Below, one piece after another: positions 1-54,390 of a DNA stretch of 54,390 bases. The notes under the pieces were generated by a model. The model searched no databases. It was not told where the DNA came from and saw only the letters and a list, made by a program, of their open reading frames with translations. The position numbers and the translations under genes were made by a program. The stretch comes from Candidatus Kuenenia stuttgartensis (GTDB lineage Bacteria; Planctomycetota; Planctomycetia; Planctomycetales; Planctomycetaceae): NCBI GenBank assembly GCA_945861465.1, contig CAMAVB010000016.1:1-54390 (forward strand). The letters run 5' to 3'. The number at the start of each line of letters is the position of its first letter. Position 1 is the stretch's first letter.

Positions 1-294
1 AAGAACGGTCGCAAGGTGACTCGTGACGAACACGAAGCAGCTCGCGAACGTCACCGCGAACGCATGAACAAACCAGAATCAGCCGATCGCTACAAACAGC
101 GGCAACACTTCGGCGAGATGCCGTTTGCGGTGATGAAGGTCTGCTTCGACATGCGTCGCTTCCTTCTGCGAGGTCTGGCCGGCGTCCAGGCGGAATGGCA
201 ATGGTGCTGTACTGCGTTCAATTTAAAGAAATTGATGAACCTGATTGCCGCACTGCGCGCCGAACAACGCAAAACCGCAAAAAATGAAATATGA
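1..294 (+). CDS. Transposase C-terminus (IS1182-like DDE family), cut by window edge
   Basis: The frame is open from base 1 and ends with TGA at 292-294, so only the last 97 residues are present and the 5' part lies outside the window. The segment RYKQRQHFGEMPFAVMK followed by MRRFLLRGL and WCCTAFNLKKLM resembles the C-terminal end of IS1182/IS5-type DDE transposases, in which a Glu before a PFG/PFA motif is the last catalytic acid. That family assignment is from memory of the motif; whether the full transposase is intact cannot be seen. No terminal inverted repeat is obvious just downstream, where a palindromic repeat cluster begins. Confidence 0.7.
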   Translation, partial: KNGRKVTRDEHEAARERHRERMNKPESADRYKQRQHFGEMPFAVMKVCFDMRRFLLRGLAGVQAEWQWCCTAFNLKKLMNLIAALRAEQRKTAKNEI

Positions 295-443
295 TGCGAA
301 TCCTGGGGGGGTTTGCGCAGAGCAAATTCCGCAGTGGTGAGTGCCCAATTCCGATCCCGCGATCAACTCTCATCGCCGCTCGGCAATTTTCGAAAATTTT
401 CGACTCGGTCCATTCGAAAAATCTGCCCTATCTCGACAGCCTG

Positions 444-545
444 CAAGGGGGAGAAGGTGGCCGACAGGCCGGATGAGCCGCCTAAAAGTCCCTTCTCCCC
501 CTGGCAAGGGGGAGAAGGTGGCCGACAGGCCGGATGAGGGGGCTT
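444..545. repeat. Palindromic repeat B, one half copy and one full copy
   Basis: A half copy (444-477) and a full copy (488-543) of the repeat whose core is GGGGGAGAAGGTGGCC followed by GACAGGCCGGATGAG. The full copy is a hairpin, GTCCCTTCTCCCCC paired with GGGGGAGAAGG. They lie between the transposase remnant and the 3' end of the giant pseudopilin gene, in the opposite orientation to the copies around 6080-6420. Short open frames across this stretch are translations of the repeat. The rest of 295-553 shows nothing else. Confidence 0.85.
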
Positions 546-553
546 GACGCAGT

Positions 554-3500
554 CTATTTAATTGTCACCTGATTCTTCACCAACCGCTTCCAATCAAAAT
601 CACCGGTCCCGGGGTCATAAGCGTTGAACGCTTCGGTCCGGTCGATGATAAAGACTGCTCGCTGTTCGTCATTTGTCGCATCCCCATCCTGATCCAGATC
701 GTACCGACCACCTACCCGAATCAACCCGGTCGTCGGCTCTTCGTATGCTTCAAAATACGCGGCAACACCGTAAGCGATGAAACAGTTGCTGACAGTGGTC
801 GTATTGTTCAGGACCTTTGAAAGAACCTGATGCCGTTGAGACACTGCGGCAAAGCGGCGTTCTTCGGTCACCCCTGATCCGTCGATGTTCCCCGGCAGCT
901 GATGAATTGCTGGCGATCCCACTTCCAGCCAGTGGCGATTTGTGGTGTCAAGTCCATCACCAAGATCCCCCAACAAACGGCGCAGCGGGGTCTGCTGAAT
1001 CCCGTTATCCTGTGCCAGGTTCGAACCTTGAAAGCCGTACGATCGAAATGGATTGGCGTTGGCAGTCGCAGGCAACCAGAACGCTGCAGGTGCAGGAGGA
1101 ATCGCGGTGGGGCTATAGCTCATCGTTGGGAGACCGTCTCTCTCCTTTATCAAATCAAACCAGGCGTCACGACCGCCAGCTTCAGCCGTACTCTGCAGAA
1201 ATGGTCCGTTTTCTTCGTTGTTTGTAAGTGGCACATCCGACAGTGGTGGAACATCTGCGAACAACGGATTGTCAATCAATCCCGCAAGAACTTCTCGATG
1301 CCGGATCATGTTCACATTCAACTTGCCAGGGATGCGCTGCAGCGTCAGATAATTTCCCAGCATTCGATGGACGCGCGATGGCACTTCCACAAACTGAAAC
1401 AGGCGATACCAGCGATTGTCGCGTGCGCTGTTGATAATGTTTGACATTTCCGTGCCGTTTGGGAAGTCCGGTTGAAGCACCATGGCTTCGGCAGTTGACA
1501 AGTTCGCTGTACGAATTGTTCCGGACGGAGCGGCACCTGCTGGATTATCAAATACCTGACGATAGGGAGCGTATCGCATCCGATTCAATCGATGCGTCAA
1601 CAGATTCGGACCAACCAACGGGAGTTGAAGAAGTTCTGCAGACGAAGCAAACTCTCGATCGTAGTGCATCTGCATGAGATCAAATCCGGGAGCACGTGGG
1701 GGCGTGGATTGTGCCGCTGCGGCTGCGGTCGCGGCGTTCGTTTCGCTGCCAATGGTGTTAAAACGATACGACAGCGGGGCGGGATCACTGGCTTGATTTG
1801 CTGTATAAGTCGTTCTGTTTTCCGCATCCAAAGGTTCACTTCGTTCCATTGAGGGAGCGTCTTCCAAATGGAGAGTCGCCGTATTGTTCGTCGTATCAAG
1901 CTGGAAAATTTTCTGGAATACGACCGGATGACGATCGACTTCGATCCATGGATTTTCCGTAAGTGGCAACTTTGGCATGTTCGGATTCGCTCGACGTCGA
2001 AGTACCAGGTCGAATCCTTTGCCGGGTGGCGCATTGAAGCCGAAGTCATCGTTGCCTTGATAGTCTGTCATCGTATCAATGAACTGGCCCAGATTCGTGC
2101 GATTGTTACCGGCATTGAGCCAACGCGTGTTCTGCGCCGGGTAAATCAGGTCCAGATCGCAACGAGGTAGCGCTGGAGCACCACCTGTTGTCAAACTCGG
2201 AGCAGTGATGTCGGGGGCCACCAATTCGAAAGTGAGTCCTGGGTCGATGTCGGAGTTCACGTACAAGTCAGCAGTTCCCCATCCGGTTGGATCTGCCACT
2301 GACGGTCCCGACGTATTTCCCGCGATCGCCACTGTGAATCTGTTGCCTCCGGAAACGCTGACGTTGCCTTCCATCAGAGTCAGACGTTGTGTGGGAATGG
2401 TCAGCTGTGGAGCAGCCGCTGAGCTGCGGTCAAACCTGGCTAACTGCCAGATCCCGAAGTCTTCATTTCCGGTGGCGGTCACGCCGGTCAGAGCCATGTC
2501 TACCGGTGTCGGGCGCACGTTCTGCAACTCGATCTGGAGGAAGTTGGTGTCAGCAGTGAGATCGCTATGTTGCGTCTGAGGGCTGTCAGGAATGCTTCCC
2601 GTGAATTCCGGGCTGGTTGCCGCCAAAACTTCGTTAAACGCCAATTCCTGTGCTTCGACTCCGAACACAACGCCACGTTCAAGGCCATCTTCAGGATAGA
2701 GGCCGTTTCCAGTGGCTCCAGCGGATGGGGCGTCTTCGGCATAACCCAGACTCGCGTCAACGGCCAGGACAGCGTAAGGATCATCATCCATATTCCAGCC
2801 GTTGCCAAAATTCTTATCGTATTCAAACTTGGTCACAACGTTGTCGGAATCCATTGCATCGACCATGTTAACCGCAAACTGTGCCATTCGCCGCAATTGT
2901 TCATGCGTGTAAAGTGATGCGCCATCCGATGTGGATGGAACATTCGCCAGCGAGTAGTTCAGGATTTGATTTGGCGTCAACGATGTGTCGATTCCCGCCC
3001 CGCCAATCGTATACAACAAAACATAGATATCTCGAGCCAGTTTCTGGCGGTCGCGTCGAGCCCAGAATTCGCGTTGTTCAGGTGTCGTCGGTGGGAACAG
3101 AACCGGAGAAGCGATGGAAGTGGTCGGCATAACCGTCGCTCCGGTAATCGCAGCACCTTCCAACGCGGAGGGATGATCGATCAGTGGGCGGAATCGCATG
3201 CCTGCCCGCTGCATGTAATAGAGGAATTCCGGCGTTCCATCTGCTGGAGTCTGGTTGTTCCGTTCCACATCCAGAATGTGATTGATACTGAGCGGCATTT
3301 GCCCGAACAAACCTCTGCCTTCCCCCGATTCCATCGTCAGAAGTCGACGAACCTGCGGGCGAAAAGGATCTGTCCCGCTGTATGGCTTGCCCTTCGCTGC
3401 TAGCGGGGGGACGGCCGCAGGATCGAGGAAACTTGGAGGGAATTCGTAAAATCCGTCGCCGTCCGGAAATCCGTCGCCGTCTCGATCATTGCCATCTGTG

Positions 3501-5899
3501 TCCGCGCTGAATTGCCACGCTCGGTGTTTGGTATCACTGTCAAGATAACTAGCCGCAAAAACCTCATCCGGCTCATCGGTGAGATTATCTCCATCATCAT
3601 TCACTCCAGCGTCGCCGGGGCGTCCATCCGCACCGAATGGTGAGCGCATCATAAATCGATGCAATGAATTGCTGACCGTGGTGAATCGCGATCGAACCCC
3701 CGGAGTAACCTGTTCATAGAAGCTGAACGGCGCGTTCCCCCGATCGAGCGCGTAAGGCGCAAGTTTAACCATTCGCTCCGACACTTTAGGCGGTGTTCCT
3801 ATATCGGCATCTGTCAGATGCAGGGCAGGAGTGTCCTGTGGTCCGAAGACGGCGTCGAAGTTCTTCTGGGAAATCTCGGCATCAAACACCGATTCCAGCG
3901 GACCTTCGAACAGGGCGTCAAGATTCGGATTCGCGATCAAGTCGTCGCCGGTCGCGTTGTCAAACGTGCCGTTCTGCCCGAAGACGTAACGAGAATTGGC
4001 CGTGTTGATGTCACGCGTCATCGAGTATCCATTGAATGCCTGGAAGCGTTCCGGCCCGGTACTCGCGACGTTGTGATGTAGAATTGGAATACGAGGGTCG
4101 GTGTTACCCACAGGAAACGTAAACCTTCCAGTAGCCGGGTCATAACCATTTGCGTAGCCTTGGATTGTTCGCCCCGTTCCCGCGTAGTCCATTGGCGTTC
4201 CAAATGGTCGGATTCGCCCGAGTCCGGGAGCGATCTCTCCGTCCATCGCATCCTGATTGTCGTCGAAGCCGTTGCGACCGTTTCCAAACATCAGCCCGCC
4301 GAAGCGAATTCCCGCACTCAGCACCTGCTGCGCATCTCCCGAGGCACCGGGTCGCGGCAGATCCCATACTTGGAAAGTCCCCCCCATTGGTTTATATGTG
4401 TTGAAGATTCTCTCCGCTTCACCCCAACGACCAGTAAAGATGTCGTCCAGCGCGTTCGTCGCACCAATTTCAGCCCGACCGGACAGCAGCCAGATCCATT
4501 CCATATTCGCCTGTTCAAGTGGGCTACTCGGGAGTTGTCCATACGCATGATTGAATTGACGGGCCACATTAGCTGGCACACCTGCAGCAAGACTTTTCCG
4601 CAATGCCCAGATCGGGTTGATCTCGTTGGGGCCAAGTCCCTGATTGGAACGAGATACGGAAAAACTGTTCAGCACGTCCGATGCGGCAATCGCCTTCAGA
4701 TTTCCAGAGCGATCCAGCCCGGCAAGATTGCCATGCACGTTCAGATCGATGAGGCCATCCAGATCGTAGATCGTAAAGGAATGCATCACGACGTACAGAC
4801 GTGTCGTCCCGCTCCCATCAACATGCTCCTGGACCGGATAATGAGTATCGATCCAGATTCCTTCACGAATTCCGTCACCGTCCGGGTCTGCATCAAGCTC
4901 GTAGGCATTCGGGTCAGACCCTGTCCACACGCCCAACTCGCCTCGGATTCCGTTTGCACCACCTGGGTCTGTAACAGCGTTGTCAGCTGGCACAAACGGG
5001 AAAGCGCCACTGGTGATGCCAAAAGCAGTGGCCTCGACGGCAGTGAGATAACGGTAAACCGGCGTGGTGCCATCGGGCATGAAGCCCGCGATATGTTGCG
5101 GATTCGGTCGAAATGATCGTTGTGCAAAGCCAGCCGTATTCCTGTTCACGCCATCATAGGTCTGAGCCCAATTGATATCCGTCGGCGTAGAGTTGCCTCC
5201 GAAACCGTTGTTACCGCCAGTTTTCATATACTGAGGGCGGAAGAATGACGGAATGATAATCGGGACACGTTCGTAGCTTCCGCCGCCGTTATCTCGCACA
5301 GCCCAGCCCTTGTATGCCAGAAACAGGTTGTTGATATCAGGTGACGTGTAGTCCACGTCTGGTGCCGGGATTCTTGAAACACGTGTCTCATTTCCCATCC
5401 AGACAGAAGGCGAATCCACGAAGTTCAACAGCGGCTGGTTGTTCGTTTCACCCGCAGGAACGCCATCCTCGTCGTTTGCGTCGCCGTCCCGATCCATATC
5501 CACTCGAGGAACGGCAGCGGTATCGACGGTTGACGGATCATCCTGCATGATCAGATGAATGCCTTCACCACTGTGCGGCGACAGGTCACCGCCGACCAGA
5601 TTGGTTGTGATCGAGTGCCGACGTGTTGTACTTCGCAAAATACTGGGACGATCGGAAGGAGAGTTACTGGTTCCCGAAACGAACTGCCGCAGAGGATGGT
5701 CCCAGACATTGTCCGGGGCATCGACTTCACCCTTCGCGGCCTCACTGAAATACTCCGCCGCCTGACGCTCCGAGGACGCAAACGTGAAGAACACTACGCC
5801 GGTAAAGGCCAGGAGTCCCAGCAATGCGATGACGATGATGAGCGTCGAGCCTCGACGATCATTGGTGCAGTTTGTTGGTGATTGAGAATTTTTGTGCAT
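554..5899 (-). CDS. Giant pilin-like protein in GspK position (1781 aa)
   Basis: The N-terminus is a type IV prepilin-like signal: a short leader ending in R15-R16-G17, then STLIIVIALLGLLAFTGVVF as a hydrophobic helix. After cleavage behind G17, position +5 is Ile rather than the usual Glu. GspK tip pseudopilins also lack Glu5, and this gene sits exactly where gspK would be, after G-, H-, I- and J-like genes. GspK is normally about 300-330 residues, so this is over five times larger. Acidic Ca-binding-like loops recur: D-M-D-R-D-G-D near 134-140, D-A-D-P-D-G-D-G near 336-343, further ones around 775-830, and D-L-D-Q-D-G-D about 45 residues from the C-terminus. The remainder matches no fold I recognise. 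It probably caps the pseudopilus or acts as an exported surface protein; the prepilin signal is sure, the GspK role is inferred. Confidence 0.75.
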   Translation of the reverse strand: MHKNSQSPTNCTNDRRGSTLIIVIALLGLLAFTGVVFFTFASSERQAAEYFSEAAKGEVDAPDNVWDHPLRQFVSGTSNSPSDRPSILRSTTRRHSITTNLVGGDLSPHSGEGIHLIMQDDPSTVDTAAVPRVDMDRDGDANDEDGVPAGETNNQPLLNFVDSPSVWMGNETRVSRIPAPDVDYTSPDINNLFLAYKGWAVRDNGGGSYERVPIIIPSFFRPQYMKTGGNNGFGGNSTPTDINWAQTYDGVNRNTAGFAQRSFRPNPQHIAGFMPDGTTPVYRYLTAVEATAFGITSGAFPFVPADNAVTDPGGANGIRGELGVWTGSDPNAYELDADPDGDGIREGIWIDTHYPVQEHVDGSGTTRLYVVMHSFTIYDLDGLIDLNVHGNLAGLDRSGNLKAIAASDVLNSFSVSRSNQGLGPNEINPIWALRKSLAAGVPANVARQFNHAYGQLPSSPLEQANMEWIWLLSGRAEIGATNALDDIFTGRWGEAERIFNTYKPMGGTFQVWDLPRPGASGDAQQVLSAGIRFGGLMFGNGRNGFDDNQDAMDGEIAPGLGRIRPFGTPMDYAGTGRTIQGYANGYDPATGRFTFPVGNTDPRIPILHHNVASTGPERFQAFNGYSMTRDINTANSRYVFGQNGTFDNATGDDLIANPNLDALFEGPLESVFDAEISQKNFDAVFGPQDTPALHLTDADIGTPPKVSERMVKLAPYALDRGNAPFSFYEQVTPGVRSRFTTVSNSLHRFMMRSPFGADGRPGDAGVNDDGDNLTDEPDEVFAASYLDSDTKHRAWQFSADTDGNDRDGDGFPDGDGFYEFPPSFLDPAAVPPLAAKGKPYSGTDPFRPQVRRLLTMESGEGRGLFGQMPLSINHILDVERNNQTPADGTPEFLYYMQRAGMRFRPLIDHPSALEGAAITGATVMPTTSIASPVLFPPTTPEQREFWARRDRQKLARDIYVLLYTIGGAGIDTSLTPNQILNYSLANVPSTSDGASLYTHEQLRRMAQFAVNMVDAMDSDNVVTKFEYDKNFGNGWNMDDDPYAVLAVDASLGYAEDAPSAGATGNGLYPEDGLERGVVFGVEAQELAFNEVLAATSPEFTGSIPDSPQTQHSDLTADTNFLQIELQNVRPTPVDMALTGVTATGNEDFGIWQLARFDRSSAAAPQLTIPTQRLTLMEGNVSVSGGNRFTVAIAGNTSGPSVADPTGWGTADLYVNSDIDPGLTFELVAPDITAPSLTTGGAPALPRCDLDLIYPAQNTRWLNAGNNRTNLGQFIDTMTDYQGNDDFGFNAPPGKGFDLVLRRRANPNMPKLPLTENPWIEVDRHPVVFQKIFQLDTTNNTATLHLEDAPSMERSEPLDAENRTTYTANQASDPAPLSYRFNTIGSETNAATAAAAAQSTPPRAPGFDLMQMHYDREFASSAELLQLPLVGPNLLTHRLNRMRYAPYRQVFDNPAGAAPSGTIRTANLSTAEAMVLQPDFPNGTEMSNIINSARDNRWYRLFQFVEVPSRVHRMLGNYLTLQRIPGKLNVNMIRHREVLAGLIDNPLFADVPPLSDVPLTNNEENGPFLQSTAEAGGRDAWFDLIKERDGLPTMSYSPTAIPPAPAAFWLPATANANPFRSYGFQGSNLAQDNGIQQTPLRRLLGDLGDGLDTTNRHWLEVGSPAIHQLPGNIDGSGVTEERRFAAVSQRHQVLSKVLNNTTTVSNCFIAYGVAAYFEAYEEPTTGLIRVGGRYDLDQDGDATNDEQRAVFIIDRTEAFNAYDPGTGDFDWKRLVKNQVTIK

Positions 5900-5956
5900 T
5901 GTGATCGACTCCCTGTATTCGGCGTTCGTCCGACACGGATGTTTCTTCAGTTCTGT

Positions 5957-6475
5957 CCCCTCTCCCCTGATTCAGGGGAGAGGGTTATCTTGTTTCTTGT
6001 CCCCACTCCCCTGACAAGGGGAGAGGGTTAGGGTGAGTGGTTTGCTCTTTTTGTTCTGCCACATCTCCACCGAAGCCGGCCCCCTCATCCGGCCTTCGGC
6101 CACCTTCTCCCCCTTGCCAGGGGGAGAAGGGACTGATTCTTGTCCCCTCTCCCCTGGCAAGGGGAGAGGGTTAGGGTGAGGGGTCTGCTTTTTCTGTTCT
6201 GCAACGTCGCGACCGAAGCCAGCCCCCTCATCCGGCCTTCGGCCACCTTCTCCCCCTTGCCAGGGGGAGAAGGGACTTATTCTTGTCCCCTCTCCCCTCA
6301 CAAGGGGAGAGGGCTAGGGTGAGGGGTCTGCTTTTCTGTTCTGCAACATCGCAACCGAGGCCAGCCCCCTCATCCGGCCTTCGGCCACCTTCTCCCCCTT
6401 GCCAAGGGGAGAAGGGACTTATTCTTGTCCCCTCTCCCCTCACGAGGGGAGAGGGCTAGGGTGAGGGGTTTGCTT
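5957..6475. repeat. Tandem array of interleaved palindromes A and B, about 142-bp period
   Basis: Two hairpin units alternate. Unit A is CTCTCCCCTG..AGGGGAGAGGG followed by TTAGGGTGAGGGG (copies near 5957, 5999, 6141, 6284 and 6427). Unit B is CATCCGGCCTTCGGCCACC then a CTCCCCC/GGGGGAG hairpin (copies starting at 6080, 6223 and 6365). B starts are spaced 143 and 142 bp, with a conserved linker CTGTTCTGCAAC between A and B. The array fills the gap between the giant pseudopilin gene and the DUF559 gene, and its last A copy runs into the DUF559 3' end. Reading frames across it encode only repeat translation. Confidence 0.9.
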
Positions 6476-6839
6476 TCAGTGCATTTATTATGCCACGTGC
6501 CACGGCCTCCGCATCATTTAACACATCTTCATTCCAAAATCGAAGGACCACAAATCCTTGTGCCTTTAAGTACTCCTGCCGTTCCAGATCTTCTTCCACG
6601 ATGTAGTCGTGATATTCACCATCAAGTTCAATAATGAGTGATCGTTCAAGACAGACAAAGTCAACGATGTACTTCCCAATGGAATGTTGACGCCTGAACT
6701 TTGCACCTTCCAGGCGGCGATTTCGAACCATTGCCCAAAGTAGCTGCTCCGGCTTCGTCGTAGCACCACGCAATCCACGTCGAAATGGAAGAGCATATTC
6801 AGGCTCCGTTCCGCGTTGATGACGTGATCCTTTGCTCAT
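6456..6839 (-). CDS. DUF559 family protein, PD-(D/E)XK nuclease-like
   Basis: A 127-residue protein of the DUF559 family, a compact restriction-endonuclease-like fold related to Vsr-type nucleases. Visible motifs are the N-terminal RNRRLEGAKFRRQHSIG segment, then the acidic core IVDFVC followed by IIELDGEYH, matching the D...ExD pattern of this superfamily, and the C-terminal FVVLRFWNEDV strand. The start at 6839 is preceded by AGGAAGG. The gene sits inside the cluster of palindromes A and B: its last residues and TAG stop are encoded by an A copy, and another A plus B pair lies directly upstream of the start. It interrupts the pseudopilin order between the J-like and K-like genes. Substrate and role are unknown; a link to repeat spread is only a hypothesis. 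Confidence 0.85.
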   Translation of the reverse strand: MSKGSRHQRGTEPEYALPFRRGLRGATTKPEQLLWAMVRNRRLEGAKFRRQHSIGKYIVDFVCLERSLIIELDGEYHDYIVEEDLERQEYLKAQGFVVLRFWNEDVLNDAEAVARGIINALKANPSP

Positions 6840-6857
6840 GGCCTGCCTTCCTATTTT

Positions 6858-6989
6858 GTCCCCTCTCCCCTGTTTCAGGGGAGAGGGTGAGGGGTTTGCT
6901 TTTTCTGTTCCACAACGTCGCGACCGAAGCCGGCCCCCTCATCCGGCCTCCGGCCACCTTCTCCCCCTTGCCAGGGGGAGAAGGGACTT
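6858..6989. repeat. Palindromes A and B between DUF559 and J-like gene
   Basis: An A copy (about 6858-6898, TCAGGGGAGAGGG then TGAGGGG) and a B copy (about 6934-6989) joined by the same CTGTTCCACAAC-type linker as in the main array. The B copy abuts the TAA stop of the J-like pseudopilin gene (6988-6990). Confidence 0.88.
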
Positions 6990-8955
6990 ATTTGGGTGGG
7001 TCTGTTAGCGGGATCACTAACGACAGTTGTTTCAATGTGTCTGATGTCTTGTCATAGAAACGGAACTGAACCCGAACGGATTCCAATGGACGTCGGTTGT
7101 CGAAAGATTCCCAGATGACTTCTCCATCTGTCACTCGCCGACCTGGTGCAGTAGGAAAATTGGGTGGTGACATTCCAGTCCTGACGCCGTCACCGTTCAT
7201 ATCATCACCAGAAACACACACGTAGGCGATATGAAATGCCTGGAGAGGTATTTGGTCTGTATTAAGTCCAGTTGGCCATTCAAATATCTCGTTTGGCATG
7301 TCGCCATCAAAGGTAACGGGGGCAAAGACAATACTTCCATCCATCAGCACTCGTGGATTTCCGGCGATGCTAGTGCTGTTTGGCTGCCAATAGGTTCGCA
7401 CTGAATCTGTCATGCTTGATGGCGAGGGTCCCGGCGGAATGTCTGTCTGTCGCGGTGGATAGTAAGCGTATGGGATATAAGGCGGACTTCGTTCTGCGTC
7501 AGACACAGTACCGACACCGTCGAAGTCCAATGACACGCCGGGGTGCCAGGTGTCAAATGTATGGCCTTTCATCGCAACCGGGCCAGCCGACCCAAGAGGT
7601 CCGGAGTTAATGTTTAGACACCGGCTGACGTGGAAATCACCGGTTTGTCCTGTCGCAGGATTTGTCCAAAAATGACCGGGAGTCACGAATCGCTGCAGCC
7701 GATGATCCCAGATCTCGACCTTCATCTCGTGAACGTTCGTCAGCAGCAGATCTTCCACGCGACGCACTCCGCCTCGACCTTCGGGGTTCGTCGATGCGTC
7801 GAACGCTGAAACGATGCCATTACCCTGATTCAGGGTCATGGGCATCCCTACGATGTCAAAAGGATTGCCACTTCCGAGGACCGCATTACCGTTTGCCACC
7901 GACGAATCTGTGTTGCCGGCCAATTCGACGGTCGATGGTCCCTGTGGCCAATTGAAATTTCCTGTCGATGTTTCCGCCTGCAGAAACGCGCCAAGGAACT
8001 TACTGGGGCCAAGATTAGCCGCCGGATGCACAGCGTGCTCCCGAGACAACCCTGTCACTGGATTGAATCCAAATCGATTGGTAGGAACCGCAAGAATATC
8101 CTGGGCCGCTCCGGCAGTCTCATTTGACAACGATGCACTGCCCACAAAAGTTGCTTTCTGTCGCCCCCCGATATTTGTGGCAAACGCCGAGTAATCAAAA
8201 AGCCGATAAAAATCGTCTGTAGCAGCTGCGCCAAGTGGCTGGAACAGTCCATCGTAAGTGGCGTTGTTCGACGGGTTCGTTTGACCAAGGAAGAAATCGA
8301 ATCCAGACTGTGCCGTCGGCTGGGGAGCCAGATTTTTTCCGGCATAGGAAATTGGTTCCCTGACAAGCATGACACGCCGATAGAGATTTCCGTTCCGCAG
8401 GAAGTAGCACACTTCAGCGGCGGGAGAACTTCCAATCGAATTCGCCGCGATCGATCCGTCATCAGTTTCCGGCTGATTAGGACTAATCGCCAATCCTGAA
8501 GTGCCGTTGCTCCGATCAACAAGTTCGGTCGCCCGACCGAAGTAAGGCGACGCATCTGTGTCGTCAAAAAGAATATTGGAACTGACAGTAAACTGAATCT
8601 TGTCATCAAGGCCGCTGTCCGGTTCATTCATCGAAAAATACAAGTAGCCAGCTCGATTTGAAAACGAAGTGACCGACTTCGCTGAGTCCTCAGTCGGGAA
8701 ATATGGGAGCGAGTACCGCATCGTCCGATGCTGAAAATCCTTGTTCATCACGGTAAATACAGATCGAGCTCGCTGGTCGTTCAACGAGATTCCACGCTGC
8801 TTCGACATACTCCGCGTGGTGATCTGAAAGATCGTGGCAAACATCGTCATCATCAGCAGCACAAGGCTGACGGATACCAACATTTCGATGAGGGTAAACG
8901 CGGAGCGATTCTTTAATTGCTTCTTTAACTTACGATGTTTTGTTTTCATGGTCAT
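6988..8955 (-). CDS. GspJ/PulJ-like pseudopilin, oversized (about 655 aa)
   Basis: A basic leader ending K-N-R-S-A is followed by FTLIEMLVSVSLVLLMMTMF, a prepilin N-terminal helix with Glu at +5. The residue before the cleavage site is Ala rather than Gly; the DUF1559 protein at the end of the window also has Ala there. The EMLVS..L pattern and the SM.KQRGI segment after the helix resemble the GspJ/PulJ group, and the gene lies between the I-like gene and the K position. GspJ is normally about 200 residues, so most of this protein is extra soluble domain. I chose ATG 8955; a GTG at 8967 and an ATG at 8949 are alternatives, and the GTG is at the edge of repeat B. Confidence 0.78.
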   Translation of the reverse strand: MTMKTKHRKLKKQLKNRSAFTLIEMLVSVSLVLLMMTMFATIFQITTRSMSKQRGISLNDQRARSVFTVMNKDFQHRTMRYSLPYFPTEDSAKSVTSFSNRAGYLYFSMNEPDSGLDDKIQFTVSSNILFDDTDASPYFGRATELVDRSNGTSGLAISPNQPETDDGSIAANSIGSSPAAEVCYFLRNGNLYRRVMLVREPISYAGKNLAPQPTAQSGFDFFLGQTNPSNNATYDGLFQPLGAAATDDFYRLFDYSAFATNIGGRQKATFVGSASLSNETAGAAQDILAVPTNRFGFNPVTGLSREHAVHPAANLGPSKFLGAFLQAETSTGNFNWPQGPSTVELAGNTDSSVANGNAVLGSGNPFDIVGMPMTLNQGNGIVSAFDASTNPEGRGGVRRVEDLLLTNVHEMKVEIWDHRLQRFVTPGHFWTNPATGQTGDFHVSRCLNINSGPLGSAGPVAMKGHTFDTWHPGVSLDFDGVGTVSDAERSPPYIPYAYYPPRQTDIPPGPSPSSMTDSVRTYWQPNSTSIAGNPRVLMDGSIVFAPVTFDGDMPNEIFEWPTGLNTDQIPLQAFHIAYVCVSGDDMNGDGVRTGMSPPNFPTAPGRRVTDGEVIWESFDNRRPLESVRVQFRFYDKTSDTLKQLSLVIPLTDPPK

Positions 8956-8966
8956 GCCTGGGAACA

Positions 8967-9082
8967 CCCCCTCATCCGGCCTTTGGCCACCTTCTCCCCC
9001 TTGCCAAGGGAAGAAGGAACTTATTCTAACTCCGTCCCCTCTCCCCTGTTTCAGGGGAGAGGGTTAGGGTGAGGGGTTTTGC
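8967..9082. repeat. Palindromes B and A between I-like and J-like genes
   Basis: B (about 8967-9023) and A (about 9036-9082) fill the gap between the stop of the I-like gene and the start of the J-like gene. The 5' leader of the J-like gene is therefore repeat sequence. Confidence 0.88.
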
Positions 9083-9105
9083 TGTTCTGCTTTCTGTTGA
9101 ATGGA

Positions 9106-10719
9106 TCACCGATTTGTCGGGAGGCTGACGGAGCCCATGGGATACACATCAATGACGCCCGGCAGGAACATCACCTTGCCGCCGATTGCGGATTGAATCA
9201 CGGGAGACTCGAGAGTGATCTGATAGCCGTTGCCAGTGGCCGATCCAATCTGGATTCCACTCGCTTCGCGGTGTGCCTGCACGCGATACCAACGTGCATT
9301 TGTGACGTCCAGCAGGTAGCCGGATCTTTTTAATGCAGGCTCAATCACGTCCCCTTGTTCATTCAATCCGCCGTCCAGAAAAACATTGAGTGTATAAGAG
9401 CCCTTGACAAATCCAGCGGTGTAGAGGCGCTCGTCGTCCGGTGTGACCGATTTGTTATGAGTGACGACAACATCAACTCCTCGTGCCTGTCCGTCGGAAC
9501 CGCGCCGGACAGTCAAAAGCCAGTTGTAATCATGAGTTCGAGATGACTGAAGTAAAACACGCCCCACCACATAGCTACCTGTCGTGGCGTCGTAAAACTG
9601 GGCTGGCAGCAATCGCTCGTTTCCTGCGATTCCGTCCACAATGCCGTTCATGTTCAGGTCTTCACCGGGGTCCATCGAACCATTAAAATTGATGTCTTCG
9701 GTCCAGACGGCGATGTTGGAGCCGCCAATCGCGATGAGCGGCAGCGAAACGCTGAATCTGCCATCGACTGAGAATACGACAATCCGGCAGACGTCAGGGT
9801 CTGGGATGATCTGAGTTCCGGCGTTCCGAGGCACATAATTTGTTGCGGTCTGTACATCGGTGAGATCAAGATCGTCCGGCAGCTTTAGTCCGACCACGCG
9901 CCCCGCTGTACTGGTCGTTAACATTCCATCGTCCAACACAAACTGTTCGGCTATCGTATCGACTTTCGTTTCCCAACCATCACCCAACTTAGACAGCGAC
10001 GATCCAAGCAATTGCAGCGATCTCGCCTGGCCAGGCGCAGTCACAGGATCGGGATCGAGCCCATTACCACCCCATGTGCCCATCGTCGCCGTACGGATGC
10101 CGCCGTCATAACGCGGCAGCACGTCAAAGGGCTCAGGCGTGCCATTATTGTCTGAATCGATATTGCCGAACCAGTCGCAAAGTCCTCTCAACGTGGGATC
10201 ATTGCGCCCGATGGCAGGATCATTCAGGGTCGGATTGCTGGACCACGTAGCTCCTGGCGCTGCCGCGATTTCAAAATATCCTGCAGGATCAACGATGTAA
10301 CGTTGTTCTGTTTTGTTCCAGATGTGTTCATCCAGATTTCCATCACCATCCGGGTCAAACAGGAGTTCCTTACGCATCTGTACGAGTGCTTTGGCGTTGG
10401 TCATGAGGATTGCGGCGTTCGTCAGCTGAGTCGCCTGGACTGATCGCAAGACAGAAATCGGAAACAGCACTGCAACCGACGACACACCGATGCTCATGAT
10501 CAGCATCGACATCAGCACTTCTGTCATTGTGACACCGCGGCGAAACGCACCGACCCCCCCATCCGGCCTTCGGCCACCTTCTCCCCCTGGGAGGGGGAGA
10601 AGGGACGTGGCAGCATGATTTTGTGTAGTGTTGTTTTTGCTTTTTGCAGCTGTCCCCTCGACCCCGTTTCGGGGGGAGAGGGTTAGGGTGCGGGGGCTTT
10701 TTGCAAGCAATCGTTTCAT
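9106..10719 (-). CDS. GspI/PilV-like pseudopilin with repeat-derived leader (537 aa)
   Basis: The pilin signal lies unusually deep: R60-R61-G62 precede VTMTEVLMSMLIMSIGVSSV, giving Glu at +5 (E67). The upstream residues read SPRTLTLSPRNGVEGT and SLLPLPGGEGGRRPDGG, which are in-frame translations of palindromes A and B. The ATG at 10719 overlaps the TGA of the preceding H-like gene (ATGA), as expected for translational coupling, and no ATG, GTG or TTG lies in frame between the repeats and the pilin helix. So either a leader of about 62 residues is made and cleaved, or the insertion impairs the gene. The MTEVLMSM..MSIGV helix is typical of the GspI/PilV group; the mature part is far larger than the usual 120 residues and carries acidic loops such as EDINFNGSMDPGEDLNMNG (positions approximate). 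Confidence 0.78.
   Translation of the reverse strand: MKRLLAKSPRTLTLSPRNGVEGTAAKSKNNTTQNHAATSLLPLPGGEGGRRPDGGVGAFRRGVTMTEVLMSMLIMSIGVSSVAVLFPISVLRSVQATQLTNAAILMTNAKALVQMRKELLFDPDGDGNLDEHIWNKTEQRYIVDPAGYFEIAAAPGATWSSNPTLNDPAIGRNDPTLRGLCDWFGNIDSDNNGTPEPFDVLPRYDGGIRTATMGTWGGNGLDPDPVTAPGQARSLQLLGSSLSKLGDGWETKVDTIAEQFVLDDGMLTTSTAGRVVGLKLPDDLDLTDVQTATNYVPRNAGTQIIPDPDVCRIVVFSVDGRFSVSLPLIAIGGSNIAVWTEDINFNGSMDPGEDLNMNGIVDGIAGNERLLPAQFYDATTGSYVVGRVLLQSSRTHDYNWLLTVRRGSDGQARGVDVVVTHNKSVTPDDERLYTAGFVKGSYTLNVFLDGGLNEQGDVIEPALKRSGYLLDVTNARWYRVQAHREASGIQIGSATGNGYQITLESPVIQSAIGGKVMFLPGVIDVYPMGSVSLPTNR
10550..10700. repeat. Palindromes B and A inside the I-like coding frame
   Basis: B (about 10550-10607) and A (about 10651-10700) lie within the 5' part of the I-like pseudopilin gene, both in frame without stops. 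They encode residues about 8-25 and 38-57 of that product. Confidence 0.85.
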
Positions 10720-11969
10720 TTCCCAGTCTCCCCGGTCTCGGAAAACCGGAATGGATCGTCTTCGTTGCCATCAGAGTCAGCGTCGTTCACGTAAACCTGA
10801 CTTGACGACACGGCACCAGTCTGCGTAAAGATTGTCACAATTCGGCGATCACGGACAAGGTACGGCTCGGTGTCGTAATCCGGTAGCCAGGCAGCATTCG
10901 CCGTGAAGATTTCATTGGTCGGAACAAAATAGCCGCCAGCCTGCAGCTGTTGATTGAAAGTCAGAACCTTCCCCATCGGATGCACTTCCCCATTGGCAGA
11001 TAATTGCAATTTGTCTGCGGCTGTGAATCCCGGAGGCAGAGGCGAAAAAGGGACCAGGTCGTTGACGTACTCGTCTTTCAACGTCAGTGAATCCACATTG
11101 TCACAAATATAGAAATGCACGACACCGCCTGCTGCAGCACCGCCAATGACGGTTCCGCGTGGAGAGAACACCACATCCATAAACTGCGAGTATTGAAAGT
11201 TACCCGTACCTGCAGAGCCGACGGCGAATGAAGGTCGCCAGCTGGGTGGAAGCTTTGAGCCGTCAAGATCGATAATCGTATCGGCCGGCAGCTTCACGGG
11301 GTCCATTGGCAGAATTCGTGGGGGAAGTTCCAGTTCGTAATCTTCCGGACCACCGCTGTCGAAAGCACGAACCGAATCGACGTTGGTGTCGCCCGGATCT
11401 GCATAGGGCACCTGCAGCACGAGGTACTGTGTTGCCGGGGGGGCAGCGGTAATGTCAATGAGCTGTGTGGATATCGTGTACCACGTTCCTGCCGTGCCTT
11501 TTGGAATCCGCACTCGCAGGCCATCAAATAACAGTCCGCGGCGTTTCAGCTCCCACCAGTGTGTTCCGGCCCCGGCGACAATCGTCACATTCGGTGAATC
11601 GGCGACATTATTGGGGTTACCCACGGGCAGCAGGTCCGGTCGCTGAAGTTGAATTGAACCTTTGTCCCACGACTCTGCTGGATCGATATAAACCATCGAA
11701 GTCACGGCACGATAATTGTCCGCATCGACGAAGAACCGCACTCCTCGTGCTTCTTTGGCATAAATGGCCCGATCCCGAGCACCTGACAACATCGACTGCA
11801 CGTGCAGTGCGGCACTGACGACTCTTTCCGAATCGCGTGAGAAATTCACCGCCATCACAGTCATGGTCAGCAGGATGGCCATGATCGAAACGACGATCAA
11901 TAATTCAAGCAGCGTAAAGCCTGCACGATGAGTGACCACTTCTGTTGAAGAGGAACGAGAAGTCTTCAT
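10716..11969 (-). CDS. GspH-like pseudopilin (417 aa)
   Basis: The leader ends R-A-G and is followed by FTLLELLIVVSIMAILLTMTVMAV, a canonical prepilin helix with Glu at +5. The following SFSRDSERVVSAALHVQSMLSGARDRAIYAKEARGV-type region, in which an Ala-rich helix is followed by R-D-R-A and R-G-V-R-F, matches the start of the GspH/FimT globular domain as I know it. The gene begins 2 bp after the stop of the gene above it in the operon and its stop overlaps the start of the I-like gene. GspH is usually about 170 residues, so the C-terminal two thirds is additional. Likely a minor pseudopilin; assignment to H rests on position and that motif. Confidence 0.78.
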   Translation of the reverse strand: MKTSRSSSTEVVTHRAGFTLLELLIVVSIMAILLTMTVMAVNFSRDSERVVSAALHVQSMLSGARDRAIYAKEARGVRFFVDADNYRAVTSMVYIDPAESWDKGSIQLQRPDLLPVGNPNNVADSPNVTIVAGAGTHWWELKRRGLLFDGLRVRIPKGTAGTWYTISTQLIDITAAPPATQYLVLQVPYADPGDTNVDSVRAFDSGGPEDYELELPPRILPMDPVKLPADTIIDLDGSKLPPSWRPSFAVGSAGTGNFQYSQFMDVVFSPRGTVIGGAAAGGVVHFYICDNVDSLTLKDEYVNDLVPFSPLPPGFTAADKLQLSANGEVHPMGKVLTFNQQLQAGGYFVPTNEIFTANAAWLPDYDTEPYLVRDRRIVTIFTQTGAVSSSQVYVNDADSDGNEDDPFRFSETGETGK

Positions 11970-11971
11970 GC

Positions 11972-13282
11972 TTATCGTCCTCCCGCTCGTTTGTTGCGGT
12001 TTGTGACATTATCCGCAATCACGTCCTGCATCAGTGCCAGATCGGATGCTTCGCGAGGTGTGGCGTTGCCGTTCAGATTGTCGTTGTACTGAGCCAGGTT
12101 TCCGAACCTTGGTACGGTCGGATCAACGTCGTTCGGCTCAAAGAGACCTAATTGACCGTCTTTCCCGGCAGAAGCAATCAGCGGAGAATGAAAAGTGTCC
12201 GGTGTGTGATATTTTGTTTCATTGAATTCCCTGCGGAAGAACGGCATTCCGTTCACACCGTTCAGACGTTCGAGTTCAAAATACAGAATTCCCACGGGAT
12301 CGTCCGGATCTGTCAAAAGCAAATCTCGGGGCAACGCTCCATTTGGAAGCAGACCGGGCGCAGGTGGCAAGCCCTTCAACAGGATACTCGCGACCTGTCG
12401 TTCCAGTGGTGCAACCTGACGCTGACCAACGGTCGTATCTGGAACGCCGTCATTATTCGTATCGACGGTAATCACCACGTCTGTTGCATCATTTGGATCG
12501 GTCAGCACTGGCTGAAACGGTACTGGGGGATGTGTATCAATGAGCCGGGTTGGCCAGCGATAGAATCGAAGCGGCTGTTGCCATGCATCTACAAATTCCG
12601 GCAGACCGTCACCGTCTGTATCCCGGACTTCCGCGTTTGTGAAACGATCCGAATCAACTGCGGCTGAACCGTAGCTCGTGGAATAAACCAGAGTGTAATA
12701 AAGCAACTCGGCACTTTCGGTAACCGGGTCGTGTTTCGCCCAGTTCGATGCAACTGCAGCGACAATCACTGGATCATCCAACGGTGTCGTTGCTGGCAAT
12801 CCGAGAGCCGTTCTGGCCGTGGGTGCAGCCGATGCGAAATAAATTGAATCAGGAAGGCCCGTGACATACGTCCCGGGATCGCCAAAAAGGAGTCGTTCTT
12901 CCATCCGCTGCGGAAATTCAAACCTGAACAAAGCCTTCTTTGCCAGGATTTCCACGGCTTCGTCAGTGACACCGAAAATCCCATCGCTCTGGTCGCCATC
13001 TACGTTTGGGTCGGCGAGAAGTTTTCGCATCGCTACGATCGTCGTTTGTTTACGGCTGCCCTTAAATGCCCGGTCGAACGCATCAATCCGCTGCTCCAGT
13101 AATCGAAACGTCTTCTGGATCGTGGCGGACGTTGCTTCGACTTCTGCCGTTGTCAGGAATCCGCTCATGACGACCAGCGACAGCGTCATGAGTGTTGCGA
13201 TCATGGCAATGACAATCAGCAGTTCCAGCAGCGTAAAGCCCCTGTGTTTTATGTTGTTGTGTTGATGTTTGTTCATGGTCAA
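11972..13282 (-). CDS. Prepilin-type pseudopilin, G/H-like (436 aa)
   Basis: H-R-G precedes FTLLELLIVIAMIATLMTLSL, a standard prepilin cleavage site with Glu at +5. The amphipathic extension TTAEVEATSATIQKTFRLLEQR continues the helix as in major pseudopilins, and the soluble part has segments such as DTDGDGLPEFVDAW that look like a Ca-binding loop followed by the D-A-W-Q-Q-P-L motif of GspG-type pilins (D-x-W-G-x-P in GspG). It is the second large pilin after the platform gene. Which subunit it represents is uncertain, since the locus has one more pilin than a standard G-to-K set. The initial residues MTMNKH allow a start at ATG 13282 or six bases later. Confidence 0.78.
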   Translation of the reverse strand: MTMNKHQHNNIKHRGFTLLELLIVIAMIATLMTLSLVVMSGFLTTAEVEATSATIQKTFRLLEQRIDAFDRAFKGSRKQTTIVAMRKLLADPNVDGDQSDGIFGVTDEAVEILAKKALFRFEFPQRMEERLLFGDPGTYVTGLPDSIYFASAAPTARTALGLPATTPLDDPVIVAAVASNWAKHDPVTESAELLYYTLVYSTSYGSAAVDSDRFTNAEVRDTDGDGLPEFVDAWQQPLRFYRWPTRLIDTHPPVPFQPVLTDPNDATDVVITVDTNNDGVPDTTVGQRQVAPLERQVASILLKGLPPAPGLLPNGALPRDLLLTDPDDPVGILYFELERLNGVNGMPFFRREFNETKYHTPDTFHSPLIASAGKDGQLGLFEPNDVDPTVPRFGNLAQYNDNLNGNATPREASDLALMQDVIADNVTNRNKRAGGR

Positions 13283-13322
13283 CCAAACGTACAGATAAAA
13301 TCAATCAAGAGAGAAATGCGTG

Positions 13323-14225
13323 CTATCGCTTCAGAGTCCCACCGGAAAAATTGGTAATGTTGTCAGCCTCAATAGCTCTTGCCGCGGTAAGCTCTTTACC
13401 ATCGGTGTAAACCCCGCCGACGCCGTACTGCTTGTCGAGACCAGGCGAAATGATCTGATATCCCTGGTTTCGCAGAGGGGTCTTGCCGTCGGCACCCAGA
13501 TAAATCGACGTCATGTCCAGCGAATTTGTCATTCCACCATGCACGTCGAAGTCATCCCATGCGGTCGCGGAGTTTGTCTTGTCGTAGCTCTTGCCCTGGC
13601 TTGAGAAGAAGAGATATGGCGTGGACTGATCCGGCAGGGAGTCAATCAACTCACGAGCCCCGTCTCCATCGAGATCGGTCAGGCGATCGGTAGAAAAGTT
13701 CTCAAAGAATGGGATGTCGCGGTTCTGCGGATAGACGGCCCATGGATACTGCGAGTTGTTCGCAAATCCGATCAGCTGTGGTGGTCCGGTCGGGTTGGCG
13801 TTCACGCCACCGAGAAAAAACACCAAGCACTCCGCGCCGTTCAAATAGACCGGAGCTGCAGGGTAAGACCCTGCCACTCCTGCTGCCGTGCTGCCGAGAC
13901 CGCCACAGGTTGAAAAATCAAACTGATCCCAGATGCGGAGTATTTTCTGACGGTCAGTTGCCGTCCAACTGGCAGCGTTGATCGGAATTGTCAAACTGCT
14001 TGGTGGCAAACACTTGAACCGATTTTCAAACGATACCACGGCCTGATCCAACTGAGTGATCTCCGTTGAAACGGCAGTGATGCGAGCTGAGAGTCGCGCC
14101 CCGTTCAGAGCGGGCAGAATCAATGCCATCAGGATCCCGATGATCACGATCACGACGAGCAGCTCGATGAGGGAGAAGCCGTGGCGGGCGGCGTGGAGGG
14201 GATTGGTTTTGGAGTTACGTTTCAT
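13323..14225 (-). CDS. GspG-like major pseudopilin (300 aa)
   Basis: R-H-G precedes [24 protein letters not shown], the classic prepilin/GspG helix with Glu at +5 and the I-G-I-L-x-A-L-I-L-P signature. A helix with R-L-S-A-R-I-T-A-V-S-T-E-I follows, as in GspG. It is the first pilin downstream of the platform gene, the place of gspG. I set the start at ATG 14225 (MKRNSKTN), giving a short basic leader; open frame extends up to 14315, but that part consists of the AAATTTGAGATTT-type junction repeat. At 300 residues it is about twice a typical GspG. Confidence 0.8.
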   Translation of the reverse strand: MKRNSKTNPLHAARHGFSLIELLVVIVIIGILMALILPALNGARLSARITAVSTEITQLDQAVVSFENRFKCLPPSSLTIPINAASWTATDRQKILRIWDQFDFSTCGGLGSTAAGVAGSYPAAPVYLNGAECLVFFLGGVNANPTGPPQLIGFANNSQYPWAVYPQNRDIPFFENFSTDRLTDLDGDGARELIDSLPDQSTPYLFFSSQGKSYDKTNSATAWDDFDVHGGMTNSLDMTSIYLGADGKTPLRNQGYQIISPGLDKQYGVGGVYTDGKELTAARAIEADNITNFSGGTLKR

Positions 14226-14319
14226 GGAATGGAGTCTCAGTGAGAGGGTGTTCATTTTTTGGTTTTCAGTGTTCAGCCAATCACAGGATTTCAAATTTGA
14301 GATTTGAAATTTCAAATAC

Positions 14320-15570
14320 TTATGCCAGGTCGTTCAGCAGTTGGATCAGCGGCATGAACAACGCGATCACGATGAAGCCGACGATCAGACCGAGCACGAC
14401 GACCATGATTGGTTCAAGCAGACTCACAAGACTTTCGACTCGTACTTCCACTTCTTCATCATACACGTCGGCAACTTTGTAGAGCATGTCGTCCAGTGCT
14501 CCTGTTTCTTCCCCGACGTCCACCATGTTGACCACCATTTCATCTACGATTTTGGATTCTCGCAACGGCACGGAGATGGTTTCCCCTTCACGGATGGCCG
14601 AATAGATATTGTCAAAGGCTCGCACGAATACGGCATTGCCTGCTGTATCACGGGCAATCAAAAGTCCTTCCAGAATCGGTACACCCGAAGCAATCAATGT
14701 CCCGAGCGTGCGCGTGACTCGGGCAATCGTGCCGATGTGCAAAATCTTGCCTATCAGCGGGATACGTAACGAAAGCCAATCGACCACGTACTGCCCGGTT
14801 TTATTCTTTTTGACGATCTTAATAAACAGCCAGAACGAAATCGGCCCGATAAACAGCATAAACCAGTAGCCAGCAACCCAATCCGAAATGGCGATCAGCA
14901 ACATTGTTGGAGCCGGCAACTCGACGCCGAAACCAATGAAGATTTCTTTGAACTTCGGAATGATGAAAATCATGATGCACGACACAATCGTGACGGCCAC
15001 CGTGATCACAGCTCCCGGATAAATCATGGCTCCGGTGATTTTTCGTTTGAGCGACTGAGCCTTTTCCTTGAATTCCGCCAGACGCTGCAGGATCACCTCC
15101 AGCGCACCGCCAGCTTCCCCGGCTTTCACCATGTTGACGTACAGGTTGTCGAAGGCTTTCGGCTGCTTGCCCATCGCTTCCGACAGCGTGTTACCTCCTT
15201 CGATGTCTTCAATCACGTCCATGAGAGCATTCTTCAACGCTCCCGGTCTGCATTGCCCTTCCAGAATTCGCAGACTGCGAAGCACCGGAAGGCCGGCGTC
15301 CTGCAGCGTTGAAAGCTGGCGGGTGAACGTACAGAGCAGTTTGGGTTTGACGCCACCGATGGTAAACGTCTTGCCTTTCTTAGCCCCCTTGGCAGCCCCC
15401 TTGGCACCCTTTTTTGTTTCTTTTTTCTTCCGGTCTTTTTCCCGGATCTTTGTAACGTAAAACCCCTTCTCCCGAATCATCGTCTGGGCTTCGGCTTCTG
15501 AAGGGGCCTCTATGGTGTCCTTCACCTCAAGCCCTGAGCTGTCCATTGCTTCATATGCAAAGGTTGGCAT
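14320..15570 (-). CDS. GspF/PilC inner-membrane platform protein (416 aa)
   Basis: A full-length GspF/PilC protein, the polytopic inner-membrane platform that couples the ATPase to pilin assembly. It opens with the family's MPTFAYEAMDSSG strand, has two GspF domains (about 75-200 and 275-400), and membrane segments near 175-200, 225-250 and at the C-terminus (VVLGLIVGFIVIALFMPL). The GEAGG(A)LE and GEETGALDDML motifs are the family's repeated GExxGxL signature. A Lys-rich low-complexity insert (about 43-67, with repeated K-G-A) lies between the N-terminal strand domain and the first GspF domain, which is unusual. The G-like gene starts about 95 bp downstream of its stop. Confidence 0.93.
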   Translation of the reverse strand: MPTFAYEAMDSSGLEVKDTIEAPSEAEAQTMIREKGFYVTKIREKDRKKKETKKGAKGAAKGAKKGKTFTIGGVKPKLLCTFTRQLSTLQDAGLPVLRSLRILEGQCRPGALKNALMDVIEDIEGGNTLSEAMGKQPKAFDNLYVNMVKAGEAGGALEVILQRLAEFKEKAQSLKRKITGAMIYPGAVITVAVTIVSCIMIFIIPKFKEIFIGFGVELPAPTMLLIAISDWVAGYWFMLFIGPISFWLFIKIVKKNKTGQYVVDWLSLRIPLIGKILHIGTIARVTRTLGTLIASGVPILEGLLIARDTAGNAVFVRAFDNIYSAIREGETISVPLRESKIVDEMVVNMVDVGEETGALDDMLYKVADVYDEEVEVRVESLVSLLEPIMVVVLGLIVGFIVIALFMPLIQLLNDLA

Positions 15571-16055
15571 TGCCGATTTCTCCAGAAAGTTTCGGTGGCG
15601 ACTGAAGTTACGCCTTCAGTCAAAATTGACCTGGCCGAAACCTGGATGCGCTGATTCGGGCTCTCGCCCATTTCACAGCTCATCAGGAGTCAGCCGCAAA
15701 GTTCATGCCGTTGAGATTTTAAGGCTCGAAGGCGTTGGTTACACAGTAGTTTACAGTGATTTTTTCAAACGTCACGATCAGTTTGCACATTCGGTGCAGC
15801 GAATTACTGTAGCGAAATAATACAGAGAAAAGTTTTCGGTATTCAGTTTTCAGCGGGACGAGAACTGCGTAGCGAAGGGAGGTCAAAAAACTTTCGGTAA
15901 GAAAAGTGGATTTTTCCGTGTATATCAGTGTATTCCGTGGTTCAACACTGCAGCTCAAACACTCCTTGTCTCAGCCTGAATCAAATGCAATTTGTTTGCG
16001 ATCTTTTGCGGCAATTCGTCCGCCGGATGATCTCGACTCGGAGAGTCAAGCTACG
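15571..16055. other. Gene-free gap between platform and ATPase genes
   Basis: 485 bp with no convincing reading frame on either strand. It contains a degraded TTTTCGGTATTCAGTTTTCAG stretch (about 15832-15855) of the same kind as the TTCAGTGTTCAG repeats at 17765-17903. Nothing else is recognised. Confidence 0.6.
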
Positions 16056-17762
16056 CTAGGACACGTCTTCGATGACAGTTTCTCTGACAACTTCGTCAAT
16101 TGTGGTCTGGCCGTCGAAAATCAGTTTCAATCCGGATTCACGGAGAGTTGTCATGCCTTGCTGGCGGGCGATACTCCGCAAGTCGTCGCCGGAGGCTTCG
16201 GCCGCGATCGCGTCGCGCAGTTCATCCGACATGATCATCAATTCGTAAATCCCGACACGGCCTTTATAGCCTGAGTTGTTGCAACGCGCACAGCCTTTGC
16301 CGTAATAGAACTTGTATTTGCGGGCGGTGTCGAGCGGCAATTGCAGCTCCATCAACAGTTCATCGGATGGTGCAAACTGAGTTCGGCATTCGCTGCAGAT
16401 GCGCCGCACGAGTCGTTGAGCCAGAATGGCTTCGACCGTTGCCGTGATCAGAAACGCAGGGACTCCCATGTCGCGAAGTCGCGTAATGGCTGATGGAGCG
16501 TCGTTCGTGTGCAGTGTGCTGAACACGAGGTGCCCCGTGAGTGAACTCTGCACGGCGATTTCCGCCGTCTCGTAGTCTCGAATTTCCCCTACCAGAATCT
16601 TGTCAGGATCGTGACGCAGCACCGCGCGCAGTACGTTTGCGAAGGTGACACCGACATCGGGATTGACCGGAATCTGAATGATGCCCTCGATATCGTATTC
16701 GATCGGGTCTTCGCTCGTGATGATCTTGGTTTCGGTGTCGTTGAGTTCGTTGAGGGCAGAATAGAGCGTAGTTGTTTTTCCGCTTCCCGTAGGACCGGTG
16801 ACAAGCACGATACCGTTCGGTCGCTTCAGAATATGACGAAACTTGGCCAGAAGGACTGCGTCCATGCCGATCTTATTGAGGTCCAGGGCCACTACGGTTC
16901 GGTCCAGAATTCGCATGACCACCGCTTCGCCGAACAGCGTCGGCAACACGCTCACACGCAGGTCCACGCTGCTCCCGCCGACGTTCAGTTCAATGCGTCC
17001 GTCCTGGGGCAGTCGGCGTTCAGCGATGTCCAGATTGGCCATGACCTTAATACGACTGACGATCGCGTTGGCAAGGTGGCGGGGTGGCGGTACCATTTCG
17101 TACAGCACGCCGTCGGCTTTGACGCGAATCTTGAATTCGTCTTCGAACGGTTCAAAATGGATGTCGCTGGCCTGATCGCGAATGGCGAGCAGCATGACCA
17201 TGTTGAGCAGCTTCTTAATAGGCTGTGCGTCCGACATTTCCGAAGCCGAGGCAAGGTCATAGCCGTGGGCGCGTTTTTCCACGTCTTCGTCCGACGTCAT
17301 CTGCTCGATGACGTCTTCGATGCTCTCTTCGCGGTCGGCGTAGTAGCGGGCGATTGCCGCTTCGACCTCCGGACCAGAAGACACGGCACCTCGGATTTCA
17401 TGGCCCAGGAAGTTGCGCAGGTCGTCCAGGGCTCCGACGTTCTGCGGGTCGGCCATCGCAACGGTCAACACGTTGTTTTTCAACGAGACCGGCATGATGC
17501 GGTAAATTTCGGCCATCGTCTGGGGAACCAGTTCCAGCACGTTCGACTGAATGTTGGTTTCTTCCAGATTGACGACCGGCATGCCCCATTGCTCGGCAAG
17601 GGCTTCGGTCACCTGAGCCTGTTTGACCAGCCCCATTCGGGCTGCGACCTGTCCCAGGACCGTGCCGGGACTTTGCTTCTGGTTTTCCAGAATGTCCCAG
17701 AGCTGGTCGTCATTGATGTAGCCGAGATCGACGAGGATCTGTCCGAGTTTGCGTTGAGCCAT
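16056..17762 (-). CDS. GspE/PilB-type assembly ATPase (568 aa)
   Basis: A complete type II secretion/type IV pilus assembly ATPase. The N-terminal MshEN-type domain (about 5-150) starts with GQILVDLGYINDDQLWDIL. The core has Walker A GPTGSGKTTT, the Asp box ITSEDPIEYDI, Walker B ILVGEIRD and the His box LVFSTLHTNDA. A four-Cys zinc-binding loop follows (R-I-C-S-E-C, then G-C-A-R-C), characteristic of GspE and PilB. It hydrolyses ATP at the cytoplasmic face to drive pilin polymerisation through the adjacent GspF/PilC protein. It is one of two such ATPases in the locus; which one powers this pseudopilus cannot be told from sequence. Confidence 0.93.
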   Translation of the reverse strand: MAQRKLGQILVDLGYINDDQLWDILENQKQSPGTVLGQVAARMGLVKQAQVTEALAEQWGMPVVNLEETNIQSNVLELVPQTMAEIYRIMPVSLKNNVLTVAMADPQNVGALDDLRNFLGHEIRGAVSSGPEVEAAIARYYADREESIEDVIEQMTSDEDVEKRAHGYDLASASEMSDAQPIKKLLNMVMLLAIRDQASDIHFEPFEDEFKIRVKADGVLYEMVPPPRHLANAIVSRIKVMANLDIAERRLPQDGRIELNVGGSSVDLRVSVLPTLFGEAVVMRILDRTVVALDLNKIGMDAVLLAKFRHILKRPNGIVLVTGPTGSGKTTTLYSALNELNDTETKIITSEDPIEYDIEGIIQIPVNPDVGVTFANVLRAVLRHDPDKILVGEIRDYETAEIAVQSSLTGHLVFSTLHTNDAPSAITRLRDMGVPAFLITATVEAILAQRLVRRICSECRTQFAPSDELLMELQLPLDTARKYKFYYGKGCARCNNSGYKGRVGIYELMIMSDELRDAIAAEASGDDLRSIARQQGMTTLRESGLKLIFDGQTTIDEVVRETVIEDVS

Positions 17763-17764
17763 GA

Positions 17765-17903
17765 GAGAGTTTTCAGTGTTCAGTGTTCAGTTGGCAGCGT
17801 TCAGTTGACAGATTTGAGATTTGAGATTTGAGATTTCGGATTTCAGTTTGCAGGCTGTCCTTTCCGCTGAACACTGAAAACTGAACACTGAAAACTCTCT
17901 CTC
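17765..17903. repeat. Imperfect palindrome of TTCAGTGTTCAG repeats
   Basis: The gap between the PilT-like and GspE-like genes is one large imperfect inverted repeat. GAGAGTTTTCAGTGTTCAG at the left pairs with CTGAACACTGAAAACTCTC at the right, each arm holding a direct repeat of the TTCAGTG unit. The centre has a GATTTGA heptamer repeated three to four times (about 17814-17842). Related stretches occur at 14262-14315, 19039-19100 and 34349-34385. Confidence 0.75.
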
Positions 17904-17905
17904 TC

Positions 17906-19033
17906 TCACTCATCATCATCGTCTTCTTCGTTATCGTCGAAGACGCCGCGCTTGGCGCGTTCGATGCGGGCTCGAAGTTCGCCGGGGTTGTTGGATTTGT
18001 ACATCACGTCTTTTTCGTCGCAGATGCCGTTCTTCCAAAGGTTGAACAACGAATCGTCAAGCAGAATCATGCCGAACTTCCGTCCGGTCTGAATCGAGCT
18101 GTTGATACGAAATGTTTTACCTTCGCGGATCAGGTTCGCGATGGCCGGGGTCACGACCAGCTGTTCATAGGCAGCCACGAGTCCCTTGGGTTTACGCGGC
18201 AGGAGTGCCTGACTCAGGATGCCGATGATAGCGTTGGCCAACTGCGTACGAATCTGTTCCTGCTGGTTCGTCGGAAACACGTCGATGATGCGGTCAACTG
18301 TACCCTGAGCCCCGGTGGTGTGCAGTGTTCCAAACACGACGTGACCGGTTTCTGCCGCCGTAATGGCTGCGGAAATAGTTTCAAGGTCTCGCATTTCCCC
18401 CACCAGAATCACGTCCGGGTCCATTCGCAGAGCACGTCGCAGGGCTTCAGGAAAGCTCGGCACATCCACGCCGATTTCGCGTTGATTGATCGTCGAATGT
18501 TGATGTTCGTGATAATATTCAATCGGGTCTTCCAGCGTGATGATGTGGTGATCCATATTATGGTTCATCCAGTTGATCATCGACGCCAGACTGGTCGTCT
18601 TTCCGGAACCCGTGGGTCCCGTCACGAGAAACAATCCACGGGGACGCTGGATCAGGTCTTTGACGACTGACGGCAGGCCGAGTTGTTCGAAAGTCAGAAA
18701 CTCGTTCGGAATGCGCCGCAGCACCATGCCGATCATGCCGCGCTGTTTGAACACTGCCACACGGAATCGAGCCTTGTCGCCGAACGCAAATCCAAAGTCC
18801 GTCCCACCGCGTTCCTGAAGCTCCTGTTGATTGCGTTCCGGACAAATACTCTTCATCAGGTTCGTCGTGTCGTCGGCTGTCAGTGTGCGTGTTTCCAGAC
18901 GCACCAGGCGACCGCCCGAACGAACCACAGGAGGTTGCCCAACCGTAATATGCAGGTCGCTGACACGTTCCTTGACGACTGTCTCCAATAGTTTGTCAAT
19001 CTGAAAACTACGTCCGCCGGCTGGTGCTGACAT
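17906..19033 (-). CDS. pilT: PilT-type retraction ATPase (375 aa)
   Basis: A full-length PilT-family ATPase. The N-terminal PAS-like domain carries ASDLH-type motif VSDLHITVGQPPVVRSGG (about 20-37). The core has Walker A GPTGSGKTTS, Asp box ITLEDPIEYYHEH, Walker B VILVGEMRD with the PilT-specific D-L-E-T, and His box VVFGTLHTTGA. It lacks the zinc Cys loop of PilB, as PilT does. The C-terminus ends in an acidic run (D-D-N-E-E-D-D-D-D-E). PilT depolymerises pili during retraction. Its place between two assembly ATPases suggests the apparatus is a type IV pilus or hybrid, since ordinary type II secretion operons have no pilT. Confidence 0.93.
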   Translation of the reverse strand: MSAPAGGRSFQIDKLLETVVKERVSDLHITVGQPPVVRSGGRLVRLETRTLTADDTTNLMKSICPERNQQELQERGGTDFGFAFGDKARFRVAVFKQRGMIGMVLRRIPNEFLTFEQLGLPSVVKDLIQRPRGLFLVTGPTGSGKTTSLASMINWMNHNMDHHIITLEDPIEYYHEHQHSTINQREIGVDVPSFPEALRRALRMDPDVILVGEMRDLETISAAITAAETGHVVFGTLHTTGAQGTVDRIIDVFPTNQQEQIRTQLANAIIGILSQALLPRKPKGLVAAYEQLVVTPAIANLIREGKTFRINSSIQTGRKFGMILLDDSLFNLWKNGICDEKDVMYKSNNPGELRARIERAKRGVFDDNEEDDDDE

Positions 19034-19038
19034 GGGGT

Positions 19039-19103
19039 ACCCTGGATTTTGGATTGCGGATTTTGGATTGCGGATTGCGGATTTGAGACTTGAAATTCAG
19101 GTC
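19039..19103. repeat. GGATTGC/GGATTTG short tandem repeat
   Basis: The leader of the pilT-like gene contains a degenerate 7-8 bp tandem repeat, GGATTTTGGATTGCGGATT and following. It resembles the GATTTGA repeats at other junctions in this locus. Confidence 0.6.
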
Positions 19104-19112
19104 ATTCCACTC

Positions 19113-20804
19113 TTAGTGTCCGCCCTTTGATAACTTATAAACTTCTGCCAGGGACGTCATTCCCTGAAACGCTTTGTCTTTGGCGTCTTCTACAAGCGTC
19201 TTCATACCCAGCAGTCGAGCCTGACGCCGGATGTTCTGGGCGGGCTCGCTGTTGAACGCCATTTCACGCAGCGTGCTGTTCATGGTCATGAGTTCAAAGA
19301 CCGCGCGACGCCCCTTGTAGCCGGTATGCTTACAGTTGTTGCAGCCTTTGCCTCGACACCATTGGCCTTCGGACGCTTCGTCCGGAGAAATATTGAAAAC
19401 CTCTACTTCTTCCGGCGACGGCTGATACGGCTCTTTACATTTCGGGCAGACCACGCGAACCAGTCGCTGAGCCATCACGGCCATGAGAGAACACGCCACA
19501 AGGAAGGGCTGCACTCCCATGTCGATGAGTCGCGTAATGGACCCCGGTGCGTCGTTTGTGTGCAGAGTGCTGAATACCAGGTGCCCTGTCAGTGACGCCT
19601 GAATTGCCATTTCGCCAGTTTCAGTGTCTCGAATTTCTCCCACCAGAATCACGTTGGGTGCCTGTCGCAGCATGGCTTTAATAATGCGGGCAAAGTCCAG
19701 ACCGATGTTGTGCCGGACTTCCACCTGATTAATGCCGGGCAAATAGTATTCGACCGGGTCTTCAGCGGTAATAATTTTCCGGTCCGGGCGGTTGAGTTCC
19801 CCCAGCGCACTATAGAGCGTGGTCGTCTTGCCGGACCCCGTTGGTCCGGTACACAGAAAAATACCGTTAGGACGGCGAATAATATTCTGAAACGTGCGAT
19901 AATTATCATCGCTGAATCCCAGGTTGCGAATCCCGACCTTGATGTTGTCACGGTCCAGAATACGCATGACCACCGCCTGCCCGTGGTTGGTCGGTAAAAT
20001 CGAAACGCGAAGGTCAAATTCCTTGTTTCCGGCTCGGGTCTTGATTCGCCCGTCCTGCGGCCTCCGCTTTTCTGAAATGTCCATCCTTCCCATGATTTTG
20101 AATCGCGACACTAAGGCTCCCAGCAATCGTTTGGGAGGACTGTCGCGCTCCAGCAGGACGCCGTCGATGCGATAACGGATTCGGACGCGGTCTTCGAATG
20201 GCTCGATATGAATATCGCTTGCACGTTCTTTGACCGCTTCAGAAATGATCAGATTTGCCAGGCGAATAATGGGAGCGCTGTCGTCTTCATCGCCCTGCAT
20301 GGCGGCAGCAGCTTCGATGTCGGTGAAGTCGATCTGCGTTTCGGTAAATTCCGAAATCATCGAGTCCACGGATTCGGTCTCGGATTGACCGTAGTGGCGG
20401 TTAATGGCTGCCTGGATGGATTCCATCGGAGCCATCACGGGGCGAATTTCGCGGTTTAGAACAAAGCGGAGCTTGTCAATCACTTCGATGTTGTTTGGAT
20501 TATGCATCGCGATCACAACAGATTCGCCATCCGACTCGATGGGGATCACGATGTTCTCACGCGCCATCGATTCTGTGACCAGTTCGATGATGGCGTTCGG
20601 AATCTGGCGACCTTCGAGTTCAATGTATTCGTAACCGAATTCACGGGCCTGTGCCTGTCCGAGGTCTGCGGCCGAAATATAGCCCAGACGAATCAATGCG
20701 TCTTCAACCGGTATGCCGAGATTCGCCGCCATATTGCGGGATTCTTCAAGCTGCGATTCGCCGATTGTGCCGTCTTCAACAAACCGATTCAGCCAGTCAT
20801 TCAT
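19113..20804 (-). CDS. PilB/GspE-type assembly ATPase, second copy (563 aa)
   Basis: The first gene of the pilus/secretion locus. An N-terminal MshEN domain (about 10-150) is followed by the ATPase core: Walker A GPTGSGKTTT, ITAEDPVEYYL, Walker B ILVGEIRD and LVFSTLHTNDA. The Cys-zinc loop V-C-P-K-C ... G-C-N-N-C is present. TAGGAG lies about 9 bp before the ATG at 20804. It is a clear paralogue of the ATPase at 16056-17762, with the PilT-like gene between them. Together they give extension and retraction capacity. It may be the PilB partner of PilT, leaving the other ATPase for the pseudopilus, but that is inference. Confidence 0.93.
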   Translation of the reverse strand: MNDWLNRFVEDGTIGESQLEESRNMAANLGIPVEDALIRLGYISAADLGQAQAREFGYEYIELEGRQIPNAIIELVTESMARENIVIPIESDGESVVIAMHNPNNIEVIDKLRFVLNREIRPVMAPMESIQAAINRHYGQSETESVDSMISEFTETQIDFTDIEAAAAMQGDEDDSAPIIRLANLIISEAVKERASDIHIEPFEDRVRIRYRIDGVLLERDSPPKRLLGALVSRFKIMGRMDISEKRRPQDGRIKTRAGNKEFDLRVSILPTNHGQAVVMRILDRDNIKVGIRNLGFSDDNYRTFQNIIRRPNGIFLCTGPTGSGKTTTLYSALGELNRPDRKIITAEDPVEYYLPGINQVEVRHNIGLDFARIIKAMLRQAPNVILVGEIRDTETGEMAIQASLTGHLVFSTLHTNDAPGSITRLIDMGVQPFLVACSLMAVMAQRLVRVVCPKCKEPYQPSPEEVEVFNISPDEASEGQWCRGKGCNNCKHTGYKGRRAVFELMTMNSTLREMAFNSEPAQNIRRQARLLGMKTLVEDAKDKAFQGMTSLAEVYKLSKGGH

Positions 20805-21029
20805 GGCAGAACTCCTAAGCGACTGTGCTTCATTTCAGACAGGAAAAAGATTGGGATCTACAGGTCGTCCGGATGATGGGAGCCAGCTGACGGACGGCAA
20901 TGAAATCCTCCCGCAGGTTCAATGCAAGCAACAAATCCCCTGGAACCGAATTCTGCTCAGTTGTCAATCGCAACACAAGCGTCAAGATGCTAAGAACTTG
21001 TGTTCAGCAAGGGATTCATGTCGCCGCGT

Positions 21030-21136
21030 CACGGTCGAAAGGGCCAAGACACGGTCGAAAGGGCCAAGACACGGTCGAATGGGCCTCGACACAGTCGAAG
21101 TGCTGCGAGCCCGAAGCGTCAGCGAGGGACGCAATC
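21030..21136. repeat. 20-bp tandem repeat followed by planctomycete-type repeat tail
   Basis: Three consecutive 20-bp units start at 21030, 21050 and 21070 (CACGGTCGAAAGGGCCAAGA; the third has four changes), with a fourth partial unit at 21090. They run into CGAGCCCGAAGCGTCAGCG, a sequence I recognise as widespread in planctomycete genomes. There is no spacer variation, so this is not a CRISPR. The remaining gap 20805-21567 holds no gene. Confidence 0.8.
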
Positions 21137-21479
21137 CAAATCCTGCATGACGTTTAGGGTACGAATGGCTACACCTAATCCAGAAGCGAATCTGATGGTT
21201 GTCGTGGCTCGATCATATAACCCCAGACAACCCATACCACCGGCGCTCACAGTCGGTCGTTCCGTTTTGGCAAACTGTACTGATTATGACGAATTTCCCT
21301 AAGATTCCATTTTTCGCAATCCGATAACGAGGAAAGGCATCGGAGCGTTTCAGCTTCGGGGCTTGTTCTTTGGCAATTCACTTTGAAACCGTGATCGATT
21401 GCGATTTGGCAATCCGGCGAGATTGCGTGGATTGGATGTTGTCCAGTTTGGCTGGCAATGATTCATTTCAACGCGACTC

Positions 21480-21509
21480 TTGACAGTAAGTCCTGACAGA
21501 TCCTACAGT
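21480..21509 (+). promoter_or_regulatory. Putative sigma-70-type promoter for HU gene
   Basis: TTGACA at 21480-21485 and TACAGT at 21504-21509 are separated by 18 bp, about 60 bp ahead of the HU start. It is a pattern match only. Confidence 0.45.
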
Positions 21510-21567
21510 TGTAGCGACAACAGGTGACACCAGCTACGCAGGAACTTCCGCTTCGGAGGCACAGATC

Positions 21568-21957
21568 GTGACCAAGAAAGAGATCGTTAAAGCGATTTCG
21601 GATGAGTTAGGTTTAACGCAGCAGCGAACCAAGGAAATCGTGCAGAAGACCTTCGACGCCATTGTTGAAACTCTGGTTGAAGATCGTCGAATCGAACTGC
21701 GAAACTTTGGAGTCTTCGAAGTCAAAATGCGAGCCGCTCGCAAAGCACGTAACCCGCGAACCGGAGGTCAGGTCGAGGTACCGGCAAAATTTGTCGTCAC
21801 CTTCAAACCTGGCAAAGAGATGGAAGCAAAGGTTCGGGAGCTCGAAGAACGAGAGATAGCTCGAAGAATAGCGACATCCGGCAGTCAGCCGTATCGCGAA
21901 GGATCTTCGGGACTGCAGCGGCCTCCGGGGAACGAAGGTGGAAGTTCAGTCCGCTGA
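21568..21957 (+). CDS. HU/IHF family DNA-binding protein with C-terminal extension (129 aa)
   Basis: Residues 1-90 are a complete HU/IHF protein: [35 protein letters not shown] forms the dimerising helices, then [12 protein letters not shown], and the DNA-contacting arm [31 protein letters not shown], with the intercalating Pro in the R-N-P-R-T-G motif. About 39 further residues follow, partly charged helix and partly a Gly/Ser/Pro-rich tail with no recognised domain. GTG at 21568 is the start, with GGAGG eight bases upstream. It bends and packages DNA in the nucleoid. It stands alone with its own likely promoter. Confidence 0.95.
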
Positions 21958-22145
21958 ACCGCTTGACCTGGGCTCGATGGTGATCAAGTATCACTGCATC
22001 GCAATGGATCATGGTTTCTGAGTGAATTGGCTTGTGGGGTCCGTAATTTGCGGACGCCATGATTCAGAATTCATCTGATTCCAATTGCTGTGGCATCCGT
22101 GAAGAGTGAACTTCATGGAAAACGGGTCCAGGGAAGGACGTTGCG

Positions 22146-22370
22146 ATGAAGCTTCGATTACGACTGATGGTAGGACTGTTGCTGGCATCTTCTGTGCTGT
22201 CGGTCGGGTGTGCTATGCCGATCTGGAGCCCGAATCAGGATGTGCGAGCCCGGCAGTTGATCTTTTCATCGGAAAGTCTGCGACACATCCCGGAAATCTG
22301 GGAACGAATTTGGTTCCTTGACCTGCCAGACTTCGAAACACCCTATCGCGTCCATGGCGGCGTGATCTGA
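22146..22370 (+). CDS. Small lipoprotein (74 aa)
   Basis: A lipoprotein signal peptide with a hydrophobic core (MVGLLLASSVLS) and lipobox S-V-G-C, giving an N-terminal lipidated Cys at residue 22 and a mature peptide of about 53 residues. GGAAGGA lies about 9 bp before the ATG. The mature part has no known domain; it contains R-H-I-P-E-I-W-E-R-I-W-F, a Trp-rich helix. It ends 2 bp before the stop of the convergent epimerase gene. Function unknown; presumably anchored in a membrane facing the periplasm. Confidence 0.75.
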   Translation: MKLRLRLMVGLLLASSVLSVGCAMPIWSPNQDVRARQLIFSSESLRHIPEIWERIWFLDLPDFETPYRVHGGVI

Positions 22371-22372
22371 CG

Positions 22373-23335
22373 TCATTCAGCGGTCAGCACTTCGATCTCA
22401 ATCCGGCCCGTCCAGGTTTCGCCTGGCGTGAGGACCTGTAAACCAGCGTCGATGCCCTGCTGCTGAAGATTGATTGCATTGGTCACGCACGTATAAGGTT
22501 CAAGGCAAACGGCTTCCGCCCATGGCGGGGTGAACGCCACAATTTCACGAAACCCTGCGGAAAATCTTTGTTCCACTTTGAGTTTCGCGGCCGGGTCAGT
22601 GATGCGACAAATCACTTCGCCGTTGTTTGCGGCAACTTCGGTGTAGATATCGTCCAGTTTGAGTCCGCCAAATGCAGGACCCGACGACAGGTCCGACCCG
22701 ACTCGTGCCGACTGGATTTTTCCGGACGGCAGGCAATCCTGCAGGACCCAGGTCCGCGAAGTTGGTGCATAGATTGTACACTGCCCCGCTGACGAGGAAC
22801 GACTCAGCGGTAACCTGAAATAGGCATGGGTTCCGAAGCCCCAGGGAAGCGGTTGATCTGACGGATTGCGAATGGCAATCAACGACTGCAGACAGGAACC
22901 GTGCAGTGCATAGGTAAGTTCAATCTCGGCATCGGCAGGCCACAGCGCCAGCCGTTCCGGCGCGTCCAGGCTGGTTCTGAAAACAGCCGTCACTGACGAA
23001 TCGGACTGCGACACAATTCTCCATGGACGATCCATGCAAAAGCCATGAATCGCGTTGCCAGCCTTATCAAACGGAACCTGATCCGGAGTCAGTTGATAAT
23101 CCCGACCGGACCATGAATAGCGTCCGCCTGCGATACGGTTCGGGTAAGGAAACAGCAATGGAATTCCGCTCCGACTTGCTGGTTGCCCACCGGCCTCAAA
23201 GCCATCCGCCGCCGACAGGACGTCTGCTCTGGCCCCGGATTCTGTCACTGCTGTGAAAGAAAAACAATTGAAACCCAGATCGACAGCAATTCTCGCACGA
23301 CAACCCTGTTTGTTGCTGATTTCGATGATCTTCAT
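22373..23335 (-). CDS. Aldose 1-epimerase family protein (320 aa)
   Basis: A galactose mutarotase-like protein that would interconvert alpha and beta anomers of free or linked hexoses. Visible family features are the N-terminal strand with SRSGIPLLFPYPNRIAGGRY (the F-P-x-x-N-R-I motif that lines the sugar pocket), NAIHGF with the conserved His, the second His in WGFGTHAYFRLP, and the catalytic-type Glu in CLEPYTCVTNAI. Length is normal. No sugar-metabolism neighbour helps fix the substrate; the convergent upstream gene is the small lipoprotein. Confidence 0.9.
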   Translation of the reverse strand: MKIIEISNKQGCRARIAVDLGFNCFSFTAVTESGARADVLSAADGFEAGGQPASRSGIPLLFPYPNRIAGGRYSWSGRDYQLTPDQVPFDKAGNAIHGFCMDRPWRIVSQSDSSVTAVFRTSLDAPERLALWPADAEIELTYALHGSCLQSLIAIRNPSDQPLPWGFGTHAYFRLPLSRSSSAGQCTIYAPTSRTWVLQDCLPSGKIQSARVGSDLSSGPAFGGLKLDDIYTEVAANNGEVICRITDPAAKLKVEQRFSAGFREIVAFTPPWAEAVCLEPYTCVTNAINLQQQGIDAGLQVLTPGETWTGRIEIEVLTAE

Positions 23336-23421
23336 TGCGTATTACAATCGTTTTGAATTTGCGCAGGACAAGAAGTCCCGGACGGTGTGAGCACTGGTGC
23401 ATAAGTAAGTTGGCACAAATC

Positions 23422-23486
23422 GTTTAACGGCGAGGCGTAGGCGAATCCAGCGTGCTTCCGCCTACGCCTACGGCTCGCCGTTAAAC
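23422..23486. repeat. GTTTAAC-bounded palindrome, copy 1
   Basis: Hairpin element beginning CGTTTAACGGCGAGGCGTAG and ending CTACGGCTCGCCGTTAAAC, with a short asymmetric loop. The same family occurs at 45488-45557 and 52080-52147. Confidence 0.85.
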
Positions 23487-23573
23487 TAAAAAACTTCTGC
23501 ACCAATGCTTATTTCGGATTCAATCGACTTTCCAATCTTCGCGCGGGCTTCGCCACCGCGTCTGGTGCGAACT

Positions 23574-23611
23574 GACGGAGCGGCTCGCCTACGTAGGTCC
23601 GCCGCTCCGTC
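23574..23611. repeat. Short inverted repeat GACGGAGCGG
   Basis: GACGGAGCGG pairs with CCGCTCCGTC around CTCGCCTACGTAGGTCCG. It lies in the 558-bp gap 23336-23893, which also holds the GTTTAAC palindrome and no convincing gene. Confidence 0.55.
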
Positions 23612-23893
23612 GGCGGATATCTCGCGCTGTGCGATAATCTTCTCACGAAAATAAAACTCCTGACTTTTGCGGAGCAGCGTTCTGGCTGCGGATGGTACGG
23701 ATGAGTCACAATGTGCTAATCTGGGGAATCCGCGGTTAAGATCTTTTTTCTGGTCTTCTTCGGGTTGTAGACGAAGCGCGCAACAAGTACTTCCGTGTGT
23801 TGCACAGCATGAAATTCGATTGGCGAACGTAATCCCGCCACCGCATTGTAATGGAATTCCGTCCTTGCCACAGCAAACAGAAAGCCCCGCGTC

Positions 23894-24142
23894 ATGAAAC
23901 GAGTCGATTTCATCAGTCCTGCGGCCCGCCTTGAAGACGCTCTGAAACAACTGGAAGCCGCATGGATCGAAACGAGAGAGCAATGGGATGATTCCATCAG
24001 CCAGAAAGTGGAAGGCGAATTTCTGCTGCCGATTCATGCCCAGGTGCGTACGATGATGGACGCCGTGAGCAAAATGTCTGTCAAGATGCGCAAGGCAGAA
24101 CAGGATTGCCTTCACCCGCGCGAACGAAACGTGACGTTGTAG
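23894..24142 (+). CDS. Small conserved-looking protein of unknown function (82 aa)
   Basis: Not recognised. The protein is mostly predicted amphipathic helix: PAARLEDALKQLEAAWIETREQWDD, then a stretch FLLPIHAQVRTMMDAVSKMSVKMRKAEQDC. Codon use with regular third-position bias and the helical composition favour a real gene over chance. It looks cytosolic, with no signal peptide. Its TAG stop (24140-24142) lies in the left arm of the palindrome at 24139-24215. It is convergent with the RNase D gene. Confidence 0.6.
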   Translation: MKRVDFISPAARLEDALKQLEAAWIETREQWDDSISQKVEGEFLLPIHAQVRTMMDAVSKMSVKMRKAEQDCLHPRERNVTL

Positions 24143-24215
24143 GCCGGACCAGGCGAAGCGCCGTTCCGGCATGTCGCCCAATTGCCGGAACTGCGCTCCG
24201 CTTGGTCCGGCCTAC
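24139..24215. repeat. GTAGGCCGGACCA palindrome between convergent genes
   Basis: GTAGGCCGGACCAGGCGAAG pairs imperfectly with CGCTTGGTCCGGCCTAC; inner arms GTTCCGG and CCGGAAC also pair. It separates the 82-residue gene from the RNase D gene and may serve as a two-way terminator, although no T-run follows. Confidence 0.75.
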
Positions 24216-24247
24216 CACTACTGGTTCCTGCCCCCTTTTCCAAGTCG

Positions 24248-25429
24248 CTATTCCTGTGCTTCAAAGATCAGTGGCGTCGATGAATTCGGAGGGGCGACTC
24301 GGAAGCGGACACGCCCATCCAGCACGTCGCGCAACAATTCACCGAACACTTCACCACGCCACCCGTCCAGCAGACGTGGAGGTCCGGTCTTTTCGCCGCT
24401 GCGGACAGCCCGCACAAGTTCGGTCAGGTCACGGTTCGTGCCAACCAGCGACTGCGCGATATCCAGTTCGGCACAGACATTTCCCAGTGCCAGACCCAAC
24501 AGCCGCGAAATGACCTGTTCATCGGACGAGAACTCATCACGTGACCGCAGTCGGGGCGGCAGCTGTTCATCGGGAACAGAACACGCTTCCTCAATCACAA
24601 CGATGATATCGTCCAGACGCTTCCTGTATTCCGGACGATTCAGATCGCGCGTGGCCAACGCCTGCTGCACAGTCTTTGGACGGCGCTTGGCTAAATCAAT
24701 CAACAGGTCATCGCGCAGAATCCTCCGCGGCGGTCGATTGCGATGGGCCGCTTCTTCCTCGCGCCATTTTGCGATTCGTTGAGCTACCAGCAGATCGCGT
24801 CGCGGCAGTTTGTGAATGCCTGAGACACGTTCCCAGGGCGGCGTTTTTTCCTCTTCAAAAATGTCCTGGCACATGCGATCGAATTCCGCATGTGCCCACT
24901 GCAGACGGCCACAGGATTCCAGTGACTTGCTTTGACGTTCCCAGATCTCCGGCAGGAACGCGGCGTCTTCCAGAGCATAATGAATCTGTTCGGGCGACAG
25001 CGGACGACGCAGCCAATCAGTTCGCGTCTGACTACTGGCCACTCGCCTTCCGAGGACTCGTTCCACGATCGCGGAGTACGACATCGGATAGCTGCGACCG
25101 CGTAAGCCTTCTGCAATCTGAATATCAATGAGTTTCTGTGGAATCCGTCCGCACATCTGGACACAGAATTTTATCTCCGCCTGCCCACCATGCACGATCA
25201 CGGTCGTCGTGTCGTCGGCCATAATATCCCACCATGACGTCAATATCGCGACCGCCAGTGGATCCACAGCCACACAGCGTTCGGGCGTCGCAAACTGCAG
25301 CAGTCCGAGTTCAGGCCGATAAGAAATATCCGAAACGAATTCCGAATCGAACGCGACAATTCCGCACTGCCGAATGTGTTCGCACAGTTCCAGGAAGTCT
25401 TCGTGATAAGTCAGGATTTTTGTTTCCAT
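24248..25429 (-). CDS. rnd: Ribonuclease D-like 3'-5' exonuclease (393 aa)
   Basis: An N-terminal DEDDy exonuclease domain (about 1-190) and HRDC-type helices (about 200-390), as in RNase D, which trims the 3' ends of tRNA precursors. Motif I is FDSEFV with D28 and E30; motif III is HYALEDAAFL with Y151 and D155. Remembered E. coli RNase D numbering puts catalytic residues at D28, E30, D85, Y151 and D155, and here residue 85 is Glu (HGGQAEIKF), a conservative replacement of a metal ligand. It starts 6 bp after the glycosyltransferase stop and is probably co-transcribed with it. The first Met is followed by ETKILTYHEDF, which is normal for the family. Confidence 0.9.
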   Translation of the reverse strand: METKILTYHEDFLELCEHIRQCGIVAFDSEFVSDISYRPELGLLQFATPERCVAVDPLAVAILTSWWDIMADDTTTVIVHGGQAEIKFCVQMCGRIPQKLIDIQIAEGLRGRSYPMSYSAIVERVLGRRVASSQTRTDWLRRPLSPEQIHYALEDAAFLPEIWERQSKSLESCGRLQWAHAEFDRMCQDIFEEEKTPPWERVSGIHKLPRRDLLVAQRIAKWREEEAAHRNRPPRRILRDDLLIDLAKRRPKTVQQALATRDLNRPEYRKRLDDIIVVIEEACSVPDEQLPPRLRSRDEFSSDEQVISRLLGLALGNVCAELDIAQSLVGTNRDLTELVRAVRSGEKTGPPRLLDGWRGEVFGELLRDVLDGRVRFRVAPPNSSTPLIFEAQE

Positions 25430-25435
25430 CGCAAA

Positions 25436-26269
25436 TTAATCCGCAATCCCGAACCGAATGATGCACCACAATGCCTGGAAACCGTCTCGCCAACCGATCT
25501 TCTTGCCCTCCGCGTAGGTTCGTCCGGCATAGCTGACCGACGTTTCAAACACACGCAAACCCCGCCGAGCGATCCTGGCTGTGATTTCAGGCTCAAAGCC
25601 GAATCGATTCTGGACCAGCTTCGGAGTGATGTCATCAATCACGCTGCGGCGGAACACCTTGTAGCAGGTCTCCATGTCGGACAAGTTCAGATTCGTGAAG
25701 CAGTTCGACAGCGTCGTCAGGAAACGGTTGCCCAGATAGTGCCAGAAATACAAAACGCGACGCCCCCGGTAGCCCAGAAAACGACTTCCAAAGACGACGT
25801 CCGCCTTGCCTTCGACAATCGGCTGCAGCAAACGCGGGTACTCGGAGGGATTGTATTCCAGATCGGCATCCTGAATGATCACAATATCGCCATCGACATG
25901 AGCAAACCCCGTCTTCAGCGCGGCACCCTTGCCTTTGTTGACGTCGTGAAAAAAGATGCGAATGCGATTGAAGTCGTCGTGACTGCCCTCGGCTTCAAGG
26001 GCCTTGAGGACTTCTCGAGAACGATCTTTGCTGCAGTCGTCGATCAGGATGAGTTCCTTTCGAATGGGAACTTCACGCACACGGTCAATGAGCTGTCGCA
26101 GCGTCTTCTCTTCATTGTACACCGGGATGACGACCGACAGCCGCAACTCCGGCGGGATAACGTAAAACCCCAGTTGCTGGCACGCGGATTCTCCGAGTGT
26201 GCTCTTTTGAAGGGCGTACCATTCCGGTGACCACGGTCGAGGAGTTTGAGGTGTTTCAGCGGCTGTCAT
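25436..26269 (-). CDS. Family 2 glycosyltransferase, dolichol-phosphate mannosyltransferase-like (277 aa)
   Basis: A GT-A fold glycosyltransferase: [20 protein letters not shown] opens the nucleotide-binding half, [17 protein letters not shown] follows, and [17 protein letters not shown] carries the D-A-D metal-binding motif. FGSRFLG and [13 protein letters not shown] are typical of the DPM1/GtrB-like group that moves a sugar from a nucleotide to a polyprenyl phosphate. No C-terminal membrane helices are present, so it resembles the soluble DPM1 form. It precedes the RNase D gene by 6 bp. An extra 50-residue N-terminus before the fold is Pro-rich and unassigned. Confidence 0.92.
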
Positions 26270-26351
26270 TGGAACAAAGTTTCTCGTCGTTCGCTGTCTG
26301 CCTCACGTGGTCGAAGAGGATGGCGCTGCGGATTACGATCCAAGGCTCGTA

Positions 26352-26475
26352 AGGCGAGCGGCAGGATAGAACTTACCATTCGCAATTTGTACGACGGACT
26401 TCCAGTCCGTCGAGTAGCACCATGCGACGGACTGGAAGTCCGTCGTACCGGTAAATTCATTTCTGCCGCTCGCCT
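26352..26475. repeat. 124-bp palindromic element (MITE-like), copy 1
   Basis: Ends are perfect 13-bp inverted repeats, AGGCGAGCGGCAG and CTGCCGCTCGCCT. Inside lie two hairpin arms built on ACGGACTTCCAGTCCGT and its complement. A second copy at 49589-49712 in the same orientation differs at only two positions by eye. It has no coding capacity. Confidence 0.92.
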
Positions 26476-26515
26476 AAAAGTCTCGTTTCTGGCCGCGCGG
26501 ATTGTAATGCATCAT

Positions 26516-27838
26516 TCAGGATTTTACGAGTGTTTGATCCGAATCCGACGCTGGCGTCCAATTCACATGCTGTCCCAGAATCTGTGTGCAGGCTGCTTTC
26601 AATCGGTCAGAATCTGTGGAAACAACCAGAGATGTTCCGGTTTGTACCGATTTTCCGTCGATCCGCCCCGGACTGGTGTGAATGATGCGTACGCCGCCGC
26701 AGCTCACTTCGTCAACCGTTTTTCCATTTCGCAGGCCCGAATTTGTTTCTGCGTGAATCCAGGCTCCCGTTTCTCCAGGTTCCAGAAACCTGCGAAGTGA
26801 AAGCGCGATCCGGCCCATCGTGAGACGACCGTTGATGTCGTGCGAGAGGCGAAGCCATCGACGATTGCTTTTCGGGAAGCTGAAAACCATGCAGTCAATT
26901 CCCAGGGGCCCGAAATACCCCTCAGTCGCCGCCATACTGGCAATCTGGAGGCAGTGATCAATCGCCGCCTGCCAAATGCTCTCATGCAGAGCGGACCGCA
27001 CGATACTGCCTCGATATCGTCCCGCGTCATCGTTGAGCATCTCCGCAGCACCTATAAATTCAATGGCGGCGGTCGGACTTACAGTCTGCGGCACAAAGAA
27101 CTGAAGCCCGCATTCTGAAATGCGTTCGACCCATGGTTCGACATAGACACATTCACCGGATTCAAATCGGGATTCCAGCCACGCCCCTTGCTCGCGCCGG
27201 AGGTTTGTCGATGTCCCCCGCAGACGATTGCGGGACGCATGACTCAGATCGGCCTTAATTACCCAGCCTCGTTGCGAAAACTCACATGCCGCCTTGACCG
27301 CAGCGGTGACGTCAGACTGCGAACGACACAACGTCCCGAATGAATCCGTTCGTTCCGTCCCATTGATGTCAATCGCCACATCAAACATCGACTGGAATTG
27401 ACGACTGTTGATCAACCGCACAACGTCGCGGTCCGGTGCTTTGACGAAGAGACCGGCTCTCCGAAAAACGGCTACCGCGGAATCACTCCAACCCCACGGA
27501 ATAACGTCCCACGCGCTGCTGTCGTTCCCGGCCGACCTTCGTTCCTGTGTGACTATTGACGCAAGTTCATCGATCGTCAGGAATTCCACACCTCGCAACG
27601 CGGGCGGTACGTTGTCCGGTCGAGCGTCGTCATGAACAACAACGATTGAACGAGACAGTAAAGCTTGCGGCAGCAACGCTTGCGGCAGTGTTTGTGCAGT
27701 GTTTGGAATCTCTCCTGCCAACAAGCCCATGACTGGCCCGATTTCCGCCACCAACTGTCTGGCCCTGGTCGAAGCGACGATCGATGTCGATTGGAGTTCA
27801 TCCTCAAAGAACAGATTCGGCAGCAGGACACGATACAT
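26516..27838 (-). CDS. ATP-grasp-like protein of unknown substrate (440 aa)
   Basis: The protein reads like an ATP-grasp enzyme: RGWVIKADLSHASRNRLRG (191-207) for the first nucleotide-binding strand and loop, VYVEPWVERISECGLQFFV (231-249) for the hinge, YFGPLGIDCMVF (308-319), and the metal-binding DINGRLTMGR (334-343) typical of ATP-grasp carboxylate-amine ligases. An N-terminal 150 residues form the preATP-grasp region. The substrate cannot be told. A 15-bp direct duplication gives LPQALLPQAL (51-60). Downstream in the same direction lie the glycosyltransferase and RNase D genes, with the 124-bp element in between. Confidence 0.65.
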   Translation of the reverse strand: MYRVLLPNLFFEDELQSTSIVASTRARQLVAEIGPVMGLLAGEIPNTAQTLPQALLPQALLSRSIVVVHDDARPDNVPPALRGVEFLTIDELASIVTQERRSAGNDSSAWDVIPWGWSDSAVAVFRRAGLFVKAPDRDVVRLINSRQFQSMFDVAIDINGTERTDSFGTLCRSQSDVTAAVKAACEFSQRGWVIKADLSHASRNRLRGTSTNLRREQGAWLESRFESGECVYVEPWVERISECGLQFFVPQTVSPTAAIEFIGAAEMLNDDAGRYRGSIVRSALHESIWQAAIDHCLQIASMAATEGYFGPLGIDCMVFSFPKSNRRWLRLSHDINGRLTMGRIALSLRRFLEPGETGAWIHAETNSGLRNGKTVDEVSCGGVRIIHTSPGRIDGKSVQTGTSLVVSTDSDRLKAACTQILGQHVNWTPASDSDQTLVKS

Positions 27839-27987
27839 AGGACGTGGTCAGTCAAATTGAGGAAGAAATTCCTGTGCGGGCTCAGCGGAAGGGCAAATAT
27901 ACACGGCATACGGTCCTGCATGAAACGTCGAACGTCAGTCAACGATCGTTGCCGTCACGAGCCACAGCAAGGCTGGTTGGCAAGTTC

Positions 27988-28149
27988 GTAGGGTGGGACC
28001 AGCGGAGCGCAGGCCCACCAAATCGGATAAATGGTGGGCCTGCGCGATCCGCTGGTCCCGCCAAATCGGATAAATGGTGGGCCTGCGCGACCGCTGGTCC
28101 CACCAAATCGGATAAACGGTGGGCCTGCGCTCCGCTGGTCCCACCCTAC
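27988..28149. repeat. GTAGGGTGGGACCAGCG palindrome with repeated inner hairpin
   Basis: Outer arms GTAGGGTGGGACCAGCGGAG and CTCCGCTGGTCCCACCCTAC enclose three successive AAATCGGATAAAT/C loops, each flanked by GGTGGGCCTGCGC or its complement. It looks like a single hairpin element that expanded internally by duplication of about 50 bp. It lies in the 478-bp gap between the ATP-grasp gene and the divergent cytochrome gene; the remainder of that gap may hold promoters but none is clear. Confidence 0.88.
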
Positions 28150-28317
28150 GATTCATGGAGTTCGGTCAGTTGACGAATCAGGCTCTTCCGACGAAAGTGT
28201 GCAGAGATACATTGACGTGACTCCCGCCGAACTGCACCCTTCGCGGTTCCTGAACTCCAACCACCGTTCGACAGATTCTCCTGGAACTTGTCGTCGAAGT
28301 CCTGATCGAGGATTGCC

Positions 28318-31300
28318 ATGCGTTGCAAATATTCACGATTTTTCCTGGCCTCTGTTGCAGGACTGACAGTTGTCGGCTTTTCACTGGCCACATCCGACGC
28401 GTCCTTCGCGCAGGAGTCGGCAGCCTCCGCAGCGGAACTTCCTGAAGTCGTCGAATTCAATCGCGACATTCGTCCGATTCTGTCCGATAAATGCTTCTTC
28501 TGTCACGGCCCGGACAAGAATAAGCGCGAGGCTGAGTTGCGACTGGATACGAAAGAAGGACTCGTCGGCAGCGACGGCGCTGGCGGTGCGTTGATACCGG
28601 GAAAACCAGATGAGAGTGAATTGTTCCAGCGCGTCACGTCAACGGACGAAGAAAAAAAGATGCCTCCGGCAAAGTCGGGAAAGTCGTTGTCAGAGCGCGA
28701 CATTCAGGTGTTGAAAAAGTGGATCGAGCAGGGAGGTCAGTACGAAGGACACTGGGCATTTCTGCCGATTCGCACGAACCCTGCGGATGCCGCTGACGCA
28801 GACGGCGATCATGTCAACTCCATCAGTTCCCGGATCGATCAATATATTGGTCAAACGCTGGCAGAGCACAAGCTGCAGCCATCCATCGCAGCCGACCGAA
28901 ACACACTGATTCGACGAATCAGCCTGGATCTGATCGGACTCCCTCCGACAACCGAAGAAGTTGATGATTTTCTGGCTGATCAGTCACCAGGGGCGTACGA
29001 GAAAGTGGTGGACCGACTGCTGAAATCACCGCATTTTGGCGAACGACTGGCAATGTGGTGGCTGGACCTCGTACGCTACGCCGACACCGTGGGGTATCAC
29101 GGAGATCAGATGATGAGCGTGTCCCCTTTTCGGCAGTATGTCATTGATTCGTTTAACGCCAACAAGCCGTTTGATGAATTCACCGTCGAACAGCTTGCCG
29201 GTGATCTGTTGCCCGCACCGACGCGGTCGCAGCAGATCGCATCCGGCTACAATCGACTTGGAATGATGAGTGCCGAAGGTGGTGTGCAGGATAAGGAATA
29301 TCTGGCGAAGTATATTGCCGAACGAGTGCGCAACGCCTCCGGCACATGGCTGGGGATTACGCTGGGATGTGCGGAATGCCACGATCATAAGTTTGATCCG
29401 CTGACCACGCGCGACTTCTATCGGTTTGAGGCGTTCTTTGCCGACATTAAAGAACGCGGCCTGTATTCCGGAGCGAACTCGGACGGCAACTGGGGCCCGT
29501 TTGTCAAAGTTCCGACCGAACAACAGGCAGCGGCACTTACCGTTCTGGATCAGCAGATTGTGGACACGAAAATGGTTCTTGCAACCGACACGCAGGAACT
29601 TGCTGCGGCTCAGGCCGATTGGGAGAAAACTCAGATTCCGTGGACGCCGCTGACTGCAGATTCGATGGCGTCTGTTGAAGGTGCAAAACTGGCACTGCGC
29701 GCCGATGGTGCGATTCTGGTGAGTGACAATAATCCTGCAACGGACACCTACGAACTTACGTTTTCAAACCTGCCGCCCAGCGTGACGGCATTTCGGCTGG
29801 AGGTGCTGCCGGATGATTCACTGCCGAATAAAGGGCCAGGCCGCGCGGGCAATGGGAATTTTGTGTTGTCGGAGTTCACGGTAACGTTGCTGCCCGTGGC
29901 AACCGAACCGCAGAAGGACGCGGAAGAAATCGCCGTTCCGCTGCAAAACGCCACGGCAACTTATGAACAAACCGGAGCCGCTGGTGACAATCCGTATGGC
30001 AAATGGGCGGTCGAAGCCGCGATCGACGGCGATGCGAAAGGCAAGAAATGGGGCTGGGCGATTATGGAGAAAGCCGGGCAACCAAATTTCGCCGTGTTCG
30101 AAACTGCCGCCGATCTGACGCTGAGCGAAGGCACAAAGTTAAAAATTGTGATGGCCCAGAATCTCGATAATCCCCAACACAACGTCGGCTGTTTTCGGCT
30201 GTCCGTGGCCACATCGCCTCGTCCCATCAAAGCGACTGATGCTCCACCAGCAAGTCTCAACGCCGCGCTGGCCGTGGCCGCCGATCAACGTACTGACACA
30301 CAAAAAGCTGAACTGGCTACATTTCATCGGTCGATTGCTCCGCTGCTGAATCCGGTGCGGGATGAACTGGCCGCGCTCGAAAAGAAACGGGGCGAACTTG
30401 ATTCGTCCGTAGCTTCGTCGCTCATTACCGAAGCTGTCGCGCCGCGAATGGTCCGGGTACTTCCGCGTGGCAACTGGATGGACGACAGTGGCGAAGAAGT
30501 GACCCCGGCTTTCCCGGCAGTGCTGTCATCCGAAACGGCGACGGATCAGCGTCTGAATCGACTGGATCTGGCCAAGTGGATTGTCGCTCCGGAAAATCCG
30601 CTGACGCCGCGCGTCGTCGTGAATCGATTGTGGAAGGTCTACTTCGGAGCGGGAATCTCGCGCAAGCTCGACGACCTCGGCGCTCAGGGCGAATGGCCCA
30701 GCCATCCGCTGCTGCTCGATTTTCTGGCGGACGATTTTCGCAGTCACGGCTGGGATCTCAAACGTACGATCAAAGCGATCCTGATGAGCAGGACGTATCG
30801 GCAGTCATCACTCGCGGACGACATCCTGCGAGAAACCGATCCATACAATCGCTGGCTCGCGCGGCAGGGCCGTTTCCGCATTGATGCCGAACTTGTGCGC
30901 GACAACGCATTGGCAGTCAGCGGTCTGCTGGTGGATTCCGTCGGCGGCAAGAGTGTGTTTCCATACCAGCCTGCAGGCTACTGGGCGTATCTGAATTTTC
31001 CAGCGCGGGAATGGCAGAATGATGTCGGCGAAAAGTTGTATCATCGAGGTCTCTACACACACTGGCAAAGGCAGTACCTGCACCCGAGTCTGCTGGCGTT
31101 TGATGCTCCGAGCCGCGAAGAATGCACGGCTGACCGTGCGAGATCGAACACTCCACTGCAATCTCTGGTGCTGCTCAACGACCCCAGTTATGTCGAAGCG
31201 GCACGTGCATTTGCGGAATTGATTCTGCGTCAAGGCGGATCGACACCCAATGATCGACTGAATTTCGCCTTCCGCCGCGCCGTCTCACGTCAAGCCACGG

Positions 31301-31497
31301 AGGACGAACTCGCCGTCCTGGAACAGCTTTTAAAGGCGCATCTTGCCGAATATGAAGAGAATCCTGCCGTCGCCGCAGAATTACTGACCGTCGGAGCGAA
31401 ACCAAGTCCCGACGACCTTTCTCAACCTGAACTGGCCGCCTGGACCAGTGTGGCGAGGACCATTTTGAATCTGCATGAAGTGATTACCAGAAACTGA
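28318..31497 (+). CDS. PSCyt1-DUF1549-DUF1553 planctomycete cytochrome protein (1059 aa)
   Basis: A signal peptide (1-32, cut near S-F-A-Q) is followed by a planctomycete cytochrome c domain with C59-F-F-C62-H63 for haem attachment, in the typical context NRDIRPILSDKCFFCHGPD. DUF1549 begins with RRISLDLIGLPPTTEEVDDFL (about 199) and includes CAECHDHKFDPLTTRDFYRFEAFF. A middle region (about 400-640) resembles a sugar-binding-type beta domain. DUF1553 follows with NRLWKVYFGAGI, DFLADDFRSHGWDLKRTIK and MSRTYRQSS. This architecture is confined largely to Planctomycetota and relatives and is exported to the periplasm. A DUF1501 gene normally follows; none does here. Biochemical role unknown. Confidence 0.95.
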   Translation: MRCKYSRFFLASVAGLTVVGFSLATSDASFAQESAASAAELPEVVEFNRDIRPILSDKCFFCHGPDKNKREAELRLDTKEGLVGSDGAGGALIPGKPDESELFQRVTSTDEEKKMPPAKSGKSLSERDIQVLKKWIEQGGQYEGHWAFLPIRTNPADAADADGDHVNSISSRIDQYIGQTLAEHKLQPSIAADRNTLIRRISLDLIGLPPTTEEVDDFLADQSPGAYEKVVDRLLKSPHFGERLAMWWLDLVRYADTVGYHGDQMMSVSPFRQYVIDSFNANKPFDEFTVEQLAGDLLPAPTRSQQIASGYNRLGMMSAEGGVQDKEYLAKYIAERVRNASGTWLGITLGCAECHDHKFDPLTTRDFYRFEAFFADIKERGLYSGANSDGNWGPFVKVPTEQQAAALTVLDQQIVDTKMVLATDTQELAAAQADWEKTQIPWTPLTADSMASVEGAKLALRADGAILVSDNNPATDTYELTFSNLPPSVTAFRLEVLPDDSLPNKGPGRAGNGNFVLSEFTVTLLPVATEPQKDAEEIAVPLQNATATYEQTGAAGDNPYGKWAVEAAIDGDAKGKKWGWAIMEKAGQPNFAVFETAADLTLSEGTKLKIVMAQNLDNPQHNVGCFRLSVATSPRPIKATDAPPASLNAALAVAADQRTDTQKAELATFHRSIAPLLNPVRDELAALEKKRGELDSSVASSLITEAVAPRMVRVLPRGNWMDDSGEEVTPAFPAVLSSETATDQRLNRLDLAKWIVAPENPLTPRVVVNRLWKVYFGAGISRKLDDLGAQGEWPSHPLLLDFLADDFRSHGWDLKRTIKAILMSRTYRQSSLADDILRETDPYNRWLARQGRFRIDAELVRDNALAVSGLLVDSVGGKSVFPYQPAGYWAYLNFPAREWQNDVGEKLYHRGLYTHWQRQYLHPSLLAFDAPSREECTADRARSNTPLQSLVLLNDPSYVEAARAFAELILRQGGSTPNDRLNFAFRRAVSRQATEDELAVLEQLLKAHLAEYEENPAVAAELLTVGAKPSPDDLSQPELAAWTSVARTILNLHEVITRN

Positions 31498-31568
31498 CGC
31501 CGTCGTTTCAAGGGAAAAATTGACTGATCCATTTGCGATCTTAGTCCGTTTCGGGATACTTAGCACAG

Positions 31569-31590
31569 AAAAGCCGTAACACGGCTTTTT
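31569..31590 (+). terminator. Putative intrinsic terminator after DUF1553 gene
   Basis: AAAAGCCGT, loop AAC, ACGGCTTTTT: a 9-bp stem with a short T-run, 72 bp past the stop of the cytochrome gene. Confidence 0.6.
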
Positions 31591-31591
31591 G

Positions 31592-31675
31592 AATGAGCGG
31601 TACGGCGCTAGCCGCCGGTGTTTTGTCGCGATTTCTGGAACAGTTACCTGTGGCTAGCGGTCTTTCCGCTCATTA
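31592..31675. repeat. AATGAGCGG...GCTAGC imperfect palindrome
   Basis: AATGAGCGG at the left pairs with CCGCTCATT at the right, and GCTAGCCGCC with GGCTAGCGG. It lies directly behind the terminator and ahead of the substrate-binding fusion gene. Confidence 0.65.
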
Positions 31676-31760
31676 AAATCCACACCGTTAGTCTTCGACG
31701 ACGAGGCAGAGTTCTGGCAACAGTTCGTGGCTCGTTTCAAATAGTCATAGGGAGTTCAAA

Positions 31761-33566
31761 ATGTCAAACGGGCGTCCAACATTTGCGTTTTACGCAGCCG
31801 TCCTCGCAGTGGTCGGTGGCCTTGTCTATTTTGCCGGCATGCAGGCTGGATTCTTCGGTAACGCCGGTGGAGATCCTGCAGCAAACAAGAACGAAGGCAA
31901 AAAGGGCGGTGATGCGCCTCCACTTGATCCAGGCAAGATCAATGTCGGTGGAGCAGGCGGAGCCGGTGGCGAGATGGCTGCTGAAGGTTCTTCAGACGAC
32001 ATTGTTACCACAAAGAAAGAATACGGTTTCGTACCGGCCGATCGCCTGCCTCCGGTAAAAGGCACCGCAGGTTATGCCAAGCTGGAAGACAACACCGTGC
32101 AGTTCGCTCTGAATGTCTGGGCGGGCTGGGCACCGATCATTCATGCCAATGAAGGATTTCAGCCAAAGAAGATCTGGAAGACGAAAGACGGCAAAGAATT
32201 CCGCATCCAGCTTGTGCTGGCCGACAATCCGGTTGATATGCGGGATAAGTATGCTGCCGGCGACTTTCATATTGGCTGGGCAACCGTCGATATGCTTCCC
32301 TTGTTCATGGAAGGCTTTGTGGATGCCAGCGGCAAGCCACGCGACAGTCGGATCATGCCGCGAATTTTTCAGCAGGTGGACTGGTCCAATGGCGGCGACG
32401 GAATCGTGGTGCGTGACACCATTCGCACTGTCCGTGACCTGCGCGGAAAGACGATCGTACTCGCACAGAATTCACCATCGCAGTACTTTGCTTTGAGCAT
32501 GCTGGTGGCTGGCGGCGTGCAGCCGGGCGAAGTGACTTTCAAGTACACGAATGATGCGTTCGAAGCAGCCGCTGCGTTCAATGCTCAGAAAGATATTGCC
32601 GCCTGCGTGTCGTGGGCACCGGACATTTACAAGCTGTCGGAACAGCCGGGCAATCGGATGCTGGTTGATACGACAACCGCCAATAAACTCATTGCGGACG
32701 TCTGGTTCGCCCGCGCGGACTTTGCTAAGGATCATCCGGATCTGATCGAAGGCATTGTTCGCGGGATTTTTGATTCCATCGAATCTCTGAAAGCACAGGA
32801 AGAGAAACAGAAGGTCGCCGAATGGATGTCGGCGGGTTATGCGATTCCTGCCAGCGACTGCCTTGGGATGCTCGGCGACGCACATTGGACAAACTTCGCT
32901 GAAAACAGTCAGTTCTTTCTGAACCAGAACAATCCGTCACGATTCGAATCCGTCTGGCAACAGGCGTATTACATTTACCGCGGTATTCGTTCCGTAACGC
33001 ATCAGCCAGTCCCATTCGATCAGGTGGCCGATTTCAGCGTGCTGCAGCGACTACAGAGCGAAGCAAAATACTCATCACAGCGCGACGAGTATCAGGCCCA
33101 ATTCGCCCCGAAAACGACCGGTCAGATCATTGCGGAATCGGATGAAGTGCTGACCAACACCGTCATCATTCACTTCGCTCCCAACAATTCCGACTTGATG
33201 AAGAAAGTCATTCGCAAGGATGCTGACGGTAAAGAAATCGACGAACTCTATGATCCGAACGTCGATTTCATTCTGGAAGAAATTTCAAAAATCGTCGCTC
33301 AGTTCGGAGCCGCTCGAATCGTAATTGAAGGACATTCCGATGCGTCGATGAAGGCGTTGTTGCCTGACGATGTACTCGTCAAGCAGCTCTCCGAAAACCG
33401 CGCTAATTCGGTGAAGGAATCCCTGATTCAAAAATTCGACCTGAATCCGAATCAGTTCAACGCCGCTGGAATTGGCTGGGACCGCCCTGCCGATCCCAAA
33501 GATCCAATGAACCATGCGAAAAATCGCCGTGTCGAGATTCGCGTGTTCAGTGCGGAACAAGAATGA
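31761..33566 (+). CDS. Substrate-binding domain fused to OmpA-like domain (601 aa)
   Basis: One N-terminal membrane segment (FYAAVLAVVGGLVYFAGMQA, 10-29) and a Gly/Ala-rich linker (about 34-77) lead to an NMT1/SsuA-like periplasmic substrate-binding domain (about 112-410), seen in LRGKTIVLAQNSPSQYFALSML and the lobe-two segment HPDLIEGIVRGIFDSI. The C-terminal part (about 465-597) is an OmpA/MotB peptidoglycan-binding domain with VIIHFAPNNSDL, VIEGHSDAS and NRRVEIRVF. The protein would be anchored in the inner membrane and hold peptidoglycan. No ABC permease or ATPase is nearby, so its ligand and partner are unknown. Confidence 0.85.
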   Translation: MSNGRPTFAFYAAVLAVVGGLVYFAGMQAGFFGNAGGDPAANKNEGKKGGDAPPLDPGKINVGGAGGAGGEMAAEGSSDDIVTTKKEYGFVPADRLPPVKGTAGYAKLEDNTVQFALNVWAGWAPIIHANEGFQPKKIWKTKDGKEFRIQLVLADNPVDMRDKYAAGDFHIGWATVDMLPLFMEGFVDASGKPRDSRIMPRIFQQVDWSNGGDGIVVRDTIRTVRDLRGKTIVLAQNSPSQYFALSMLVAGGVQPGEVTFKYTNDAFEAAAAFNAQKDIAACVSWAPDIYKLSEQPGNRMLVDTTTANKLIADVWFARADFAKDHPDLIEGIVRGIFDSIESLKAQEEKQKVAEWMSAGYAIPASDCLGMLGDAHWTNFAENSQFFLNQNNPSRFESVWQQAYYIYRGIRSVTHQPVPFDQVADFSVLQRLQSEAKYSSQRDEYQAQFAPKTTGQIIAESDEVLTNTVIIHFAPNNSDLMKKVIRKDADGKEIDELYDPNVDFILEEISKIVAQFGAARIVIEGHSDASMKALLPDDVLVKQLSENRANSVKESLIQKFDLNPNQFNAAGIGWDRPADPKDPMNHAKNRRVEIRVFSAEQE

Positions 33567-33602
33567 TTCGGTCATAGCTTTGTCACGCACTCATTGATCG
33601 GT

Positions 33603-33666
33603 TGTGTGCCACTGGCTTTGCCAGTGCCCCATTTGCCGGAAGCACTGGCAGAGCCAGTGGCACACA
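33603..33666. repeat. TGTGTGCCACTGGCTTTGCC palindrome
   Basis: TGTGTGCCACTGGC and GCCAGTGGCACACA form the outer arms and GCCAGTGC/GCACTGGC the inner ones. It sits about 37 bp behind the stop of the fusion gene. The rest of 33567-33912 shows no gene. Confidence 0.85.
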
Positions 33667-33912
33667 TCTATCCACGACTCGCAGAGCACCAGAACTTCGC
33701 GACACTCCGGCAATTTTTGCCGGTCCTGTGGCATGTGATTCGCGAAATTCAGGGAAACCGGGATCAGCGACGCCCGTGCAGCGGCCTGATGAGCCAAAAA
33801 TCAAGCATTCGGATGGATGTGATTGCAGGCAATCGCTAAAACACCGTCTCAACGCCGGGGTGTATGGACCCCGGCCGGACGGTCCTGAACACTGCGATCT
33901 GCCGACGGCACC

Positions 33913-34341
33913 ATGACTCATCGAACGAATCTACCGCAAACTACCGCCATCCTTGGACTTATGTTGTTGAGTCTGAGCGGATGCAAGTACGACCGTTCGT
34001 TTATGAATATGGACAGCAATTCCGGATCTCCGTTTTTCGGACTCCAGCTGGCAGTTGATTCTGGCAGCCGACCTCCAGTGAATACTGAACGTTCAAAAAG
34101 CGACGATAGGCACCCTCGGGCTGGCAACCACCATCCGGCAATCCCGGATCTCGGTGAATCAGCGGCTAAGTCTCATCCGTCAATTTTGCTGACCCGCTCT
34201 GCCACCGCAAAGCCCCACGGGTTTGAACGCACTTCAGATGCTCGCGAACTGAAAACCAACGTACGATATTCACTGCAGACACCGACAACCGACAAATCTC
34301 GGCAGACACAGTCGATCGATCTTCGGCTCTCGGCGTTCTGA
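33913..34341 (+). CDS. Hypothetical lipoprotein (142 aa)
   Basis: A lipoprotein signal with hydrophobic stretch AILGLMLLSLS and lipobox L-S-G-C gives a lipidated Cys at about residue 24. The next part, DRSFMNMDSNSGSPFFGLQLAVD, looks folded; the rest is polar, rich in Ser, Thr and Arg, and likely disordered. No domain is recognised. A strong terminator follows at 34424. Likely real, given the signal peptide, but function is unknown. Confidence 0.65.
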   Translation: MTHRTNLPQTTAILGLMLLSLSGCKYDRSFMNMDSNSGSPFFGLQLAVDSGSRPPVNTERSKSDDRHPRAGNHHPAIPDLGESAAKSHPSILLTRSATAKPHGFERTSDARELKTNVRYSLQTPTTDKSRQTQSIDLRLSAF

Positions 34342-34348
34342 AATACAG

Positions 34349-34385
34349 GGGCAAACGAGATTTGAAATTTGAAATTTGAAATTTC
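34349..34385. repeat. GATTTGAAATTT heptamer repeat
   Basis: GATTTGAAATTTGAAATTTG, a run of a 7-bp unit, matching those in the gaps at 14290-14315 and 17814-17842. Confidence 0.6.
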
Positions 34386-34423
34386 CACTCATCGCTCCTT
34401 CGACAGGCATTGATCCAAACGCG

Positions 34424-34462
34424 AAAGACCGCGACCAGTAAAACTGGTCGCGGTCTTTTTTG
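34424..34462 (+). terminator. Strong rho-independent terminator
   Basis: AAAGACCGCGACCAG, loop TAAAA, CTGGTCGCGGTCTTTTTTGG: a 15-bp perfect stem followed by a T-run. It ends the lipoprotein gene. The symmetric A-run would make it work on the other strand also. From here to 34837 no gene is seen. Confidence 0.92.
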
Positions 34463-34837
34463 GTTTCAGAATCGACTTGAACTGCGAACGGGGGATACGT
34501 TTGCGAATCAGACGAGGATCGAGTCACGTTAAAACGTGCACTCATTCGTGATCCCGGTCTACGCGGTTGGTTTGAGATCTCCGTCGGGGTTACAGAAGTC
34601 CATTCTGCAAGACTGTGGCATTCGAAAACGCTGGCAGTCCTGTCCAACTGAATGATCGGCTGCCGGGCACATTAGCTGAAGCCCGAAGTTCGCACTTTCT
34701 GGCAGAATTCCGAAAGGTACGAAAGTAGCTCATTCTTTTCTCATTGAGTGCCTTGAGCAATCGACCGGTTTCCAAGACGATGAGCGACACGCACTGTATA
34801 TTCCGACGAAAAATTTCTGCACGACTGACCCGCCAAC

Positions 34838-35965
34838 ATGCCTAAATCTCTGCCCGTTATCGAAACGTCTGCATTGGAGACTTTGCTGACTCCATCGATG
34901 GTGATTTTTCGTGATCGATTGCTCGCAAATCTTGACAGCATGCTGGTGATGGCCGGTCATCCGAGTCGATTGCGACCGCACTGCAAGACTCACAAGATGG
35001 AGCAGATTGTTCGGCTGTGGGTGGAACAGGGTGTCACGAAACACAAGGCCGCGACGATTGCCGAATGCGAAATGCTGGCCGCGGCGGGTGCCAAAGATGT
35101 CCTGCTGGCCTATAACCCTGTGGGTCCGAATATTGGTCGTGTCATCGCACTCGCAGCAAAGTTTCCGGCGTGTCAGTTTTCAGTGACGACTGACCACGAA
35201 AAGCCGCTGCAGCTTTTGTCGGCGGCGGCGGCCAAAGCAAAGGTGACCATCGGCGTCATGCTGGACGTTAATGTGGGCATGAATCGTACGGGAATTCTTC
35301 CGAGCGATCCCGCTGCGGTCACTCTCTATGTGCAGGCATCAAAGTTGCCGGGCCTTAGGGCCGCTGGATTTCACATTTACGATGGCCATCAGCGACAGAC
35401 GTCTTTGGACGATCGCAAAGCCGCAGTGGCCGCTCAGTGGCCCGCAGTTCTTGAACTGCAACAGAAATGTGAAGCAGCGGGCGCACCGGTCCCGGCGCTG
35501 GCGTGCGGGGGAACTCCCACTTTTCCGTGTTACGCAGAAATGGACCACCCCGGAATCGAACTTTGTCCCGGAACCTGCGTTTTGCACGACACCGGATACG
35601 GAACAAATTTCCCTGATCTCCCGTTTGAGCCTGCCGCCGCTGTTGTCACGCGCGTCGTCAGTCGACCAGCGAACGACCGAGTGACATTGGATATTGGCAA
35701 TAAAGCCGTCGCCGCAGATCCACCGAAAGGTGCCCGGGTGTTCTTTCCGGAATTGCCCGATGCCGTGCAGGACAGCCACAATGAAGAGCACATGGGACTC
35801 ATCACGCCCGACGCCGAGCGATATCAACCGGGCGATGTGCTGTTCGCAATTCCGATGCACATCTGTCCGACCAGTGCGCTGTATGACCGCGTCGCGATTA
35901 TCGACAAGGGCCAGGTCGCCGAATACTGGGATGTGACCAGTCGAAATCGGAAGATTACGATTTGA
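34838..35965 (+). CDS. D-threonine aldolase / D-serine dehydratase-like enzyme (375 aa)
   Basis: A fold-type III PLP enzyme with an alanine-racemase-type barrel. PLP-lysine motif RPHCKTHK (46-53) is the family signature. GVMLDVNVGMNRTGI and AAGFHIYDGHQ carry barrel and phosphate-binding residues, and LACGGTPTFPCY and HDTGYGTNF are typical of the D-threonine aldolase group. Near the C-terminus HICPTSALYD gives an H-x-C pair; D-serine dehydratases of this family bind zinc through H-x-C, while D-threonine aldolases have H-x-D, so the dehydratase reading is a little favoured. It probably acts on D-hydroxy-amino acids. An RraA-like gene follows 140 bp downstream on the same strand. Confidence 0.88.
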   Translation: MPKSLPVIETSALETLLTPSMVIFRDRLLANLDSMLVMAGHPSRLRPHCKTHKMEQIVRLWVEQGVTKHKAATIAECEMLAAAGAKDVLLAYNPVGPNIGRVIALAAKFPACQFSVTTDHEKPLQLLSAAAAKAKVTIGVMLDVNVGMNRTGILPSDPAAVTLYVQASKLPGLRAAGFHIYDGHQRQTSLDDRKAAVAAQWPAVLELQQKCEAAGAPVPALACGGTPTFPCYAEMDHPGIELCPGTCVLHDTGYGTNFPDLPFEPAAAVVTRVVSRPANDRVTLDIGNKAVAADPPKGARVFFPELPDAVQDSHNEEHMGLITPDAERYQPGDVLFAIPMHICPTSALYDRVAIIDKGQVAEYWDVTSRNRKITI

Positions 35966-36105
35966 CACGATCAGGAGATTGCGGTGATCAAAAAGGTCGC
36001 ATGGGAATGATGAGAAGTAGAGGAATCATGCGACCATCAATCTCTTAAATCCTATTAATCTCATTTTTCCCATGACACTTCAGCAAACCCAGGAATTGAA
36101 TCGAC

Positions 36106-36864
36106 ATGACCACACCTCGACCACTCAGCCACTCTGACCTCCTCCAGCTCAAACGCTGGAACACGCCGACGATCTACAATGGCTGGGAACAGATCACCAA
36201 GCGTGATTTCTGCGCGGACGGTTTCAACCTGGAAGAGACTCGCGATTTTATGCCGCAGATGGGGCCGATGGTGGGCTACGCCGTGACAGTCGTGATTGAG
36301 CCGAGCAATGCCAGTCACCGCAAAACACTGCCCAATGCGACCTCAGAATATCGACGTTATCTCGGCAGTGTCGCCGGTCCAAAGATCGTTGTGATTCAGG
36401 ATCTCGACAAGCCGCGCGTGATCGGCTCTTTCTGGGGTGAAGTCAACGCCAACATCCACAAGGCACTGGGTTGCGTCGGTACGATCACCGATGGAGCAAT
36501 TCGCGACGTGGATGAAATGACGAACGCGGGTTTCAAATCCATCGCGCGCAGGTTGTGTGTCGGACATGCGGCTGTGCAGCCGGTTCGGTTCAACTGCGAC
36601 GTCGAAGTTTTTGGTAGCAAAGTGAGTCCCGGCGATCTCATCCATGCTGACAAGCACGGGTTCATGGTCATCACGCCGGACGAACAGCCTCAGTTGCTGG
36701 AAGCGGCAAAATTCATGGATACGAATGAATGCGAAACAGTCATCGCTGCGGCCCGCAATTCATCCGGGCTGACGACGGAAGAAATTCTGGAAAACCTGAG
36801 CGCTGCGTCGCGTGAGTTTCGAGAGAATGCCAGACAGAAATTTTCCCGTGGCGGCGAATGGTAG
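36106..36864 (+). CDS. RraA-like / HMG-CHA aldolase family protein (252 aa)
   Basis: The RraA fold is clear: TPTIYNGWEQITKR at the start, GPMVGYAVTVVI, the central GSFWGEVNANIHKALGCVGTITDGAIRDVDEM with the G-x(4)-A...G-x-V-T-D-G-x-x-R-D signature of this family, and VSPGDLIHADKHGFMVI. These proteins are either 4-hydroxy-4-methyl-2-oxoglutarate aldolases or RNase E regulators; the intact D-G-x-x-R-D favours the metal-dependent aldolase type. It is longer than RraA (about 160 residues) by a helical C-terminal extension. Paired with the PLP enzyme upstream, it suggests small catabolic metabolism, an inference. Confidence 0.85.
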   Translation: MTTPRPLSHSDLLQLKRWNTPTIYNGWEQITKRDFCADGFNLEETRDFMPQMGPMVGYAVTVVIEPSNASHRKTLPNATSEYRRYLGSVAGPKIVVIQDLDKPRVIGSFWGEVNANIHKALGCVGTITDGAIRDVDEMTNAGFKSIARRLCVGHAAVQPVRFNCDVEVFGSKVSPGDLIHADKHGFMVITPDEQPQLLEAAKFMDTNECETVIAAARNSSGLTTEEILENLSAASREFRENARQKFSRGGEW

Positions 36865-37381
36865 CGGCCGACGCTGACCCCCAATGCCAATCAGGGCTGT
36901 GCGAAGCTGAACGGGGTGGCCATCCCCATGCTGCCGGGCGCGAGTTGGGCTCATTTCCCACAATTGCCAGCCGAATCGGAGGGCTTGGAAGTCGTAGCCG
37001 CTCTGTCGCCAGCGACCAAAGATAGGAACATGTCCTGGTTGCGGCTGCCAACTTGCGTTTCTGTTTGCCGTTCTGGTTTCCAGACTCTGGCTCCAACTAC
37101 GCGAGGTCGGAGGGGGCCAGAATGTCATCAGTGCATGCCTACGCCGGTAGCTGCATTTGCCAGAAGGCGGACGATCTCAGCCACTGCGGTCGTGATCTCG
37201 GATCGGCTGTTGAAGGCGCTGCCGATCGGTCGAACCTGCGTTCCCATTTTTCGTCTTTTGGCTATCCGCTTGCCTATTCGTCCTGCGGGATGCAAGATAC
37301 GCGCGATGTGGAGCTTCAGACGATTTCTGGACTGCATGCATCCACGCTGGAGCGCAACATCATGCCTTCACCAGCGGGCAT

Positions 37382-37978
37382 GTGTTTCTCATCATGGAAT
37401 ATGTGGCGGCCATCGATTTGCCGACTGTCCTGCGCCGCATGACGACAGCCGCACGAATTCGCGTGGCGTGTGGATTGATCCGACAGCTGCTCGACGGCCT
37501 GGCTCATGCCCACGACCTTGGCGTGATTCATCGCGACATCAAACCCCGGAACATCCTTGTGTCACAGCAGGGCGGCGGTCTCCGTGCAAAGCTGGCGGAT
37601 TTCGGTTTGGCAAAATACTTTGCGGATGCCGGGCTCAGTCGCTTCAGCGGCGAGAACGAAATCAAAAATACGCTTTCCTACATGGCACCTGAGCAGATTG
37701 TAAGCAGCGGCTACGCCACACCAAAGGCCGACCTGTTTTCTGTGGCAGCGACCCTGTACACGTTGATCAGTGACGCTCAGATTTACGATTGCAGTGACAG
37801 TCGAATATCGATTGACACCATCCTTAGAAACGGTCCGACCCCCATTCAGCGGCATTTGCCCCAAGCCTCGTCAGAGCTGGTGCAGGTTTTGAATGGCGCT
37901 CTGGCTCATGATCCAAATGAGCGTTTTGGCAGTGCCGCTGAGATGCGTGAAGCGCTGACGCAGCTTTCGGGCAGCTGA
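37382..37978 (+). pseudogene. Serine/threonine protein kinase, N-lobe lost or frameshifted
   Basis: The C-lobe of a Hanks-type kinase is intact: hinge FLIMEYV, catalytic loop HRDIKPRN, DFGLAKYF, YMAPEQI and the APE-following D-L-F-S-V-A-A-T-L-Y helix. The N-lobe with the Gly-rich loop and ATP-binding Lys is missing from this frame. Upstream bases still encode kinase-like pieces in more than one frame: HAFTSGH just ahead of VFLIMEYV in the same frame, and RDVELQTISGLH about 37300-37335 in another. This looks like a decayed kinase with at least one frameshift rather than a short active enzyme. It ends 7 bp from the convergent surface protein gene. Confidence 0.75.
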
Positions 37979-37985
37979 TCGAGCT

Positions 37986-40430
37986 TTACATGATCTGCCC
38001 GGCGAGTGATGAGAATACGCCGTCAAGCAGGTTATGGTTTCCAAAGTGGCGATCGTTGACAATCGAACCGTTCACGACGGTGATCGTGGAATTCGATGGT
38101 GAGTACAACAGGTTGGGATTGAGGTATACGCTGCCGGACAGTTGGGCAATTTTGGTACCTCGTGCTGGACCGTTTTTGCCGCCGCTGTTCCTGTTCCATT
38201 CGTAAAGCGTGCCGCCCGGTGTGATGTAGAACCATGCGTTCGTGCGACTTTGGAACCAACGCTCGTTGAGAGCACCAAAATTGTATGAATCATTCGTTAC
38301 GGATTTGAAACCATACTGCGTCTGCAGTGTGGCCAGCGTTGGTTGTAGATTGACCGGCGAAGGAGATACTTGTATCCAGCCGGGTTGCTGCACCTCGCGA
38401 ATCGTATATTTGCCCGGCAGGAGGCCATCGAATAAATACCAGCCGCGTTCCTGTTCTGGTTCGATGGTCAAACTGTGATTGAGATCACGGTCTGCGGACA
38501 CCGACGTTGCCACGACGTAGCCACGATCATTGAGCAATTCAAATGTCCAGCCATTCAACCAGGGCTCATTCGCAAACAGATACGCGGACACTGCTTGTGG
38601 TTCTGTTCCCGCAATACCCGGGATGCTGGCAGTCCGCGTCGCGCCGTCGCTGGTTTTATAGCGTCCAACACGAGTGGCAGAATTGAGAATATACGACACC
38701 TGAGTCCGGCTGCCAGTCACCGAGTCCTCGACCCAAACCAGGTATCCTGGGTTTTCGAGTGTCGTTGTCGGGTCCTGCAGGATCGGCACGCCGGGATCAT
38801 ACACTGTCGTGTTTCGCACGCCGTCCGGATTGAGATCGTGCCACTTACGACCACTGATGGCAGCTGGTTGGTAATTCCCGAAATCTCCGCCTTGCACAAC
38901 CGAGCCTTCTGCCACATCGAGAACAGGGTTCTGCGCTGCCCAGATCAAAACCGGATCGTTGTAATACGACATGCCCAGCGAAGCGACCAGGGTGCCTTGA
39001 ACCAGCACGCTCGTGGAAGCTGTCGCTCCGTTCCATTCGTAAAGATCACCGGTTGGAGTCACGTAGTACCATTGCGCTCCTTGCGATCCCAGCCAGCGTT
39101 CGCCTCGACCACCAAAGTTTTCATGGTAATTGCCAGTGAATTTCAGCCCCAATGAACTGTCGAGGGAATACGCGGTTCCGGCCAGCGGTGAAGTGGATGA
39201 TGCACTTTGAGCCCATCCACTCACAGGCACTTCTCGAATAGTGAATGCGCCGACCCCGACATGTTCGAACCGATACCAACCGCGTTCGGTTTCTTCCTGA
39301 ATCATGCCGTCGCTGTTTCGATCGATGTCTCTCGATGTGGTTGCCGCGACCACAGTGCCGGCAGAATTAACAAGTTCGAAAGTAAACCCATTCAGCCATG
39401 GCTCCGCCGACGCTGCGCCATTCGAAATCAAAGTGGATGGTGTGTACCAGACACGCTGGTCGAAAGATTCGAGGGTTTGACCCGTGAGACTTCGAGCCTG
39501 GCCGTCCCACTTCACCAGTTTTCCCGAGGGTCGAAGAAAGTACCACGAATTGTTGGTCTGCGAACGATACCAGTACTCCTGTCCACCGAAGGCGTTGTAG
39601 AAATTCTTCCCTTGACTGAATTCCAGGTTGAGATTCGCCACGGCGGTCGGAAGCTGAATACCGTCAGCATTGCGATCCAGAAATTTGCGACCTTCGACGA
39701 TCGATGGCAGCACAGGTTCTTCGTAGGTGATTTCCAGCGTCGGTCGCAGCACCGCATTTGCCGAATCGCGACTGTCGAAGGCTTTTACGTTTTCGGCAAC
39801 TTCGCTGCCATGTATCAGCCATCCATGATTCAGCCCCGAATCATCCAGCCATTCCTGCACATCACCGATCAAGCCGCCGCCAATCCACTCATAGATGCCA
39901 GGCGAATCAACGGAAACGGACGCCGAACTGCCCGAAAAATCACCACCTGCATTGGACCATGCTGTGCCGTCGAACATGGAAAACAACCATGTCGCGTCAA
40001 ATTGCTGGGCTGAGGCTCCATCAAACTCATTGCCCGGAGCGTTTGATCCGGCTTCGCCCCACGCCTTCAACAACTTATGCACACTGACGCCGGCCGAACC
40101 CCCAGTGGACTCGGCCAGATTCAAGCTCAACACCACGTCCAGGATGGTGGAACCAACGGGAATTCCGGCAGATGCGATGTCAAAGGACACCAGACCACGT
40201 CGGGCCGCCGCGTTTCCTGTCGCGCCGCCTGCAACAATATACTGACCTGCGCCATTTGAAACATCGCCCGGCAAGACATCGTAGATCGTGTTATCATGCT
40301 CGGCACCCAGTTGCACTGTCACGGCGCTCAACAGGGAACGTTGCTCAAGAAACTCCGTGGCTTCCAGCCGGATTGCACGAGTCGCGGAGCTTCGCCGACA
40401 GTTTCGCTGCTTGAGTTTGGCGAACCACAT
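37986..40430 (-). CDS. Surface protein with LEPR-XLL-like motif, DNRLRE-like domain and SdrB-like repeats (814 aa)
   Basis: The N-terminus has a basic stretch then LEATEFLEQRSLLSA, close to the planctomycete LEPR-XLL motif that marks secreted or surface proteins. A DNRLRE-like beta domain follows, recognisable by SFDIASAGIPVGSTILDVVLSL and the W-L-x-D-x-S-x-N-H-G-W-L-I-H-G segment. The rest alternates SdrD-B-like modules (EPWLNGFTFELVN...ERGWY...YTIREV; two clear copies) with three copies of a W/Y-rich module (GG..ERW..S...WYYITP.G.LYEWN). I chose ATG 40430, preceded by AGGTG; the frame is open to 40538. Probably an adhesive or matrix protein. Numbered from 40538 the W-rich modules are at 312-346, 470-504 and 750-783. 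Confidence 0.82.
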   Translation of the reverse strand: MWFAKLKQRNCRRSSATRAIRLEATEFLEQRSLLSAVTVQLGAEHDNTIYDVLPGDVSNGAGQYIVAGGATGNAAARRGLVSFDIASAGIPVGSTILDVVLSLNLAESTGGSAGVSVHKLLKAWGEAGSNAPGNEFDGASAQQFDATWLFSMFDGTAWSNAGGDFSGSSASVSVDSPGIYEWIGGGLIGDVQEWLDDSGLNHGWLIHGSEVAENVKAFDSRDSANAVLRPTLEITYEEPVLPSIVEGRKFLDRNADGIQLPTAVANLNLEFSQGKNFYNAFGGQEYWYRSQTNNSWYFLRPSGKLVKWDGQARSLTGQTLESFDQRVWYTPSTLISNGAASAEPWLNGFTFELVNSAGTVVAATTSRDIDRNSDGMIQEETERGWYRFEHVGVGAFTIREVPVSGWAQSASSTSPLAGTAYSLDSSLGLKFTGNYHENFGGRGERWLGSQGAQWYYVTPTGDLYEWNGATASTSVLVQGTLVASLGMSYYNDPVLIWAAQNPVLDVAEGSVVQGGDFGNYQPAAISGRKWHDLNPDGVRNTTVYDPGVPILQDPTTTLENPGYLVWVEDSVTGSRTQVSYILNSATRVGRYKTSDGATRTASIPGIAGTEPQAVSAYLFANEPWLNGWTFELLNDRGYVVATSVSADRDLNHSLTIEPEQERGWYLFDGLLPGKYTIREVQQPGWIQVSPSPVNLQPTLATLQTQYGFKSVTNDSYNFGALNERWFQSRTNAWFYITPGGTLYEWNRNSGGKNGPARGTKIAQLSGSVYLNPNLLYSPSNSTITVVNGSIVNDRHFGNHNLLDGVFSSLAGQIM

Positions 40431-41182
40431 TGTCACACCTGCTCCTTCGACCATTCCTGCTGCAACCTGTTCGTGCTGGATATTTGCTCCGCACGGCTGT
40501 AATGAAACTTTTGCGATCTGGATCGTAACCCGAAGCATCAGCGCGGGATCCAGAGCACCTTCCCTCGCTGTCGCGCCGGGTGGATATCACTTTCAACTAT
40601 TTGATTAGGGCATACCCGTTGAATTCTCGCGGTTCTGCGGCCAAAATCAATCTTCTTCCAGAAAAAGCCAGCCCGTGTTACCAGATACGCTGAGAGACCG
40701 CAAAAAACGAGAACAATTTACGACGGTTGTATGGACGCACGACCAAACGGATTCCAACGACTTTTCGAAGATCGTGTTGAAACGCTCAAATTCAGCATGG
40801 CAGCAAAGCCTCCGGCACCGAGATTTTCTACCGTTCTGGAACACGGCGAGCAATTCCAGGTCCCCCGCAGCACGGCGGTTCTGATGCGAAATTCGAAATT
40901 TCATCCGGGCACAAGCGACGCACGGCGCAGCAGACGTCGAGACCTGAGTTTAGCCTTGCAGCGGGCCGTTGCAAATATTCGGTCGGAATCCGTGTCACGT
41001 GCCAATTTTGCAAGAACCAAAGCGGAAGTTATACTGGGCGCGGTGGGAACTGATGTATTTCTTTGGCGAGCAGTGGATGTCAATCCCCTGATTGACCGCG
41101 TGGACACAGCAAAAATCAGGAGACTCACGTCCCCCTTTCGCCGAACGCAGCCTCAGTCCAACCCGCGGGGAGTATCGCGACG
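40431..41182. other. Gene-free gap
   Basis: About 750 bp with no convincing coding sequence on either strand; a 171-codon plus-strand frame overlapping the next gene has no recognisable content. No strong palindromic repeat or terminator was noted. Confidence 0.5.
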
Positions 41183-41620
41183 ATGCCAATCAACTATGAA
41201 TACTCGGTCGAAGTCAACTGCAGTCCGGGACAGGCGTTTGCCTTGATCGATGATTTGGCCAGGACTCCGCAGTGGTTGAGTGTGTGCGTGTCGCTTGAGA
41301 AACTGAGTCCGGGACCAAACTCAGTCGGTGACAAGCTCAGGTACACATTCAAGCAGGGGAAGCGATCGGAAGTCATGGACGGCGAAATAACGGCGAGGAT
41401 TCCCGTCGAAAAACTGACTTACCAATTCGACGACAAGATGTTTCAAGTCGTGATCGACTTCAATATCGTGCCGACATCCGCGGGAGCGAATATGACTCAT
41501 CTGATCACGATCACGGCGAAGACGTTCGCCGGAAAGCTGATGTCGCCGCTGATTCGACTTGGCGTTCCAAAACAAACAAAGGATGCTATGCATGCGTTGA
41601 AAGCGATCCTCGATTCATGA
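41183..41620 (+). CDS. SRPBCC family (polyketide cyclase/START-like) protein (145 aa)
   Basis: A single SRPBCC domain: the opening YEYSVEVNCSPGQAFALIDDLARTPQWLS matches the helix-grip fold with its conserved P-x-x-A-F/V-x-x-I-x-D and W. It has no signal peptide. These proteins bind hydrophobic ligands; the specific one is unknown. Its TGA stop overlaps the ATG of the nitroreductase gene (41617-41620), so the two are translationally coupled. Confidence 0.85.
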   Translation: MPINYEYSVEVNCSPGQAFALIDDLARTPQWLSVCVSLEKLSPGPNSVGDKLRYTFKQGKRSEVMDGEITARIPVEKLTYQFDDKMFQVVIDFNIVPTSAGANMTHLITITAKTFAGKLMSPLIRLGVPKQTKDAMHALKAILDS

Positions 41621-42285
41621 CAAAACCGGATTTTCGCCCATATTCTGAGTTCACACGGCTCTGTCCTGATGAAATGCTGTCTCGGGCAAAGGCTCTGGCT
41701 GTTCACATGGCGACTCGACGCACAGTCCGCGAGTTTTCCCGTGAGCCAGTGGACCCGGCAATCGTCAATCACTGTCTGCAGGTGGCGTTAACGGCACCGA
41801 GCGGAGCAAATCAGCAGCCGTGGACGTTTGTGGTTGTGGACGATCGAGCCGTCCGGCGACAACTTCGGGAAGCGGCAGAAGCAGAAGAACGGGAATTCTA
41901 TAATGGCCGGGCTCCGGATGAATGGCTGGACGCAGTTGCTCCGTTCGGGACCGATGCTTCAAAGCCTTTTCTGGAAACCGCGCCTGTGGTGATCTGCATC
42001 TTTGCCCAAACATGGAAGTCGTTACCTGATGGAAATCGGGGTAAGAACTACTACGTCTCCGAGTCTGTCGGCATCGCGACAGGGTTGCTGATCGCCGCCT
42101 TGCATCATGCGGGTCTTGCCGCGCTGACTCACACACCCAGCCCGATGAAGTTCCTGAACTCAATTCTCGCCAGACCGGACAACGAACGCCCATTTCTAAT
42201 ACTCGTGGCTGGCTTTCCGGCAGATGACTGCCTGGTTCCCGTGATCACCAAACGCAGCATGGATGAGGCCGTCATCCATGTCTGA
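41617..42285 (+). CDS. Nitroreductase family flavoprotein, iodotyrosine deiodinase-like (222 aa)
   Basis: An FMN-binding nitroreductase fold whose motifs match the iodotyrosine deiodinase subgroup: RRTVREFSREPV for flavin phosphate contacts, APSGANQQPWTFVVV, an acidic lid-like stretch EAEEREFYNGRAPDEWLD that in IYD contributes the substrate-zwitterion contacts (E, Y, K), and ESVGIATGLLIAALHHAGLAALTHTPSP. The family reductively removes halogens from halotyrosines; bacterial members are known but roles are unclear. Positions of all segments agree with a full-length protein. It overlaps both neighbours, in a three-gene operon with the SRPBCC protein and the APH/P-loop kinase. Confidence 0.85.
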   Translation: MTKPDFRPYSEFTRLCPDEMLSRAKALAVHMATRRTVREFSREPVDPAIVNHCLQVALTAPSGANQQPWTFVVVDDRAVRRQLREAAEAEEREFYNGRAPDEWLDAVAPFGTDASKPFLETAPVVICIFAQTWKSLPDGNRGKNYYVSESVGIATGLLIAALHHAGLAALTHTPSPMKFLNSILARPDNERPFLILVAGFPADDCLVPVITKRSMDEAVIHV

Positions 42286-43918
42286 CTCGGAGAATTCCGC
42301 AACTTCCTGTGCAGCGTCTGAAGACTCCTTCGAAAAGATCGTGCAAGCTTTGTCCCATGCGCGCGCGTTTCCGGTTTCTGTGGGTGAGGTGACTGTGCGT
42401 CAAACGCACATCTCGGTGGTGTTTCTGGGTGGCGAGCAGGTTTACAAAGTCAAGAAGCCTGTGAAGCTTCCGTTTCTTGATTTTTCGACGGTCGAATTGC
42501 GTCATCACTTCTGTGAGGAGGAAGTGCGGATTAATCGACCGTGGGCTCCGGACGTTTATCTGGGGGTCGTGCCGATCACAAGCGACTCCGGCGGCATGCG
42601 GTTCGAGGGAAATGGACCGGTGATTGACTGGGCGGTCAAGATGCGACGGCTTCCGGAGTCGGCAACGCTGCGGTCGCGCCTGCAGGACGGATTGCTCGAA
42701 CTGTGTGACCTCGATCGAGTGGCACGACGCATTGCTTCCGTTCACCAGCAGGCAAGTCGCCCTGGTGCAAATCAAGCATCAAAAGCCAACGGCGAGTTTC
42801 GTCGTCAATGGACCGAGAACTGGGTGTTTGCGAATACACTGAACGAGGATGTCATTGAGCCTCTGGTCCAGAAACGCTTACAGACTCTGGCCATCGAGTG
42901 GATCCAGCGTCACGAGGCGACGTTGGTTCAGCGGGCCGAGGCTGACAGGATTCGAGATGTGCATGGCGACTTACGGCTTGAGCACGTCTTTCTGTTTCCA
43001 GATCGCGCGATTCCGAACGACATTGTTGTGCTCGACGGAATTGAATTCAGTCCGAGTTTGCGGCGGATTGACGTCGCTGCGGACATGGCATTTCTGGTGA
43101 TGGAATTGAGTTTTGTCGGTCGCCGCGATTTGGCAGGAAGGCTGGCTGATGTCTACTTCTCCGAAACAAACGATATCACCGGCTGCGATGTATTGCCATT
43201 ATTCAACGTCTATCGTTCAGCAGTCCGAGCCAAGGTTGCCGCGATTCTGAGTACTGAATCGGAGATTTCAAAGCCCGACCGTGACAAAGCACTGGCTCGG
43301 TCGCGTGCACACTGGCTGTGGTGTTTGTCGGAAATGGAGGAACCTGATCGACGGCCGGCACTGGTCCTTGTGTCGGGACTGCCTGGGAGCGGAAAATCAA
43401 CATTGTCACGCATGTTGGCCGATACCTCTCATTTTGAGGTTCTTCGCTCAGACGTTGTTCGCAAAGAGATCTTCACAACCGCGGACGCAACCGGCAATTC
43501 CGCTTCGATTTATTCCGCCGATCAAACGCAGCGAATCTACGACGAGTGCTGGTCCCGCGCGCGCAGACGATTGCTGGCAGGTGCCCGAGTCATTGTCGAT
43601 GCGACTTTCCAGCTCGAGTCGAATCGACAAAAGTTCCTGCAGCTGGCGATCGACTGCGGTGTGCGATCCGTCTGGCTCGAATGCACAGCACCGGCTGACA
43701 CCGTCCAGCGACGCCTGGCGGAGCGGCGGGGCGATGCTTCCGATGCAAATTGGTCAGTTTACGAGATCGTGCGGAAGCAATGGGAACCCCCATCGGAATT
43801 CACCGAGCGATTTCATGAGGTCATCGCAACGGACGAAGGGGCCGGCTCCGCGTTGACGATCGCCTGCTCCAAATTGCGACCGTTGGGATTGACAGGTATT
43901 GCAGAGACCACTCTTTAG
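42278..43918 (+). CDS. APH-like phosphotransferase fused to AAA_33-type P-loop kinase (546 aa)
   Basis: The N-terminal half resembles aminoglycoside phosphotransferase/kinase folds: VFLGGEQVYKVKKPVKL for the ATP lysine strand, catalytic HGDLRLEHVFL (229-239) and metal-binding VLDGIEF (251-257). The C-terminal half is a zeta-toxin/AAA_33 kinase with P-loop GLPGSGKST (367-375), LRSDVVRKE and RVIVDATF. This two-domain architecture is widespread in bacteria and annotated only as an APH/ATP-binding protein; the substrate is unknown. I start it at ATG 42278, inside the 3' end of the nitroreductase gene; an ATG at 42263 is possible. Confidence 0.87.
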   Translation: MSDSENSATSCAASEDSFEKIVQALSHARAFPVSVGEVTVRQTHISVVFLGGEQVYKVKKPVKLPFLDFSTVELRHHFCEEEVRINRPWAPDVYLGVVPITSDSGGMRFEGNGPVIDWAVKMRRLPESATLRSRLQDGLLELCDLDRVARRIASVHQQASRPGANQASKANGEFRRQWTENWVFANTLNEDVIEPLVQKRLQTLAIEWIQRHEATLVQRAEADRIRDVHGDLRLEHVFLFPDRAIPNDIVVLDGIEFSPSLRRIDVAADMAFLVMELSFVGRRDLAGRLADVYFSETNDITGCDVLPLFNVYRSAVRAKVAAILSTESEISKPDRDKALARSRAHWLWCLSEMEEPDRRPALVLVSGLPGSGKSTLSRMLADTSHFEVLRSDVVRKEIFTTADATGNSASIYSADQTQRIYDECWSRARRRLLAGARVIVDATFQLESNRQKFLQLAIDCGVRSVWLECTAPADTVQRRLAERRGDASDANWSVYEIVRKQWEPPSEFTERFHEVIATDEGAGSALTIACSKLRPLGLTGIAETTL

Positions 43919-43923
43919 CGGTT

Positions 43924-44061
43924 CTAAGGACTAAACCAGAAATAAGTGGGGCACGATTCCATCGTGCCGCGATTCCATCGTGCCGCGATTCCATCGTGCC
44001 GGGCACGTTACAAACGTGCCCCACGTCCGGAAGACGACAGTTATTTCTGCGCCGGTTCTAA
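43924..44061. repeat. AATAAGTGGGGCACG palindromic element, copy 1
   Basis: A palindrome bounded by AGAAATAA...TTATTTCT with outer ends related to TTAGGACT. The left arm GGGGCACGATTCCATCGTGCC is extended by two more 16-bp units (GCGATTCCATCGTGCC), and the right arm is GGCACGTTACAAACGTGCCC. A shorter copy with one unit lies at 52565-52669. It fills the convergent gap between the APH/P-loop gene and the ornithine cyclodeaminase-like gene. Confidence 0.88.
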
Positions 44062-45080
44062 GCCAGCTGAAATGATTGTCCGATTCCGCGACTCACTGCG
44101 GCATGATATGCGAGATGCGCGACGGCGATGTCGCAGATGGCCATCCCGATCGGAATCGCGATGATCCGCTCGGATTCTGAATCGCGACCGCGCTTCTTTC
44201 CCGCGACGATTTCACCGATTGTGGCATAAATGCTCGGCATCCCGCCGGGGAATTCCGGATCCGGTTGACCGTCCTCGGTCTTGCGATCACGACTGATTCG
44301 TTCGAAATACTCGGCAAGGGCGACGTCATCGACGACGAACTTATTTGCCTGATGGAGAGCCTCCGGGGTGTAGGCACAGCCTCCTTCGATGCCCACACCG
44401 AACGCTCCCGGTTTGAACCATTCGGGACGGATAATCTGTTCGTCCCCGTTGGTGCATGTGGAGATCACATCAGCACCATCGATACACGACTGGTTGTCCG
44501 CACACAGGACAATTTCACCTTTGAACCAGGCAGCAGCTTGTTCTCTGAGCGTGGCCATCGCCTCATCGCGAACGTCGCGAAGACGGATCTCCCGAATCGT
44601 CGGAATCTCCGTCGTCAGGAAACGCAGATGCATAGTCCCTTCAAATCCACAGCCAACCAGCGCGAGAGTTTCGGCAGAAGTGCGGGCACATCGCCTGGCC
44701 GCAATCGCACTCACGGCAGCCGTGCGGAGGCCGGTTAGATAGCTGCAATCCATGATGGCCAGAGGAATGCCGGTCGCCGTATCATTGTAAACCTGCAGTC
44801 CAGTGACGTTGGGCAAGCCTTGTTGATGATTTCTGGCAAATCCGGCCACCCACTTGAGACCGCAGGCACCCAGCTTGTGCAAATAAGCAGGCATTGCGTG
44901 AATGAAGTTTGCAGGATCCGTGCCGGTGGGATGCACGCCGATTTTGGGATGCATCTCGTAGGTCCCGGCCGCATGCTCAAGCATGGCCTCTTCGACCACT
45001 GAGACCACGTCGCCGGGCGTCAACATCAGTCCGACTATGTCTTTCCGTGAAAGCAGCAGCACGTCAATCGATTTCATCAT
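44058..45080 (-). CDS. Ornithine cyclodeaminase/mu-crystallin family protein (340 aa)
   Basis: A Rossmann-type NAD(P) enzyme of the ornithine cyclodeaminase family. ALVGCGFEGTMHLRFL is the dinucleotide-binding loop; upstream the substrate-domain motif MPAYL...CGLKWVAGFARNH has the conserved K; TGLRTAAVSAIAAR matches the family R-T-x-A motif; and ADVISTCTNG with EWFKPGAFGVGIEG are typical. Members cyclise ornithine to proline or reduce ketimines and N-alkyl amino acids. Substrate cannot be assigned. The start allows ATG 45080 or 45077. The gene is alone on its strand. Confidence 0.9.
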   Translation of the reverse strand: MMKSIDVLLLSRKDIVGLMLTPGDVVSVVEEAMLEHAAGTYEMHPKIGVHPTGTDPANFIHAMPAYLHKLGACGLKWVAGFARNHQQGLPNVTGLQVYNDTATGIPLAIMDCSYLTGLRTAAVSAIAARRCARTSAETLALVGCGFEGTMHLRFLTTEIPTIREIRLRDVRDEAMATLREQAAAWFKGEIVLCADNQSCIDGADVISTCTNGDEQIIRPEWFKPGAFGVGIEGGCAYTPEALHQANKFVVDDVALAEYFERISRDRKTEDGQPDPEFPGGMPSIYATIGEIVAGKKRGRDSESERIIAIPIGMAICDIAVAHLAYHAAVSRGIGQSFQLA

Positions 45081-45487
45081 TTAACTCCGGTTTTCTTTCC
45101 AGAACATGATCCAATGACTCCGAGCCCTGCTTGTCAGGAACGAACTGGCACGACCAATAGCGAGACAAACCGCACACACTGTGACAAATCTGCACACCTA
45201 CCGATCGGAAGCGGTTCGTCTCGTCCTTGGAGGGCGCTGGCTTAGGACTACGCAATTCTGATGCCCCAGCGTTCTTCGGTCCCCGCCTTCTCCAATTTGC
45301 AGCTTATTGATCAGGGCGAATGCGCCAGAACATGTCAACCATGCAGAATTTGGTTCGAAGTCGCGGTAAGTCTTGTATTCAGTTGTTCGGATTGGCACAA
45401 GGTGTGCCCGTGGATAGTTCGACTGTTTAATTTTCGACTCCAACGGCCTCGGGGACCTTCGTTTTAGTCTTCAATGTCGGCATATTC

Positions 45488-45557
45488 GTTTAACGGCGAG
45501 CCGCAGGCGTAGGCGTAGGCGAAGCGTGGCAGCGACGCCTGCGGCTTGCCGTTATAC
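45488..45557. repeat. GTTTAAC-bounded palindrome, copy 2
   Basis: GTTTAACGGCGAGCCGCAGG at the left and CCTGCGGCTTGCCGTTATAC at the right, with a GTAGGC duplication near the loop. It lies in the 600-bp gap between the divergent cyclodeaminase-like and stress-protein genes; no gene is seen in that gap. Confidence 0.85.
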
Positions 45558-45681
45558 GATTAAGACCACATTCCCCAAGCTGGATGGGGTGTTCGCTGAG
45601 AAAGTCAAACAGTCTAAATAATAATCCGCAGTTGTGGGACAATTGACAGAGTGCTTATAGTCATGAGAGAGGAGACACCCA

Positions 45682-46590
45682 GTGTCAGTTTTTTCAAAGG
45701 AACCGGTATTAGTCCCGGTAGATTATTCTGAGGCATCCGCGCGAGCTGTCCGAGTGGCAAAATCTGTCACTGGGAGTGACTCAGACGTGACGCTCCTCTA
45801 TGTGGCTCAGGAACATGATTTGACCCTGCACCCGCTCACTTGGATCGGCGGTCCGCTGCCCAATTACCACGCAGACCGTCTCTTGAGCGGACTGCGCCAA
45901 TGGGCAAAGGAAAATGAACTTGGTGCCGTCAATCTGGCGGTTCGAAAAGGAGATCCCGGAACGCAGGTCTGCGAATTTGCTGAAGTCATCGGCTGCAAGC
46001 TGATCGTGGTCCCTTCGCACGGGCGTCATGGCCTGTCACGGCTACTCATGGGCTCAGTTGCCGAACGAATTCTTCGGCATTGTCATTGTTCGGCTCTTGT
46101 ACTGCATCGCACCAACGAAGCAACGACCGTTCCGACGACGCCGGTCGATTTCTTCCCGAGAGAGTCGGTCGTGGTGCCAATTGATTTCTCTGATGCATCT
46201 TCGATGGCGATCGAAACGGCATTTGAAGTCGCGGCGAACCGAGACAAAATCCACATTGTCAGCATTGTGCCCGAGCTGGACTTGAGTGAGTTGGGTGAAA
46301 CCGGGATGACGTCCGATGAGGATCGCGTCAACAGTTGTCGGGAATACATGTCGCGTTATCTGACTGAACGCGGCTATGGATCGTTGCAGACATACGCCTG
46401 CGTCGGGGATCCGGGGATCATGATTGTTGAATATGCTGCCAAAGTACACGCTGATCTGATCGTGATGCCGTCGCACGGACGTCATGGACTGGAAAGATTG
46501 GTGCTCGGATCGACCACTGAGCGTGTGCTTCGTCACTCAGAAGTACCCGTGCTCGTGCTGCGGGCGGACGCGAATAAACTTGCTGAATAG
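45682..46590 (+). CDS. Universal stress protein, tandem UspA domains (302 aa)
   Basis: Two UspA domains in one chain. Each starts with a VPVDYSE/VPIDFSD strand and ends with the ATP-binding G-x(2)-G-x(9)-G-[ST] loop: GRHGLSRLLMGSVAERIL in the first (about 115-140) and GRHGLERLVLGSTTERVL in the second (about 265-290). GTG at 45682 is the start, 7-8 bp after AGGAGA. It probably binds ATP and acts in stress or dormancy responses. No neighbour clarifies its signal. Confidence 0.94.
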   Translation: MSVFSKEPVLVPVDYSEASARAVRVAKSVTGSDSDVTLLYVAQEHDLTLHPLTWIGGPLPNYHADRLLSGLRQWAKENELGAVNLAVRKGDPGTQVCEFAEVIGCKLIVVPSHGRHGLSRLLMGSVAERILRHCHCSALVLHRTNEATTVPTTPVDFFPRESVVVPIDFSDASSMAIETAFEVAANRDKIHIVSIVPELDLSELGETGMTSDEDRVNSCREYMSRYLTERGYGSLQTYACVGDPGIMIVEYAAKVHADLIVMPSHGRHGLERLVLGSTTERVLRHSEVPVLVLRADANKLAE

Positions 46591-46796
46591 TCTGTTGCGG
46601 GCCGAGGACCAGTTCACAGGGACTTACGAAAGGTGATGTGAAAGACCGGGCAGTGGATTGGCGTTCGAGGAGTTCTGAACGACCGCTTGCACGCTTGCGG
46701 TCTGCACGCGACAATGTGAACTTGTGTGATCGCATTCTCGCGGCTCGACCGATTATCGTACAGCGATTCCGTACGGATTGACCGAAGTAAGAAACC

Positions 46797-48656
46797 ATGA
46801 AACGCTCTCTGAGACTATTGATCGCGGCAGCAATCGCGATGCTCATTGCCGGACTTTCGGCTCCTGCACAGGCACAAACTCGCTCTGCGGGCCTGATGAA
46901 CTTCAGCAGTGACGGTCGGTACGTCGCCTGTTCCAATCGTGACAGCGGAACGGTGACAATCCTGAGCTGGCCGGAACTGAAAGTGCAGCACGAAATACCC
47001 GTCGGATCGCATCCGGAAGGCGTGGCCTGGATCGGCAAAACGCATAAACTGGCATGCTGCGTCTACGGCGATGACAGGATTGCCATTTTGGATGCAGATA
47101 TCGGCAGGATCGAGCGAAGTATCGACGTCTTTGATGAGCCGTACGGGGTCGTCAGCACACAGGACGGAAGCAAACTCTGTGCGACACTGGAGTTTCCAGG
47201 GCAGGTCATTCAGCTCGATCCGGCATTAGGTGTTGTGACGGCAACCTGGCAAGTCGGCCAGATGCCCCGCGGCATTGCCATCAGTCGCGACGACAGTTTT
47301 CTGTTAGTGACCGAATACCTGACTTCCAAAGTGCTGAAGATTTCGGCCGCTGATGGCGCGGTGCAGCAGACATGGGACGGCGCCTCAACGGATAATCTGG
47401 CCCGTCAGGTCGTGCTGTCGCCCGACGACCAGAAGGCGTACTTCACGCACATTCGTTCGCGGGTCACAGCTTCCCACGGCAACGGATCGATTTTTCCATA
47501 TGTGTCAGTCGCACGATTGACGGGAGAAAAAATCGGAACACGCCTGCGGGTGCCGATGGATTCGCTGCTTGGCGCAAGAGTCACAGCAAACCCGTGGGAC
47601 TGTGATGTGTCCGCCGACGGAAAACGGCTTGGTGTCGTGTTCGCCGGCACGAATGACATGTATCTGTGCCACATCCTTCCCGACGACTACGTGGAACTGG
47701 AATACGAGAAAGGTGTGAGACTTGGAAATAACCCGCGTGCCATTCGATTTTCGCCAGATGACAAGGCCATGCTGATTTACAATGCGTTGGATTTCGAAAT
47801 TGTCGTTTTGCAGGTTCCGAGCGGAATTGAAATTGCCCGCGTGGCTGTGACTGACAATCCACTCAGCGAAGATCTTCTGCTGGGAAAAAAGTTGTTCTAT
47901 ACCGCGCTGCAACCGATGTCATCCCGAAGCTGGATTTCGTGTGCCAGTTGTCATCCCGACGGTGATGCCGACGGACGCACATGGCAGCAGCCGGAAGGCT
48001 TAAGGCAAACCCAACCGCTGGCAGGTTTGTCGTGGACACATCCGGTACACTGGTCGGCGGATCGCGACGAAGTGCAGGACTTTGAACACACGATTCAGGG
48101 ACTGCTCATGCAGGGCCAGGGTCTGGCGAAACGGCCACTTCCGGATGCACTGGGTGAACCAATCAGCGGCAAAAGCACAGCGCTCGACGCCTTGGCCGCC
48201 TACACGAATTCACACAAGTGTGTTTTGAGCCCTTTTGCAAAGCATGGACTGAGTGCATCGGCTCAGCGCGGACAGCAGCTCTTTTTCTCCGCCGAAACGA
48301 AATGTGCGACATGCCATTCCGGACCGATGATGTCAGACTCTCAGCCGCGCCCAGTGGCCGAAATCGTGCGACATGATGTGGGGACCGGCAAAGACGACCC
48401 TTCGGAACGCATGGAACCGAAATACGACACGCCGACGCTGATGGGACTCTATCGTTCCGCACCGTATCTGCATCATGGGAAAGCTGCAACGCTGAAGGAT
48501 GTCCTGACGACGTCCAACCCTCGGGATGAACATGGTGTCACAAGTCACCTGACCGAATCCCAGATTGAGGACATGGTCGAGTTTCTGCGCGCTCTGCCTG
48601 TTGTTGACCCCGAATCAGCCGCAACAGCCGCCGGTTTGAAACAGGTCATTAAGTAA
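46797..48656 (+). CDS. Exported beta-propeller plus di-haem cytochrome c protein (619 aa)
   Basis: A signal peptide (1-27, A-Q-A cut) is followed by a YVTN-type beta-propeller (about 30-360): repeats such as FSSDGRYVACSNRDSGTVTIL and ISRDDSFLLVTEYLTSKVLKI. The C-terminal half (about 380-600) has two haem sites, C-A-S-C-H and C-A-T-C-H, separated by about 120 residues, as in MauG/cytochrome c peroxidase-like proteins. It is periplasmic. It may be an electron-transfer or peroxidase-like protein; no specific activity can be given. LarB follows on the same strand 59 bp later. Confidence 0.9.
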   Translation: MKRSLRLLIAAAIAMLIAGLSAPAQAQTRSAGLMNFSSDGRYVACSNRDSGTVTILSWPELKVQHEIPVGSHPEGVAWIGKTHKLACCVYGDDRIAILDADIGRIERSIDVFDEPYGVVSTQDGSKLCATLEFPGQVIQLDPALGVVTATWQVGQMPRGIAISRDDSFLLVTEYLTSKVLKISAADGAVQQTWDGASTDNLARQVVLSPDDQKAYFTHIRSRVTASHGNGSIFPYVSVARLTGEKIGTRLRVPMDSLLGARVTANPWDCDVSADGKRLGVVFAGTNDMYLCHILPDDYVELEYEKGVRLGNNPRAIRFSPDDKAMLIYNALDFEIVVLQVPSGIEIARVAVTDNPLSEDLLLGKKLFYTALQPMSSRSWISCASCHPDGDADGRTWQQPEGLRQTQPLAGLSWTHPVHWSADRDEVQDFEHTIQGLLMQGQGLAKRPLPDALGEPISGKSTALDALAAYTNSHKCVLSPFAKHGLSASAQRGQQLFFSAETKCATCHSGPMMSDSQPRPVAEIVRHDVGTGKDDPSERMEPKYDTPTLMGLYRSAPYLHHGKAATLKDVLTTSNPRDEHGVTSHLTESQIEDMVEFLRALPVVDPESAATAAGLKQVIK

Positions 48657-48715
48657 GGCACGGTCTGGCCTACCCATAACAATGCATTGACGTCTCAACA
48701 GCCGCTGAAGCCACA

Positions 48716-49504
48716 ATGACCACATCCCCATCTCTCGCTGACCTCCGAACTGCCCTCGCCACCCTGTACCCCGATGAACGCAGACTGGAACAGGCGATCC
48801 GACACCTTGCCGACGCCGCACAATCCGATGCACCGCAGATCGATGACGTCGATGTGGATCTGCAGCGTGAAAGTCGCTGCGGATTTCCCGAAGTTATTTT
48901 CGGCGAAGGCAAATCGACTGAGATGATTGTGAGAATTCTGCAGACTCAGCAGCAGGCCGGGCAGGAAAGTCTGGTAACGCGGATTCGCTTTGATCAGGTG
49001 CAGGCAATCCAGACAGAATTTGATCACGTCATTCACAACGACACCGCGCGAACAATTCGCCTGCACCAGCCTTGTGAAAATCCAGTCTCCCGCGGCGGGC
49101 CGGTGATTGTGATTACCGCTGGCAGCAGTGATCGACACGTCGCCGAGGAAGCGATGGAAACGCTGCGCTGGATGCGGATCGACTGCGAACTCATTCAGGA
49201 CGTCGGCGTCGCGGGACCTCATCGATTGCTGAAGCATGTCCCGAAGCTTCAGCAGGCTGCCGCGATTGTCTGCGTCGCAGGAATGGAGGCTGCACTGCCA
49301 TCCGTCGTTGGCGGCTATGTTCCCTGTCCGGTAATTGGTGTCCCGACATCCGTCGGATACGGTGCATCCCTCCACGGCATCACCGCCATGTTTTCGATGC
49401 TCACCTGCTGCGCATCCAACGTCGTGGCCGTCAATATCGATGCCGGCTTCAAAGGCGGCTATGTCGCCGGCCTCATAGCGTCTCGTGCGGCACGATCACT
49501 GTGA
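48716..49504 (+). CDS. larB: LarB, nickel-pincer cofactor biosynthesis carboxylase (262 aa)
   Basis: A PurE-like AIR-carboxylase fold with the LarB N-terminal extension. FGEGKSTEMIVRIL, VIVITAGSSDRHVAEEA and EDVGVAGPHRLL-type DVGVAGPHRLL (with the family's D-x-G-V-A-G-x-H-R-L) and CVAGMEAALPSVVGG are characteristic of LarB, which carboxylates and hydrolyses nicotinic acid adenine dinucleotide in building the nickel pincer nucleotide of lactate racemase. Length is normal. LarC, LarE and LarA are not in the window. Confidence 0.92.
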   Translation: MTTSPSLADLRTALATLYPDERRLEQAIRHLADAAQSDAPQIDDVDVDLQRESRCGFPEVIFGEGKSTEMIVRILQTQQQAGQESLVTRIRFDQVQAIQTEFDHVIHNDTARTIRLHQPCENPVSRGGPVIVITAGSSDRHVAEEAMETLRWMRIDCELIQDVGVAGPHRLLKHVPKLQQAAAIVCVAGMEAALPSVVGGYVPCPVIGVPTSVGYGASLHGITAMFSMLTCCASNVVAVNIDAGFKGGYVAGLIASRAARSL

Positions 49505-49588
49505 ATGACTCACCCAATAGTGGCGGTCTCGTCGTTCTTCCTTGCACCTCGACCACTCTCGACGCAACGCGGCCACGGAGGTGTTTTT

Positions 49589-49712
49589 AGGCGAGCGGCA
49601 GGATAGCACTTACCATTCGCAAATTGTACGACGGACTTCCAGTCCGTCGAGTAGCACCATGCGACGGACTGGAAGTCCGTCGTACCGGTAAATTCATTTC
49701 TGCCGCTCGCCT
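49589..49712. repeat. 124-bp palindromic element (MITE-like), copy 2
   Basis: Same orientation and length as the copy at 26352-26475, same 13-bp terminal inverted repeats, two base differences by eye. It lies between the convergent larB and GAF/HlyD genes. Confidence 0.92.
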
Positions 49713-49759
49713 TAGGGGTTCTCAATTCTGCATCGGCGTTCTGCCAGTTTCAGATGTTC

Positions 49760-51739
49760 TCAAAACCAGAATTCGCGCTTGGCATATTCCACAACGTCGC
49801 CGAACCAGACATACAGCAGGCTGTAGTCACCGCATTCCAATCTTGAGCGGACATCCGCTCCAATTCGTTTTGGAAGATCCGCAGAGTCATCAAGGCTGAC
49901 GTAGATTTTCATGACCGAGCCGCTTTCCAGACCGATGGCGGATCGTGCCGCAGTGTGGCTCAGCCATCCCGAAAACTCGCGGGCTGGATCTGCCATCAGT
50001 TTGAAAGACGCCGGTACTTTGTCGCCGTAGGTGGAAATGCCATGCTGAACGTGGTGCACGCGATTTTCCGGAACCTCAAGCTCCAGACGCCACGGTCCCT
50101 CTTCATCCATGATCTCGAGCAACGTATCGCCTCGGCGAACCGGCCTGCCGATCAATTGTTGTTCGTCCACAAAAGTCACCACCGTCCCCGCAATCGGAGC
50201 CCGCAGAATCATTCGCGCAATTCGCTGTTCGACCTGACCGATCTTGTTTTGCAGGCTGCTGACATCGATCCGGCATTGCTCAATCGCTGCCTGGAGTTGA
50301 AGCAGGTGCTCGCGGTTGCCAGCCTTCGACGCACTATGCAGTTCGGAATTCAGTCCAAGAAGCGACTTTCGCCGTTCATCCTGCTGACGGTGGAGCAGCA
50401 ACAGTTCGTCTTCAAAAATATCATTTTTCAGTGTGATCAGCGGAGTGCCGACATCGACACGTTCACCTGGCTGTACGTGTACTCGATCCACTTCACCATC
50501 GAACTCCGTAAACACCCGACGCTGCAATGCAGGCAACAGCTTGCCGCTGGCGTTGACGCGGTACGCGGCTGGAGTATTCAACAGGACTGCGACTGTGATC
50601 AGACAGCAGCACAGCACGACGCCGACTTTCACTGCTGCCTGCCTGCGAACTCTTTCGCACTGCCGACCCAGAAAATCAAGGAATGGAAGCAGTGGAATGC
50701 GTCGGTAGGCAAGTGCGTTCGACATGGCCAGCGAGACCGGATCACATAGTGTACCGGCGTACTTCTGTAACACCGGGCCGGGTCGGCTGGTGGTAAATTG
50801 TTCGAGCACAATCGCGCCCAACAGTCGCTGGTCTCTGCGATCCTGCGATGCCGCCTGTGGCTTGCCGTGCTTTCGGGAGACTGGATGAAACAGCGGACGC
50901 AGCATCAGCATTTTGCTGCCACTTTCGCCCACGTATGCAGCCAGTGGTGCAGTCAGCGGTAATGGAACTGCGTCGTTTTTTCCGGTGTACATCAGCACGT
51001 CGCGCGCGACGGCTGCACTCTGCACCAGCCGCTGCAGGAGTTGGACCTGATTCGATCGCGGGTTAACAGCGCCGCGTCCACTGACGGCAACGACATCCCA
51101 TCGTGAACCACGTTTTAGCAGGAGGGTGGCACGATCACACTTGAGAATCACCGCCGCATCATTGACGGTCGTGACTGCCACGGCGGCGGGGTCAAGGCTG
51201 CGGTGCAGTTCAGCGATAAAGGCTGCAAAATCTGCCAGAAATCCGGATGGATCCGTAACCCGAGTCAGCTTCTCCAGTCGTTCCAGATACTGATCGACGA
51301 GACTGACGACAGAATTCAGACCTCGCTGAGTTTCAGAATCCAGCTGCCACGGTTCTCCTCCAGCAAAGAACTCAAGGACACCAATGCAGTTGCCTTTGTG
51401 GTTCAGCGGCACCACCAGCACAAACGCAATGGCCGGACTGTTCCGCACCTGAAACGGGACGACTCTGGCGGCGCGCGCCGAAAACGTGTCGCTGAGTATC
51501 CGCTGGTTCAGGCGTGTGCCCTGAAGATCGTCGCGAAGACTCAGCGTAGAGAACTGGAATTCTGCCAGCAGGCCGATGGATTGTTCCTGATCGAACATCC
51601 AGCACGCAGCGGAAACGGCCTCCATCACGGTGGATAATTCGCTCAACAGCCGTTCAAAAAAGGAGGGTGCCGAGTCGTGATCGGCCGCAACTTCTTCCAG
51701 GTCCGCCAGGACGTCTGACCATTGAACAGCGGTTTTCAT
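49760..51739 (-). CDS. GAF-GAF-TM-HlyD membrane-fusion-like protein (659 aa)
   Basis: Two GAF-like sensor domains (about 25-150, 165-340) precede one membrane helix (VGVVLCCCLITVAVLL, 372-388). After it comes a HlyD/biotinyl-lipoyl adaptor part: YRVNASGKLLPALQRRVFTEFDGEVDRVHVQPGERVDVGTPLITL (about 393-436), a coiled-coil hairpin, then IVGTVVTFVDEQQLIGRPVRRGDTLLEI. HlyD adaptors normally link an inner-membrane exporter to an outer-membrane channel; placing GAF sensors in the cytoplasm ahead of it would allow ligand control. No exporter or M50 peptidase gene is adjacent, so the partner is unknown. Confidence 0.85.
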   Translation of the reverse strand: MKTAVQWSDVLADLEEVAADHDSAPSFFERLLSELSTVMEAVSAACWMFDQEQSIGLLAEFQFSTLSLRDDLQGTRLNQRILSDTFSARAARVVPFQVRNSPAIAFVLVVPLNHKGNCIGVLEFFAGGEPWQLDSETQRGLNSVVSLVDQYLERLEKLTRVTDPSGFLADFAAFIAELHRSLDPAAVAVTTVNDAAVILKCDRATLLLKRGSRWDVVAVSGRGAVNPRSNQVQLLQRLVQSAAVARDVLMYTGKNDAVPLPLTAPLAAYVGESGSKMLMLRPLFHPVSRKHGKPQAASQDRRDQRLLGAIVLEQFTTSRPGPVLQKYAGTLCDPVSLAMSNALAYRRIPLLPFLDFLGRQCERVRRQAAVKVGVVLCCCLITVAVLLNTPAAYRVNASGKLLPALQRRVFTEFDGEVDRVHVQPGERVDVGTPLITLKNDIFEDELLLLHRQQDERRKSLLGLNSELHSASKAGNREHLLQLQAAIEQCRIDVSSLQNKIGQVEQRIARMILRAPIAGTVVTFVDEQQLIGRPVRRGDTLLEIMDEEGPWRLELEVPENRVHHVQHGISTYGDKVPASFKLMADPAREFSGWLSHTAARSAIGLESGSVMKIYVSLDDSADLPKRIGADVRSRLECGDYSLLYVWFGDVVEYAKREFWF

Positions 51740-52079
51740 TGCGGATTCCGGCCAGGTTCCGCACGCTGGAACCCGGCATGTCTGGCAGGATTGAGTCGGA
51801 ACTCCCGCTCAATAAAAAGGCGGCAACATTGGGAGTCTGTGAGAATCGCTGGTCCAGATCAAGGTCAGATCCCGCTTGACACTTCAGGGCAAAACTCCAT
51901 AGGATCGCTGAGTTGTACCTCACGCGATTAGCATGGACTCGTTTAACCGCGTGCCCAGCGGACCGCGATTGTTCTATCAGAGAATTCGAGATTCGAGATT
52001 TGAAATACCTGACTATACCGGATTCTATGTGCAACTCTCAGCTGATTTTGAAGCGAAAATCGAGTGTGGGGGAAGGCAT

Positions 52080-52147
52080 CGTTTAACGGCGAGCCGCAGG
52101 CGTAAGCGGCAGAGAATTCGCCTACGCCTGCGGCTCGCCGTTAAACG
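52080..52147. repeat. GTTTAAC-bounded palindrome, copy 3
   Basis: GTTTAACGGCGAGCCGCAGG paired with CCTGCGGCTCGCCGTTAAAC, nearly perfect. It lies in the 534-bp gap 51740-52273, which has no gene. Confidence 0.9.
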
Positions 52148-52192
52148 AATCAATGGCCTGCTTAATGACTGCGGCAGATTTGGGAAACTCTT

Positions 52193-52258
52193 GTTTAACC
52201 CGTGGCCGAAAGGCCAGGCTGTGATTGTGCGGCCTGGCCTTTCGGCCACGGGTTAAAC
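52193..52258. repeat. GTTTAACCCGTGGCC palindrome
   Basis: GTTTAACCCGTGGCCGAAAG paired with CTTTCGGCCACGGGTTAAAC around the loop TGTGATTGTGC. The outer heptamer is the same as in the other GTTTAAC elements, but the core is different. It ends just before the transposase remnant. Confidence 0.9.
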
Positions 52259-52273
52259 GAATTGGGTTGTAAT

Positions 52274-52534
52274 TCATCGGAAATAAAGCCTCTGCAATCC
52301 CAACAATGAAGCGGTACGTTGAAAGGTTTGGGGAGAATCAGATGGAGCCAGTCGTCTCAGCATCAGTTCTTCGATGGTCCACTGTGGGCGATTTGATTTC
52401 AGCCAGGCGTTCAATGAATGGTTGCGATACTTGTTGTCACCGAAAATCACTTTCAGACGCTCAACCAAAACCCACCGTTCATCCGTCAAATCTGTGAAAT
52501 ACGACTTCCGAGATCCCGTTTGCTGGTCCGTCAT
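52274..52534 (-). pseudogene. Transposase remnant (IS4/IS5 type) with internal deletions
   Basis: Three disconnected parts of one transposase are fused in frame. TDLTDERWVLVERL matches the N-terminus of IS5-type transposases, VIFGDNKYRNHSLNAWL resembles the D-K-x-Y-x-N strand region of the catalytic domain, and LMLRRLAP is the common C-terminal helix. The catalytic middle and other parts are missing, so it is dead. Flanking bases (to 52258 and from 52565) are palindromic repeats, which suggests a hotspot for small mobile elements. Confidence 0.7.
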
Positions 52535-52564
52535 GGCGTGGCACTTCTTTGCTCATGGACGAAC

Positions 52565-52669
52565 TAAGGACTGAGACAGAAATAAGTGGGGCACGATTCC
52601 ATCGTGCCGAGCACGTTAGAAACGTGCTCCACGTCCGGCATACGACAGTTATTTCTGCACCAGTCCTAA
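52565..52669. repeat. AATAAGTGGGGCACG palindromic element, copy 2
   Basis: Like the copy at 43924-44061 but with one ATTCCATCGTGCC unit instead of three. Left end TAAGGACTGAGACAGAAATAA, right end (complement) TTAGGACTGGTGCAGAAATAA. Confidence 0.88.
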
Positions 52670-52723
52670 CTCTAATCCTTTGCTGCTCTTACGTCTGCTC
52701 CACTTTTCGGATAGCCTCTGAGT

Positions 52724-53194
52724 TCAATCCTCCAGCGTGAACTCAAACGTGTTGTCTCCGTCGGCTTTCACTGATGCGGCCAACGGTGAAGCTTGGCCGT
52801 CTGTGTATTTTTCCGGGACGAGCTTCTTGAACTCCATCGCAGGGTTGTTCTTGAATTCCTCCATGACTTTTTCCATGTCCGGCTGTTCGTTCTTTGTCAC
52901 CGTCACAACGAACTCACCGGGAGTTGCACCGGAAACCTCGTGCTGCGGATCGATGTATGTTGAAAGCGTAAACTCACCATTCTCATTTGTTGTCCCGTGG
53001 GCTGGAAAGACGTCCTTGTTATCCAGTTTTGACACGAATCCGACCAGGGCGTCAGCAAGCGGTTTATCCTGGTACATCACTTTGCCTTTCACGGAAATGG
53101 TTTGTGGAATCTTCGGGCCACCGCCGCAGCCCGCAGAACCAAGCACCACGGTGACTGAGAGAATGGTCAAGAGTGCCGAGAATCTATCGAACAT
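52724..53194 (-). CDS. Transthyretin-like/carboxypeptidase-regulatory lipoprotein (156 aa)
   Basis: A lipoprotein signal (LTILSVTVVLGSA, lipobox S-A-G-C at residue 23) is followed by SVKGKVMYQDKPLADALVGFV, the start of a transthyretin-like or carboxypeptidase-regulatory beta-sandwich, with NENGEFTLSTY as the second family motif. Planctomycetes carry many such lipoproteins next to DUF1559 genes, as here. Function unknown; probably anchored facing the periplasm. Confidence 0.88.
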   Translation of the reverse strand: MFDRFSALLTILSVTVVLGSAGCGGGPKIPQTISVKGKVMYQDKPLADALVGFVSKLDNKDVFPAHGTTNENGEFTLSTYIDPQHEVSGATPGEFVVTVTKNEQPDMEKVMEEFKNNPAMEFKKLVPEKYTDGQASPLAASVKADGDNTFEFTLED

Positions 53195-53222
53195 GATGGC
53201 CCCCGCATGGCAGAAAAGTGAT

Positions 53223-53265
53223 ATTAGAAAGGAAGAACGGCAGGCTGCGTCGCAGTCTGCCGTTC
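53223..53265 (-). terminator. Hairpin terminator or attenuator between DUF1559 and lipoprotein genes
   Basis: On the minus strand GAACGGCAGACTGCG pairs with CGCAGCCTGCCGTTC and is followed by TTCCTTTC, about 20 bp after the DUF1559 stop. Partial read-through would give less of the lipoprotein than of the DUF1559 protein. Confidence 0.7.
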
Positions 53266-53286
53266 GAGTAGCCCAGGAACTAACGA

Positions 53287-54372
<1,086 letters not shown>

Positions 54373-54390
54373 TCAGCTCCTCGTAATTGA

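Follow-up and report, generated by a model that had tools for sequence, protein, structure and literature searches.

Why does the gene for a small nuclease-like protein of the DUF559 family (PF04480) stand in the midst of a nest of short palindromes, and does it have a part in their spread? The question is raised by one locus of the window, the stretch of 54,390 nucleotides analysed here, which is contig 16 of a host genome of 8.2 Mb in 474 contigs, to judge by its gene content presumably a member of the phylum Planctomycetota. It touches two puzzles that appear to answer each other: repeats that have no known spreading agent, and DUF559, a common domain that has no agreed function.

Repeats of the BoxC/PIT/triplex type have been known since the 1990s in Escherichia coli and were later found in more than 260 genomes (PMC4666352). 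The BoxC or triplex motif (TM) is present in 23 copies in E. coli MG1655, with types A and B inversely paired in five cases (Holder 2015, PMC4666352); it forms a stable intrastrand triplex in vitro, for which the same paper reports no in vivo support (PMC4666352). This 2015 survey states that it found no mobility functions around triplex sites (PMC4666352), and the word 'endonuclease' is absent from its text. On the protein side, Caulobacter VsrA, which carries DUF559, has been read as a mismatch-repair endonuclease (PMC12907096), and E. coli YcjD has been predicted to be a PD-(D/E)XK nuclease whose profile finds Vsr (PMC1189080). No link between DUF559 or YcjD and repeats was found in the open-access literature of PMC, covered mainly by titles and abstracts. 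An earlier note on this locus had proposed, from its layout, a repeat-nuclease partnership comparable to that of REP palindromes and RAYT transposases.

The DUF559 locus and its palindrome cluster

Pseudopilin-type ORFs follow one another on the minus strand in this part of the window, and the DUF559 gene interrupts their order with A and B palindromes on both sides, as the earlier note had described. It lies between ORF 6988-8967, which is above the Pfam N_methyl cut-off, and ORF 554-5899, which is below that cut-off and is pseudopilin-type by eye from its N-terminus only. The 1,088 bp between these two ORFs hold the gene and ten palindromes, six of type A and four of type B. The features are as follows.

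6456..6839, minus strand: DUF559 (PF04480) gene, 127 aa, Vsr/homing-endonuclease-like; the A repeat supplies its terminal residues ANPSP and its TAG stop
5957, 6002, 6145, 6288, 6430 and 6861: the six A palindromes
6103, 6246, 6388 and 6957: the four B palindromes
6422..6470, plus strand: A palindrome with G-rich third tract, overlapping the DUF559 3' end; right end of the gene-bearing unit
6857..6895, plus strand: A palindrome directly upstream of the DUF559 start
6935..6984, minus strand: B palindrome with tag (TGAGGGG, minus strand), forming an inverted B-A pair with the A palindrome at 6857
6047..6473, plus strand: gene-less A+B unit, three times in tandem, 142-143 bp each; left part of the cluster
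5957..6029, plus strand: two more A palindromes, at the cluster's left margin
8966..9080, plus strand: isolated B/A pair without a gene, in the next intergenic gap
491..540, minus strand: solo B palindrome with tag, gene-less
10579..10601, strand not assigned: another such palindrome, gene-less, within the overextended 5' part of ORF 9106-10719

The assignment of the gene is clear, with a Pfam match to PF04480 at E 1.9e-37 and 127.9 bits against a curated cut-off of 20.6. Its final codons and TAG stop (..GCAAACCCCTCACCCTAG) are indeed repeat sequence, as had been noticed earlier. The A palindrome reads CCCCTCTCCCC..GGGGAGAGGG, in most copies followed by TTA or CTA and GGGTGAGGGG, and with its C-rich arm, loop, G-rich arm, short second loop and G-rich third tract it has the make-up of the BoxC/PIT/TM motif. 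In the direction of the gene the elements run B-A-gene-A-B-A-B-A-B-A-A. Neither the A nor the B pattern was matched in 100 shuffles of the window each, and tandem duplication accounts for much of the local excess of palindromes. Two annotated ORFs are affected by the repeats: the 109-aa ORF 5972-6301 lies wholly within the cluster, and ORF 9106-10719 starts with repeat-encoded residues, its real start probably being further in.

The same pseudopilin gap was compared in six relatives of the genus, where it measures about 116, 138 and 144 bp in three genomes, 267 bp in two others and 346-404 bp in the sixth, and contains no C-rich-armed palindrome. Because the gaps of the relatives are short and free of such palindromes, the DUF559/palindrome cluster was probably added in the lineage of the window.

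Repeat number and DUF559 across genomes

The exact core of the repeat, TCTCCCCN{2,10}GGGGAGA, occurs at 228 sites in the 8.2-Mb genome, nine of them within the 1.03-kb cluster of the window, and its reversed control at none. Among 18 genomes of the genus, the three that have a stand-alone strong DUF559 gene (a PF04480 match of at least 80 bits, among the matches listed) carry 228, 21 and 15 sites, and eight of the 18 carry none. Repeats are also found without a stand-alone DUF559 gene in seven of the other 15 genomes, namely G393, G406, G407 and G408 (15-30 sites) and three with 5-6 sites. From these counts DUF559 goes with the repeats in the genus, yet the repeats may outlast or lack it. Two further loci of the genus were read by eye. 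In G392 an array A-B-A-gene-A-B, with the same TAG stop within the repeat, lies between two other genes; there, as in the window, the two ends nearest the gene are direct and not inverted. In G395 two DUF559 copies stand in tandem, each between inverted tag-palindrome ends, and the second is internally deleted.

In the phylum, PF04480 is present in 134 of 392 genomes and reaches 80 bits in 62 of them, among the matches listed. Genomes with fewer than five sites of a pattern were pooled as the rest. At five or more sites of the window's pattern, strong DUF559 occurs in 15 of 26 genomes versus 46 of the remaining 365 (p 3e-7, the window's own genome excluded), and the repeat-rich genomes in which it occurs are spread over 12 families. 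A second type of palindrome, TCCCCCTTN{2,6}AAGGGGGA, found beside other DUF559 clades, gives 23 of 30 genomes versus 39 of 362 (p 6e-15), and still 6 of 11 versus 35 of 356 (p 4e-4) once family f46, with 25 genomes as counted by eye, is removed. With at least five sites of either type the figures are 35 of 52 versus 27 of 340 (p 1e-20); all these counts treat genomes as independent, and kinship by descent is present among them. The association has exceptions on both sides: 17 of the 52 repeat-rich genomes have no strong DUF559 (17 of the 330 phylum genomes without it), and 27 of the 62 strong-DUF559 genomes have fewer than five sites of both types. The correlation of repeat number with DUF559 that the earlier note had put forward as a check was thus found for both palindrome types.

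Palindromes flank DUF559 genes in many phyla

To the phylum matches of at least 80 bits, which number at least 117, belong 104 that were covered by 100 regions of up to 18 kb; the window's own locus was read directly and 12 matches were left out. In this sample 94 matches are stand-alone genes, and 92 remain after two near contig ends were dropped. In an unbiased scan for any palindrome, the nearest 100 bp on the upstream side of stand-alone DUF559 genes gave 2.8 per kb and those on the downstream side 3.6 per kb, against a background of 0.28-0.37 per kb beyond 1.6 kb. The main scan, for palindromes with 8-bp arms, one mismatch and a C-rich 5' arm within 200 bp of the gene, was adopted after a stricter one and has its own controls. 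It finds a C-rich-armed palindrome at 85 of the 92 genes, and on both sides at 66, whereas control ORFs of the same regions have one in 63 of 736 cases and on both sides in 5 of 736. The stricter first scan (longer arms, 150 bp) gave 34 of 92 on either side and 20 of 92 on both, versus 15 and 0 of 821 controls. The ten DUF559 domains that lie within longer ORFs behave likewise, eight of them with palindromes on both sides. Moreover, the ORF ends in or just past a C-palindrome in 46 of 94 DUF559 genes versus 7 of 791 controls, as it does in the window.

Two trivial causes can be set aside. An artefact of base composition is out, since the mirror-image G-armed palindromes are far rarer at the same genes (17 of 92, and 5 of 92 on both sides), and a general feature of small genes is out as well, since among 326 short control ORFs only 1 is flanked on either hand by C-palindromes at a distance of up to 200 bp. 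The weak PF04480-like loci of the genus have no C-palindrome within 300 bp (0 of 8).

The layout is not confined to the phylum. A protein-only search of GTDB species genomes with a query (A2) of five proteins known to have palindromes gave 554 matches, chosen on protein sequence alone, the best 80 of which were analysed; their titles name Proteobacteria, Desulfobacterota, Nitrospirota, Methylomirabilota, Rokubacteria, Chloroflexi, Acidobacteria, Dadabacteria and others. Five loci near contig ends were dropped, and 73 of the remaining 75, nearly all from other phyla, have a C-palindrome within 200 bp, 61 of them on both sides. Controls have it in 17 of 172 cases (both sides 1 of 172), and mirror-image palindromes are present at 18 of the 75 DUF559 loci (both sides 1 of 75). 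The enrichment of repeats around DUF559 genes that had been suggested from a single locus is therefore seen at 85 of 92 and at 73 of 75 genes (the latter among the best 80 of 554).

A tree of 185 DUF559 domains, built on few columns and with rough bootstraps, calls for 11 changes of phylum label, a number that may be off by one because one member of the many-phyla set, from Phycisphaeraceae (L240), is presumably a planctomycete. At least four changes are forced by well-supported branches, which points to transfer of DUF559 between phyla.

Other repeated sequences were met at some of these loci. At L049, L054 and L056 the DUF559 domain belongs to ORFs of about 1,270 aa that share a different upstream palindrome, TTGTTTTTGAACGAAAGGCTGTTCAAAAACAA. 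At L087 (query 992-1224, genome G168) a stretch some 232 bp long, lying upstream of the DUF559 gene, has dozens of copies in G168, G258 and G334.

Protein and palindrome co-vary

If enzyme and palindrome belong together, related proteins should have related palindromes, and this is what is observed. Over 183 loci, DUF559 identity correlates with the similarity of the flanking palindromes (rho 0.37; Mantel null with sd 0.034 and maximum 0.105). Genome-wide base composition was removed by shuffling the palindromes only among the paralogues of one genome (22 genomes, 64 loci), and the observed value remained at 0.446 versus a null of 0.291 (0 of 500 shuffles); with pairs sharing a flanking protein removed, the remaining 174 pairs gave 0.425 versus 0.289 (sd 0.017; 0 of 1000). 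Between the many-phyla and the phylum sets rho is 0.257, with a null of 0.185 (maximum 0.231), and within the many-phyla set alone (80 loci) it is weak, at 0.136 (null sd 0.049, maximum 0.157). Related DUF559 proteins have related palindromes, even among the paralogues of a single genome.

Architecture and boundaries of the unit

Beside the two arms of the hairpin, a G-rich third tract accompanies 91 of 183 C-palindromes near phylum DUF559 genes, as compared with 6% of random places and 43 of 161 distant C-palindromes; at the many-phyla loci it accompanies 139 of 191 palindromes, the background having been taken from the phylum set only. At 21 of the 30 phylum loci and 38 of the 45 many-phyla loci that are readable on both sides, both third tracts are turned towards the gene; 64 of 94 phylum loci and 34 of 79 many-phyla loci are not readable in this way. 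The unit thus consists of palindrome, G-tract, gene, C-tract and palindrome. Thirty units listed in this way are 390-472 bp long. In one clade, 14 of 15 units chosen by their end pattern run from (G/A)TCCCCC.. to ..GGGGAC over 449-512 bp, and the one from G095 differs.

The limits of the unit were also read from 403 pairs of non-syntenic copies. Most alignments cover the gene only, 316 stopping short of the upstream palindrome and 263 short of the downstream one. The upstream palindrome is reached in 87 pairs, 68 of which end within 12 bp of an outer edge and 10 of which run beyond; the downstream palindrome is reached in 140, with 117 ending within 12 bp of an outer edge and 16 running beyond. 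Because alignments that reach the palindromes mostly end at the outer edge, the palindromes look like the inverted ends of an element of 390-510 bp, although this boundary evidence comes from a minority of non-independent pairs, since most of the 403 stop short and 10 and 16 overrun. No target-site duplication was evident by eye at 15 elements, and none of the loci compared, three ycjD-less E. coli strains included, offered a clean empty site of a DUF559 element. An insert within the DUF559 gene of G334 (L284, about 1800-2209) was considered and turned out to be an unrelated element that has TA at the junction and repeated ends of its own.

The DUF559 protein resembles Vsr and homing nucleases

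A structure model of the protein (pLDDT 86.5) has its best match in Neisseria gonorrhoeae NGO0050 (3hrl, E 8e-9), followed by the catalytic domain of the homing endonuclease I-Bth0305I (E 2e-5) and then, weakly, by Vsr (E 0.026); a sequence profile likewise recovers 3hrl and I-Bth0305I. The predicted fold is that of a Vsr/homing-type nuclease. A solved structure of a DUF559 protein is thus at hand: by eye, the sequence of 3hrl is that of the gonococcal DUF559 protein of L264, whose gene is flanked by such palindromes. Twelve positions are invariant in 24 diverse DUF559 proteins, among them E31, D60, E71, D73 and H77, which we take as putative catalytic residues.

The protein misses the cut-off of the Vsr family itself (NCBIfam vsr, TIGR00632) with 17.3 versus 97.85 bits. 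The Pfam scan of the window gene gave no match to the Y1 domain (PF01797), and the top structural matches have another fold. A role as a defence gene was also considered and was not retained, as neither the window's protein nor YcjD has a PADLOC match.

E. coli ycjD and the BoxC/PIT/triplex repeats

The family has a member in E. coli. The ycjD gene, between sapF and fabI, is a DUF559 gene, and it is adjoined by CCCCTCGCCCCTCTGGGGAGAGGGTTAGGGTGAGGGG, a repeat that by its sequence has the make-up of the BoxC/PIT/TM motif. Of 5,426 E. coli genomes, 3,362 contain its intergenic stretch at 80% or more. Three strains without ycjD offer no clean empty site between sapF and fabI because an efflux operon follows sapF there; in the strains compared, ycjD and the efflux operon replace each other, an exchange that has been described (PMC12817139).

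Two other loci may be mentioned. In Klebsiella pneumoniae (L265, 3001-3305) a degraded DUF559 relative, adjoined by BoxC-type repeats, is placed between cysP and the gene of a Dyp-type peroxidase. Between ypfG and tkt of E. coli (L272, 600-800, compared with L273-L276) a BoxC-type repeat is present in one strain, a polymorphism in which no boundary can be read; the other four strains have at the same place what we take to be REP-type sequence.

A proposed element and its alternatives

The association, the co-variation, the inverted layout, the readable boundaries and the spread over families and phyla lead us to propose, with a probability of roughly 0.7, that DUF559 is the dedicated nuclease of miniature mobile elements found throughout bacteria, the gene-less palindromes and A-B pairs being their derivatives. 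The full element, of about 390-510 bp, would have at each end a C/G-rich palindrome with a G-rich tract on its inner side (a hairpin plus a third strand) and, between the inverted ends, little beyond the DUF559 gene, whose stop often falls within the right end. From these features we infer how recognition, cleavage and movement, and the route of the latter, might proceed. The Vsr-like PD-(D/E)XK enzyme would recognise its cognate hairpin ends, probably when these are extruded or single-stranded at the replication fork, and would nick or cut at its own ends and at related palindromes; host repair would then copy or reset the hairpin unit at a new place in a homing-like manner. Scattered gene-less palindromes and A-B pairs, those of the window included, would be end-only derivatives like REPINs and MITEs, and the pairs would be moved in trans. 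Two points make us favour cutting or nicking with host repair over classical transposition: nicking and homing enzymes have this fold, and a strand-joining enzyme would not fit into the unit. The space within the unit, which admits little more than the DUF559 ORF, also accounts for the absence from it of any known type of transposase or recombinase. Several points weigh against the proposal. A PD-(D/E)XK nuclease alone is not known to join strands. Some repeat-rich genomes have no strong DUF559, the loci compared showed neither a target duplication nor a clean empty site, the ends nearest the gene are direct in the window and in G392, and co-variation is weak in the many-phyla set alone. Caulobacter VsrA, moreover, has been read as a mismatch-repair endonuclease (PMC12907096).

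We regard as likely too, if with somewhat less assurance, the wider proposition that these elements form a new class: 390-510 bp long, with hairpin-triplex ends, moved by a Vsr/homing-type nuclease rather than by a transposase or recombinase, present in many phyla and represented by ycjD in E. coli, with an enzyme-hairpin pair specific to each clade and with the BoxC/PIT triplex and kindred G/C palindromes as gene-less remnants. As a gene usually found between hairpin repeats, DUF559 is to date the strongest candidate for the enzyme behind their spread. If the proposal is true, a Vsr-like nuclease drives one of the most widespread small repeats of bacteria and constitutes a second, independently evolved solution beside REP and RAYT.

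Other explanations can be offered for the same layout. DUF559 might be a passenger, an ordinary selfish or repair gene kept in palindrome-rich intergenic spots that recombine, rearrange and tolerate inserts, and the palindromes might owe their spread to another agent or to replication slippage. TM/BoxC loci are in fact prone to rearrangement in E. coli (PMC4666352), repeats do occur without DUF559, and tandem duplication explains much of the local excess in the window; the layout, however, is rare at control ORFs of the same regions (5 of 736 on both sides), the type of palindrome tracks the DUF559 clade within single genomes, and homology of the non-syntenic pairs that reach the palindromes mostly stops at the outer edge, and we consider this explanation unlikely. 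An invading homing nuclease, which would use existing BoxC-like repeats as landing sites and would not move them, seems to us improbable as well. It would suit the kinship with I-Bth0305I, the nearest solved relative outside the DUF559 family, and the A-gene-A direct repeats of the window and of G392, which are as expected for insertion into an A array. But insertion into a single palindrome would give halves or direct copies, whereas the usual readable layout has two inverted ends whose third tracts point inward (21 of 30 phylum and 38 of 45 many-phyla loci), and it would leave unexplained why repeats abound where DUF559 is.

That the palindromes are moved by another enzyme, be it a RAYT (Y1_Tnp) or a transposase of an IS, is the most doubtful of these explanations, to which we give hardly any weight. 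RAYTs are thought to move REP elements (PMC8266576), and Y1_Tnp, the RAYT domain, is frequent, occurring in 245 of the 392 phylum genomes and in the majority of the repeat-rich ones. Its frequency in the latter, however, is not significantly raised at 20 of 26 versus 224 of 365 (p 0.14), genome G084 has 343 sites and no Y1_Tnp, and C-palindromes flank Y1_Tnp loci at about the control rate, on either side in 4 of 30 and on both in none of 30 (none of 30 on either in the stricter scan). As main mover RAYT/Y1 is thus rejected on the same 392 genomes, both by repeat association and by flanking palindromes. The dedicated-nuclease reading accords best with the evidence, and the partnership proposed in the earlier note is supported by co-variation, by inverted ends and by homology ending at palindromes, and extended to a general rule with an E. 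coli member, ycjD, in which cleavage and movement would be the steps linking enzyme and repeat.

Comparison with known systems

The parallel with REP/REPIN and RAYT (TnpA_REP, REPtron) drawn in the earlier note lies in the proposed role and does not extend to kinship. Both systems comprise dispersed short palindromes, often as inverted pairs, and a single nuclease gene flanked by cognate palindromes, with co-variation of enzyme and palindrome (for DUF559 weak in the many-phyla set alone). REP/RAYT systems carry a GTAG tag, whereas in the DUF559 hairpin the 5' arm is C-rich and a G-rich third tract is added, and inverted ends as a rule enclose the gene. RAYT is an HUH (Y1) nuclease that processes folded single-stranded REPs (PMC8266576), whereas DUF559, which has no Y1 match, is by its modelled Vsr/homing-type fold a Vsr-like PD-(D/E)XK protein. 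Vsr and I-Bth0305I are similar to it in predicted fold and in profile, but DUF559 stays below the Vsr family cut-off.

Compared with the BoxC/PIT/TM motifs, the A repeat of the window (CCCCTCTCCCC..GGGGAGAGGGTTAGGGTGAGGGG) has the make-up of type A with its T-T-A second loop, and A and B motifs form inverted pairs there too (PMC4666352). The B repeat of the window differs in its second loop, which exceeds in length that of the published type B (C-C-G), and the published account gives no protein partner (PMC4666352).

Pairs of MITEs and IS elements are another model. The DUF559 unit differs from them in having room for little more than its ORF, and no target duplication was evident in the 15 elements read by eye; it resembles them in the combination of an autonomous unit with inverted ends and gene-less derivatives, and at one locus (L133), read by eye, an internally deleted DUF559 copy stands beside a longer one.
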